In this document: piece by piece, positions 1 to 49,305 of the stretch
Layout: every line of letters begins with the position of its first letter
Position numbering within the stretch: the first letter of the stretch is position 1
From: an uncultured Alphaproteobacteria bacterium
GTDB taxonomy: Bacteria > Pseudomonadota > Alphaproteobacteria > HIMB59 > GCA-002718135
Reading direction: 5' to 3'
Length of the DNA: 49,305 nucleotides
NCBI GenBank assembly: GCA_902560725.1
Contig: CACEMR010000012.1
Span: 1-49,305, forward strand
Made by a program: the position numbers and the translations under genes
Notes under the pieces: model-generated
What the model was told of the DNA's origin: nothing
The model's input: only the letters and a program-made list of their open reading frames with translations
Database searches by the model: none

Positions 1-78
1 GAGTTTGTAGACAACATTACAAGAGGTGAACCACCTGCTGAACCTGATAAAATTATCAAAATGGAGATTGTTAATTAA
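1..78 (+). CDS. C-terminal fragment of an unidentified protein
   Basis: An open frame runs from the first base of the window to a TAA at 76-78 and gives 25 residues ending KIIKMEIVN. The fragment is too short to identify. The final hydrophobic strand would suit the C-terminus of several families. Its stop lies 4 bases before the next ATG, so the two genes were probably co-transcribed. Confidence 0.5.
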   Translation, partial: EFVDNITRGEPPAEPDKIIKMEIVN

Positions 79-82
79 TTAA

Positions 83-1165
83 ATGTTTGTTGCAGATTTG
101 CATAATGATCTTGTGCAAAGAATAATGGAAGGCGAAGATGTTACTTCAATAACACCTCATGGGCATACTGATATTCCTCGACTTAAAAAGTCATGCATTA
201 ATTTACAAATATTAATTATTTGGGTATCAAGTAGGTCGCCTGATCCTAATTTTTTTAATAAAGCAAATAAGATGTTTGATGAAATTGAAAAATTATCGAA
301 TGTTAAAGATGTTTTAATCCCTAAAAAATTACAAGAGATTAAAGATGGTATCAAAGATAATAAACTTCTTTTGCCTATATCAATGGAAGGTGGAGAAGCA
401 ATTGAAAATAAACTAGAAAACTTGTATCATTTTATCAATAGAGGTTTATTTTATTTAGGACCCACTTGGAATCATTCACTGGATTGGGTATCATCAAATT
501 ATGATGAGAAATTTAATAAAAAAAAACTTAAAACAGTTGGTTTAAATGATTTTGGAAAAGAAGTTATCAATATTTGCCAGGAGAATAGAGTACTAATTGA
601 TGTTTCTCATATTGGTGAAAAAAGTTTTTGGGATATAGAAAATATTTCTACAAAACCTTTTATTGCTTCACATTCAAGTGTTCATAAAATATGCCCACAT
701 TTTAGAAACTTACATGATGATCAAATAATAGCCATTAAAAATAAAAATGGTCTTATTGGTATAAATCCTTACCCTTTTTTTATAGATCCAACCTTTAAAG
801 ATAGAGAATCCATATTCAGAAATGAACACAAAGAAAAAATAAAATCACTAGAAATACAACATTCTAAAAAATCTTCTCAGTGGTTAGCGAAACAACATTA
901 TTTACAAAAAAAACTAGGAAGTATTTGTCCAGATATAGATTTATTTATCGATCACATGGAATATATAATAAAACTTATAGGAATTGACTATGTTGGAGTT
1001 GGAAGTGACTATGATGGACTTGATTGTTTGCCCAGAGGATGGGAAGATTGCAGTGATCATTTTAAAATAGCTGAGAAATTAGAAACTAGGGGATATAATC
1101 AGGAAGAAATAGAGAAGGTAATGGGAAAAAATATTCTTAGAGTGTTAGAAGAAATTAATTATTAG
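83..1165 (+). CDS. Membrane (renal-type) dipeptidase, peptidase family M19
   Basis: Predicted zinc dipeptidase of the amidohydrolase superfamily; the family hydrolyses dipeptides, including L-D and D-D ones. Visible metal-site motifs are DLHND near the N-terminus (H7, D9), MEGGE (E102), DVSH (H176), ASHSS (H197) and a late GSDYDG motif, in the family's order. The length of 360 residues is normal. No signal peptide is visible, so it is probably cytoplasmic. The start is the ATG 4 bases after the previous stop; there is no clear Shine-Dalgarno. The last 21 bases overlap the end of the convergent LysE-type gene. Family assignment is firm; the substrate is not known. Confidence 0.88.
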   Translation: MFVADLHNDLVQRIMEGEDVTSITPHGHTDIPRLKKSCINLQILIIWVSSRSPDPNFFNKANKMFDEIEKLSNVKDVLIPKKLQEIKDGIKDNKLLLPISMEGGEAIENKLENLYHFINRGLFYLGPTWNHSLDWVSSNYDEKFNKKKLKTVGLNDFGKEVINICQENRVLIDVSHIGEKSFWDIENISTKPFIASHSSVHKICPHFRNLHDDQIIAIKNKNGLIGINPYPFFIDPTFKDRESIFRNEHKEKIKSLEIQHSKKSSQWLAKQHYLQKKLGSICPDIDLFIDHMEYIIKLIGIDYVGVGSDYDGLDCLPRGWEDCSDHFKIAEKLETRGYNQEEIEKVMGKNILRVLEEINY

Positions 1166-1753
1166 TAAAATTGAAATTAAAACAAGTACTGTACCCGATA
1201 TTTTTTGTATAGCATTTATTCTTTTTTGAAAAAAATCTTTTAATCCATAACTAGTTACTATTAAGGCTACCACAACATACCAAATACAATCAATTGCTGA
1301 TGCTGTTATTACTAATATTGAATTTGTTAAAAAAGTTGAGTCACTTCTAACAAATTGAGAGAAAACTGCTGAAAACCAAATTAAAATTTTCGGATTGAGA
1401 ATAGATATTGAAAATCCTTGAAAGAAAGAATTTAATTTATTTTGATTATTTTCAATATTTAATTCTTCATTTTTTTGAATAATAAATAAAATACCAAAGA
1501 TAAAAAGAAATATAATTCCAGCTATTTGTATTGATTTAAAAATATAAATATTTGTTGTCAGAATGATAATTAGCCCAGTAACAGCAAATATTGCATATAT
1601 GCCCATTCCTAATCCATGACCAATGGCACTCATTATTCCGCCAAGTCTGTTATATTTTGTGCTATTTCTTATTATTAAAGCTAGACTAGGGCCTGGTGAC
1701 ATAGCGCCCGCAATACATACTGCAACAAATTGAAGCCAAAATATTAAAGTCAT
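1145..1753 (-). CDS. LysE/RhtB-family amino acid exporter
   Basis: A 202-residue inner-membrane protein with about six hydrophobic segments. The N-terminal GAMSPGPS motif is typical of the LysE/RhtB translocator family, which exports amino acids or similar small metabolites by proton antiport. Its start codon overlaps the stop of the upstream pdxJ by one base (TAATG), so the two are translationally coupled. The substrate cannot be told from sequence. The 3' end overlaps the convergent dipeptidase gene by 21 bases. Confidence 0.88.
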   Translation of the reverse strand: MTLIFWLQFVAVCIAGAMSPGPSLALIIRNSTKYNRLGGIMSAIGHGLGMGIYAIFAVTGLIIILTTNIYIFKSIQIAGIIFLFIFGILFIIQKNEELNIENNQNKLNSFFQGFSISILNPKILIWFSAVFSQFVRSDSTFLTNSILVITASAIDCIWYVVVALIVTSYGLKDFFQKRINAIQKISGTVLVLISILLIINFF

Positions 1754-2487
1754 TATTTAGATGTAATTTCTAAATATTTTTTGATTGTTTTTTCCAATCC
1801 AAATTCAAAAGTATCACAAATTAATGCATGACCAATTGAAACTTCTTTAATATTATTAATTGATTTTAAAAAATAATCTAAATTTTCTAAGTTTAAGTCA
1901 TGTCCTGCATTAAATTCTATTTTAGGAAATTCATTTAATATAAATCTAACTACTGCAATATAAGATTTGATTGCTTCAGATTTATTTTTTAAATAATTAT
2001 GAGCGTAATCATAAGTGTATAGTTCAACTCTATCAGTTGAGATGATATCTAAATTTTCTAATGTTTTAATTGATGGATTTATAAATAACGATACTCTTAT
2101 ATTGTTATTATGAAACTCTTTAATAACATCGGTTAAAAAACTTTTATTTTTCTCACAATCCCAACCAAAAGATGATGTTAATGCACCCGGTGGATCAGGC
2201 ACTAGTGTAACCTGGTCTGGATTTACGTTAATTACTTTTTCAATAAAGTTTTTAGATGGATATCCTTCAATATTGAATTCTTTTTTTTCGTATTTTGAAA
2301 CTAAGTTTTGTAATGGTGTTAAATCAGAAAACTTAGCATGTCTTTCATCTGGTCTTGGATGTAAGGTGATTCCATCTGCACCATACTTAAGACACTTTTC
2401 ACTGATATTGATAATATCAGGCATGTTAGAACCTCTAGCATTGCGTACTAATGCAAATTTATTAATATTTACACTTAAAGCTGTCAT
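1753..2487 (-). CDS. pdxJ: Pyridoxine 5'-phosphate synthase
   Basis: PdxJ condenses 1-deoxy-D-xylulose 5-phosphate with 3-amino-2-oxopropyl phosphate to make pyridoxine 5'-phosphate, the last ring-forming step of DXP-dependent vitamin B6 synthesis. The 244-residue protein has the family order: SVNINKFALVRNARG at the N-terminus, GADGITLHPRPDERH, a central LVPDPPG, SLFINPS, FNAGHDLN and IGHALI near the C-terminus. It differs from E. coli PdxJ in having HPRPDERH for HLREDRRH and EGYPS for EMAVT. This variant spelling is compatible with the family. It sits 4 bases after the GST gene and overlaps the exporter by one base. Confidence 0.93.
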   Translation of the reverse strand: MTALSVNINKFALVRNARGSNMPDIINISEKCLKYGADGITLHPRPDERHAKFSDLTPLQNLVSKYEKKEFNIEGYPSKNFIEKVINVNPDQVTLVPDPPGALTSSFGWDCEKNKSFLTDVIKEFHNNNIRVSLFINPSIKTLENLDIISTDRVELYTYDYAHNYLKNKSEAIKSYIAVVRFILNEFPKIEFNAGHDLNLENLDYFLKSINNIKEVSIGHALICDTFEFGLEKTIKKYLEITSK

Positions 2488-2491
2488 ATAA

Positions 2492-3148
2492 TTAGATAAC
2501 TTTACCGTATACTTGATCCATCCATTTTATCACTTTAGGATTTTTATATACTTCCTCTCTAAGTTTATTTAGGTTTTCAAAGTTGTCTAGTATGTTTGTG
2601 GGTATACCATCTAAAAGTCCAGATTTTAACCATCCTAGTAATCTCCATATAGCTAAGTCAGCTATCGTTAATTCGTTACCAACAAAATAAACTGAATTAG
2701 TATTTTGCTGTAAAAGATTTTCTAAAAATTGAAACCATTTAGGTAAATGGTTAGTTGCAAGTATTTTTCTAGCTATCTTTTTTCTTTCTTCATCTTTATC
2801 TCTACCTGAGAGTGTAACAAGGAAATTTATATCTTGAGCAGCTTCAATAATTTGATCAATTAAAGCAGATTTATAATCATCATTTTTCGGATATAGCCCT
2901 GAGAGTTTACCACAAAATCTTGCTATAGCACCAGTTTGTGCAAAAATTTCTCCATCAACATCTAATACTGGTAATTGTTTAAAAGGTGCAATTTTTTTAT
3001 TAGGTAATTCACCAGATTTCTTAAATTTATGATAGTCATCACCTTCAATTCGATAATCTTGAAAAGGAATATCTCCAATAAACAAAGATATACGTGTAAC
3101 CTCGGCTCTCCAAAATGGAATTTTAAAATAATATAAAGTTATTTTCAT
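2492..3148 (-). CDS. Glutathione S-transferase, sigma-like
   Basis: A 218-residue soluble protein with a thioredoxin-like N-terminal domain and an all-helical C-terminal domain. Y6/Y7 near the N-terminus could supply the glutathione-activating tyrosine. The QLPVLDVDG motif (cis-proline) followed by QTGAIARF is the glutathione-binding signature of sigma/alpha/mu-type GSTs. The family conjugates glutathione to electrophiles or isomerises substrates. It is first in a minus-strand run with pdxJ and lysE. Only 18 bases separate its start from a divergent plus-strand gene. Confidence 0.85.
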   Translation of the reverse strand: MKITLYYFKIPFWRAEVTRISLFIGDIPFQDYRIEGDDYHKFKKSGELPNKKIAPFKQLPVLDVDGEIFAQTGAIARFCGKLSGLYPKNDDYKSALIDQIIEAAQDINFLVTLSGRDKDEERKKIARKILATNHLPKWFQFLENLLQQNTNSVYFVGNELTIADLAIWRLLGWLKSGLLDGIPTNILDNFENLNKLREEVYKNPKVIKWMDQVYGKVI

Positions 3149-3166
3149 GTCACTAAAGTTTAATAA

Positions 3167-3583
3167 ATGATATCATATATAAAAATGAATAAAAAAATAG
3201 ATAAATTAATTATCATTATAAATATATTTTTCTTTACCTATTATTCAATTCAACTTCTTGTTTTTACAGATGAATTTGCATTAGCCAATCTTGGCTTTTT
3301 TAATCATGCCATAGCTGGTTTATCTGAAATAATTGGAATTATTTTTATTACATTTGTTATAAGTTTAGTTTTGGTTTTGTTTCGAAATATAGAAAAACAA
3401 TTACCTTTTTTTTTATGTATATTTGTATTTCAACTAGCTACATCAATTAACTTTTGGAGATATGTTCTAACCGATAGTCCAGGAGAAACTGATATAAATA
3501 CAATTTCAAACAATGCTATTATTTTTACAATAATAACTACTTTTACAATAATTTTAATTATAAAAAATTTTAAAAAAATCTAA
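3167..3583 (+). CDS. Small membrane protein of unknown function
   Basis: I do not recognise this 138-residue protein. It has four hydrophobic segments (about residues 13-32, 48-73, 79-96 and 117-134) and a short polar loop containing NFWRYVLTDSPGETD. A second in-frame ATG at 3185 (MNKKID) is an equally likely start, as neither has a Shine-Dalgarno. The 62 bases after it hold a weak 7-bp inverted repeat and then the ribosome binding site of the next gene. Confidence 0.6.
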   Translation: MISYIKMNKKIDKLIIIINIFFFTYYSIQLLVFTDEFALANLGFFNHAIAGLSEIIGIIFITFVISLVLVLFRNIEKQLPFFLCIFVFQLATSINFWRYVLTDSPGETDINTISNNAIIFTIITTFTIILIIKNFKKI

Positions 3584-3645
3584 TGGCATAATTTTATTTT
3601 AGAGAATCACTAAAATAGATTATAAAAAATTATATAGGAGGCAGT

Positions 3646-4047
3646 ATGATTGAAACAGCAGGGGGAATGATTCCCTTTATATGCCATGTTTTTCTAATAT
3701 TATTTGGCGGTTTTTTTGGTTTAAGTTTTGCATTTAACAAAAATTTTGCAAAGAATAGTTTAGGTTTTGAGTCTATTGAAGCTAGGTTTATGGGAAGACC
3801 TCTTGGTTTTTTAATGATTGGGATAGTTTTGATGTTAATTGCAACACTATTTCAATTAGGGGGTTTTAACTCAGTAGATGAAATATTAGGTGCTATGTTC
3901 ATTTTTACAGTTTTAGCATTCACTTATAACTTACTAACTTCACTAAAAATATTAGAGAGTTTTGATGGTAATGATTGGCCTATAAAGCATGCAATTAGAC
4001 CACTCATACCAATGATAGTAATCATTATAAGATATTTTACATTATAA
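3646..4047 (+). CDS. Small membrane protein of unknown function
   Basis: A 133-residue protein with about four predicted transmembrane segments; not recognised. The start is supported by a strong Shine-Dalgarno (AGGAGG) a few bases before the ATG. Features include an N-terminal hydrophobic hairpin and a polar central stretch with EARFMGRPLGF. The gene ends 10 bases before a strong intrinsic terminator, so with its upstream neighbour it forms a short transcription unit. Confidence 0.65.
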   Translation: MIETAGGMIPFICHVFLILFGGFFGLSFAFNKNFAKNSLGFESIEARFMGRPLGFLMIGIVLMLIATLFQLGGFNSVDEILGAMFIFTVLAFTYNLLTSLKILESFDGNDWPIKHAIRPLIPMIVIIIRYFTL

Positions 4048-4057
4048 AATTTTATAT

Positions 4058-4081
4058 ATAGCACTCATTTTTGAGTGCTAT
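4058..4081 (+). terminator. Intrinsic terminator
   Basis: A perfect 10-bp stem (ATAGCACTCA / TGAGTGCTAT) with a TTTT loop is followed by a T/A-rich tail. It separates the small membrane-protein gene from glcB. Confidence 0.85.
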
Positions 4082-4121
4082 TTATATTTAAAGTACTATA
4101 GAGACTTAATTATATTTTTTT

Positions 4122-6278
4122 ATGATTAAGAAAAACAATCTTACTATTAATGAAAAATTATATAATTTTGTTAACAAAGTAGTAATACCTGAAACAAATT
4201 TAAATATAGATAAATTCTGGAATGATTTTTCAAATATTGTCGATGAAGTAGATCCATTAAACAAAAGTCTAATAAAGAAAAGATCAGACTTGCAATCAAA
4301 ATTAAATGACTGGTATAAAAATAACAAAGGAAAAGAGATTAATATTGCAGAATATAAAAAATTTCTTTTAGACATTGATTATTTGATTGAAGAAGGGGAT
4401 GATTTTAAAATTGATACAAAAAATGTTGACCCTGAAATAGCTAGTATATGTGGTCCTCAGTTAGTAGTGCCAATAACAAACGCCAGGTATTCGTTGAATG
4501 CAATTAATGCAAGATGGGGAAGTTTTTACGATGCAATATATGGAACAAATGTTTTGGGAGATTTGTCAACAACAAAAGAGTATGACATAAAAAGAGGAGA
4601 GAGAGTTATAAAATTTGCCAAAGAACATTTAGATAAAATTGTACCCTTAAATTTATCTTCATGGAATAATGTAAAAAGTATTAATTTTATTAATAACAAA
4701 ATTAATTTTGATCTTTCTACTAATGAAACAACAACACTTTTAGACGAAAATCAAATTGCAGGTATTCGCTCAAATTCTGAAAATCAATTAAGTGAATTAA
4801 TATTAATTGTAAATAATTTGCATTGTCGCATTCTTATAAATAGAAATAATGCTATTGGAAAAGCTGACATAGCTGGAATTTCTGACATTGTTTTAGAATC
4901 AGCTATTTCTTCCATTTTAGATTGTGAGGATAGTGTAGCTACAGTAGATGCAAATGACAAAGTTTTAGCTTATGAAAATTTGTTAGGTTTAATGAAAGGT
5001 AATTTAGAGTCAACATTTACTAAAAATAACAAAAAAATAACAAGAGTTTTAAATCAAGATATAAAAATTAAAACTCTAAATGGAGAGGATAAGACACTTA
5101 AGGGAAGATCATTAATGCTAGTTAGAAATGTAGGTCATTTAATGACAACACCAATAATATTAAACAAAGATAATAATCAAATTGGCGAAGGTATTATGGA
5201 TGGGGTAATCACTGCTTTAATTGCTATTCATGATTTAAAAAAAACATCTAATAAAAATTCAATTTATAATTCTATTTATATCGTCAAACCAAAAATGCAT
5301 GGACCCGAAGAAGTTGAATTTACAGTAAATCTTTTTGAGCGCATAGAGGCAATGTTAAATCTTCCCAATAATACAATTAAAGTCGGTATTATGGATGAAG
5401 AAAGAAGAACAAGTATTAATCTAAAAGAATGTATAAGGGCAGCAAAATCTAGGTTAGCTTTTATAAATACAGGATTTCTTGATAGAACAGGGGATGAAAT
5501 ACATACTTCAACTCAAGCAGGTTCATTTATAACAAAGGCAGATATGAAAAATACTGCTTGGATAAAATCATATGAAGATCGAAATGTAGATATTGGATTA
5601 GAGTGTGGATTAAAAGGAAAAGCACAAATTGGTAAAGGAATGTGGGCTATGCCTGATTTAATGATGGAAATGGTAGAGCAAAAAATTTCACATCCAAAAG
5701 CTGGAGCAAATTGCTCATGGGTGCCTAGTCCAACTGCTGCTACTCTACACGCAATGCATTATCATTATGTAAATGTTTTTGATATTCAAGATGAAATTAA
5801 AGCTAATGGCAAAAGAGGTACATTAAATGATTTACTAACATTACCTTTATTAAATAAAAGAAATTTATCTGAAGAAGAAATAAATAATGAAATAGAAAAT
5901 AATGCTCAAGGAATTTTAGGTTATGTAGTGAGATGGGTTGATCAAGGAATTGGGTGTTCTAAAGTTCCCGATATTAACAACATTGGATTAATGGAAGATA
6001 GAGCTACATGCCGTATCTCATCACAAGCAATTGCTAATTGGATTGAAAATGGACTTATTACAAAAGAGCAAGCATTGAAAGCATTGAAAAAAATGGCTTT
6101 AGTAGTTGATAAACAAAATATTGGTGATGAAAATTACATACCAATGGCACCGAGTTACGATACTATAGCATTTCAGGCGGCTAAAGATCTTGTTTTTGAG
6201 GGTGTTAATCAACCATCTGGATATACAGAACCTATATTACATAAAAGAAGATTAGAATTTAAATTAAAATATAAATAG
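4122..6278 (+). CDS. glcB: Malate synthase G
   Basis: Condenses glyoxylate with acetyl-CoA to malate, feeding two-carbon units from glycolate or glyoxylate into the TCA cycle. At 718 residues it is the long monomeric G isoform. Visible motifs are the catalytic RNVGHLMT (glyoxylate-binding Arg), the metal-site GIMDEERRT, GFLDRTGDEIHT, the NCSWVPSPTAATLHA stretch, and MEDRATCRISSQ, which holds the catalytic Asp. Only 40 bases lie between the preceding terminator and the ATG, and they contain no glycine riboswitch. Glyoxylate-pathway partners such as isocitrate lyase are not in the window. Confidence 0.96.
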   Translation: MIKKNNLTINEKLYNFVNKVVIPETNLNIDKFWNDFSNIVDEVDPLNKSLIKKRSDLQSKLNDWYKNNKGKEINIAEYKKFLLDIDYLIEEGDDFKIDTKNVDPEIASICGPQLVVPITNARYSLNAINARWGSFYDAIYGTNVLGDLSTTKEYDIKRGERVIKFAKEHLDKIVPLNLSSWNNVKSINFINNKINFDLSTNETTTLLDENQIAGIRSNSENQLSELILIVNNLHCRILINRNNAIGKADIAGISDIVLESAISSILDCEDSVATVDANDKVLAYENLLGLMKGNLESTFTKNNKKITRVLNQDIKIKTLNGEDKTLKGRSLMLVRNVGHLMTTPIILNKDNNQIGEGIMDGVITALIAIHDLKKTSNKNSIYNSIYIVKPKMHGPEEVEFTVNLFERIEAMLNLPNNTIKVGIMDEERRTSINLKECIRAAKSRLAFINTGFLDRTGDEIHTSTQAGSFITKADMKNTAWIKSYEDRNVDIGLECGLKGKAQIGKGMWAMPDLMMEMVEQKISHPKAGANCSWVPSPTAATLHAMHYHYVNVFDIQDEIKANGKRGTLNDLLTLPLLNKRNLSEEEINNEIENNAQGILGYVVRWVDQGIGCSKVPDINNIGLMEDRATCRISSQAIANWIENGLITKEQALKALKKMALVVDKQNIGDENYIPMAPSYDTIAFQAAKDLVFEGVNQPSGYTEPILHKRRLEFKLKYK

Positions 6279-6282
6279 TTTA

Positions 6283-6310
6283 TTGATTTTTTAATTATTG
6301 TTTATATATT
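6283..6310 (+). promoter_or_regulatory. Putative sigma-70 promoter
   Basis: TTGATT at 6283-6288 and TATATT at 6305-6310 are separated by 16 bases. Transcription would begin around 6316-6318, at or next to the ATG of a 30-codon ORF, giving a nearly leaderless transcript. In AT-rich DNA such matches arise easily, so support comes mainly from position: it lies just past glcB and before a structured leader. Confidence 0.45.
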
Positions 6311-6316
6311 AGTTAA

Positions 6317-6409
6317 ATGAGCAACTTTATGTTAAATATGCAAAGCATTATAAAAAGCTTTCTATACAATTCCTATAACTGTTGCCATACTAGTTTCTGT
6401 TGTAAGTAG
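6317..6409 (+). CDS. Putative Cys-rich leader peptide (30 aa)
   Basis: A short ORF with ATG at 6317 and TAG at 6407-6409 ends in CCHTSFCCK, giving four cysteines in the last nine residues. Its last codons form the 5' arm of a hairpin whose 3' arm overlaps the sequence able to mask the downstream ribosome binding site. Expression is unproven; it could be a chance ORF inside a structured RNA leader. Confidence 0.3.
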   Translation: MSNFMLNMQSIIKSFLYNSYNCCHTSFCCK

Positions 6410-6447
6410 CAGAAACCTCAAAACAATCTTAAATTAATATCTGAGGT
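6393..6447 (+). promoter_or_regulatory. Two competing hairpins before the ATP-grasp gene
   Basis: Hairpin 1 pairs GTTTCTG (6393-6399) with CAGAAAC (6410-6416). Hairpin 2 pairs ACCTCA (6415-6420) with TGAGGT (6442-6447), which is the GAGG ribosome binding site directly before the ATG at 6448. The arms share bases 6415-6416, so both cannot form fully. This looks like a translational switch. Whether the trigger is ribosome movement, a ligand or nothing is unknown. Confidence 0.4.
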
Positions 6448-7383
6448 ATGAAAAATAAGAATAGTAAAATATATATTATACATGAAAACGACGAGTGGGT
6501 TACTCCACTAGAAAAGGAGTTAATAGAATTAAATGCTCCGTTCGAAAAATGGCATATGAATTCAATCTCATTGGATACTAATGCACTACCTCCTTTTGGT
6601 ATTTTTTATAATAGAATGAGCGCTTCATCACATACAAGAGGTCATCGTTATGCGCCAGAGTATACCGCAGTAATATTAGATTGGTTGGAATATCATGAAA
6701 GAAAATTAGTTAATGGGTCTCGAGCATTAAATTTAGAAATTTCTAAAAGTTTACAATATAAAGAATTAAAAAAAGAAGGAATTAAAATTCCTAAATCTCT
6801 ATTTGCAAAAGGAAAAGATCAACTTATAAAATTATCTAAACAATTTGATCGCCCATTTTTAACTAAACATAATAGAGCCGGAAAAGGTTTAGGCATTAGA
6901 TTATTTGATGAGCATAAAAAATTTGAGGAATACATTAGTTCTAAAAATTTTGAAGAATCAATAGATGGAGTTACAATACTTCAAGATTACATAAAACCAA
7001 AAAATAATAGAATTGTTAGAACTGAATTTGTTGGAAAAAAATTCATATACGCAGTTCAAGTTGATACTAGTAATGGTTTTGAGCTTTGTCCAGCAGATAA
7101 TTGTGGCCCAGATGAAGAATTCTGTCCTGCAAATTCAACCGGAAATAAATTTATGATTTTAGAAAACTTTTCAAATCCAATAATTAATAAATATGTTAAC
7201 GTTTTAAATAATAACAACATAGATATAGCAGGCATTGAATTTTTAGAAGATGAAGAAGGTAAGTTATATACTTACGATATTAATACTAATACAAATTATA
7301 ATAATACTGCTGAAAATTTAACTAAATACAATGGTATGAAAAGCATAGCTGAATATTTATATCGAGAATTAAAACTTTTATAG
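6448..7383 (+). CDS. ATP-grasp domain enzyme, RimK/glutamate-ligase-like
   Basis: A 311-residue predicted carboxylate-amine ligase. The N-terminal part (about 1-100) carries the conserved FYNRMSASSHTRGHRYAPE motif. The ATP-grasp fold follows, with LTKHNRAGKGLGIRLF as the nucleotide-binding loop, an ILQDYIKP strand, and IAGIEFLEDE...YTYDINTNTNYN as the metal/ATP site. The family resembles alpha-L-glutamate ligases, but I know of no assigned substrate. A stretch near residue 214 contains three cysteines (ELCPADNC...EFCPA). The start is fixed by TGAGGT next to the ATG. A structured leader precedes it. Confidence 0.75.
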   Translation: MKNKNSKIYIIHENDEWVTPLEKELIELNAPFEKWHMNSISLDTNALPPFGIFYNRMSASSHTRGHRYAPEYTAVILDWLEYHERKLVNGSRALNLEISKSLQYKELKKEGIKIPKSLFAKGKDQLIKLSKQFDRPFLTKHNRAGKGLGIRLFDEHKKFEEYISSKNFEESIDGVTILQDYIKPKNNRIVRTEFVGKKFIYAVQVDTSNGFELCPADNCGPDEEFCPANSTGNKFMILENFSNPIINKYVNVLNNNNIDIAGIEFLEDEEGKLYTYDINTNTNYNNTAENLTKYNGMKSIAEYLYRELKLL

Positions 7384-7445
7384 AGTAAATACTTGTAATT
7401 TCTTATGATAGGCTATTAAAAATTTAATCTCGTCTTTTAAAATCA

Positions 7446-7832
7446 TTAACATTTATCGTTAACCATCTCATCTTTTCTCATTGGCATTGAGTCTATTAAA
7501 TTAAATAATCTTAAAAAAATTTTATCATCAGAGGTATAATCTTTACTAATTCCATCATAACCAATTAACCAGATACCGTATTTATTTTTAATAAAATCTG
7601 GTGTTTCAAATTCTTTATTTTCAAATTTCTCAAAAAAAATTATTTCTAAATTTCTATCATCAATTCCACATTTGTTATCAGAGATAAATTTTTTAGTTTT
7701 GATAAATATTTGATCATCTTGTTTTTTATAAGAGATAACGAGTAGTCTCTTTTCCCAACTAAATTCTGATATTTGTTTCGCCATTAACTCTATGCTTATA
7801 AAGGAAATTAGAAATATAATTATGTATTTCAT
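7446..7832 (-). CDS. DUF4174-family exported protein
   Basis: A 128-residue protein starting at ATG 7830-7832 (MKYIIIFLISF), with a signal peptide of about 17-18 residues. The mature part has a WEKRLLVISYKKQDDQ strand, IWLIGYDG in the middle and the C-terminal LIDSMPMRKDEM typical of DUF4174. The function is unknown and a periplasmic thioredoxin-like fold has been suggested for the family. The open frame extends 17 codons upstream, but those codons lie in tRNA-Thr, so the downstream ATG is the real start. It begins 6 bases after the tRNA and is probably made from the tRNA transcript. Confidence 0.78.
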   Translation of the reverse strand: MKYIIIFLISFISIELMAKQISEFSWEKRLLVISYKKQDDQIFIKTKKFISDNKCGIDDRNLEIIFFEKFENKEFETPDFIKNKYGIWLIGYDGISKDYTSDDKIFLRLFNLIDSMPMRKDEMVNDKC

Positions 7833-7838
7833 AAAAAA

Positions 7839-7913
7839 TGGTGCCACAGGGCAGATTCGAACTGCCGGCTTACTCATTACCAATGAGTTACTCTACCCCT
7901 GAGTTACTGCGGC
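7839..7913 (-). tRNA. tRNA-Thr (GGT)
   Basis: A full cloverleaf reads on the minus strand. The acceptor stem GCCGCAG pairs with CTGTGGC, with discriminator A and encoded CCA. The anticodon stem ACTCA/TGAGT encloses the loop TTGGTAA (anticodon GGT). The T-loop TTCGAAT is standard. Length is 75 bases. Confidence 0.96.
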
Positions 7914-7915
7914 TA
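7902..7915. repeat. 14-bp direct repeat, copy 1 (tRNA-Thr 5' end)
   Basis: AGTTACTGCGGCTA covers the 5' end of tRNA-Thr and two flanking bases. It recurs exactly at 8861-8874, on the other side of the single gene between them. Confidence 0.75.
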
Positions 7916-7960
7916 CAAAAACTTAACAAAGTTATTTATATATATATAAAGTATGAACTT

Positions 7961-8812
7961 ATGACAATTAGAGAAGTAACACTTGGTTATTGGAGTACTA
8001 AAGGGCTTGGTTCTGTATCGAGAATGCTTATTTTATATGCTGGTGTAAAATTAAGAGCAAAAATATATAAATTATTACCAAAAGAAGAAGAGGGTATAAT
8101 TACTTTTGATGGATCTTCGTGGCATGAAAATGATAAAGTATCACTCAAAAGTAAAAATAGCTTAATAAATTTACCTTATTTACATTTATACAAAGATAAG
8201 GATGAAATTTTAATATCTCATTCAACAACAATTTTAAGTTTTTTAGGAAAAGAATTTGGAATGTTTGGTCAAGATCGAAAAGAACAACTACAATGTGAAC
8301 AGCTACTTCAAGAAACTGATGATTTAAGAAAGGTTATTACAAGTTTTGCATACGTACATCATAAAAAAAAAGAAGATGAGATTATTTGTGCAAAAGAAGT
8401 ATTTAATAAAGCTTTTGAAAAAACCAATGCTGGTAAAATTCAAAAATTTGAACATTGGTTTTCTTCAAAAAATGCAACTAACGAAAATATTTTTTTAGTA
8501 GGTAATAAAATTTCATCACCTGATTTTAATTTATTTGATATTCTAGATTTGTATGTTGAATTTATAAAATATTATAAATTTTTAGATGACCTAATAGATG
8601 AAACTATTTTTGAAAAACTTGGTTATCCTCATGTTTCAAAATTTTATAATAATTTTAAGAAACTTCCTAAAATGCAGAAATATTTTAATTCTTTATTATA
8701 TAAACTTCCATATACAAATAAATCTGCCAATTTTGGATCTGGTATAAAGGGGAATAGTTGGGATCATAAAAATCAAATTGATGAAACTCCAGATGAGCTA
8801 ATAATTAATTAG
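7961..8812 (+). CDS. Glutathione S-transferase, mu-like
   Basis: A 283-residue protein. The N-terminus MTIREVTLGYWSTKGLGS resembles the mu-class LGYWDIRGL motif, with the tyrosine placed to activate glutathione. NLPYLHLYKDKDEILISHSTTIL provides the cis-Pro and a Ser/Thr glutathione site, and the C-terminal half is helical. The true start is ATG 7961; the frame stays open upstream only because it crosses the antisense strand of tRNA-Thr. The gene lies alone between two copies of a 14-bp tRNA-derived repeat and may have been inserted there. The C-terminal tail after about residue 255 is longer than in typical mu GSTs. Confidence 0.8.
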   Translation: MTIREVTLGYWSTKGLGSVSRMLILYAGVKLRAKIYKLLPKEEEGIITFDGSSWHENDKVSLKSKNSLINLPYLHLYKDKDEILISHSTTILSFLGKEFGMFGQDRKEQLQCEQLLQETDDLRKVITSFAYVHHKKKEDEIICAKEVFNKAFEKTNAGKIQKFEHWFSSKNATNENIFLVGNKISSPDFNLFDILDLYVEFIKYYKFLDDLIDETIFEKLGYPHVSKFYNNFKKLPKMQKYFNSLLYKLPYTNKSANFGSGIKGNSWDHKNQIDETPDELIIN

Positions 8813-8860
8813 TAATATTTCTAGTGGCAATTAATAAAGCTGTGTTATTCAAAAATAATT

Positions 8861-8874
8861 AGTTACTGCGGCTA
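8861..8874. repeat. 14-bp direct repeat, copy 2
   Basis: An exact second copy of AGTTACTGCGGCTA from the tRNA-Thr 5' end lies in the 71-base gap between the mu-like GST and the AlkB gene. No tRNA structure surrounds it. Confidence 0.75.
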
Positions 8875-8883
8875 ATATTTTAT

Positions 8884-9903
8884 TCATATTGACTTTAATT
8901 CTTTTAATTTACGATCCATTACAAAAAACCAAATTGGAGGAATTAAAGCCATCATTAACATTACTGAATAATTAGAGGGCATTTCCATTTTTTTTTCTTC
9001 TTGTGATAGTAATGGATAATGTTTACTGGCACTTTTGTGATGTTCACTATGAAGTCCTAAGTTAAAAGTAGACCAATTTGCAGATATATGGCGACTATTC
9101 CATGAATGATAATCAGAAAATCTCTCATATTTTCCATCATATATATTTCTACTCAAGCCATAATGCTGAATATAATTTACTAATTCTAATAAAGTTATTG
9201 AGACTAATGAATGAAAAAAAATAAAAACTAAACCATTCATACCAGCTATATAAAAAGCTATTAATAAAAATATAAATTCTAATGAAAAATAATGAAGCAT
9301 TCTATTTTGCCTACTAAAAGTTTTTATATTTTTTTTATAAAGAATATTTTTTTCTATTTTCCAAGATGAAATAACGCTATTAATTACACATCGAATAAAA
9401 TAAAAATAAAAATTTTCACCCTTTCTTGCTGTTGCTGGATCTTCTTTTGTCGCAACGTTTTTATGATGTCCATAAACATGTTCAATTCTAAAATGACCAT
9501 ACAAACATAGTATTAATAAAGTGACTCCTAAAAATCTCATAAATTTACTTTGTCTGTGAATTAGTTCATGAGCGGTAGTTATACCTATGGACCCCCCTGA
9601 CATTCCAACAGCTGCGCCTAAAGCCGCCACAGTAAAAATACTAATATTATTTTTTGATACTACAAATAATCCAAAAAATATTAGAAATAAAATACAAGGC
9701 AATACAATAATAATTGAAAAGTTATGTAATAAATTTTCGTTTAATTCTTGATCTTTTTTATTGAGGTAGGGAAGCATTAAATCAATTATAGGAACTAAGA
9801 TGAACACCCATACAAACGGAGAAAGAGACCATGAAGGAGATATTAGTAATCCTAAAGAGCTTGCACTAATTAAAATAAGAGGTGTAACAAGATAAAAAAA
9901 CAT
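8884..9903 (-). CDS. alkB: AlkB-type alkane 1-monooxygenase (integral-membrane di-iron hydroxylase)
   Basis: Predicted inner-membrane enzyme that would hydroxylate the terminal carbon of alkanes or similar chains using O2 and electrons from rubredoxin. The 339 residues include several transmembrane helices and all the histidine boxes of the family: HELIHR (H112, H116), EHVYGHH (H142, H146, H147), NYIQHYGL and LGLHSEHHKSA. The last box differs from the usual LQRHSDHHA. The family is clear; the substrate may be an alkane or another hydrophobic chain. No rubredoxin or rubredoxin reductase gene is nearby. It follows an MFS gene on the same strand after a 70-base gap. Confidence 0.88.
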   Translation of the reverse strand: MFFYLVTPLILISASSLGLLISPSWSLSPFVWVFILVPIIDLMLPYLNKKDQELNENLLHNFSIIIVLPCILFLIFFGLFVVSKNNISIFTVAALGAAVGMSGGSIGITTAHELIHRQSKFMRFLGVTLLILCLYGHFRIEHVYGHHKNVATKEDPATARKGENFYFYFIRCVINSVISSWKIEKNILYKKNIKTFSRQNRMLHYFSLEFIFLLIAFYIAGMNGLVFIFFHSLVSITLLELVNYIQHYGLSRNIYDGKYERFSDYHSWNSRHISANWSTFNLGLHSEHHKSASKHYPLLSQEEKKMEMPSNYSVMLMMALIPPIWFFVMDRKLKELKSI

Positions 9904-9973
9904 TTTCGATCAATTTCTAATTTAATTTTTAGTTTAAGTTGTTTTATAAACAAAATTTTTAAAAATATGAATA

Positions 9974-11140
9974 TTAATTAATCTTTGATTTATTAATATT
10001 CTTGAGATAAAGCAAAGCTATACCGTTTCCACCCCAAATAATTGAAAGTAAATACATATTAAAAGTAAGTCCAAAATATTCTGCTAAATACCCAACTGCT
10101 ACTGGTCCAAATATAAAACCTGAAAAACCAAGTGTTATAAGATTTGAAACAGTTATATTAATTGACTCATCTGAAATTCTTATTGCTTCTCGTATAACAA
10201 TTGCAATAAAATTTGCAGTACCAAATCCAAATAATAACATGCCAAATATTATAAAATACAAATTCATTGTTAATACAGATAAAAACAAAACTATACCCGA
10301 TGCAATAGTAAAATAACCCCCAACAATATAAGTACCCAACGAATTTAATAATCGGCTACCCATTAAACGAGCAACTATTTCGCCTATGCTGAAAAAAATC
10401 AAAAGTATTCCTCCTAAAAATAATGGGGCTGATAGATCTCTTGTTAGCCATACAGGAGTCCAATCAAGAATAATTCCTATTGTAGCAAAATTCATCATCA
10501 TCATAAAACCATATATAAGAATTATTTTTTTTGGTAATTTGAACTTTACAATTTCTTTTTCAGGTTCATATTCTCTTTTTAAACCAAAAATTTTAAATAT
10601 AAAAACATACACAAATATAATAGTGCCTAAAAAAAAGAAAGTAATTCTTGGATCAGAAATATAACTTATAAAGTAAGCTGCAGCTATTGATCCAAACAAT
10701 GATCCAGTACTATAGCTAGCCTGAAATATTGGTAGAATAATCTTATCAGTTTTTGTTTCAACAATTGAAATTTGTGTATTTAAAGTCGGAACCATACATC
10801 CAATAGCAATTCCAAAAGGGATCCATGATATCACAAAGTAATTGTAGTTTGGAACACTGATTAATAAAAGTGGACAAAAACAAAAAATGACTAATCCCAA
10901 TATTACTGTATTTGAAGTCCCAAACTTAGGAACAATAATTCTACCACTAATTTGATTAGAAAAAAAATTAGAAATTCCAAAAACAAATAAACCAAATCCT
11001 AATTCTGACTCACTAATATCTAATCTATCAATGTTCCAAGGAATATGAACAAAATATATACTTATTATAAACATCATAAGAAATGCACTTGTAAAAGATG
11101 CATTTCTTTCTTTATTAAAATTATGATCGTTTACTTTCAT
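9974..11140 (-). CDS. MFS transporter (paralogue A)
   Basis: A 388-residue, 12-helix major facilitator. It has a conserved NQISGRIIVPKFG loop after TM2 and two six-helix halves joined near residue 190 by a charged linker. It is clearly paralogous to the carrier at 11966-13117: both share QISGRII.PK.G, the SIPLGIA/WIPFGIA stretch and the final TM arrangement. The substrate is unknown. The pair with the small protein between them suggests export or uptake linked to that protein or to the sugar operon upstream. Confidence 0.82.
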   Translation of the reverse strand: MKVNDHNFNKERNASFTSAFLMMFIISIYFVHIPWNIDRLDISESELGFGLFVFGISNFFSNQISGRIIVPKFGTSNTVILGLVIFCFCPLLLISVPNYNYFVISWIPFGIAIGCMVPTLNTQISIVETKTDKIILPIFQASYSTGSLFGSIAAAYFISYISDPRITFFFLGTIIFVYVFIFKIFGLKREYEPEKEIVKFKLPKKIILIYGFMMMMNFATIGIILDWTPVWLTRDLSAPLFLGGILLIFFSIGEIVARLMGSRLLNSLGTYIVGGYFTIASGIVLFLSVLTMNLYFIIFGMLLFGFGTANFIAIVIREAIRISDESINITVSNLITLGFSGFIFGPVAVGYLAEYFGLTFNMYLLSIIWGGNGIALLYLKNINKSKIN

Positions 11141-11160
11141 TATTTAGATTCACGTTGTAA

Positions 11161-11223
11161 AATTTCTTAAAAATATAGATAAAAATTAGCAGACTTTGGT
11201 CTGCTAATCGTATTTAAGAAATT
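11161..11223 (-). terminator. Nested hairpin terminator
   Basis: The inner stem ATTAGCAGAC/GTCTGCTAAT (11185-11208, 10 bp, 4-base loop) lies inside an outer perfect 11-bp stem AATTTCTTAAA (11161-11171)/TTTAAGAAATT (11213-11223). On the minus strand the inner hairpin is followed by TTTTTAT, so it can end transcription from the duplicated-domain gene. Confidence 0.75.
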
Positions 11224-11242
11224 GTTTCTTTTTTTGCCTCAA

Positions 11243-11857
11243 TTATTCCCAATTAGTTTCTAAGATTCTTACTAGACTCATGCCTCTTGGTTCTACTTCA
11301 TCCAAAAATTTCTTATGATTAGACCAATAATCTTCACCATTTAGTTTATCCTGTGCTACGCCGTACTCTTTCATATTATTAAAACGAACAGCAAAGCCGT
11401 AAGAACCATTATCTTTACCATTTAATCTTCCTACTGTTCCACCTGTAGCTCCACTTTCCATCCATGCTTTAATAAATATATCTCCCTTTTCTTGAATTAA
11501 ATTAATATCTTTATGAAAAAACATCCAATGTGCAAACACAGGTTTTATTCCAGCATCTGAAGGCATATGATGGATCATGGGTTCATAAAAATTATTTGTT
11601 TCCCATTTGGTATCTGAAAAATACGGCTCCATATCTTTTGCCCAATTTTCATCATTAGATATTTGATCATCTACCTCTCCAAAATGAGCATAATTTTCAT
11701 ATCCAATATTTACAGTGTATAATCCATTGTCTCTGCCAAGATGATTTGCTATTGATGAACCAATTGCTCCATATTTTTTAAAATATCCTGCAGCAGTTTT
11801 ATAGGCCTCTATAGCTTTGTTATTTGATATACTATATGTCCAACTTCCTGTGATCAT
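11243..11857 (-). CDS. Tandem-duplicated dimeric alpha-beta barrel-like protein
   Basis: A 204-residue soluble protein made of two similar halves. The first has GAIGSSIANHLGRDNGLYTV and DENWAKDMEPYF; the second has GATGGTVGRLNGKDNGSYGF and EDYWSNHKKFLDEVEP. The repeat and the predicted beta-alpha pattern suggest a ferredoxin-like, dimeric alpha-beta barrel fold (NIPSNAP/EthD-like); this is inference. The start has an excellent Shine-Dalgarno (AAAGGAGAT). It sits between two MFS paralogues and its own terminator follows. The function is unknown; no signal peptide is visible. Confidence 0.65.
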   Translation of the reverse strand: MITGSWTYSISNNKAIEAYKTAAGYFKKYGAIGSSIANHLGRDNGLYTVNIGYENYAHFGEVDDQISNDENWAKDMEPYFSDTKWETNNFYEPMIHHMPSDAGIKPVFAHWMFFHKDINLIQEKGDIFIKAWMESGATGGTVGRLNGKDNGSYGFAVRFNNMKEYGVAQDKLNGEDYWSNHKKFLDEVEPRGMSLVRILETNWE

Positions 11858-11965
11858 AAAATCTCCTTTCTTTGTTTTAACCTAAATTTATTGCAAATTT
11901 ATAAACTATTAAAAATAAATGATAATGTGGATAATTGATTAGTTTGAATAACAAGAATGACTAAT

Positions 11966-13117
11966 TTACTCAGATATTTTACGCGTACTATAAAGAAGTG
12001 CTATACTATTTAAAATCCAAATAATACATAAAATTTTTACATTAAATGTTAACCCCATTGTTGTAGCTGAATATCCCACAATAGCTGGTCCTATTAAAAA
12101 ACCACCCGTACACATTGTTACTAAATTTGAAGCAGTTGTATTTAAGCTTTCAGATGTTTGACTCAATGCGTATCTTATAACAACTGGATAAAAATTTGCC
12201 GAACAAAAAGCAAATATTAAAATACCAAAAAGAATGACATATTCATTGTATATCAGTATGCATATAAAAAATATTACACATCCAAAAATTCCCATGTAAG
12301 CACCAACAAATTTTTGATTTGTTAACTTTATTAACTTTCCACCTAATAATCTTCCAATAGACTCCCCAGTACCCCAAGCAGTTACAGCTAAACTAGCTAC
12401 TAGAGCTGTAGTTTTTAAATCTCGTGAAAACCAAAGTGCTGACCAATCTCCAATTATTCCTACTGATGCCATAAAAATAAAACCATAAAGACCAAAAAGC
12501 ATTATTTTTCTTTCAGGAAATCTAAATTTTTCAGATTTTTCAAAATTTTCAAATTCATTGGGCAAACCATATACAAATATTAACACAATTCCGATAATAG
12601 CAAAAATAGATAAGGAGCAGATTACATAAGGTGGATAAAAATTATTATATTGAAACAAACCAGAACTAAGTGCTCCAAATAAAAAGCCTATACTTATAAA
12701 AGCTGAAAAAAGTGGTTGAAGTATTTTTTTTGTTTTTAATTCTACTAATCCAGTAATTGCAGTACATGTAGGAAATATCAGTCCTAATGCAATACCAAGT
12801 GGAATTGAAGACAGAATAAATGAATAATTGTTATAAGCTAATCCAAAAAAAAATGGTGATGTTGCAAATATTAACATACCCAATGCCAATGTTTTCTTTG
12901 ATCCAATCTTTGGGATGATAATTCTACCTGATATTTGACTTACGATAATTTGCATCATAGCAAAGAACATAAATAAAAAACCGAGAGTACTATCTGGGAG
13001 TTTTAAATTATTTACTAACCATGGTAAAAAAGCAATAATATTTCCCCAAACAAATAAAGGTATAAAAATAGAAATACATGCCGATATAAATGCATTATTA
13101 TATATTTTTGTTTCCAT
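11966..13117 (-). CDS. MFS transporter (paralogue B)
   Basis: A 383-residue, 12-helix major facilitator, paralogous to the carrier at 9974-11140. The loop SQISGRIIIPKIGSKKT matches the other's NQISGRIIVPKFGTSNT. A charged linker (NEFENFEKSEKFRFPERK) separates the two halves. It lies 33 bases downstream of the ADP-ribosylglycohydrolase-family gene on the same strand, so it may be the last gene of the sugar operon. No solute can be inferred. Confidence 0.82.
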   Translation of the reverse strand: METKIYNNAFISACISIFIPLFVWGNIIAFLPWLVNNLKLPDSTLGFLFMFFAMMQIIVSQISGRIIIPKIGSKKTLALGMLIFATSPFFFGLAYNNYSFILSSIPLGIALGLIFPTCTAITGLVELKTKKILQPLFSAFISIGFLFGALSSGLFQYNNFYPPYVICSLSIFAIIGIVLIFVYGLPNEFENFEKSEKFRFPERKIMLFGLYGFIFMASVGIIGDWSALWFSRDLKTTALVASLAVTAWGTGESIGRLLGGKLIKLTNQKFVGAYMGIFGCVIFFICILIYNEYVILFGILIFAFCSANFYPVVIRYALSQTSESLNTTASNLVTMCTGGFLIGPAIVGYSATTMGLTFNVKILCIIWILNSIALLYSTRKISE

Positions 13118-13150
13118 AAAAATTAAATTGTATTTTTTTTGAATTAAACT

Positions 13151-15316
13151 TTAATGGATCTTAATTTCATTAGAAACTAAAGTTCCATCAGCTACTGTAA
13201 ATCCTGAACCGCCAGATTCTAAAATATTATTAGTATCTTCAACTTCTATCATTAATTTATTGTTGATAAAACCGGATATCTTATTATCTTTTACTACCAT
13301 TTTTAAATCATATTCTTTAAAAAAATCTACCTTAAAATCTATTTCCTTCAAAACTTTAAAATTATAAAACATTTTACCTATGGTTATTTTGTTATTTTTA
13401 TTTAATTCAAAAGTATAGTAACGCTTTAATCCTTGTACTCTTGATGCAAGCCCACCTGAGCTTAGAGATTGTAAAATAATTTTGGATGATACTGAATAGT
13501 CTTTCCATATATCTGTCCCAGTAAAAAGTATTCCTCTCCCTATATTTTGACAGACCCTGAAGTCTTTTCCTCTTTCCTCCCATTTATCTAATCCAGGAAC
13601 CCAAGCATTTCTCCATATTTGACCATAATACCCCTCTTTTAAGCTTAAACCTCTTTTATACTTGCTTATATGATCTGGAGTTTTAAATGTTTGTTTTGCC
13701 TCCCCATAAAAATTTACGTAATTCAAAATGATCGCACCATCATTTTTATTTTCTGAATTAATTATTATTCCAACTTGGCCAATAGGGTTATTTTCTGTGC
13801 TTGGTATATTCCAATCTATAATTTTTTCTTCATTAACATTGATTGGATGATTGTCAGAAGCGATTTTAATTAATTTATCATCAACTCCCCAATATTTTAT
13901 AAATATTTGTATTTTTATTTGCTCTTTAGAAATATTTTTTATTTGAGCTTTAATATTTTGTCCCGGATATACAATAGGGCAAGATATATAATCATAATGA
14001 AAGAAATCTTTTCTTTTCTTTCCTTCTAATCCTAAAATTATGTCAGGATAAAATGTATCAACTAATATTTCACAGGTATCTTCTTTTGAAATATTTTCAA
14101 AATTTATTTCTAAAGCTCTTTCTCCAATTTCAGACTTATATTCAATATTTTTTATGTTTGTTTTGCTATTTTTATTTTTATCTTTATTTATTTTCCATCC
14201 TTGAGTTGAGTCTTCTATTGCAAAATGAAATCTAGATTTATCTTTTGGCTCAATGATATCGAGGCCATTTATTTTTCTTGTTGTATTTATAATCTTATAT
14301 GCTTCTGTTAGAGCATCTGTTAGAGTTTCGCCTCCGATTGCTGTGGGGCAATATAATACGTCATTAATTGGTGTTAAAAAATCAGGACCAGATTTTAATC
14401 CTGCTAAACCATTTTTTATACCTAATATACACCCAACATTTCCTGAATTACAATCTGTATCCCAACCTGCTGTATTTACAATCATCATAGTTTTTTGAAA
14501 ATCATCATCTCCAAATAAAAGTGACATAATTATCAATGCATGATTTGGAACCATATGACAATTTCCTAAAAATTTATCATAGCCATAATTTTCAGCTATT
14601 TTCTCTCTGGCTTGTTCCCAATTTAAATTACCAGAATTCCAATCTTGTATGTCTGAAATTAACTTATAAATTGTTGAGTCTTTTGGAATAAAGTTTTTAG
14701 CCTGATCTATTAATTTTTTTGTATCATTTTCAGTAAAAGCCATAGATTCTATTGCAGCAATTACTTGAGCTCCATAAATTCCTTCGCCATCATGGCTTAC
14801 ACTTGCGGCTTCCTTAGCATAGTATACAGCTTTTTCAGGATCACCTGGTGATACTAATGCCCAACCATCAATAAAAATTTGAGCACCTATTTGTTCAGCT
14901 ATTATTTTTCCATTCATTTCTATTGAACCACTTTTTGGCGCTTTAATTCCTTGTTTAAGATTTTGGTAAGCAGTATCTTCTGCTGAGTGCCCTTTACCTC
15001 CCCACCACAGTATAGTTTTGTCTTCGATCAAATTATTTAACCAAGTATCGCCAATTTCTTTTGCAGTTAAATTTTTGTTATAATTAAAATCTCTAAATGC
15101 TCTCAAAAAGGTAAACGTACCAGTAATATCATCATCCGAAACTGGAAGAGGAAAGTCTAGTTTATCATTTACGTAATAATTTATTGGACCAAGTTCCTTC
15201 ATAATTCTTTCGTAAGTCCACCCCTCAAAAGGTCTTCCTAGGAAAACTCCTATGATTTTACCGAGAACACCTGCGTAAACTTTTTCTTCATATATTTTAT
15301 CTAGTTTATAAGTCAT
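13151..15316 (-). CDS. ADP-ribosylglycohydrolase-family enzyme with C-terminal sugar-binding-like region
   Basis: A 721-residue protein. The N-terminal half (about 1-345) is an ADP-ribosylglycohydrolase (DraG-like) domain, with the metal-binding SDDDITGT near residue 60 and GWDTDCNSGNVG near residue 280. The C-terminal half is beta-rich and resembles concanavalin-A-like/3-keto-disaccharide-hydrolase modules; the exact family is inferred. Members beside sugar importers probably split a glycosidic bond in an imported sugar or nucleoside rather than remove ADP-ribose from proteins. The gene starts one base after the permease stop. No signal peptide is seen, so it would act on the imported substrate in the cytoplasm. 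Confidence 0.78.
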   Translation of the reverse strand: MTYKLDKIYEEKVYAGVLGKIIGVFLGRPFEGWTYERIMKELGPINYYVNDKLDFPLPVSDDDITGTFTFLRAFRDFNYNKNLTAKEIGDTWLNNLIEDKTILWWGGKGHSAEDTAYQNLKQGIKAPKSGSIEMNGKIIAEQIGAQIFIDGWALVSPGDPEKAVYYAKEAASVSHDGEGIYGAQVIAAIESMAFTENDTKKLIDQAKNFIPKDSTIYKLISDIQDWNSGNLNWEQAREKIAENYGYDKFLGNCHMVPNHALIIMSLLFGDDDFQKTMMIVNTAGWDTDCNSGNVGCILGIKNGLAGLKSGPDFLTPINDVLYCPTAIGGETLTDALTEAYKIINTTRKINGLDIIEPKDKSRFHFAIEDSTQGWKINKDKNKNSKTNIKNIEYKSEIGERALEINFENISKEDTCEILVDTFYPDIILGLEGKKRKDFFHYDYISCPIVYPGQNIKAQIKNISKEQIKIQIFIKYWGVDDKLIKIASDNHPINVNEEKIIDWNIPSTENNPIGQVGIIINSENKNDGAIILNYVNFYGEAKQTFKTPDHISKYKRGLSLKEGYYGQIWRNAWVPGLDKWEERGKDFRVCQNIGRGILFTGTDIWKDYSVSSKIILQSLSSGGLASRVQGLKRYYTFELNKNNKITIGKMFYNFKVLKEIDFKVDFFKEYDLKMVVKDNKISGFINNKLMIEVEDTNNILESGGSGFTVADGTLVSNEIKIH

Positions 15317-16153
15317 TTACTCTTTAAGACCTCCACTTGTTAATCCAGAAATAAATCTTCTTTGAAATAACATAAATAAAATTGCAACTGGAGCTACCAT
15401 CATAATAGCTGCAGCACTTTGTAAAGCATAATTGTTTTCAAACCTAGCCTGAAATGAGAAAAGAATAGTTGCCATTGGTTTAAAATTTGGATCTTGGATA
15501 AAAGTAAGTGCAAATAAAAACTCATTCCAAACTGCAAGACCTATTATTAAACCAGCAGTTAGTATAACTGGCCAAGATAAAGGCAATGCAATTCTAAAAA
15601 AAATTTGAAAAGTATTTGCGCCATCTAATTTAGCAGCATCAAATAATTCATCTGGTAATCTAATCATATATGATCTTATTAAAAAAGTTGCAAAAGGAGC
15701 ATTTAAAGCTGAATAAATGATTATTAAACCTAGGTGTGTATTCAGTAAGCTTAATTCTTTCCACAAAAGAAATAATGGCAATATATACAATTGAGCTGGA
15801 ATACTTATTCCTACTAATAGATATATTGCTATGGCAGACGAACCTTTTGGATTTAGTTTAGCCAGACTAAAACCAGCTAATAAAGAGACAGCTAAGCATA
15901 AAATTACAGAGCCAATGACTAATTTAGATGAATTAAAAAAAATTTTTGAATATTCACCTGCTACCCAAGCATCAGGAAAATTTTGAATTCTTATTTCGGA
16001 TGGAGGACCAAGAGGATTTAAGCCAAATTCACTAAATGGTTTTATGGAATTAAAAAATAAAACAAGAATTGGTAAAATCGCTAAGAGTGAAAATGATATC
16101 AATATAATATGATTTGGTATTGCTTCTTTGGTTCTAAAATTAGACACTATCAT
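15317..16153 (-). CDS. Sugar ABC transporter permease, MalG-like
   Basis: A 278-residue inner-membrane permease with six hydrophobic segments. The EAA loop reads DAAKLDGANTFQIFFRIALPLSWP, the contact for the ATPase, and a C-terminal RRFISGLTSGGLKE matches the MalG/UgpE group. It abuts the MalF-like permease upstream and the ADP-ribosylglycohydrolase gene downstream. No MalK-type ATPase is in the window, so an ATPase must be shared from elsewhere. Confidence 0.9.
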   Translation of the reverse strand: MIVSNFRTKEAIPNHIILISFSLLAILPILVLFFNSIKPFSEFGLNPLGPPSEIRIQNFPDAWVAGEYSKIFFNSSKLVIGSVILCLAVSLLAGFSLAKLNPKGSSAIAIYLLVGISIPAQLYILPLFLLWKELSLLNTHLGLIIIYSALNAPFATFLIRSYMIRLPDELFDAAKLDGANTFQIFFRIALPLSWPVILTAGLIIGLAVWNEFLFALTFIQDPNFKPMATILFSFQARFENNYALQSAAAIMMVAPVAILFMLFQRRFISGLTSGGLKE

Positions 16154-17029
16154 TTAGATTTCCCATCCTAATTTTCTCAAAATTCCAAAAATACTAACTA
16201 TAATAATCACATAAACAAACATAAGTGTTCCAACTGCCGAAGCATACCCAACATTAAATCTAACAAATGCATGTGTATAAAGATAATTTGCCACGACTTC
16301 TGAGCTGTAAGCTGGCCCGCCACCTGTAAGAATATAAACATAATCAAATACTGGTACTGACCAAATAATAATAATCATAAGGCTAAAAATAAAGATAGGC
16401 CTAATCATTGGTAAGGTTATATATCGAAATTTTTGAAACTTAGTTGCTCCTTCAATATCAGCTGCTTCATACAAGTGGTTATCAACTTGATACATACCGG
16501 TTAAGTATATTACAACTAAGAATCCCCAAAAATGCCAACCATCTACAAAAGCAGCAGCATAAAGAGATGTTTCTTTAGTTGTGAATGGAGAAGATGCTAA
16601 AGCTTGAATACCTATTGACTCAAAAAAACCACCAAGTCCATGAATTGGATGAAAAAGATATTTCCAAATTTGACAGTTAATTACACTTGCCAGCATATAT
16701 GGAAAAAAGAAAGCTAAACGATAAAACATTTGGCCACGTTTAATCCCTGTAAGCAAATATGCACACATAAGTGCAATACATACTGGAACCGTTAAGAATA
16801 TAATTGTCCATAAAATATTATGGAAAATTGCTTTTTTAAAATAACGGTCATCAAAAAGTTCAATAAAATTTTCAAAACCAACATAATTGATTTTTCCCAA
16901 ACCACTCCAGTCTGTTAAACATAAAGCAAGACTTAAAATAGAAGGAATTCCAATAACAAAAAGATGAATAAAAACTACAGGTAATACAAAATACCAAGCT
17001 ATGAAGCTTTTATTAGAAAAAAAATTCAT
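16154..17029 (-). CDS. Sugar ABC transporter permease, MalF-like
   Basis: A 291-residue inner-membrane permease with the EAA loop YEAADIEGATKFQKFRYITLPMIRP, typical of MalF/UgpA partners. Its ATG comes one base after the T-run of an intrinsic terminator that separates it from the binding-protein gene, and it has no clear Shine-Dalgarno. Its expression therefore probably depends on read-through and is lower than that of the binding protein. Confidence 0.9.
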   Translation of the reverse strand: MNFFSNKSFIAWYFVLPVVFIHLFVIGIPSILSLALCLTDWSGLGKINYVGFENFIELFDDRYFKKAIFHNILWTIIFLTVPVCIALMCAYLLTGIKRGQMFYRLAFFFPYMLASVINCQIWKYLFHPIHGLGGFFESIGIQALASSPFTTKETSLYAAAFVDGWHFWGFLVVIYLTGMYQVDNHLYEAADIEGATKFQKFRYITLPMIRPIFIFSLMIIIIWSVPVFDYVYILTGGGPAYSSEVVANYLYTHAFVRFNVGYASAVGTLMFVYVIIIVSIFGILRKLGWEI

Positions 17030-17061
17030 TAAAAAAAGTGAAGCTCATTGAGCTTCACTTT
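17030..17061 (-). terminator. Intergenic terminator between binding protein and permeases
   Basis: On the minus strand AAAGTGAAGCTCA and TGAGCTTCACTTT fold into a stem of up to about 11 bp, followed by a run of seven Ts, then A and the permease ATG. It lies 10 bases after the binding-protein stop. Its likely role is partial termination that sets a high ratio of binding protein to permease. Confidence 0.85.
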
Positions 17062-17070
17062 ATATATTTA

Positions 17071-18402
17071 TTAATCTCTTAATGGAACAGGCAAAGTTTC
17101 ATTTTTCTTTCTTGCCTTATCCCACATTTTTTGATGATCATGCATAAAGTCTTCAACTGATATATCACCAGCCCAAACAACTTCCATATCTTTCCATATA
17201 TGAACACCAGGTTCTGCAGGCCAGAAAGTCCAAGTACAATATCCATAATTTCCATCACCAGTAATTCTAGCATACTCATTTAAGTAGCTTGTTACTTGAG
17301 GTGATATTGAGCTTGGGATATCACTTTCATCAAGTAAAAGTGGAACTACAAATTCACCAAATTCAAAGTCACTTGCAATATCAATTACAACGTCTTTGTT
17401 TGACATTATCCAGTTCAACACATCTATTGCTCCATCTTTATTTTTAGCAGCAGCATTAATTGACATAGTTGTACCTATTGCTATCATAAAGTTTGGACCA
17501 TCAGATTGAGATGATAATGAAGGTAGAGGAGCCCATCCCCATTCGTCTCCAGAAGCACCGATACCTAAACTAGTAGCTTGGAAAGTCCAAGTTCCAATTG
17601 TCATCATTGCAGCTCCACGAGTTGCAAATTGTGCATGAAAGTCGTCCCAGCCAATAGCATAGTAATTCTCTAAACTGCCAGACCACCATCCTTCATCAAC
17701 CATATGTTTTTTTAAAAGTTCAAGAGCTTCTACAAAAACAGGATCTGTCCATTCTCTTTCACCAATAATAGCTTCATACACAGCTTGTGGTCCCGCATAG
17801 TTGTTTAAATAGATTCCAACTAAATGTTCATGTGTCGGCTGCCATCCTGATGAACCATATGTGTAAACGTCCATTCCTTTAGCTTGAATTTTTCCAGCAA
17901 CATCTTCTAGCTCTTCAAGAGTAGTTGGAACTTTCCATCCGTTTTCTTCAAACAGAGTTTTGTTATAAAGCATAACCATAGACTCATGAGTTTTTGGTAT
18001 TGCATACAAACTGCCATCAAATACACCTGAACTGTATGCCCAAGGAATTAATTTATCTTTCCAACCAAATTCAGCTGCATAAGAATCTAGATTTTCCAAC
18101 ATACCTGCTTCTTGATATTCTTTTACGTATGATGGTCCTGGAGTTTCAACTATATCAGGTCCCATACCCGCAAGCATAGATGTTCTTAAAGATTCAATTC
18201 TTGTTTCATTTGGCTCAAATTGTATTTCTAATTCGTAATTATTTTGAGCACTATTATATGCATTTTGAAGTTTTTCTAAAAAAATTGGATCTCTATCTGC
18301 ATTTGACTCCATTGACCATGTTACTTTTGTCTTTGAATGCGCAGAAAATGAAATTGCAATAATTCCGGAAAAAACAAAACTTAATAAAGTTTTAATCATC
18401 AT
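17071..18402 (-). CDS. Sugar ABC transporter substrate-binding protein
   Basis: A 443-residue periplasmic binding protein of the extracellular solute-binding family 1 type. The N-terminal signal peptide of about 24 residues ends near FSAHSKTKV. Family features include PDIVETPGPSYVKEY, the hinge AIPKTHESMVMLYNKTLFEENGW, and aromatic residues likely to stack on a sugar (WDDFHAQFATRGAAMM, WTFWPAEPG). GGAGGA precedes two adjacent ATGs; the second (18399) has the better spacing and may be the true start. It is first in the sugar operon, and the ligand is not predictable. Confidence 0.9.
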   Translation of the reverse strand: MMIKTLLSFVFSGIIAISFSAHSKTKVTWSMESNADRDPIFLEKLQNAYNSAQNNYELEIQFEPNETRIESLRTSMLAGMGPDIVETPGPSYVKEYQEAGMLENLDSYAAEFGWKDKLIPWAYSSGVFDGSLYAIPKTHESMVMLYNKTLFEENGWKVPTTLEELEDVAGKIQAKGMDVYTYGSSGWQPTHEHLVGIYLNNYAGPQAVYEAIIGEREWTDPVFVEALELLKKHMVDEGWWSGSLENYYAIGWDDFHAQFATRGAAMMTIGTWTFQATSLGIGASGDEWGWAPLPSLSSQSDGPNFMIAIGTTMSINAAAKNKDGAIDVLNWIMSNKDVVIDIASDFEFGEFVVPLLLDESDIPSSISPQVTSYLNEYARITGDGNYGYCTWTFWPAEPGVHIWKDMEVVWAGDISVEDFMHDHQKMWDKARKKNETLPVPLRD

Positions 18403-18551
18403 TCCTCCAAAGTAATTTTTATTTAAGTGTATCCAATATTAATTTAACTTCAAGATTTTAATAAAAAGGCATAAAATCTCTATTTTTATAGTGTATTTAG
18501 TATTAAATTTTATTAGTATTTTTTATTTTTTAAACATATAAAAAATAATTA
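18403..18551. other. Divergent intergenic region
   Basis: 149 bases separate the sugar binding-protein gene (minus) from the DsbA-like isomerase gene (plus). It must carry the promoters for both. I see very AT-rich sequence but no convincing operator palindrome or riboswitch. Confidence 0.4.
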
Positions 18552-19148
18552 ATGAAAGAAATAGATTTTTGGTTCTCAATAGGAAGCACTTATACTTATT
18601 TATCTGTAAATAGAATAAGTGAAGTTTCTAAAAAAGAAAATATTAAATTTAATTGGCACCCATTTAGTGTTAGAAAAATTATGATGGATATGGATAATAT
18701 TCCTTTCACACCTCCATCTAAGAAAATAAAATCCGATTATATGTGGAGAGATATTGAGAGAAGAGCAAAATTTTATGGTTTTTTTGCTAAAGTACCTGTG
18801 CCATACCCTTTGAAAGAATTTGATTTAGCTAATCAACTTGCAATTTTAGGAATGGAAGAAGGTTGGGGTATAGATTATGTAACTCTAACATATAGAAGAT
18901 GGTTTCAAGAAGGAAAAGAACCTGCAACAGAACCAAATCTTACAGAAATATTAAAAGAATTAAATTTAGATAAAGAAGATATATTAAATAAAGCTAATTC
19001 TTCTAAAATAAATAATCAATATTTAGACAACACAGATAAAGCATATAAAAATGGAGTTTTTGGAAGTCCAACATTTATTTATGATGGGGAAGTATTTTGG
19101 GGTGATGACAGACTAGAAGATTGCATCAAGTGGATTAAAAGCAACTAG
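18552..19148 (+). CDS. 2-hydroxychromene-2-carboxylate isomerase / kappa-GST family protein
   Basis: A 198-residue thioredoxin-fold protein of the DsbA/HCCA isomerase family. FWFSIGSTYTYL at residues 6-17 corresponds to the DFxSPYSYL segment with the glutathione-contacting Ser. NWHPFSVRKI, GSPTFIYDGEVFWGDDRLE and helical insertions complete the pattern. Characterised relatives isomerise aromatic degradation intermediates with glutathione; many homologues have no known substrate. No aromatic-degradation genes are near, so a general glutathione-dependent role is as likely. Confidence 0.8.
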   Translation: MKEIDFWFSIGSTYTYLSVNRISEVSKKENIKFNWHPFSVRKIMMDMDNIPFTPPSKKIKSDYMWRDIERRAKFYGFFAKVPVPYPLKEFDLANQLAILGMEEGWGIDYVTLTYRRWFQEGKEPATEPNLTEILKELNLDKEDILNKANSSKINNQYLDNTDKAYKNGVFGSPTFIYDGEVFWGDDRLEDCIKWIKSN

Positions 19149-19240
19149 TATTAAATATAAATAATATTTTTATCTGCTTCAAATGGTCTTTTTACAGAAT
19201 CTTTAAATATTTTTAAAAGATTTTTTTCATTGGAGTTTAT

Positions 19241-19606
19241 ATGAATCTTAATTTAATTTTTAAAGCGCAAGCTATTGTTCTTATTATTAATGGTCTAGGA
19301 TCACTTTTTTTAGGATCACTTTGGATTGCTCAAGGAACTGGCTGGGAAGCTACACCAGACTTAATTGCATTTGGACAATTTACAGGCGTAGTCCTTCTAG
19401 TGAATGGCATTTGGAGTTGGAGATTTCCCGACGTGGCAGGTGAAAATATTAAATCAATTGGTATGTTATTTGCTTTAGGAGGACTCTTATTCACGGCTAT
19501 AATTTTATTTCATATAGTTACAGGCGCTATTGCAGGTGCGACACCATATATAAATGTTGTTTTGACTGCATTGTTTACATTAGCTTTTTACGTTTACAGT
19601 CGATAA
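19241..19606 (+). CDS. Small four-helix membrane protein
   Basis: A 121-residue protein with four hydrophobic segments (about residues 7-30, 43-60, 71-91 and 98-118); not recognised. The start is supported by GGAG 8 bases upstream. The central WSWRFPDVAGENIKS loop is the only polar stretch. An intrinsic terminator follows the stop, so it may be monocistronic. Confidence 0.6.
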   Translation: MNLNLIFKAQAIVLIINGLGSLFLGSLWIAQGTGWEATPDLIAFGQFTGVVLLVNGIWSWRFPDVAGENIKSIGMLFALGGLLFTAIILFHIVTGAIAGATPYINVVLTALFTLAFYVYSR

Positions 19607-19613
19607 ATATTAT

Positions 19614-19630
19614 GCGGGCTATAAGCCCGC
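19614..19630 (+). terminator. Intrinsic terminator
   Basis: A GC-rich stem GCGGGCT/AGCCCGC with a 3-base loop is followed by TAATTTTATTTTA. It stands out against the AT-rich background and lies 8 bases after the small membrane-protein gene. Confidence 0.82.
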
Positions 19631-19678
19631 TAATTTTATTTTAAATAACACACAAATTCGATTATAAAGTAAATAATA

Positions 19679-19792
19679 ATGAAAATTTTTGAATATATTT
19701 TTCCAAAGGGTCAATGGTCAATCCCAAGATTAGCAATACTATTTATAATTTTTGCAATTCTTGATTACATAGTTATCTTCTATCAATTTTAA
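19679..19792 (+). CDS. Small single-span membrane protein (37 aa)
   Basis: ATG 19679 to TAA 19792 encodes MKIFEYIFPKGQWSIPRLAI followed by a hydrophobic helix and a short tail. It lies 6 bases before the uup start, after a terminator, so it would be first in the uup transcription unit. It is short enough to be a chance ORF, but the amphipathic start followed by one membrane span looks protein-like. Confidence 0.45.
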   Translation: MKIFEYIFPKGQWSIPRLAILFIIFAILDYIVIFYQF

Positions 19793-19798
19793 AAAATT

Positions 19799-21622
19799 GT
19801 GGTTAGTGATTTAATTTTTTCACTAAGGGAAGTGGAAATTAAATTTGGAAAAAAAATAATTTTTCAAAACTTAGATCTTAATCTTCATAAAGGAGACATG
19901 ATTGCTTTAGTTGGTAAAAATGGAGTAGGAAAAACTACTCTTATGAAAACAATAAATGGTGATCAAGATATTGATAACGGAAAGATTTGGAATTTGCCAG
20001 GTATCAAAGTTAGTAATTTTAATCAAAACTTTATTGATTTTGAAAAAAAGACAACCTCAGATATTTTTCAAGATTTAATTAATGATAACAATAAACACTT
20101 CATAGATATTTACTGTAATGAATTAAATTTAGATAAAAAATCTAATTTTCATGATTTATCAGGTGGTCAAAAAAGAAAAATTTATTTAATTAGATCTCTT
20201 TTGAAAGAGTCAGATATTCTTTTATTAGATGAACCAACAAACCATTTAGATCTTGAGTGTATTGAATGGTTAGAAAGTCATCTAAAGAATCTAAATAAAA
20301 CTATAATCTGTATTAGTCATGATAGAGCTTTTTTAAGTAATTTTACTAATAAAGTATTTTGGTTAGATCGAGGTAAGCTTCGAGTAAGTCCAAATGGATT
20401 TAAAAATTTTGATAAATGGTCTGAAGAGCTTTTAGATCAGGAATATAGAGAGCTCAGAAATAGAAAACAATTTGTTAACTTAGAATTAGTGTGGGCTAAC
20501 AAAGGAGTTAAGGCAAGAGTAAAAAGAAATGAAAAACGTTTACAAAGAGCTAAAGAATTAAAAAATAAGTTAGAAAAAGATGAGGCTTCTTATAGAAGCG
20601 CAATAAAATCATTAAAACCACAAATTGCTAAAAAATCTGTTGATCAATCTAAATTTATAGCTGAGTATAATGAAGTTTCGGTTAAATATCCCAAACAAAA
20701 AGAATTTGTTTTTCAAAATTTATCTCTAAAGATAAGCAAGAATGACAGAATAGGTTTGTTAGGTAAAAATGGTACTGGAAAATCGACTTTTCTTAAAACA
20801 TTATTAAATGAAGTATCAATTTCTGAGGGTAAATTAAAATTAAAGAAGAATTTAGATTTTTCATATTTTGATCAAATGAGAAATGATCTTAATGGAAGAA
20901 AATCTATAAAAGATATATTAGTTCCATCAGGTGGTGACTATCTAAAAGTTCAAGGTTTTGATAGACACGTTTGCAGCTATGTTAAAGATTTTAATTTTGA
21001 TCCTAAGAATGTTAATCATACAATCCAAACACTTTCAGGAGGTGAGCAAAATAGATTACTTCTTGCTAAAGTTTTAGCTAATCCAAAAACAGGCTTAATT
21101 CTTGATGAGCCTACAAATGATCTTGATTTAGATACATTAGATATTCTCACTGCAATGCTAGCAAAATACAATGGTACTCTTTTGATTGTTTCACATGATA
21201 GAGATTTTTTAGATCAGACAGTGAATAAAATATTACATTTTGATATTAATGGAAAAGTAACTTTGTTTTTAGGAGGTTACAGTGACTTTCTAAAATCACA
21301 ATCTGAAAAAAATAAAATTGTATCATTAAAAAAAAATAAAAATAAAGATCACAAAGAAAAAAATATAACAAACACAAGGCTATCCTTTAAATATAAATTT
21401 GAATTAGAAGAATTACCAAAAGAGATAAATATTATTCAAGAAAAACTAGATATTATTATGAAAGAGTTGAAAGATACTAATTTATATATAGAAAATTATG
21501 ACAGATATGTAGAAGTAACTAAAAAAATGGAAGAATTAACCAGAGAAATTAATTTAAAAGAAACGAGATGGCTAGAAGTTATGCAAATAAAGGAAGATTT
21601 AAATAAACAAAATGAAAAATAA
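19799..21622 (+). CDS. uup: ABC-F family ATPase, Uup-like
   Basis: A 607-residue soluble protein with two ABC domains and no transmembrane region. Domain 1 has Walker A GKNGVGKTT (about 39-47), signature LSGGQ and LDEPTNHLD. Domain 2 has Walker A GKNGTGKST, signature LSGGEQ and LDEPTNDLD. The inter-domain arm is basic, and a coiled-coil C-terminal extension (after about 510) is typical of Uup. ABC-F proteins act on the ribosome or, for Uup, also on branched DNA. The start is GTG 19799, giving the usual short lead-in. The C-terminus overlaps a small membrane-protein gene by 11 bases. Confidence 0.88.
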   Translation: MVSDLIFSLREVEIKFGKKIIFQNLDLNLHKGDMIALVGKNGVGKTTLMKTINGDQDIDNGKIWNLPGIKVSNFNQNFIDFEKKTTSDIFQDLINDNNKHFIDIYCNELNLDKKSNFHDLSGGQKRKIYLIRSLLKESDILLLDEPTNHLDLECIEWLESHLKNLNKTIICISHDRAFLSNFTNKVFWLDRGKLRVSPNGFKNFDKWSEELLDQEYRELRNRKQFVNLELVWANKGVKARVKRNEKRLQRAKELKNKLEKDEASYRSAIKSLKPQIAKKSVDQSKFIAEYNEVSVKYPKQKEFVFQNLSLKISKNDRIGLLGKNGTGKSTFLKTLLNEVSISEGKLKLKKNLDFSYFDQMRNDLNGRKSIKDILVPSGGDYLKVQGFDRHVCSYVKDFNFDPKNVNHTIQTLSGGEQNRLLLAKVLANPKTGLILDEPTNDLDLDTLDILTAMLAKYNGTLLIVSHDRDFLDQTVNKILHFDINGKVTLFLGGYSDFLKSQSEKNKIVSLKKNKNKDHKEKNITNTRLSFKYKFELEELPKEINIIQEKLDIIMKELKDTNLYIENYDRYVEVTKKMEELTREINLKETRWLEVMQIKEDLNKQNEK

Positions 21623-21776
21623 TTATATTAATTTTCTAGGATGGATAATGTTTATAATTTCATCCTTATGTTTTATTATTTCAAGTATAGGCAACTTTTG
21701 GTCAATGGCCGGAAGTATTTTTTTCTTTTTAGCATGCTTAATTTTTTTGATACCTTTTTTTAGAAATAAAAATTAG
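21612..21776 (+). CDS. Small two-span membrane protein, YrhK-like
   Basis: A 54-residue ORF starting inside the last codons of uup (11-base overlap) and ending at TAG 21774-21776. It has two hydrophobic helices separated by GNFWSMAGS, a pattern like YrhK-domain proteins. The assignment is tentative. It ends 3 bases before the end of the convergent aldolase gene. The coupling to uup suggests real translation. Confidence 0.5.
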   Translation: MKNNYINFLGWIMFIISSLCFIISSIGNFWSMAGSIFFFLACLIFLIPFFRNKN

Positions 21777-21779
21777 CAA

Positions 21780-22565
21780 TTAATATGTGCTTGAATTTTT
21801 AGATTCATTTGATTTATTTTTCATTTCATTAACAATTTCTTGTGAATTAGAACTCATAACTCTAAAATCAGATAATATTGTAACAAATTTGTATCCTATT
21901 TTAATCATTTCTTTTGCATAATCAGTACTTCCATTATGAATACCGGCAATTTTACCATGCTCTATCGCTTTTTTTGCAATCAATTTTATATTTGAGAATA
22001 CTGGATCTTCTTTCACATCAAATTTTGGTTGTAAACCGTATGATGAACTCATATCAGCAGGACCAATATATACTCCAGTTAGATTGGGTACTGATAAAAT
22101 TTCATCTAAATTATTTACTGCTTGCTCAGTCTCAATCATAGCAAAACTAATTATATTTTCATTTGCGCTATTGAAGTAGTTTGAACCATGGATTAATTGA
22201 GCTCTCATAGGTCCAAAACTTCTTTGACCATTTGGTGGATAATAGCAATAAGATACAAATTTTTCACAATCCTCTTTAGTGTTTATCATTGGTGCAATTA
22301 TACCCATAACACCTAGATCTAACATTTTCATGATAATTCCTGGTTCACTCCACGGCACTCTCGCCATTGGTAACGATTCACTCCTAGAAAGTCCTTGTAA
22401 CATAGCAATGCTTGATTGATAATCATTTTGACCATGCTGCATATCAATGGTTATAGAGTCCCATCCCATTTTTCCAAAAGCCTCAGCGGTAAATGAGTTG
22501 GGTATTGATAGCCATGCATTAATAACTGGCTTATTAGATTTCCAAATTTCTAATAAATTATTCAT
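21780..22565 (-). CDS. HpcH/HpaI-family aldolase
   Basis: A 261-residue class II (metal-dependent) pyruvate aldolase-type TIM barrel. Family motifs are GWDSITIDMQHG (catalytic His region), MARVPW, MGIIAPMINT, MIETEQAVNNLDEI (metal-binding Glu) and VYIGPADMS (metal-binding Asp). The family cleaves 4-hydroxy-2-oxo acids to pyruvate plus an aldehyde, or 2-keto-3-deoxy acids of sugars. The substrate cannot be fixed. GAGG 6 bases before the ATG supports the start. Confidence 0.88.
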   Translation of the reverse strand: MNNLLEIWKSNKPVINAWLSIPNSFTAEAFGKMGWDSITIDMQHGQNDYQSSIAMLQGLSRSESLPMARVPWSEPGIIMKMLDLGVMGIIAPMINTKEDCEKFVSYCYYPPNGQRSFGPMRAQLIHGSNYFNSANENIISFAMIETEQAVNNLDEILSVPNLTGVYIGPADMSSSYGLQPKFDVKEDPVFSNIKLIAKKAIEHGKIAGIHNGSTDYAKEMIKIGYKFVTILSDFRVMSSNSQEIVNEMKNKSNESKNSSTY

Positions 22566-22666
22566 TTTTATCCTCTATATACTTTTGTTTATATAATAAT
22601 AAAGTTAAATGTATTAAAACTTTTTAATTTCTAAAAATAAATTAAGTTTTATTATAAAAAATACTT

Positions 22667-23473
22667 ATGAGAACTATAAAAATATCACAAATTCAATTTC
22701 AGGCAAATTCAACTCCTGACGATAATTGTCGTCAACTTGAAAATTATTTTAAAAAAGCACTTAAATACAAACCTGATATTATTTGTACACCTGAGTGCTC
22801 AAATCTAATTACTAATGATAAAAAACATTTGTTTAAATTTTCAACATATCAAAAAGATTGCCCAATATTAAATATGAGTAAAAAATTTGCAAAAAAAAAC
22901 AATCTCTATATTAATATTGGATCTCTTTTACTAAAAGTTAAAAATCAAAAGAAACTAGTTAATAGATCTTTATTAATTGATAATGATGGATCAATTAAAA
23001 CTTATTATGATAAAATTCATATGTTTGATGTTAAAATTAGTAAAAATGAATCATATATGGAGTCTGCTTCTTTTAAATCAGGAAAAAAAATAAAATTAAT
23101 TAAATTTAAAAATACTAAACTTGGATTAACAATTTGTTATGACCTACGTTTTCCAAATTTATTTAGAGAGTTATCAAAAAAAGGCTCAGAGGTTATATTA
23201 ATGCCTGCAGCATTTACTGCTACAACTGGAAAAGACCATTGGGAAATATTAGTAAGAGCAAGAGCAATTGAAAATAATGCTTACTTAATAGCTACAAATA
23301 TGTGTGGTATTCATCACACTAATAGAAAAACTTATGGTCATTCATTACTAGTTGATCCATGGGGTAAAATTTTAAACAAAGCATTTAGTAAACCAAAAAT
23401 ACTTAATACTAAAATTAATTTGGATAGAGTAAGAGAAGATAGAAAAAAAATTCCATCACTTTTACATGGTTAA
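22667..23473 (+). CDS. Carbon-nitrogen hydrolase, Nit2-like omega-amidase
   Basis: A 268-residue nitrilase-superfamily enzyme with the catalytic triad in place: E43 (CTPECSN), K116 (YYDKIHMFD) and C157 (LTICYDLRFP). It resembles the Nit1/Nit2 branch, which hydrolyses deaminated glutathione or alpha-ketoglutaramate/ketosuccinamate. The start is ATG 22667 without a clear Shine-Dalgarno. It overlaps the following methyltransferase gene by 8 bases. Confidence 0.85.
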   Translation: MRTIKISQIQFQANSTPDDNCRQLENYFKKALKYKPDIICTPECSNLITNDKKHLFKFSTYQKDCPILNMSKKFAKKNNLYINIGSLLLKVKNQKKLVNRSLLIDNDGSIKTYYDKIHMFDVKISKNESYMESASFKSGKKIKLIKFKNTKLGLTICYDLRFPNLFRELSKKGSEVILMPAAFTATTGKDHWEILVRARAIENNAYLIATNMCGIHHTNRKTYGHSLLVDPWGKILNKAFSKPKILNTKINLDRVREDRKKIPSLLHG

Positions 23474-24089
23474 ATCTAAATCTTTAGTTGAAGGTATTGG
23501 GAATGTATTAACTACAAAAAAATATTATGATGATTGGTCAGATCAATATGATTTTATTCTAAATCAATGGCATTATAAAGTTCCAAAAAAAAGTATAAAT
23601 TTATTGAAAAAAAAACTAAAAACACCTCCCAAATATACACTAGATTTAGCTTGTGGAACTGGATTATTTGGTGAGGAGTTAGCAAAAGTTTATAAAAAAA
23701 ATCAATTATTTGGATCAGATATTTCTAAAAAAAGTCTGTTGATAGCTAAAGAAAAAAATATTTATCAAAATTTGATAAAAAAAAATTTTGAGTCAAGACA
23801 CAGATTTAATATTAAATTTGATTTAGTTTCAATGATAGGCTCTATGACATATTGCAAGAATTTTGATAAACTTTTTTCAAATGTTAAATTTACCTTATGT
23901 AAAAAAGGTTATTTTATTTTCTCTCACAGGATTGACTTATGGAAAAAACAAAATTTTGATAAAATACTTATAGGTATATCTAAAGATTTTAAAACCCACT
24001 TTATTTCCAGGCCTCTTTTATATCTTCCTTTGAATAAAGATTTTAAAAATAAGATTAAAATCAGACTAGTATTGTTACAAAAATATTAA
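23466..24089 (+). CDS. Class I SAM-dependent methyltransferase
   Basis: A 207-residue protein. Motif I reads TLDLACGTGLFGEEL and motif II is LFGSDISKKSLLIAK, a standard Rossmann SAM fold. The N-terminal YYDDWSDQYDFIL is common in this group. The substrate is unknown. It is co-transcribed with the amidase (8-base overlap). The C-terminus is basic and shorter than in many relatives. Confidence 0.8.
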   Translation: MVKSKSLVEGIGNVLTTKKYYDDWSDQYDFILNQWHYKVPKKSINLLKKKLKTPPKYTLDLACGTGLFGEELAKVYKKNQLFGSDISKKSLLIAKEKNIYQNLIKKNFESRHRFNIKFDLVSMIGSMTYCKNFDKLFSNVKFTLCKKGYFIFSHRIDLWKKQNFDKILIGISKDFKTHFISRPLLYLPLNKDFKNKIKIRLVLLQKY

Positions 24090-24098
24090 TATTTCGAC

Positions 24099-24220
24099 TA
24101 AAATATTATTGCGTTTGTTTGCAATTAGAGAATCGGTTAAAAGGAATTAAGGTTTATTTTATTTCTATAAGCCAAATTTATAAAGAAGGGATATTTTCGC
24201 CGTGTCCCTTCTTTTTTTTT
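24099..24220 (+). ncRNA. Candidate small RNA ending in a strong terminator
   Basis: The 160-base gap between two convergent genes holds a possible promoter (TTACAA, 18-base spacer, TAAAAT at 24099-24104). A first hairpin pairs GGTTTAT with ATAAGCC. A 10-bp terminator stem follows (AAAGAAGGGA 24182-24191 / TCCCTTCTTT 24205-24214) with a T tail to 24220. The terminator is strong, but it could simply end the methyltransferase transcript 90 bases downstream. No match to a known RNA family was recognised. Confidence 0.35.
24182..24220 (+). terminator. Intrinsic terminator
   Basis: A 10-bp stem with a 13-base loop is followed by a continuous T run ending at 24220. It serves the amidase-methyltransferase transcript and/or the candidate small RNA. 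Confidence 0.85.
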
Positions 24221-24249
24221 ATACATTATAAATCAAGATTTGGCAGAAT

Positions 24250-24648
24250 TTATACAATTTTTTTCGCAGAATTGAATTTTTCCATTTTTTTTAGGGTTTT
24301 TTCACTCACATGATGCTCAATTCCTTCTGCATCAGCTGATGCTGTCTTTTGATCGATACCTAAGTTCATAAGAAATTTTAATACAGTATTATGCCTTTTT
24401 TTTGATTTACTTGCTATTTGTTGACCCTTAACAGTCAAAAATATTGATCTATAAGGTTGTTTTTTAATAAAGCCTTGGTTATGCAATCTTTGAATAGTTT
24501 TATTCGCTGTAGCTTGTGCAATTGAAAGTTCATTAGCTATATCTACTATTCTTGCTTCTCCTTTTGAATTTAGTAATTCAGCTATTAATTCTAAGTAATC
24601 CTCTGTATTTTCAGTTTTGTGTGCATTTCTGACTTTTCTAAAAGACAT
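24250..24648 (-). CDS. mntR: Manganese-responsive transcriptional regulator MntR
   Basis: A 132-residue DtxR-family regulator. The family-specific stretch NTEDYLELIAELL leads into a winged helix (ARIVDIANELSIAQATANKTIQRL, QPYRSIFLTVKG). The metal-binding/dimer part includes KKRHNTVLKFL, DAEGIEHHVSEKTL. ATG 24648 was chosen because AAAAAGGA lies just upstream; an in-frame GTG 15 bases earlier has no ribosome site. It is divergent from mntX with a perfect palindrome between them and probably controls it in response to Mn(II). Confidence 0.92.
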   Translation of the reverse strand: MSFRKVRNAHKTENTEDYLELIAELLNSKGEARIVDIANELSIAQATANKTIQRLHNQGFIKKQPYRSIFLTVKGQQIASKSKKRHNTVLKFLMNLGIDQKTASADAEGIEHHVSEKTLKKMEKFNSAKKIV

Positions 24649-24686
24649 ATTCCTTTTTATCACAAAAATAATAAAAATTTAATAGA

Positions 24687-24706
24687 AATATAGCCATAGC
24701 TATATT
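24687..24706. promoter_or_regulatory. Putative MntR operator
   Basis: The perfect inverted repeat AATATAGC-CATA-GCTATATT lies in the mntR-mntX gap, 19 bases before the mntX start. A degenerate half-site (TTAGCTATATATAT) follows directly. Position and symmetry fit a regulator site acting on mntX and possibly on mntR itself. The link to MntR is inferred from context. Confidence 0.65.
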
Positions 24707-24725
24707 AATTAGCTATATATATATT

Positions 24726-25877
24726 ATGAATGCCCTAATAAATGCTATAAGTAATCAAAAAAAACTAATATTTGCAAATGAAGGAAGATTATTAAAAAAA
24801 TCTTTTTTTGGACTTCTTATTTTAGCACTAGCATTTCAAACAGGTGAATTTGGGGAGGTTGTTCGTAATTCTATGATTGAAGCTTACATTCAAGTTTCAG
24901 TTTTTGTAGGTTTTACATTATTTGTTTTTATCGGTCTCGATAGTCTTACTAAATTTGATGTTAAGTTTTTTTTATTAAAAACTCAAAAAATCCATGTTCC
25001 AATTTCGGCTTTTCTAGGAGCTATACCTGGTTGTGGAGGAGCTATAATTGTAGTTACTCAATATGTGCAGGGACGAATATCATTTGGTTCACTTGTTGCT
25101 GTGCTAACTGCCACAATGGGAGATGCTGCATTTTTAATTTTAGCTATAGAGCCCTCAACAGGCTTGTTGATATTTAGTTTAGGTATAGTAGTTGGGTCAA
25201 TTACAGGTTACTTTGTAGATTTTTTTCATGGTACAAAATTTATGTTGCCTAAATCAAAAATTAATATTGAATATGATAAAATCAAAAAAACTTTTGTATC
25301 AAAATTTAATATCTTTTGGATTTTATTGTTTATTCCTGGTTTTGTGATTGGAATATTAACTGCTTTTCAAATAGAGTTTACTACAGATATTTATAATTCA
25401 ATTTTTATATTATTAGGATCATCTGGAGCTATTCTATCAATATTTATGTGGTCTTTAAATCCTTTAAGTGATTTTCAATGTTCTACCGATAAATCGAGAG
25501 GTTATATATCAAGAGTTATAGATACAACAAATTTTGTAACAACTTGGGTAATAAGTGGATTTTTAATTTTTGAAATATTTATGTACTTTACAAGTTTAGA
25601 TTTAAAAATGCTTTTTGATATTTGGTTACCTTTTGTACCTTTAGTTGCAATTCTATTTGGTTTTTTACCAGGATGTGGCCCTCAAGTGGTTGTTGCTACC
25701 TTTTATCTTAATGGCTATATCCCATTTTCAGCAGAACTTGGAAATGCTATCTCTAATGATGGAGATGCTTTATTTCCAGCAATTGCGCTTGCGCCAAAAG
25801 CTGCGATAATAGCAACGTTATACAGCGGACTGCCAGCTATAATTGTAGCTTATTCTTACTTTTATTTATTTGAATAA
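24726..25877 (+). CDS. mntX: Putative manganese transporter MntX
   Basis: A 383-residue integral membrane protein with about ten hydrophobic segments. Two related signature motifs occur in the two halves, [19 protein letters not shown] and [19 protein letters not shown], each followed by a GDAAFL/GDALFP motif. This indicates an inverted or direct structural repeat. It matches the MntX family described as an Mn(II) transporter in marine bacteria, including SAR11 and SAR116. The adjacent mntR and palindrome support this strongly. Confidence 0.82.
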
Positions 25878-26007
25878 TAAAATTAAAAAAATTTTGCCTT
25901 CAAAATTTTGCAAAACTTGCAAAAGACCTTTCTTTTGGCGAAAAAAATGGGAGAGAGATTGGAAGAATGTTGTTTATTGTTCAAAAAAATGTTCTAAAAA
26001 AATCTGA
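25870..26007 (+). CDS. DUF2256 zinc-ribbon-like small protein
   Basis: A frame of about 45 codons reads [20 protein letters not shown], then [19 protein letters not shown] and a TGA. This is the DUF2256 pattern, with four cysteines in two CxxC/CxxxC-like pairs that may bind zinc. There is no ATG; a TTG at 25870, inside the end of mntX, is the best start candidate, so the 5' limit is uncertain. The function is unknown. Confidence 0.7.
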
Positions 26008-26026
26008 TTTTATATTAATCTTAATT

Positions 26027-26164
26027 GTGACAGATAAAAATTATAAACAAATAAAAAAAAACCTTGTTAAGGAAAAAATAAGATCATCACGACTTAAAAG
26101 ATTAGAGAGTCAATTAAAGGCAAACATATTAAAAAGAAAAAAAGCTCAAAAAAATAATGGATAG
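26027..26164 (+). CDS. Small basic protein upstream of murA
   Basis: 45 residues from GTG 26027, ending RLKRLESQLKANILKRKKAQ and a short tail. Short basic proteins with a similar ANLKRRKAQ ending often precede murA in alphaproteobacteria, from memory. The frame is open upstream through the DUF2256 gene, but those residues look like out-of-frame noise. It overlaps the murA start by 8 bases, which supports translational coupling. The function is unknown. Confidence 0.55.
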   Translation: MTDKNYKQIKKNLVKEKIRSSRLKRLESQLKANILKRKKAQKNNG

Positions 26165-27413
26165 ATTAATTATTTCAGGTAACAAAAAACTAAAAGGCTC
26201 AATAAGTATTCATGGCTCTAAAAACGCAGCATTACCAATTCTTGTAGCGTCATTATTAAGTAACCAAAATTTAACCTTGGAGAATATTCCTAATGTTGCT
26301 GATATAAATAATATGTTAAAATTATTAGAGGGTTGTGGTGTTAAAATAATTAAAAACAAAAACTCATTAATAATAAATAGCAAGAATTTAAAAAATATTT
26401 CTGCTGATTATGACATTGTTAGAAAAATGAGAGCATCTGTTTTAATTTTAGGACCCTTACTATCTCGTTTTGGATATTGTAAAATATCTCTTCCTGGTGG
26501 TTGTGCTATTGGAACAAGACCAATAGATATTCATTTAAAAGGACTTAAGAAGTTAGGTGCAAAATTTGAAATTGAAAATGGATTTGTTATTGGTCAAGTT
26601 TCTAAAAACTTAATAGGAAATAAAATTAAATTACCTTCACCCAGTGTTGGTGCTACTGAAAATATTTTAATGGCTGCAGTAATGGCGAAGGGAGAAACTT
26701 TGATAGATCATGCAGCAAGAGAACCTGAAATAGTAGATTTAGGAAATTTCTTGATATCTATGGGTGCTAAAATAGAAGGACTCGGATCTAATAAAATTTA
26801 TATTCAAGGTGTAAATAATCTTAAAGCAACAAAATATAAAATAATATCTGATCGAATTGTTGCTGGAACATTTATAATTTTAGCTGTTATGATAAATTCT
26901 AAAATTCAAGTCAAAAACTTTAACCCTAATCATTTAAAATCATTAATAAAAATTTTAAAAAAAATGGGTGCAAATATGGATGTATTAAATAGTTCGATTA
27001 AAATTTATCCCTCTAAAAAATTAAAATCTGCGAAAATTGAAACAGCACCTTATCCTGGTTTTCCAACAGATTTACAAGCTCAAATTATGTCTCTGATGAG
27101 TATAGTAAACGGTAACTCAGAAATTAAAGAAACTGTTTTTGAAAATCGATTTATGCATGTTCCTGAGCTTAATCGTTTAGGTGCAGAAATAAATTTAAAT
27201 AAGGACATAGCTTTTATCAAAGGAAATAAAAAGTTTAAAGGTGCACAGGTAATGGCAAGTGATTTAAGAGCTAGTGTCAGTTTAGTTCTTGCAGCATTAT
27301 GTGCTGAAGGTAAAACTACAATTAACCGTGTTTATCACTTGGATAGGGGGTATGCAGAAATAGAAAAATACCTTGGAAAACTTGGAGCTAAAATAATGAG
27401 ACAGAAAATTTAA
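26157..27413 (+). CDS. murA: UDP-N-acetylglucosamine 1-carboxyvinyltransferase
   Basis: Catalyses the first committed step of peptidoglycan synthesis, transferring enolpyruvate from PEP to UDP-GlcNAc. The 418-residue protein has the two-domain inside-out barrel pattern, with GSKNAALPIL (K22) and the active-site loop PGGCAIGTRP carrying the catalytic, fosfomycin-reactive C116. The C-terminal YHLDRGYAEIEKYLGKLGA is standard. It lies 46 bases before hisG. Confidence 0.97.
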   Translation: MDRLIISGNKKLKGSISIHGSKNAALPILVASLLSNQNLTLENIPNVADINNMLKLLEGCGVKIIKNKNSLIINSKNLKNISADYDIVRKMRASVLILGPLLSRFGYCKISLPGGCAIGTRPIDIHLKGLKKLGAKFEIENGFVIGQVSKNLIGNKIKLPSPSVGATENILMAAVMAKGETLIDHAAREPEIVDLGNFLISMGAKIEGLGSNKIYIQGVNNLKATKYKIISDRIVAGTFIILAVMINSKIQVKNFNPNHLKSLIKILKKMGANMDVLNSSIKIYPSKKLKSAKIETAPYPGFPTDLQAQIMSLMSIVNGNSEIKETVFENRFMHVPELNRLGAEINLNKDIAFIKGNKKFKGAQVMASDLRASVSLVLAALCAEGKTTINRVYHLDRGYAEIEKYLGKLGAKIMRQKI

Positions 27414-27459
27414 CTTTTTCTAGTTTTTCTTCTCTCTACACTATATTAACCCGATTTTT

Positions 27460-28107
27460 ATGAATAAAATTATTATAGCTATTCCAAGAGGTCGTATAAC
27501 TAAAGAATGTAAAAAAATTCTATCAAAAACCTCATTTGCTCCTGACCCAATGCTTTTTGACAAAGAGACTAGAAAATTAAAGTTTAAATCTAAAGATAAA
27601 TCGATTGAGTATATTAAAGTTAGAGCTTTTGACGCTTGTACTTTTGTTGCATTTGGAGCTGCTCAAATTGGTATTGCTGGTGAGGATGTTATAAAGGAGT
27701 TTGATTATTCAGAAGTCTATGCCCCTTTGGATCTTAATATTGGACATTGCAAAATTTCAGTTGCTGCAGTCAAAAGTTTAATAAAAAAAGAAAATCCAGA
27801 TACTTGGAGCAATATTCGAGTTGCAACAAAATATCCAAATATAACCAAAAAATTTTTTGCAGCAAAAGGAATTCAAGCTGAAATTATTAAATTAAGTGGA
27901 TCAATGGAGTTAGCGCCTTCATTAAATATGTGCAGAAGAATAGTAGATCTAGTATCTACTGGCCAGACTCTAAAAGTAAATGGTTTGATTGAGGTTGAGG
28001 AAATAATGAAAATTCAGTCTAAATTAATTATTAATAGATCTGCTTATAAAACTGAGATGTTAAAAATAAAAGAAATTATTTCTGAATTTGAAAAAGTGAT
28101 TGAATGA
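27460..28107 (+). CDS. hisG: ATP phosphoribosyltransferase, short form
   Basis: First step of histidine synthesis, joining ATP and PRPP. The 215-residue protein is the short HisG form, which lacks the regulatory C-terminal domain and normally needs HisZ for activity; no hisZ is in the window. Motifs are AIPRGRITKE at the N-terminus, FGAAQIGIAGEDVI, and DLVSTGQTLKVNGLIEVE for PRPP binding. It overlaps hisD by 4 bases (ATGA). Confidence 0.95.
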   Translation: MNKIIIAIPRGRITKECKKILSKTSFAPDPMLFDKETRKLKFKSKDKSIEYIKVRAFDACTFVAFGAAQIGIAGEDVIKEFDYSEVYAPLDLNIGHCKISVAAVKSLIKKENPDTWSNIRVATKYPNITKKFFAAKGIQAEIIKLSGSMELAPSLNMCRRIVDLVSTGQTLKVNGLIEVEEIMKIQSKLIINRSAYKTEMLKIKEIISEFEKVIE

Positions 28108-29375
28108 AAATATTAAAACATAATGATATTAAGCTTAAAAGTTTTCTAAGAAGAAGCAAAGTTCTTAATGACGATAGTATATATAAAAAAGTAAAAGAAA
28201 TTATTTTTAATATAAAAAAAAATGGAGATAAAGCGCTTATAAAATATGCCAAACAATATGATAAAATTGATATTGATAAAAAAGAATTTAAATTAAATTT
28301 AAGATCTCAAAAAATAAATTCAAAACTTGATAAAGAAATTTTAAATAGTTTTAAAATAGCTATAAAAAATATAACAAAGTTTCACAAAAAGCAATTACCT
28401 ATAAATATTGAGCAAAATGAAAATAATATCAATCTCCAATCTGTATGGAAGCCTATAGACTCAGTTGGCCTTTATGTGCCTGGAGGTAATGCATTTTATC
28501 CTTCATCTTTAATTATGAATGTAATTCCTGCAAAAATAGCTGGTGTTAAACGAATTGTTTGCGTTACCCCACCTTGTAAAGAAATTAATCCTTATCTTAT
28601 AGCTCTGCTAAAAGAATTAAACATAAAAGAAACATATTTTGTTGGAGGTGCTCAAGCAATTGCTGCTCTAGCTCTAGGAACAAAAACAATTAAACCGGTG
28701 AATAAAATTTTTGGACCTGGTAATGCTTATGTTGCAGAAGCAAAAAAGCAATTATTTGGCAGTGTGGGAATTGATTTAATAGCTGGTCCATCAGAAATTG
28801 TTGTTGTTGCGAATAAAGATAATAATCCTAGATGGGTAGCCGCTGATCTAATGGCTCAAGCAGAGCATGATAGTAATGCTCAATCTATATTAATTACTGA
28901 TAATAATGAATTTGCAAAAAAAGTTATAAATAGCATTAAAGAATTATCTAAAAAGACTCTAAAGAAAAAAATTATTGAACAAAGTTTAAAAAATAATGGT
29001 CTAATATTATTGGTAAATAAAATTGAAAATTGTGAAGATTTAATAAACTTTATAGCTCCTGAGCATCTTCATATACAAATTAAATCTTATAAAAAATTAT
29101 TTTCAAAAGTTAATAATGCTGGTGCAATATTTTTAGGAGAATATTCGTGTGAAGCATTTGGAGATTATATCGTAGGAACTAATCACATTTTACCTACATC
29201 TGGAGCAGCAAAATTTTCTTCAGGTTTAGGCGTTTTAGATTTCATGAAAAGAAACTCTGTAGTTAAAATTAATTCAAAATCTTATAATTTTTTAAAAGAA
29301 GATACTGAAAATATGGCAAACATCGAAGGTTTAGATGCTCATAAATTATCAGTAAAAATTAGACAAAAGAAATAA
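28104..29375 (+). CDS. hisD: Histidinol dehydrogenase
   Basis: Performs the last two oxidations of histidine synthesis with NAD and zinc. The 423-residue protein carries VGLYVPGGNAFYPSSLIMN, the GPGNAYVAEAKK stretch, IDLIAGPSEIVVVA, the catalytic/zinc region LMAQAEHDSNAQ and the C-terminal PEHLHI. It is coupled to hisG by an ATGA overlap and followed after 34 bases by infA with its own Shine-Dalgarno. Confidence 0.97.
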   Translation: MKILKHNDIKLKSFLRRSKVLNDDSIYKKVKEIIFNIKKNGDKALIKYAKQYDKIDIDKKEFKLNLRSQKINSKLDKEILNSFKIAIKNITKFHKKQLPINIEQNENNINLQSVWKPIDSVGLYVPGGNAFYPSSLIMNVIPAKIAGVKRIVCVTPPCKEINPYLIALLKELNIKETYFVGGAQAIAALALGTKTIKPVNKIFGPGNAYVAEAKKQLFGSVGIDLIAGPSEIVVVANKDNNPRWVAADLMAQAEHDSNAQSILITDNNEFAKKVINSIKELSKKTLKKKIIEQSLKNNGLILLVNKIENCEDLINFIAPEHLHIQIKSYKKLFSKVNNAGAIFLGEYSCEAFGDYIVGTNHILPTSGAAKFSSGLGVLDFMKRNSVVKINSKSYNFLKEDTENMANIEGLDAHKLSVKIRQKK

Positions 29376-29409
29376 AGTTAATTATATAAAAGAAAATTAA
29401 AGGAGATAA

Positions 29410-29628
29410 ATGCCAAAAGAAGGTTCGATTGAGTTTCAAGGAGTAGTTTTAGAATTACTTCCTAATGCAATGTTCAAAGTTAAGTTGGAAAATGATCACG
29501 AAATTTTAGCACACTCATCTGGAAAAATGAGAAAAAATAGAATAAGAGTTCTTGCAGGTGATAAAGTAACTGTCGAAATGACTCCTTATGATCTTACCAA
29601 GGGTCGAATTACTTTTAGATGGAAATAA
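29410..29628 (+). CDS. infA: Translation initiation factor IF-1
   Basis: A 72-residue OB-fold protein that binds the ribosomal A site during initiation. The sequence has the near-universal [53 protein letters not shown], ending in TFRWK. An AAAGGAGAT Shine-Dalgarno precedes the ATG. It overlaps yacG by 10 bases. Confidence 0.98.
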
Positions 29629-29801
29629 AAAAACAAAATAAAACTAATATTTTGCCTCTTAAGAAAAAACCTAAATGTCCAACTTGTAAAAAAGTTGCTA
29701 GAGAGCCTTTCATCCCTTTTTGTTCGAAAAAGTGTGCAAGCTTAGATTTGATGAAATGGCTTAATGATGAATATCAATCTAATTTAAAAATTGATCAATA
29801 A
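29619..29801 (+). CDS. yacG: DNA gyrase inhibitor / zinc-binding protein YacG
   Basis: A 60-residue protein with a four-cysteine zinc site: CPTCKK followed by FCSKKC, then [13 protein letters not shown]. coli YacG binds GyrB and inhibits gyrase. It overlaps infA by 10 bases and lies 52 bases before tRNA-Phe, an arrangement frequent in alphaproteobacteria. Confidence 0.9.
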
Positions 29802-29853
29802 TATAAATATTTAATTGAATATAATTACAAAACACTTTATCAGATATTTTTAT

Positions 29854-29929
<76 letters not shown>

Positions 29930-29985
29930 TTAAATATATTAATCCTCTTTCTTAATAAATAAATGCAAGTAATATATTTAATTAA

Positions 29986-32196
29986 ATGAAGAATTACAAA
30001 TTACTCTCTTTTTTAACTGTACTAATAATTTTTGGTTTTTTTTTATATAAATTAGTAATTGCTGACACTGGTATTTCATTTGCTTATGATTATTTGTTAA
30101 ATAAATTGGATTTAAATAATACTAGTAATTCAGTTTCAATTAAAATTAGTAATGAAACCAATGAAATAAATAATCAACTATTCAGTTTTGAAAATATTGA
30201 AGGGATTATAGATATAAAATTAAAAAATCACAATAAATTCAAACCATCAATCAAACAATTAGAAGAAACTGACTCATGGATTAGATCAAATGGGGGAGAT
30301 TTTTCAAATAAATATTCAATTTATAATCAAATTAATAAAAATAATGTAAATAAATTAAAATTAGATTTTAAAATAGAATTGGATAATACCATTTTCAAAA
30401 AAAAATGGATGAACAATGTTGAAACAAACCCAATATATTTCGATGGATTATTGTATATAATAACACCTTTTAAAGAATTATTAGCAATAGATATTTTAAA
30501 TAAAAAAATTAAATGGAAATTTAAATCTCTTAAGAAAATTGATTCTCGAGGAATAACTTTATGGATAAACCAAAAAGATAAAAAAAATTCTTGCTTATTT
30601 GTACCGATCAGGAATGGTATTTTTTGTATTAACTATAAAACAGGAAAACTAAATCAAAAACTAGGTAATAATGGCTTTATTAAAACAGGTATTGTTAGAG
30701 CCGCTCCTATAATTTGGAAAGATAATGTAGTTGTTGCAACAGTAAATGATCAAAAAGTAAAAATTGTTTCGTTAGATGATGGGGAAATTACTGACATAAT
30801 TAATATTCATCCAAAAGATAGAAAATTTAAAGGGGGAAGTCCTTGGGGTGGAATTTCTTTAGATAAAAAAAATAATTTACTTTTCTTAACTACAGGAAAT
30901 CCAAGACCAGCTTTGATTGGCACTTCTAGGCCTGGTAAAAATAAAAATGCAAATAGTATAATTGCAATTAAATTAGATGAAAAAAAAATATTATGGACTT
31001 TTCAGGAAGTAGCCCATGATTTATGGGATTATGATATTGCATCTCCACCTCTTTTGGCAAAAATAAAAATAAATAATCAATTTTTAGATGTTGTTATAGT
31101 CACTACTAAAATAGGAAATACACTTATTTTTGATAGACTTACAGGTAAATCTCTTCGTGATATTAATTACATAAATGTACCACAATCAGATTATTTTGCA
31201 GAAAAAGTTTCTCCCAAACAATTAATAATAGAAAATCCGAAATCATTTATGAAGCTAAATGTGTCTACTGAAGATTTTGATGACAGATTAATTGAAGAAA
31301 AAAATAAAATTATTAACACTATTGATGAATTTGATTATGGCTCTTTCATACCACCGTCATTTACTAAAAATGTAATTGTTTATGGTTTACATGGAGGCGC
31401 TCAATGGCCTGGAGCAGTATTTGATCCATATAATCAAAATATTTATTTACAAGTAAATCAAATTCCCTGGCTATTAAAACTTTATTTAACATCCAACGAA
31501 CTACATCCAGATAATATGCAAGAGGCATTTAAATTATATCAAACAAATTGCTCATCATGTCATATGAAAAATAGAAGTGGCAATTACACAACTATTGATG
31601 AAAAAAGCATTAGCTTTGTGCCAAGTCTCATTAAGGCATATGATAAAAAATATATAAATTTTGATTACTTTAAAGATAAGGTCGTAAAAAAACATAAAGA
31701 AAAATATAATAAAGATGATTTAAATAAAATTCATAATTTATTTATTAATTGGGATAAAAAGATTCTAAAATCAAAAAATTTTAATACCAATTTTCAATGG
31801 TCTCAGTTTTTATATTCTGATGATTTACCTGTTACTAAACCACCTTGGGGTAAGATTGTATCTTTAAATTTAGTTACCGGAGATATTAATTGGGAAGTTC
31901 CAAGTGGTTATATTAAAGACATTAGAATTGGCACCTCAAACTTTGGAGGTTTGATTGCTACTAGTGGTAATTTAATATTTTCAACTGGAACAAATGATAA
32001 AAAAATAGTTGCTCTTGACTCTTCTAACGGTGAAGAACTGTGGTCATTTAATATGAAAGCAGCAGGAAGCACTGCTCCTATTACTTTTGAATTTAATAAC
32101 AAACAATATATTGCAGTAGTTTCTACTGGGGGAAGATATCACAATTATACTAAAAAATATGGAGAATTATACGTATTTAGCTTACAAAGTAATTAG
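29986..32196 (+). CDS. PQQ-dependent dehydrogenase with c-type haem site
   Basis: A 736-residue quinoprotein of the eight-bladed propeller type. The N-terminal hydrophobic segment (about 5-26) anchors or exports it to the periplasm. Propeller features include tryptophan-docking-like strands, GGSPWGG, the TTGNPRPALIGTSRPG segment and a HDLWDYDIASPP motif typical of membrane glucose-dehydrogenase-like quinoproteins. A CSSCH haem-binding site near residue 523 lies within the propeller sequence before the last blades, so electrons could pass to an attached cytochrome. The substrate is unknown. No pqq biosynthesis genes are in the window. The stop overlaps the next GTG (TAGTG). Confidence 0.87.
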   Translation: MKNYKLLSFLTVLIIFGFFLYKLVIADTGISFAYDYLLNKLDLNNTSNSVSIKISNETNEINNQLFSFENIEGIIDIKLKNHNKFKPSIKQLEETDSWIRSNGGDFSNKYSIYNQINKNNVNKLKLDFKIELDNTIFKKKWMNNVETNPIYFDGLLYIITPFKELLAIDILNKKIKWKFKSLKKIDSRGITLWINQKDKKNSCLFVPIRNGIFCINYKTGKLNQKLGNNGFIKTGIVRAAPIIWKDNVVVATVNDQKVKIVSLDDGEITDIINIHPKDRKFKGGSPWGGISLDKKNNLLFLTTGNPRPALIGTSRPGKNKNANSIIAIKLDEKKILWTFQEVAHDLWDYDIASPPLLAKIKINNQFLDVVIVTTKIGNTLIFDRLTGKSLRDINYINVPQSDYFAEKVSPKQLIIENPKSFMKLNVSTEDFDDRLIEEKNKIINTIDEFDYGSFIPPSFTKNVIVYGLHGGAQWPGAVFDPYNQNIYLQVNQIPWLLKLYLTSNELHPDNMQEAFKLYQTNCSSCHMKNRSGNYTTIDEKSISFVPSLIKAYDKKYINFDYFKDKVVKKHKEKYNKDDLNKIHNLFINWDKKILKSKNFNTNFQWSQFLYSDDLPVTKPPWGKIVSLNLVTGDINWEVPSGYIKDIRIGTSNFGGLIATSGNLIFSTGTNDKKIVALDSSNGEELWSFNMKAAGSTAPITFEFNNKQYIAVVSTGGRYHNYTKKYGELYVFSLQSN

Positions 32197-32888
32197 TGGA
32201 AAATATTTATAAAAAAAAATCTTTTATTTCAAGATTTGCAGATAAAATTCAAAGACGCAATAGGGGGAATTTATTTTTACTTATAAAGAACTTTATTTTT
32301 TATATTCAATCTAAAATTGATAATTTCACTTTGGACAAAAGAGCTTATATTATTAAACAATTTAAAAAAAAATCAATTATTGCCGAAATCGGTGTCTGGA
32401 GAGGTGATTTTTCACAAGAAATAGTATTAAATGCAAATCCAAAAGAATTAGTTCTTGTTGATCCATGGATATATGATGAAGAAATAAGAGGATGTGCTCC
32501 ACAATTTAAAGGAAATGAACCTATCAATCAAAAATTCTTTGATGATGCTAAAAATTTTACTTATAAAAAATTTGAAAGCTTAGATTTTGTAAAAATTCTC
32601 AATATGAATTCTGAAAATGCATCAAGCAAATTTGATAATAATTATTTTGATTATATTTATATTGATGGGGAGCATTCATATAAAGCAGTAATTCAGGATT
32701 TAAAATCTTGGTATCCCAAATTAAAAATTAATGGAAAAATTTTTGGTGATGATTTTTACTGGCGAGAAGAAGATAATTCTTTTAGTGTAAAAAAAGCATA
32801 CGAGGATTTTATTAAAGAAAATAAAATAAAAAAATGGTGTGTATTTAAATCACAGATATGTATTATAAAAGAAAATGTCTATAGATAA
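32196..32888 (+). CDS. Class I SAM-dependent methyltransferase
   Basis: A 230-residue protein beginning with GTG that overlaps the PQQ dehydrogenase stop. It has the motif AEIGVWRGDFSQEI (SAM-binding glycine loop), ELVLVDPW and DYIYIDGEHSYKAVIQDL, resembling the Methyltransf_24/TylF-like group that modifies sugars or other small molecules. It is coupled to the glycosyltransferase downstream by a 14-base overlap. The substrate is unknown. Confidence 0.75.
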   Translation: MENIYKKKSFISRFADKIQRRNRGNLFLLIKNFIFYIQSKIDNFTLDKRAYIIKQFKKKSIIAEIGVWRGDFSQEIVLNANPKELVLVDPWIYDEEIRGCAPQFKGNEPINQKFFDDAKNFTYKKFESLDFVKILNMNSENASSKFDNNYFDYIYIDGEHSYKAVIQDLKSWYPKLKINGKIFGDDFYWREEDNSFSVKKAYEDFIKENKIKKWCVFKSQICIIKENVYR

Positions 32889-33771
32889 AATAATTGTAAG
32901 TTCATCAGACGCTAAATATTTTGAACTTTTAAAAGAATTATTTTTATCATTAAAACATAATAAAGTTTTAGATGAATATAGCTTTGGCGTACTAAATACA
33001 GGAATGAGTAAAGATCAAATTGATTACATGAAAGACAATAATATTTTAGTAAAAGAAGCAATTTGGAATGTTGAAGTTCCAAAATATAAAATTCTTGGAA
33101 GAGATCATTTAAAAACACAGGTTGCAAGAGCATTCTTGCCTGATTATTTTCCTGATTATAAAGTTTATATTTGGCTTGATGCTGATTTATGGCTTAATGA
33201 TTATGAGTCCTTTAAATTGTATGAACAAGGCGCACTCCAGGATTGTATAGCTATCACTCCCCAATCTGACAGAGCATATTTTAATAATGCAAATGTTGAA
33301 TGGTTTATGAATTTTCCTAAGAAAGTAAAAACGATTAATTATAAAAATATAGGAAGATCAGTTTCAAAAAAACTTGGAAAAAAATATGCATTTTATTCAA
33401 CTCTAAACGCAGGTGCTTTTGGAATTAGCTCTAATGATAATATATGGAAAGGTATTCAAAATAATATAAAGTTAGCTGCAAAAAAAGGTAGAATATTTGG
33501 CACTGATCAAGTTGCTCTGGCCCTTAGTATTTATGAAGATAAAATCCCTACTCAATTTTTACCAGCCTATTGTAATTGGATGTGTGAATTTCATTTACCC
33601 TTATATGATGAAGTTACAAATAAATTTTTAGAACCTTATTTGCCAAATCATCCTTTGGCACTTGTTCATTTAGCAGGACTAGATGAAATAAGAGACCAAA
33701 AAGGTTTAACAACTAATATAAAAACAAAAGATGGAAAAATATTAAAAAAATCTTTACGTTTTAATGTTTAA
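32875..33771 (+). CDS. GT8-like glycosyltransferase
   Basis: A 298-residue GT-A fold protein. The metal-binding DxD lies in VYIWLDADLWLND, about residues 98-110, with a later NAGAFGIS region and a C-terminal HLAGL motif. The pattern is that of the GT8 family or a related nucleotide-sugar transferase. The acceptor is unknown. It overlaps the methyltransferase (14 bases) and the first ABC permease (8 bases). Confidence 0.68.
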   Translation: MSIDKIIVSSSDAKYFELLKELFLSLKHNKVLDEYSFGVLNTGMSKDQIDYMKDNNILVKEAIWNVEVPKYKILGRDHLKTQVARAFLPDYFPDYKVYIWLDADLWLNDYESFKLYEQGALQDCIAITPQSDRAYFNNANVEWFMNFPKKVKTINYKNIGRSVSKKLGKKYAFYSTLNAGAFGISSNDNIWKGIQNNIKLAAKKGRIFGTDQVALALSIYEDKIPTQFLPAYCNWMCEFHLPLYDEVTNKFLEPYLPNHPLALVHLAGLDEIRDQKGLTTNIKTKDGKILKKSLRFNV

Positions 33772-34471
33772 GTTTGAAAAATTAGTATTTGGTGACTCAG
33801 GGTGGGGCGATGAGTTTCTAATCGCAACTTCGATGACATTACTAGTAAGTATTATGTCCATGGGTTTAGGCCTTACTATAGCAATTATTACAGTTTGGGC
33901 AAAATTAATCCAAAATAGAATCACAAGAATAATTGCAAATTTTTATACTACTGTGATTAGAGGTGTTCCCGAGTTGTTAGTAATCTATTTGATTTTTTTT
34001 GGAGGTAATGCTGTTGTTATGAAAATAGCAAAAATATTTGGTTACAATGGGTATATTGAACTTAATGCATTAACTATTGCTACTATAGCTATCGCAATTA
34101 TATCAGCAACTTATTCAAGCGAGGTATTAAGAGCTGCTTATTTATCTATTTCAAAAGGTCAAATAGAGGCAGCTAAATCTACAGGGATGAATAAATTCAG
34201 CATTTTTATTAAAGTTATATCACCACAAGTTATAAGACATGCTTTGCCAGGAATAGGAAATGTGTGGCAAATAACTCTTAAAGATACTTCTCTAATATCT
34301 GTAACTGGACTTGTTGAAATAATGAGGCAATCAAGAATTTCATCTAATGTTGAACACTCTCCTTTGACTTTTTTAATAACAGCTGCAATTTTATATTTAT
34401 GTTTAACAACTTTTTCTGGAAGATTTTTTAAATATTTGGAAATCAATTATTCAAAGGGATATTCTATATGA
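33764..34471 (+). CDS. Polar amino acid ABC transporter permease (HisQ-type)
   Basis: A 235-residue inner-membrane permease of the HisQ/ArtQ/OccQ type. It carries TTVIRGVPELLVIYLIFF, the family N-terminal signature, and the EAA loop IEAAKSTGMNKFSIFIKVISPQVIRHALPG. It is paired with the next gene by a 4-base overlap. Neither the periplasmic binding protein nor the ATPase is in the window. Family members import basic amino acids, opines or related solutes. Confidence 0.9.
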   Translation: MFKFEKLVFGDSGWGDEFLIATSMTLLVSIMSMGLGLTIAIITVWAKLIQNRITRIIANFYTTVIRGVPELLVIYLIFFGGNAVVMKIAKIFGYNGYIELNALTIATIAIAIISATYSSEVLRAAYLSISKGQIEAAKSTGMNKFSIFIKVISPQVIRHALPGIGNVWQITLKDTSLISVTGLVEIMRQSRISSNVEHSPLTFLITAAILYLCLTTFSGRFFKYLEINYSKGYSI

Positions 34472-35178
34472 TTGAAATAATAAATAATTTTCAAGATTCA
34501 TTAATTTATAAAAATTTTTTTATTGTTCTATCAGGGTTAGATAATACTATTTTACTTTTATTAATATCATTACCTGTGGGATTTGTTTTAGCATTAATAT
34601 TTGCCTTAGGGAGAGTTTCTAAAATAAAAATATTATCAAGAACAATTGCAAGTTATATTTTTATTATTAGAGGAACGCCATTATTAGTTCAAATTTATTT
34701 AATTTATTTTGGTTTAGGTTCAGTAAAATTTATCAGAGAAAGTTTTTTATGGTATGCTTTAAAAGAACCTTTTTGGTGTGGAGTAATTGCACTCACAATA
34801 AATACAGTCGCCTACGGAGCAGAAATTTTTAGAGGTGGAATTCAATCAATCGAAAAAGGACAGGTAGAGTCGGGTTTATCACTTGGTTTTAGTAAATTCA
34901 TGCTTTTAAGAAAAATAATTATACCAATTGCGATAAGAAAAGTTCTCCCTTCATACGGCAATGAATTAATTTTAATGGTTAAAGCAACCTCATTGGTTAG
35001 TTTAACTACGTATATGGAGATGACAGGTATAGCAAGGAAGATAATGGCTAAAACATTTGCTCCAGTAGAAGCGTTTATTGCTGCTGGCATACTATATCTT
35101 TTTTTAAATTTCCTTATGATACAATTTGTTAAATATTTGGAATGGAAATATAATCCACATTTAAGATTAAATAATTAA
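34468..35178 (+). CDS. Polar amino acid ABC transporter permease (HisM-type)
   Basis: A 236-residue permease forming a heterodimer with its neighbour. Typical segments are YIFIIRGTPLLVQIYLIYFG and the EAA loop VESGLSLGFSKFMLLRKIIIPIAIRKVLPS. Its last 4 bases overlap the stop of the convergent cytochrome c' gene. Confidence 0.9.
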   Translation: MIEIINNFQDSLIYKNFFIVLSGLDNTILLLLISLPVGFVLALIFALGRVSKIKILSRTIASYIFIIRGTPLLVQIYLIYFGLGSVKFIRESFLWYALKEPFWCGVIALTINTVAYGAEIFRGGIQSIEKGQVESGLSLGFSKFMLLRKIIIPIAIRKVLPSYGNELILMVKATSLVSLTTYMEMTGIARKIMAKTFAPVEAFIAAGILYLFLNFLMIQFVKYLEWKYNPHLRLNN

Positions 35179-35651
35179 TTCCTAAATTTTTTGTGACATG
35201 CACCACAATTTGCTGCCATTTGTTTAAAAGCATCATTTAGCATTTGATTATCTTCCAGCTCTGCACTTAGTGAAATCATTTCAATGTCGCTAACAAACTT
35301 ATTATTAAATTCTAAAAAAGTATCTACCTTGTCAGGATTGTCTGGTTCATCTTTTGTTAACCAAATCGCTTCACTTGCCGTTTTGTATTGACTTCCTTCA
35401 GGAAAAGCTTCTTTAAATTCTTTAGCTGAATTCAACAAAGTATTATTCAGTTCTATAATTGTATTGTAATCATCAGACTGAAGTAATTTAGAAATCTGAG
35501 AAGATATACTTTTTATCTTTTGCATTAGAGCCATTCTATTATTAACTATTTCTTCTAATGATTTGTCTTCTAATGTAACTGTATGACCAAAAATAACAGT
35601 AGGGCTTAATAAAGCTATTATTAACAAGAATATTTTAAACTGAGTAACCAT
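35175..35651 (-). CDS. Class II cytochrome c (cytochrome c'-like)
   Basis: A 158-residue periplasmic protein with a signal peptide (about 1-22) and the C-terminal haem site CGACHKKFR that marks cytochrome c' and relatives. The body is helical, as expected for a four-helix bundle. These proteins bind NO or take part in electron transfer; the role here is unknown. The start overlaps the iolE end by 17 bases, an odd functional pairing. Its stop overlaps the convergent permease gene by 4 bases. Confidence 0.85.
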   Translation of the reverse strand: MVTQFKIFLLIIALLSPTVIFGHTVTLEDKSLEEIVNNRMALMQKIKSISSQISKLLQSDDYNTIIELNNTLLNSAKEFKEAFPEGSQYKTASEAIWLTKDEPDNPDKVDTFLEFNNKFVSDIEMISLSAELEDNQMLNDAFKQMAANCGACHKKFRN

Positions 35652-36528
35652 TATTGACTATTGTCTTATACAGATAATTATAGCCAATTTTTGCATATTC
35701 AAGTGGATTTGCCTTTTTGGGGTCTTGTTCAGCTTCAATTATTAACCATTTCTTATAATTTGACTCAAATAAAACTTTTATTAATGGCTCATAATCTATG
35801 CATCCATCACCTGGAACAGTAAAAACACCATTTAAAAAAGAGTCTCTAAAGCTTAAATCATTTTTTATTGAATTTAACAAAATATCTTTTCTAATATCCT
35901 TACAATGAACATGATTAATTTTTGAAATATAGTTTTTTAAAATTCTCTCATAATTTGCCTCAGCAAACATTAAATGCCCAGTATCATATAAAAGAAAAGT
36001 ATTATCATTAGTTAAATTAACAAACTTATCTACATCCTCTTCTGACTGTATAATTGTACCCATGTGCTCATGATATGACATTGGAATTCCTTCATCCATT
36101 AACATATTAGATAAATCATTAATTTTATTGCAATAATTTTTCCATTCATCTTTTTCAAGTTTTGGTCTAGTAGTTAATGCTTGAGTTTGATCTCCTTGAA
36201 TAGAACCAGAAACATCTGCAAAAATAAATACATCTGCATTAACTAATTTAAGTAAATTTAAATGATCTTGAAGGGCTATCCACTCTTCTTTTGCACTTCT
36301 TCCTCTTAATGAGGCGCCATACCATCCACCTGGCATCTCAAGTTGATATTTTTCTAAAAGAAATTTTGTAATTCCAGGATTTCTTGGAAATTTTCCTCCA
36401 AGTTCAATACCTGTAAAACCTGATACTCTTGCATCATCCAAACATTTTTCAATAGGTGTATCGCCACCTAATTCTGGCATATCATCATTACTCCAAGCAA
36501 TAGGAGCAATTCCAAGTTTTATTTTCAT
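35635..36528 (-). CDS. iolE: IolE-like inosose dehydratase, xylose-isomerase-type TIM barrel
   Basis: A 297-residue protein starting KIKLGIAPIAWSNDDMPELGGD, a near-exact match to the IolE N-terminal pattern, followed by FTGIELGGKFP. Metal/substrate residues lie in SYHEHMGT, LLYDTGH and VHCKDIR. IolE dehydrates 2-keto-myo-inositol in inositol breakdown. Other inositol genes are not in the window, so it may serve a related sugar. A divergent amidotransferase gene starts 43 bases away. Confidence 0.85.
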   Translation of the reverse strand: MKIKLGIAPIAWSNDDMPELGGDTPIEKCLDDARVSGFTGIELGGKFPRNPGITKFLLEKYQLEMPGGWYGASLRGRSAKEEWIALQDHLNLLKLVNADVFIFADVSGSIQGDQTQALTTRPKLEKDEWKNYCNKINDLSNMLMDEGIPMSYHEHMGTIIQSEEDVDKFVNLTNDNTFLLYDTGHLMFAEANYERILKNYISKINHVHCKDIRKDILLNSIKNDLSFRDSFLNGVFTVPGDGCIDYEPLIKVLFESNYKKWLIIEAEQDPKKANPLEYAKIGYNYLYKTIVNNGYSV

Positions 36529-36571
36529 GATGTTTTTAATATTTCATGCTAGACTAAAAATAAAGATAAAT

Positions 36572-37384
36572 ATGAATATTTTAATAGTTGATGGCAATGA
36601 AAAGGAAGCTTCTGATCGATACATTAATATGGGAATGGATACTCAATTTAAAGTATATGAAAAAATATTAAAAAATAACAGTAAAAAAAAAATTAATGTT
36701 ACAATAATACATCCATCAGTCTATGATGAATATCTTCCAATAGGTATGAATTTAGATGATTTTGATGCAGTTGCCTGGACAGGAAGTTTATTAAATATAT
36801 ATGACGAAACTAGATCAATAATAAAGCAAATTGAGTTAGCAAAAGAATTATTCAAAAGAAAAAATAAGATTTTTGGAAGCTGTTGGGGGTTACAAGTTTT
36901 AGTAACTGCAGCCGGAGGTAAGGTTAGAAAAAATCCTAATGGACTTGAAGCAATATTGGCAAAGAATATTAAATTAAATGAAGAGGGAAAAAAACACCCA
37001 ATGTATATAAATAAAAAAAATTCTTTTAATGCTTTTTGCTGGCATTATGATGAAGCTGAAAGTTTACCAAATGATACAAAAGTTTTAGCGTCAAATGAAA
37101 AAAGTAAATTTCAGTCTATTAGTTTTAATATCAATCAATCTCAAATTTGGGCAGTACAGTATCATCCAGAATTCAATCCCCAATGGATGGCTGGATTAAT
37201 GAGTCAAAGAAAAGAAATATTATTAGAAAATAATATTTATAAAAATTCTCTAGATTTTGAAAAAGAAAAAAAGATTTTTGAAAATCTTAGGGGTTCTGTT
37301 GAAGAAGAGTCAAATTACGAAGATGTGCTTGATGTAAAAATGCATTCATTAGAATTATCAAATTGGTTAAATTTTAAAGACTAA
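36572..37384 (+). CDS. Class I glutamine amidotransferase, GMP-synthase-like
   Basis: A 270-residue protein starting at ATG 36572 (MNILIVDGNEKEASD); the frame is open 15 codons further up, but those residues are atypical and overlap the iolE start. The catalytic Cys is in FGSCWGLQVL, and the His-Glu pair is in AVQYHPEF. Such proteins hydrolyse glutamine or gamma-glutamyl compounds; the partner is unknown. Its last 4 bases overlap the convergent glpK. Confidence 0.82.
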   Translation: MNILIVDGNEKEASDRYINMGMDTQFKVYEKILKNNSKKKINVTIIHPSVYDEYLPIGMNLDDFDAVAWTGSLLNIYDETRSIIKQIELAKELFKRKNKIFGSCWGLQVLVTAAGGKVRKNPNGLEAILAKNIKLNEEGKKHPMYINKKNSFNAFCWHYDEAESLPNDTKVLASNEKSKFQSISFNINQSQIWAVQYHPEFNPQWMAGLMSQRKEILLENNIYKNSLDFEKEKKIFENLRGSVEEESNYEDVLDVKMHSLELSNWLNFKD

Positions 37385-38862
37385 TAAAAATTATTAACTG
37401 TATTAATTATTGATTTCCAAATTTTTATATTTGTTTTAGCTATATTCTTATTAATATTTGCATTTGATATTGTATCTTTTTTCCATAGGTTGCTTATTTC
37501 TTTAGTATTTTTTATTACACCTGATTGTAATGCTGCAAGATATGCAGCTCCTAATGAAGTTGTTTCTATATTTTTAGGTCTAATAATTTTTATTTGAGTT
37601 ATATCTGAGAGACTTTGAAGAAAATTATTATTTTTTACCATACCTCCATCAACTCTAATTTCATTAATTTTTGTTTTTGAATCTTTTTCCATACATTCTA
37701 TAAGTTCATAAGTTTGATAAGATAAACTATCAAGAGTAGCTTTAATAATATCTTCCTTAGATGTATTCCTAGTTATTCCAAAAAATGTACCTCTAGCATT
37801 CGGGTTCCAATACGGTGCACCTAATCCAGTTAGCGCAGGCACAAAGTATAAATTTTCATTTTTGTTTGCTTTTTTGTAAAGTTTATCAGTTTCATTTGAA
37901 TTTTTAAAAAAATGTAAATTATCCCGAAGCCACTGAATTGCAGATCCAGCAACAAATATACTACCTTCATAACAAAACATTTTTTTTCCATTTATTTTAT
38001 ATGCAACGGTAGTAAGCAATCTATTTTTTGATAACTTAAACTTATCTCCAATATTCATTAAAAGAAAACAACCAGTGCCATATGTACTTTTTGATTGCCC
38101 TTTATCAAAACAAGCTTGACCAATCGTTGCGGCTTGTTGATCACCTGCCATTCCACCTATAGAGATTTGCTCTCCAAACAATTTAGTTGATCCAAAATTA
38201 AATGAATTTTCAACAACTTGAGGTAAAATTTTTTTTGAAATTCTAAAAATTTTTAACATTTCATTCGACCATTCTTCTTTTTTTGAGTCAAAAATCATTG
38301 TTCTTGATGCATTAGATATATCAGTTAAGTGAGATTTACCCTCAGTTAAATTCCACAAAAGCCATGTATCTATTGTTCCAAATAAAAGATTGTTTTGTTT
38401 CAAGTTTATGTTTGCTTCTTTAACATTATCAAATATCCATTTAATTTTAGAAGCTGAAAAATAAGGATCAAGTTCCAGTCCTGTAATTTTTTGTATTTTT
38501 TTGCCTAATCCTCTTTTTTTTAAATTAGAACAATATTCGCTTGTCCTTCTATCTTGCCAAACAATAGCTCTACAAATTGGTTTACCAGTTTCTTTGTTCC
38601 ATAAGACAGTAGTCTCTCTTTGATTAGCTATTCCGATAGATATGATATTTTTAGCTATTAATTTATTTTTTTTTAATGCTTTAGTAATAAGATATTTTAC
38701 ATCAGTCCATATCTCATTTGCATCATGTTCTACCCATCCTTCATTAGGAAAAAATTGCTTAAATTCTTTTTGTACAATATCAAAAATTTCAAAATTTTTT
38801 TTATAAATAACAACTCTTGAGCTGGTTGTTCCTTGATCAATAATTAAAAAGTACCTTTTCAT
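37381..38862 (-). CDS. glpK: Glycerol kinase
   Basis: Phosphorylates glycerol to glycerol 3-phosphate. The 493-residue FGGY-family protein has DQGTTSSRVVIYKK at the N-terminus, the AIVWQDRRTSEYC substrate segment, GGMAGDQQAA, STYGTGCFLL, and the catalytic Asp in EIRVDGGMVKNN, ending with TTSLGAAYLAAL. No glycerol facilitator or glycerol-3-phosphate dehydrogenase lies nearby. It is 2 bases from the parE stop and probably co-transcribed. Confidence 0.94.
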   Translation of the reverse strand: MKRYFLIIDQGTTSSRVVIYKKNFEIFDIVQKEFKQFFPNEGWVEHDANEIWTDVKYLITKALKKNKLIAKNIISIGIANQRETTVLWNKETGKPICRAIVWQDRRTSEYCSNLKKRGLGKKIQKITGLELDPYFSASKIKWIFDNVKEANINLKQNNLLFGTIDTWLLWNLTEGKSHLTDISNASRTMIFDSKKEEWSNEMLKIFRISKKILPQVVENSFNFGSTKLFGEQISIGGMAGDQQAATIGQACFDKGQSKSTYGTGCFLLMNIGDKFKLSKNRLLTTVAYKINGKKMFCYEGSIFVAGSAIQWLRDNLHFFKNSNETDKLYKKANKNENLYFVPALTGLGAPYWNPNARGTFFGITRNTSKEDIIKATLDSLSYQTYELIECMEKDSKTKINEIRVDGGMVKNNNFLQSLSDITQIKIIRPKNIETTSLGAAYLAALQSGVIKNTKEISNLWKKDTISNANINKNIAKTNIKIWKSIINTVNNFY

Positions 38863-38864
38863 TT

Positions 38865-40799
38865 TTATATATCTAAATTTTTTATGAAATTTGCATTATT
38901 TTGAATAAATTTAAAACGCAAATCTGCTTGTTTTCCCATTAAAGTTTCAAATAGTTTTTCAGTAATTTTAATATCTTTTTTTGCTTTTTCTGAATTAATT
39001 AAAATAAGATTTCTTTTAGTTTGATCCATTGTCGTCTCTTTTAATTGATCAGCTGGCATTTCCCCCAATCCTTTAAACCTGGTTATATTAAAATTATCTG
39101 ATTTAAATTCCTTTTTAATAATCGTATCCTTTTCTTTTTCATCAAATGCGTAAAAAGATTTTTTTTTATTATAAATTTTAAATAGTGGGGGCATGGCTAA
39201 AAATAATCTTTTGTCATCAATTAAACTTTTCATATATTTATAAAAAAAGGTAATTAGTAAAGTAGCTATATGTGAGCCATCAACATCAGCATCAGTCATT
39301 AAAATTATTTTTTCATATCGAAGTTTATTAATATCAAAATTTTTTCCAATTCCACATCCAAGAGATTGAATTAAATTTTGAATCTCATTGTTATCTGCAA
39401 TCTTAGATAATCCAACATTGTAAACATTCAAAATTTTCCCCCTTAAAGGTAAAATTGCTTGTAATTCTCTATTTCTAGCTTGTTTGGCCGATCCTCCAGC
39501 ACTATCACCTTCCACAATAAAAATTTCTGTATTTTCTCTAGATCTACTTGAACAATCTACTAACTTTCCAGGTAGTCTATTTCTTTCTTTGAAGCTTTTT
39601 CTATCTAGATCTTGTATTTTCGAAAGGTCACTTCTTTGCAATGCTCTTTCAACCAAATTTTCTAATAAAATTTTAGAATTTTTTTTATTAGAATTTAGCC
39701 ACAATAAAAATTCTTGTTGCAATTTATTTTCAATTTCTTTTTGAAGAGAAGGCATAATAATTCTTTTCTTAGTTTGACCCTCAAAACTTGGCTCATTTAT
39801 AAAAATCGAAATTATGATATCTGAAAAATCAATTAAGTCATTTTGATTGATATTATTAATTTTAGAAATTTGGTTTTTTTGACCGTAGAGTTTTATGGCT
39901 TTTATCAATCCATTTTTTAGACCAATTTCATGAGATCCACCATCTGGAGTTTCAATAGTATTGCAGAATGATTTTAAACTAGATGACTCGCTTTTATTAA
40001 AAGTAATATAAACTTCAAAATTTTCATTTTGGTTAAGCTTGTTTTTTAGAAAAAAATCTTTTTCAAATAATCTATTTTTATTTGAATATTCTAATTTAAA
40101 ATAATCTTCTATTCCATTTTTAAAATAGAAATCTTTTTTATTTGGAGTCTTATCATTAATTAATTCTTTATCAATTTTGAATTCAATAGTTGTTCCACCC
40201 ACTAAAACAGATTTCATATTTATAAAACTATAAAGTTTTTTGGGATCATAAGTTGTTACATCGAAAATAGTTTCATCCGGTAAAAAAGAAATTTCGGTTC
40301 CTCTCATTTTTTTACTACATTTTTCGATTTTAACTTTAGATTTTACCTTTCCTTTGGAGTATTCTTGTCTATAAACTTTTCCATCTTTGTATATATCAAC
40401 TTTTAAAATTGAACTTAAAGCATTTACTACGGAGATACCCACTCCATGTAAACCTCCTGATGTCTTGTAAGCATTCCTGTTAAATTTACCACCTGCGTGA
40501 AGTGTAGTTAATACTACCTCAAAAGCTCTCTTGTTTTTATATTTTGGATGGAAATCAATTGGAATACCTCTACCATCGTCTTTTATAGTAATAGACCCAT
40601 TTCTTTTATAATGAAAAGATATCTTGGACGCATGACCGGCCAAAACTTCATCAATACTATTATCTAATATTTCATTAACTAAATGATGTAACCCATCTTG
40701 ATTGGTACTCCCAATATACATTCCTGGTCTTTTGCGAACAGGTTCTAGGCCTTCAAGTACTTCAATATCCTTTGCTTTATAACTGGATTTTTTTACCAC
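38865..40799 (-). CDS. parE: DNA topoisomerase IV subunit B
   Basis: The ATPase subunit that, with ParC, decatenates chromosomes. The 644-residue protein has the GHKL ATPase domain (EILDNSIDE, DDGRGIP, TSGGLHGVGISVVNALS) and the TOPRIM domain (VEGDSAGGSAKQ, ADVDGSHI). ParE was chosen over GyrB because of the KYKNKRAFEVVLTTLHAGGKF stretch and QDGLHHLVNEILDN, as in alphaproteobacterial ParE. parC is not in the window. Confidence 0.88.
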   Translation of the reverse strand: MVKKSSYKAKDIEVLEGLEPVRKRPGMYIGSTNQDGLHHLVNEILDNSIDEVLAGHASKISFHYKRNGSITIKDDGRGIPIDFHPKYKNKRAFEVVLTTLHAGGKFNRNAYKTSGGLHGVGISVVNALSSILKVDIYKDGKVYRQEYSKGKVKSKVKIEKCSKKMRGTEISFLPDETIFDVTTYDPKKLYSFINMKSVLVGGTTIEFKIDKELINDKTPNKKDFYFKNGIEDYFKLEYSNKNRLFEKDFFLKNKLNQNENFEVYITFNKSESSSLKSFCNTIETPDGGSHEIGLKNGLIKAIKLYGQKNQISKINNINQNDLIDFSDIIISIFINEPSFEGQTKKRIIMPSLQKEIENKLQQEFLLWLNSNKKNSKILLENLVERALQRSDLSKIQDLDRKSFKERNRLPGKLVDCSSRSRENTEIFIVEGDSAGGSAKQARNRELQAILPLRGKILNVYNVGLSKIADNNEIQNLIQSLGCGIGKNFDINKLRYEKIILMTDADVDGSHIATLLITFFYKYMKSLIDDKRLFLAMPPLFKIYNKKKSFYAFDEKEKDTIIKKEFKSDNFNITRFKGLGEMPADQLKETTMDQTKRNLILINSEKAKKDIKITEKLFETLMGKQADLRFKFIQNNANFIKNLDI

Positions 40800-40838
40800 A
40801 AATATTTCTTATCAAAAGTGATGAAGTAAAAATATAAA

Positions 40839-40860
40839 AAAACCGCCATAAGGCGGTTTT
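40839..40860 (-). terminator. Intrinsic terminator after glnA
   Basis: The stem AAAACCGCC/GGCGGTTTT has a 4-base loop; on the minus strand it is followed by a T-run and T/A-rich DNA. It lies 17 bases after the glnA stop and separates glnA from parE. Confidence 0.9.
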
Positions 40861-40876
40861 ATTTATTTATTTAATT

Positions 40877-42307
40877 TTATACGTCGTAATATAGTTTAAA
40901 CTCATGAGGGTGAGGTCTAATATTAATTGGGTCAACCTCACTATCTTTTTTGTAGCTTATGTAAGTATCAATAACATCTTTTGTGAATACATCACCTTCT
41001 AATAAAAATGCATGATCTTTTTCAAGAGCTTCAAGAGATTCAGCTAAAGATCCCGGAGTGGATTGAATTTTTGACAAAACTTCATCACTTGCAGCGTACA
41101 AATTAATATCTGTAGGATCGCCAGGATTAATTTTATTTTTAATTCCATCCAATCCAGCCATTAACATGGCAGAAAATGCAAGATATGGATTTGCACTTGG
41201 GTCAGGACATCTGAATTCCATTCTCTTCGATTTAGGACTTTGTGAATAAGCAGGTATTCTTACAGAAGCTGTTCTATTTCTTTGAGAGTAAACAATATTT
41301 ACAGGAGCTTCAAATCCTGGAACTAATCTTTTATAAGAATTTGTAGTGGGAGCACAAAATGCTAATAAAGCTGGTGCATGTTTAAGGATACCACCTATGT
41401 AGTTAAGTGCTAAATCACTTAGATTAGCATAGTTGCCTTCCTTATACATTAGAGTGTCACCATCCTTCCAAACACTTTGATGGACGTGCATTCCAGAACC
41501 ATTATCTTCAAAAAGTGGTTTAGGCATAAATGTTGCAGTCATACCATGCTGTTTTGCAACATTTTTTACTACATATTTATATTTCATCATATTATCAGCC
41601 ATTTTTAATAATGGTGAGAATTCTAAATCAATTTCACATTGACCACCTGTAGCAACTTCATGATGATGAGCTTCAACACTTAAACCTATGTCTTGCATAG
41701 TCATAACCATTTCAGTTCTTACATCTTGTAGAGTATCTACGGGTGGAAGAGGAAAATAACCTTCCTTGTGTCTTGGTTTGTGCCCTAAATTTGGATTTTC
41801 ATCAGACCCACTATTCCAAGTTCCTTCAGTAGAGTCAACTTCATGGAATGCAAAGTTTGATCCAGAATCAAATTGAACATTATTAAATACAAAAAATTCT
41901 GCTTCAGGACCAAAGAAAGCTGTGTCGCCAATTCCAGATGATTTTAGATAAGCTTCTGCCTTCTTAGCTATATTTCTTGGATCTCTGGTATAATCTACAA
42001 GGGTAACAGGATCTTTGATGTTGCAGTGTAATGCTAGAGTTTTTTCAGAAAAAAAAGGATCAATGTATGCAGTAGCAGGATCGGGTAGCACGATCATGTC
42101 ACTATCTTGTATTTCTTGGAATCCTCTAACAGATGATCCATCAAAACCAATGCCTTCTGAAAATATATCTTCTTCTAAAAATTTAATTGGTATTGTAAAA
42201 TGTTGTGTTGTTCCTGGTATGTCAGTGAACCTCATATCTACCATTTTAATGTCCATATCTTTAATTTCAGACATTAAGTCTTTTGGTGTAGAGCTCTTTA
42301 ATTTCAT
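40877..42307 (-). CDS. glnA: Glutamine synthetase type I
   Basis: Makes glutamine from glutamate, ammonia and ATP. The 476-residue protein is a normal GSI-beta-size enzyme: [21 protein letters not shown] (metal Glu), the [17 protein letters not shown] segment, [22 protein letters not shown] and RIPAYS. Y404 in the NLY motif matches the adenylylation tyrosine, so GlnE control is possible. AGGAG precedes the ATG. Transcription passes through two tandem glutamine riboswitches 80-200 bases upstream, an added glutamine feedback. Confidence 0.97.
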
Positions 42308-42388
42308 ATCTATCTCCTATTCAACAAAGGGGCATCCTACCAAGTTACCCGGTTAAATCATGCTCTAGTTATGAAATCTATTGGATCT

Positions 42389-42442
42389 GCGTTCCTTCAG
42401 CCTTAGCCTACTTCCGATCTAATAATAATTAGATTGAACGAT
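42389..42442 (-). promoter_or_regulatory. Glutamine riboswitch (glnA RNA motif), glnA-proximal copy
   Basis: Reading the minus strand: P1 5' arm CGTTC, a P2 hairpin ATCTAAT/ATTAGAT with a TATT loop, the conserved core CGGAAGTAGG, a short P3 (GGC, loop TAAG, GCT) and GAAGGAACGC with the P1 3' arm GAACG. Core and three-way junction match the glnA RNA motif, which binds L-glutamine. It ends about 80 bases before the glnA ATG. Confidence 0.9.
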
Positions 42443-42457
42443 TTATAACTTTTGCAT

Positions 42458-42509
42458 GCGTTCCTTCAGTACTATGTACCTACTTCCGACTCACAATGAG
42501 TTGAACGAT
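42458..42509 (-). promoter_or_regulatory. Glutamine riboswitch (glnA RNA motif), distal copy
   Basis: The second aptamer has the same order: CGTTC, P2 ACTCA/TGAGT with a 3-base loop, core CGGAAGTAGG, P3 GGTAC/GTACT around ATA, then GAAGGAACGC. P2 and P3 differ in sequence from the other copy yet keep pairing, which is good evidence for selection on structure. Only 15 bases separate the two copies. Confidence 0.9.
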
Positions 42510-42550
42510 TATGGCCTAAATACTAACTTTATTTGAAAAGTAAAGAAAAA

Positions 42551-42892
42551 TTAGACAGCCTCACTGTCTTTTTCTCCAGTTCTTATTCTAATAACTTGCT
42601 CAATATTAGAAACAAAGATTTTTCCATCTCCAATTTTCCCTGAATATGAAGATTTTTTAATTGCTTCTATTACATTTTCAACTTGATTATCCTCTACAAT
42701 GACCTCTAGCTTCATTTTTGCTAAAAATTCATCATCATAGCTATCATTTGTATCGATACCGCCAGTCGAACCTCTCTGTCTCCCAAAACCTTTAACGTCA
42801 ATAACAGTCATTCCTGAAATTCCTAATTCATGAAGTGAGTCTTTAACATTCGATAATTTAAATGGTTTTATAATCGCCTCTATTTTTTTCAT
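42551..42892 (-). CDS. glnB: Nitrogen regulatory protein P-II (divergent T-loop)
   Basis: A 113-residue trimeric signalling protein that reports 2-oxoglutarate and ATP/ADP and adjusts glutamine synthetase control. KKIEAIIKPFKL, VIDVKGFGRQRG and GDGKIFVSNIEQVIRIRTGE match P-II. The T-loop (about 37-57) reads STGGIDTNDSYDDEFLAK in place of HTELYRGAEYxVDFLPK: one residue longer, acidic, and lacking the ELYRGAE sequence, though Y52 aligns with the uridylylated tyrosine. It overlaps the aminotransferase by 4 bases and lies upstream of the glnA riboswitches. glnB versus glnK cannot be decided. Confidence 0.85.
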   Translation of the reverse strand: MKKIEAIIKPFKLSNVKDSLHELGISGMTVIDVKGFGRQRGSTGGIDTNDSYDDEFLAKMKLEVIVEDNQVENVIEAIKKSSYSGKIGDGKIFVSNIEQVIRIRTGEKDSEAV

Positions 42893-44046
42893 ATTGTAGA
42901 TATCCTTTTAATAGCTTCTTCAATTTTTTCTAGAGAATTTGCAAAACTTATTCTTACATATTTTTCAGCATTGTTTCCAAAGCTTGTACCAGGAACCAAA
43001 GCAACTCCTTTTTTTTCAAGCGCTATATCTGAAAACTCCTTGCCACTTAACCCTGTTTTAGAGATATTAGGAAAAGCATAAAATGCACCACCAGGATTGA
43101 AACAAGATATTTTATCAAGTTTATTTATTTCTTTGTAAATAAATTCTTTTCGTTTTTGAAATTCATTTACTATTTTAGTTAATTCTTCTTGTGGACCTTT
43201 TATTGCTTCAATTCCTGCATATTGAGAAATTGATGATGGACATGAATGATTATTCACACATAATTTATTTGCATACTCAATATAACTACTTGGCCATACA
43301 CTCCAACCAAGCCTCCAGCCTGTCATGCAGTATGTTTTACTCCAACCATCTAAAACTATAAGTCTATTGTGCAAATTTTTATACTTAAGTAATGTTGGCA
43401 TAGTATTATTATCAAATATAATTTTGCTATAAATTTCATCACTTAAAATATGAAGATTTGGATACTCTTCCAGTATATTAATTAATTTATCTATTTTGTT
43501 TTGATCCATAAATGAGCCAGTTGGATTGTTTGGATTATTAATAATTATTAAACTTGTTTTTGAGGTAATTAAATTTTTTAATTTATCAAAATTTATTTCA
43601 AAATTATCCTCTTCATCCAAAAATAATGGTACTGGATTAGCGCCACTAAATTTTATCATTGATCTATAAATTGGAAAACCTGGATCTGGGTAAATAATTT
43701 CTTTATCTGGTCCTCCAAATATTAAAGCAGAAATAAAAATAACAGGTTTACCACCTGGAGTAATTAAAATGTTTTCAGAATTAATTAATACATCATAATC
43801 CTTTAAAATTTTTTCTGCTACAGCATCTCTTAATTCAGGCAATCCATTAGATGGAGTATACCCATGTTTACCCTCTTTGATTGCTTTTATAGCTGCTTCT
43901 TGAATATTTTGTGGGGTAGGAAAATCTGGCTGGCCAATACCTAAATTGATTATATCCATACCTTTAGAAGACAAATTATTAGCTTTTGCAAGAATAGCAA
44001 ATGCTGTTTCAGTCTCTAGTTCAAATATTCTTTTTGAAACTTCCAT
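42889..44046 (-). CDS. Class I/II aminotransferase, aspartate-aminotransferase-like
   Basis: A 385-residue PLP enzyme of fold type I. The lysine binding PLP is in DGWSKTYCMTGWRLGW, near residue 234. Other family motifs are INLGIGQPDFPTP, YTPSNGLPELRDAV, the NNPNNPTGS asparagine, SDEIYSKI (Asp/Tyr for PLP) and YVRISFANS (substrate Arg). The substrate is probably aspartate or an aromatic/branched amino acid. Its 4-base overlap with P-II joins the two in one unit. Confidence 0.87.
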   Translation of the reverse strand: MEVSKRIFELETETAFAILAKANNLSSKGMDIINLGIGQPDFPTPQNIQEAAIKAIKEGKHGYTPSNGLPELRDAVAEKILKDYDVLINSENILITPGGKPVIFISALIFGGPDKEIIYPDPGFPIYRSMIKFSGANPVPLFLDEEDNFEINFDKLKNLITSKTSLIIINNPNNPTGSFMDQNKIDKLINILEEYPNLHILSDEIYSKIIFDNNTMPTLLKYKNLHNRLIVLDGWSKTYCMTGWRLGWSVWPSSYIEYANKLCVNNHSCPSSISQYAGIEAIKGPQEELTKIVNEFQKRKEFIYKEINKLDKISCFNPGGAFYAFPNISKTGLSGKEFSDIALEKKGVALVPGTSFGNNAEKYVRISFANSLEKIEEAIKRISTI

Positions 44047-44099
44047 TTATTTGGTATAGCGAAATTAAATAAAAATTTAAACTTTTTATTATCATTTAT

Positions 44100-44177
44100 G
44101 GCGAACGTAGCTCAGTTGGTTAGAGCGCGGCCTTGTGGTGGCCGATGTCGTGGGTTCGAATCCCATCGTTCGCCCCA
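44100..44177 (+). tRNA. tRNA-His (GTG)
   Basis: The acceptor GCGAACG pairs with CGTTCGC, with the extra G(-1) at 44100 opposite C73 that is typical of tRNA-His, and encoded CCA. The anticodon stem encloses TTGTGGT (GTG). Confidence 0.96.
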
Positions 44178-44254
44178 TTTTTTATATTTTATATTTTATA
44201 TTTATATTCCCTATTGTTTTTTAGATGAAACTACATAAAAGCAAAAATGAAATT

Positions 44255-44339
44255 GGGCCGGTGGTGGAATTGGTAGACACGCTAGATTTAGGTTCTAGTG
44301 CCGTGAGGTGTGAAGGTTCAAGTCCTTTCCGGCCTACCA
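44255..44339 (+). tRNA. tRNA-Leu (TAG)
   Basis: An 85-base class II tRNA with a long variable arm. The acceptor GGGCCGG pairs with CCGGCCT (one G-U), discriminator A and encoded CCA. The anticodon stem CTAGA/TCTAG surrounds TTTAGGT (TAG). It precedes tig. Confidence 0.96.
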
Positions 44340-44361
44340 ATTAAACATTGGAGTTTGTATT

Positions 44362-45702
44362 ATGAATATAAAAGAAGTTAAGTCAAAAAAACTCTACAAA
44401 GAATATTCATTAGAGATACCCTTTAAGGATATTGATAAAGAAATAAATAATAAAATAAAAGATTTAATACCAACCGTTTCAATTCCTGGTTTTAGAAAAG
44501 GTAAAGCTCCAATTAATATTGTTAAAAAAAAATATGAAAGTAGTGTTTTAAATGAAGTAATTCAAAATGTTGTGAGCTTAAAAACTAAAGATTTAATCAA
44601 AGAAAAGAAATTAAATTTATTTAGAGAACCAAGATTGAATTTAAAAAATTTTGCAAAAAATAAACCCGTAGAGGTCGAAATAAAAATAGACCTACAACCA
44701 GATATTAAATTAATTAATTTTAAAGATATTAAATTAAATAAATATGAGATTAATTTTTCAAAAAAAAATATTGATGAGCAATATAAAAAATTTATTGCAT
44801 CTCAAAAAAGTTATAAAAAAATTGAAAATAATAGATTAGTAAAAAAAAATGATAGAGTTTTTGTAAATATAAATACATCTAATGAAGATGTTCCAGAATA
44901 TTTAAGAGCTCAAAAAAATTTACCTATAGACACAGCTTTTGACCAAGAAATATTACCTGGAATTAATAAAGAATTAATTTCTAAATTTAGAGAAGGTATG
45001 AAAAAAAATATTATTTTTGATTTATCAAATTTATTGAAAAATGAAAAATTAAAAAATGTTTATTACGAGATAGAGGTTGTATCTATTGAAGAAAATGTAA
45101 AATTTGAAGTTAATGATGAATATCTAAAAAAAAATGGTTTTAAAAATGAAAAAGATTTAAAAGATCTTTTGAAAAACAATTCTGTTCAGCATTATACTAA
45201 TGGAATTATGCAGATTGAAAAAAAATGTTTAATGGATTTATTAGATAAAAAATATAATTTTGATTTACCTGAGGGTGTTTTAGATGAGGATTTTAGTGAA
45301 ATATGGCATAGATTAGAGCTTGCAAAAAAAGATGGAAAATTAGATGAAGACGACAAATCATTAACTGATGAACAGTTGAAAAAAAGATATAAAAAAATAT
45401 CTGAAAGAAGAGTTAAACTGGGAGTATTATTGCAATTTATTGCGAAAGAAGAAAAGATTGAAATATCAGAGGATGAATTGAGTAAAGGAATATTGCAATA
45501 TTCTAGTCAATACCCAGGTCAAGAAAAGCAAATAATCGAATATCTCAAAAAAAACCCATCTTCAGTAGAATCCATAAGGGGCCCACTACTAGAACAAAAA
45601 ATTATAGATACCATTTCTTCTAAAGCTAATAAGACAATTAAAAAAATTGATGAAGAGCAGTATAAAAAACTTGAAGAAGAAACATTTGATATTAAGAGAT
45701 AG
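44362..45702 (+). CDS. tig: Trigger factor
   Basis: A ribosome-associated folding chaperone of 446 residues. The N-terminal ribosome-binding domain has the signature IPGFRKGKAPINIVKKKY. A middle FKBP-like peptidyl-prolyl isomerase domain covers about 145-240 and a helical C-terminal domain follows. The FKBP part lacks the usual DFxG-type core and reads FVNINTSNEDVPEYL, so isomerase activity may be weak. GGAG 8 bases before the ATG supports the start. It lies 6 bases before clpP. Confidence 0.92.
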   Translation: MNIKEVKSKKLYKEYSLEIPFKDIDKEINNKIKDLIPTVSIPGFRKGKAPINIVKKKYESSVLNEVIQNVVSLKTKDLIKEKKLNLFREPRLNLKNFAKNKPVEVEIKIDLQPDIKLINFKDIKLNKYEINFSKKNIDEQYKKFIASQKSYKKIENNRLVKKNDRVFVNINTSNEDVPEYLRAQKNLPIDTAFDQEILPGINKELISKFREGMKKNIIFDLSNLLKNEKLKNVYYEIEVVSIEENVKFEVNDEYLKKNGFKNEKDLKDLLKNNSVQHYTNGIMQIEKKCLMDLLDKKYNFDLPEGVLDEDFSEIWHRLELAKKDGKLDEDDKSLTDEQLKKRYKKISERRVKLGVLLQFIAKEEKIEISEDELSKGILQYSSQYPGQEKQIIEYLKKNPSSVESIRGPLLEQKIIDTISSKANKTIKKIDEEQYKKLEEETFDIKR

Positions 45703-45708
45703 AATATA

Positions 45709-46320
45709 ATGAAAGATCCTATAGATAATTTAACTAATAATCTAATACCTATGGTTGTCGAACAGTCATCAAGAGGTGAGCGAGCTTATGATATTTACTC
45801 GAGATTATTAAAAGAAAGAATAATTTTTCTCACTGGTCCAATTGATGACAACATTGCTAGCTTAATATGTGCACAAATTCTTTTTTTAGAATCTGAAAAT
45901 CCAAAAAAGGAAATTTCTTTTTACATAAATTCACCAGGGGGCATAGTTTGGTCAGGTTTAGCAATTTATGATACCATGCAATATGTTTCATCTAAAATAA
46001 TGACTATATGTGTTGGTCAAGCAGCTTCAGCTGGATCTTTATTATTAACTGCTGGAGATAAAGATATGCGTTTTTCACTTCCAAACTCTAGAATTATGGT
46101 TCACCAACCAAGCGGAGGTTATCAAGGTCAAGTAACAGATATAGAAATTCAAACAACTGAGATAAAAAAAACAAAAGAAAGATTAAATGAAATTTATGCA
46201 AAACACACGGGTAAAAAAATAAATGAAATTTCTACAATAATGGAAAGAGATAAATATTTTTCACCTAAAGAGGCAATAAGTTTTGGTTTAATTGATAAGA
46301 TTGTGGAGAATAGAAAGTAG
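45709..46320 (+). CDS. clpP: ATP-dependent Clp protease proteolytic subunit
   Basis: A 203-residue serine peptidase forming a double-heptamer chamber with ClpX. The catalytic Ser is S107 (GQAASAGS) and the His is H132 (MVHQPSGG); the expected Asp lies near 181. The N-terminal propeptide region [20 protein letters not shown] is standard. The stop overlaps the clpX GTG (TAGTG). Confidence 0.97.
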
Positions 46321-47579
46321 TGACAAAAAAAACTGAAAAAGATTCTCTATACTGTTCTTTTTGTGGAAAAAATCAAAAAGAAGTAAAAAAACTCATTGCT
46401 GGTCCAACAGTTTTTGTATGCGACGAGTGTGTCGAATTATGCATGGATATTATTAAAGAGGATAATAAAAATAATAAATCAAAGATCAAAAAAGATATAC
46501 CAAAGCCTTCAGAAATAAATAAGTTTTTAAACGAATATGTTATTGGCCAAGATGATGCAAAAAAAGTTTTGTCAGTTGCTGTGTATAATCACTATAAAAG
46601 ACTGTCAAATCCAGATTATGATAACTTAGAAATTTCAAAATCAAATATTTTAATGGTTGGCCCAACAGGTACAGGAAAAACTCTTCTAGCTCAAACACTT
46701 GCTAAAATTTTAGACGTTCCATTTACTGTCGCTGATGCAACTAGTTTAACTGAAGCTGGTTATGTAGGTGAAGATGTTGAGAATATAATTTTAAAATTAC
46801 TTCAAGCATCAGAATACAACGTTGAAAGAGCACAAAAAGGTATAGTTTATATTGATGAAATAGATAAAATTGGAAGAAAAAGTGATAATCCATCCATTAC
46901 AAGAGATGTTTCGGGTGAGGGTGTTCAACAAGCACTTTTAAAAATTATGGAAGGAACGGTTGCTAGTGTACCACCTCAGGGTGGAAGAAAGCACCCTCAG
47001 CAAGAATTTTTACAAGTTGACACATCAAACATCCTCTTTATTTGTGGTGGAGCATTTTCTGGGTTAGACGATATAATAAAGTTTAGACTCAAGGGAACTT
47101 CCATAGGTTTTAATTCTAAAATAAACCTTAAATCTGAAAAAGTAGGAGATTCTCTAAAAAAATTAGAGAATAGGGATTTGCTAAAATTTGGAATGATACC
47201 TGAATTTATTGGAAGACTTCCCGTAATTACAACACTAGAAGAATTAAACGAAGAAATGCTTATTAAAATAATGACTGAACCTAAAAATGCACTTGTTAAA
47301 CAATTTAAAGCTTTATTTAAGATGGATGGAATTAATATTGAATTTAAAAATGATGCTTTAAAAGAAATAGCTAAATTAGCTGTAGATCAAAATACAGGAG
47401 CAAGAGGGTTGAGATCTATAATTGAGGATACACTTATGGATCTAATGTACAGTTCTCCAGACATCAAAGATTTGGATAAAATTGTTATTAATCAAGAAGT
47501 GATAATCCGAAAATCAGATCCTATAATGATATATTCTAATAAGCAAAATAATCAAAAAATAATAGCAAGTAACTCTTGA
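46320..47579 (+). CDS. clpX: ATP-dependent Clp protease ATP-binding subunit
   Basis: An AAA+ unfoldase of 419 residues. It has the N-terminal zinc-binding domain (C12, C15, C34, C37), Walker A GPTGTGKT near 117, Walker [10 protein letters not shown], the GYVGEDVE pore loop, and the C-terminal sensor-2 region [10 protein letters not shown]. The start is GTG overlapping the clpP stop. lon follows after 30 bases. Confidence 0.97.
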
Positions 47580-47609
47580 TTTTGCACTCGTAACCATCAT
47601 TTATATTAT

Positions 47610-49305
47610 ATGATTAAAAATATTTTACCCGTTTTACCTCTTCGCGATATAGTTGTTTTTCCTAACATGGTAGCTCCTCTTTTCGTCGGGAGAAAACACT
47701 CAGTTAATGCTCTCAATTCAGTTATGCTTGGTGAAAAAAAAATATTTTTATTATCTCAAAAAAATTCAGATGTTGACAATCCAGACGAAAAAAACTTATA
47801 CAAATATGGGACCGTTGCAAAAGTACTTCAACTTTTAAAATTGCCAGATGGAACCCTTAAAGTTTTAGTAGAAGGACAAAATAGAGCCAAAGTTTCAAAG
47901 CTTACTTTTAATAAAGATTTCATAGTAGCAACCATAACTGATATAAAAAACAGTTACAAAAAAAATTCAAGTATTAAAGCCTTACAAAAATTAACAGTAG
48001 AGCAATTTGAAGAATACCAAAAATATAACAAAAAAATTAATATAGATTTGGTTAACAATATTAAAACTTATAGCGAAGCTAATAAAGTTGCTGATGTTAT
48101 TTCCGCTAATATTAATATTTCTCTTGAACAAAAACAAGAAATCTTAGAAATTGAGAGTGTGGAAGATAGATTAAATAAAATTTATAGTCACTTAACAACT
48201 GAAATAGACTCATTTCAAGTTGAAAAAAAAATTAAGGGTAGAGTAAAAAGACAAATGGAGAAGACTCAAAAAGAATATTACCTTAATGAACAAATGAAAG
48301 CCATTCAGAAAGAACTTGGAGAAAGTGAAGATATTGATGAAGTATCAGAATTAGAGAAAAAAATTGAAGAATATTCCCTTAGCAAAGAGGCAAAAGAAAA
48401 ATGTAAATCTGAAATCAAAAAATTAAAATCAATGAGTCCAATGTCTGCTGAAGCTACAGTAATACGAAATTATCTTGATTGGGTACTGTCAATACCTTGG
48501 AATAAACCAAATCAAATATCTAAAAGTATCAAAAAAGCATCAGATATTTTGGAAAATGATCATCATGGATTACAAAAAGTAAAAGAAAGAATTTTAGAAT
48601 ATCTTGCTGTCCAAAAAAGAATGGATAAAATAAAAGGTCCAATCCTATGTTTAGTTGGTCCTCCTGGTGTTGGAAAAACATCTCTTGGTAAATCTATAGC
48701 AAGTGCTACAGGTAGAAATTTTGTTAGAATGTCTCTCGGTGGAGTAAGAGATGAAGCAGAAATAAGAGGTCATCGAAAAACATATATTGGTTCTATGCCT
48801 GGAAGATTTATTCAATCAATGAAAAAATCTAAATCATCAAACCCATTAATTTTACTTGATGAAATTGATAAACTAGGTTCTGACTGGAGAGGCGATCCTT
48901 CGTCAGCACTTCTAGAGGTTCTTGATCCTGAGCAAAATAGCAAATTCAATGATCATTACTTAGAATTAGATTATGATTTATCTGATGTTATGTTTGTTTG
49001 CACTGCTAATACTTTAAATATACCGCCAGCTCTTTTAGATAGAATGGAAATTATTAGAATTCCTGGCTATACTGATAAAGAAAAGAACCAAATAGCACAA
49101 AAATACCTTATACCTAAACAATTAAAAAACAATGGCCTGAAAAAAAATGAAATAAAATTTAATGTTAAAGCATTAAATCAAATTATAAGAAATTATACTA
49201 GAGAGGCTGGTGTTAGAAATCTTGAAAAAGAAATATCTAAGATATGCAGAAAAACAGTAAAATTAATTGAAACTTCAAAAAAAACTGATGTAAAACTTGA
49301 TAATA
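47610..49305 (+). CDS. lon: ATP-dependent protease Lon (5' part, cut by window end)
   Basis: The open frame from ATG 47610 continues past the window end, giving 565 of an expected ~800 residues. It begins with ILPVLPLRDIVVFPNMVAPLFVGR, the Lon N-terminal domain, followed by a coiled region (QMEKTQKEYYLNEQMKAI). The AAA+ domain has Walker A GPPGVGKTS near residue 350 and Walker B LILLDEIDKLGSDW. The proteolytic domain lies beyond the edge. It completes the conserved tig-clpP-clpX-lon order. Confidence 0.97.
   Translation, partial: MIKNILPVLPLRDIVVFPNMVAPLFVGRKHSVNALNSVMLGEKKIFLLSQKNSDVDNPDEKNLYKYGTVAKVLQLLKLPDGTLKVLVEGQNRAKVSKLTFNKDFIVATITDIKNSYKKNSSIKALQKLTVEQFEEYQKYNKKINIDLVNNIKTYSEANKVADVISANINISLEQKQEILEIESVEDRLNKIYSHLTTEIDSFQVEKKIKGRVKRQMEKTQKEYYLNEQMKAIQKELGESEDIDEVSELEKKIEEYSLSKEAKEKCKSEIKKLKSMSPMSAEATVIRNYLDWVLSIPWNKPNQISKSIKKASDILENDHHGLQKVKERILEYLAVQKRMDKIKGPILCLVGPPGVGKTSLGKSIASATGRNFVRMSLGGVRDEAEIRGHRKTYIGSMPGRFIQSMKKSKSSNPLILLDEIDKLGSDWRGDPSSALLEVLDPEQNSKFNDHYLELDYDLSDVMFVCTANTLNIPPALLDRMEIIRIPGYTDKEKNQIAQKYLIPKQLKNNGLKKNEIKFNVKALNQIIRNYTREAGVRNLEKEISKICRKTVKLIETSKKTDVKLDN

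Follow-up and report, generated by a model that had tools for sequence, protein, structure and literature searches.

Tandem glycine riboswitches consist of two like aptamers that serve a single expression platform, and the linker between the two domains forms a helix. Glutamine synthetase output is set by nitrogen status in the PII-GlnD-GlnE cascade, which acts by modification of the GlnA protein. For the glutamine-I aptamer (RF01739), tandem copies and an association with glnA, P-II and ammonium transporter (amt) genes have been on record since 2010 (PMC2864571); a survey of 2022 lists 157 doublets and classes them with the multiple-platform arrangements (PMC9481103). A review restricts glutamine riboswitches to cyanobacteria and leaves the copies at glnA, P-II and amt to unnamed environmental strains; among the cyanobacterial members, the Synechocystis gifB riboswitch also controls glutamine synthetase output, by turning on an inhibitor of the enzyme (PMC6316151).

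The window analysed here is the whole of a 49,305-nucleotide stretch of DNA, in which an initial annotation had placed two copies of the glnA RNA motif on the minus strand between glnB (P-II) and glnA (Table 1). The Infernal check that it proposed bore this out: cmscan of the window against Rfam returned two RF01739 matches, of 62.3 and 58.7 bits (gathering threshold, 35 bits), at E-values that exclude a chance origin. The conserved core CGUUCA / CGGAAGUA / GAAGGAACG is present in the cmscan alignments with P1, P2 and P3; as had been described, both aptamers carry CGGAAGTAGG, GAAGGAACGC and the closing P1 (CGTTC/GAACG), and their P2 and P3 are unlike in sequence yet paired. On every feature checked (score, core and nitrogen-gene context) the aptamers fall in the glutamine-I class, and they are predicted to bind glutamine. 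Their spacing had been given as 15 bases; the cores are in fact 18 nt apart (42458-42441) and the Rfam boundaries 12 nt apart. RF01739 is the only credible RNA family in the leader, where matches to RF01704 and SNORD116 were weak and ascribed to chance. The folding energy of the whole leader was no better than that of shuffled sequences (z 0.01). At the end of glnB, directly before the glnA leader, a terminator-like hairpin overlaps the gene end on both strands and could separate the glnB transcript from that leader.

Table 1. Features of the glnB-glnA region, in coordinates of the window.
Feature	Position	Strand	Basis
glnB (P-II, 113 aa), upstream gene; T-loop GRQRGSTGGIDTNDSYDDEF vs canonical GRQKGHTELYRGAEYVVDF	42551..42892	-	PF00543, E 2.3e-33; T-loop comparison
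Terminator-like hairpin at glnB end, AGACAGTGAGGCTGTCT then AATTTTTCTT	42553..42569	-	Pattern scan; consensus match only
Aptamer 1 (glutamine-I), conserved core CGTTC to GAACG	42459..42507	-	RF01739 match 42455-42509, 58.7 bits, E 1.7e-10
Linker, 18 nt, CATGCAAAAGTTATAAAT; putative P0 5' strand, abuts P1 of both aptamers	42441..42458	-	Length and near-invariance over tandem arrays
Aptamer 2 (glutamine-I), conserved core	42390..42440	-	RF01739 match 42386-42442, 62.3 bits, E 1.7e-11
Element ATTTCATAACTAGAGCATG; putative P0 3' strand, 5' half also anti-start element	42359..42377	-	Complementarity to linker and start region
Clade-specific hairpin between P0 and start site, GGGUA...UGCCC	42330..42350	-	Sequence; other genera have a hairpin there, of different sequence
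Shine-Dalgarno AGGAG	42314..42318	-	Sequence
Start region UAUGAAAU, ATG 42307-42305; complement of AUUUCAUA (42377-42370)	42301..42308	-	Sequence; duplex test
glnA, type I glutamine synthetase, 476 aa, regulated gene; motif decayed to NLYAAS	40877..42307	-	TIGR00653, E 4e-200; motif comparison

The linker between the aptamers was compared over 119 distinct tandem arrays. It measured 18 nt in 90 arrays (75 at glnA and 15 at amt) and 17 nt in 29, all of the latter before CP_ATPgrasp genes. Aptamer 1 ranged from 46 to 57 nt and aptamer 2 from 44 to 60 nt in the same arrays, loop lengths varied too, and P2 and P3 differed in sequence around a constant core. Linker and element hardly changed from genus to genus, although the glnA genes of these genera agree at only 51-55% of third codon positions. 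The two segments would form a helix, termed P0, through the pairs CATGC/GCATG, AGTTAT/ATAACT and AAAT/ATTT. The linker:element duplex of the window has an energy of -14.7 kcal/mol (p 0.001 against shuffles); energies overall lay between -12.8 and -15.6 kcal/mol, each type being stronger than 99.3-99.9% of shuffles (p 0.001-0.007). A bulged C has become paired in one clade. Compensatory base changes are few in P0, because its sequence is almost invariant. Such near-absolute identity with few compensatory changes is odd for a plain helix and would suit segments conserved because, for example, a protein or small RNA binds them, an explanation that is nonetheless unlikely: whatever the type, the segments are complementary from end to end, and where the internal loop is shorter it is so on either strand, going from AAA/AGA in glnA to AA/AA in amt.

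The linker is wholly taken up by P0, with no terminator, Shine-Dalgarno or start inside it, and it is conserved with the downstream element as a single unit. Both observations speak against two independent, pseudo-cooperative riboswitches placed one after the other with separate platforms; the survey filing of glutamine-I tandems under multiple platforms (PMC9481103) would agree with that arrangement, which we regard as quite improbable here. As far as can be read from the sequence, no separate platform follows aptamer 1, and two aptamers appear to serve one platform.

The same element is complementary to the start region of glnA and, through UUUCCAUA, to the Shine-Dalgarno UAUGGAG of amt. In a duplex test that included 28 distinct glnA element/start pairs, the energies of a leader's own element and start site averaged -12.6 kcal/mol (glnA) and -11.7 kcal/mol (amt), compared with -10.4 and -9.0 kcal/mol for elements swapped between the gene classes and -8.8 and -7.8 kcal/mol for shuffled start sites. 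An element thus matched its own start site better than did the element from the other class, by 2.2-2.7 kcal/mol, and the extra C in the amt element fits AUGGAG rather than AUGAAAU. For a single leader the excess is only moderate, about 7-8% of shuffled start sites reaching the element:start match, as expected because the sequence is AT-rich. P0 and the start-site pairing need the same nucleotides. In a partition-function folding model, start sites were more open with P0 than without it, by 3.2-3.3 log10 units in glnA (about 1000-fold) and by 0.8 log10 units in amt (about 6-fold). Since P0 frees the start site in the model and excludes the start pairing, we infer a translational switch; control on translation, as first suggested, is probable, rather than control on transcription.

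Transcription termination before the start site was weighed against this. The absence of a terminator hairpin upstream of the ATG had been noted at the outset, and that statement holds in part: a hairpin exists (GGGUA...UGCCC, 42350-42330), though one lacking a proper U-tract, and neither it nor any other terminator on the minus strand between the aptamers and the ATG was called in the terminator scan. A hairpin occupies this position in all genera, is terminator-like in some relatives and is followed by a U-run in two stretches (L093, L099), whereas the U-run is missing from the window and from most other clades. Because the hairpin resembles a terminator only in some relatives, it is not a conserved one, and we consider termination there to have little probability.

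The reading that we prefer, and hold to be probable, is a composite glutamine-I riboswitch with two aptamers and one translational platform, standing in for the GlnD/GlnE cascade. The linker would pair with the element after aptamer 2 to form P0, presumably stacked between both P1 helices, and the element could alternatively bind the start codon in glnA leaders and the Shine-Dalgarno in amt leaders. With P0 formed the start site would be open; with the alternative pairing it would be hidden. Glutamine binding would shift the balance between P0 and the start pairing, thereby setting the output of GlnA and Amt, and the device would take the place of the cascade lost in the family to which the window belongs. 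The sharper dose response attributed earlier to tandem aptamers is plausible.

As to the sign of control, glutamine-OFF (less GlnA and Amt when glutamine is plentiful, a negative feedback) is weakly favoured, because physiology argues for repression by glutamine. In the model at 20 °C, folding of aptamer 2 shifted the odds of P0 by -0.8 log10 units in glnA and by +2.7 in amt leaders, so that the thermodynamic evidence on the sign is divided. The same device could work as a glutamine-ON switch if bound aptamers stabilised P1, and P1, stacked on P0, freed the start and raised GlnA and Amt. P0 runs on directly into both P1 helices, its formation is favoured by folding of either aptamer in amt leaders and of aptamer 1 in glnA leaders, and the cyanobacterial members so far tested are ON switches (PMC6316151). 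The cyanobacterial ON switch, however, drives a glutamine synthetase inhibitor, which makes for negative feedback overall. It would be unusual for glutamine to promote its own synthesis and the uptake of ammonium, and folding of aptamer 2 disfavours P0 in glnA leaders. The ON sign is accordingly a possible but rather doubtful alternative to the favoured OFF sign.

Five RF01739 copies were found in the genome of the window, all before nitrogen genes: a tandem at glnA, a tandem at one amt (L006, leader near 5513-5640) and a single copy at a second amt (L007). In a relative (G078), four tandems precede glnA, two amt genes and an operon for CP_ATPgrasp, Alpha-E and transglutaminase. A type III glutamate-ammonia ligase and a protein with a glutamate-synthase-like domain are encoded by separate ORFs adjoining the second amt (L007 4668-5996, 6967-8331). 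In single-aptamer amt leaders (L004 1501-1555, L145), a putative anti-Shine-Dalgarno, ACUUCC, is complementary both to CGGAAGU of the aptamer core and to the Shine-Dalgarno CGGAAGGAG, an arrangement that would be a glutamine-OFF switch; P0 pairing in leaders of this kind (p 0.006 to 0.23) is suggestive only. Glutamine-I aptamers also precede the operon for a circularly permuted ATP-grasp, an Alpha-E and a transglutaminase-like protein (L131 3936-7374, L135 4899-8164), in tandem in the window's family and singly in another family, f10; members of the window's family also have a short upstream ORF, located after this leader and ahead of the gene. Little is known of this operon, for which the position of the aptamers suggests a role linked to glutamine.

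The nearest relatives of the GlnA protein (95-98% identity) come from single-cell genomes labelled uncultured Alphaproteobacteria, including Pelagibacteraceae bacterium AG-337-I02, a member of the AEGEAN-169 marine group, order HIMB59 (PMC8692485); AEGEAN-169 is synonymous with SAR11 subclade V/HIMB59 (PMC10308909). These relatives would place the host in the HIMB59/AEGEAN-169 order of marine Alphaproteobacteria, in line with the alphaproteobacterial host first proposed. RF01739 was found in 106 of the 110 genomes of the window's family and in none of the 52 of the sister family (the rest of the order). In a class-wide drawn sample of 385 genomes it occurred only in the window's family and in f10, where it is a single copy before the CP_ATPgrasp operon; of the 32 f10 genomes, 23 carry it. 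G004 and G045 (53% and 82% complete) yielded neither RF01739 nor any close type I glnA; G104 had no RF01739, its glnA being only partly found, and in G109, a family member 93% complete, no riboswitch, GlnD, GlnE or close type I GlnA was found. Glutamine-I aptamers were also present in at least 120 viral stretches (viral_contigs, L205-L284), a few of them in tandem; among the matches listed, none had the composite linker, the viral tandem linkers being about 5-8 nt long.

GlnE, the adenylyltransferase (PF03710), and GlnD, the PII uridylyltransferase (PF08335), were searched in all 162 genomes of the order, and the controls behaved as expected. In the window's family GlnE was found in 0/110 genomes and GlnD likewise in 0/110, which contradicts the layered control by adenylylation that the initial annotation had envisaged. 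In the sister family GlnE was found in 41 of 52 genomes (40 over the cut-off) and GlnD in 46, a few only through weak matches to GlnE. For NtrC, nothing beyond NtrC-like matches below the cut-off was found. The canonical PII T-loop and an NLYDLPP-type GlnA motif are kept in the sister family and in other Alphaproteobacteria. The T-loop reads ...HTELYRGAEYVVDF... in the sister family and is altered to ...GGIDPNDGYDDEF... in the window's family, two members having Phe for Tyr. The adenylylation tyrosine of GlnA, noted earlier as intact, is indeed retained (NLY), but within NLYAAS rather than the NLYDLPPEE of the sister family. By these comparisons the T-loop and the GlnA adenylylation motif have decayed in the window's family. 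In a sister genome (L189), the gap between glnB and glnA is short and has no aptamer. The riboswitch goes together with loss of the PII-GlnD-GlnE cascade. GlnD is kept in 22 of the 32 f10 genomes, which indicates that a riboswitch on glnA and amt, rather than any riboswitch, accompanies this loss. GlnD loss has a precedent in streamlined marine lineages, since the Pelagibacterales genomes covered by one survey (PMC10030771) are without GlnD too; the new part is its pairing with the riboswitch.

The tandem at glnA resembles glutamine-I aptamers in core, P1-P3, score, tandem occurrence and the glnA, P-II and amt context of marine metagenomes (PMC2864571, PMC6316151, PMC9481103), and differs from them in its HIMB59/AEGEAN-169-order host family without GlnD and GlnE, its constant 18-nt P0 linker and its shared platform. 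Unlike the gifB riboswitch, it precedes the synthetase gene itself. Paired aptamers, a single platform and a linker helix are features of tandem glycine riboswitches too, but those have another ligand and fold, and here the linker would pair 3' of aptamer 2 with a partner that also pairs with the start site. From the protein cascade it differs in that both modifying enzymes are absent from the family. In the literature covered, a scope outside which the key primary papers on glutamine aptamers fall, no earlier account of a P0 linker with a shared start-site platform was found.

The tandem is a sound member of the glutamine-I class; its architecture would be a new variant, in a lineage where it would stand in for the lost protein cascade. 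To the fuller proposition we give slightly less than even credence: that a family of abundant open-ocean bacteria may have exchanged PII-GlnD-GlnE for a cooperative tandem riboswitch whose new architecture would tie both aptamers, through a fixed helix of the linker, to one switch at the start codon or the Shine-Dalgarno, in the leaders of glnA, amt and CP_ATPgrasp genes alike. The glutamine-riboswitch copies at glnA, P-II and amt gain a host lineage and a testable platform, and with the linker helix there is a defined case in which to ask why tandem aptamers exist. The contrast between sister families, one with the cascade and no riboswitch and the other with the riboswitch and neither GlnD nor GlnE, makes the control of nitrogen assimilation in streamlined ocean bacteria without the textbook cascade directly testable.
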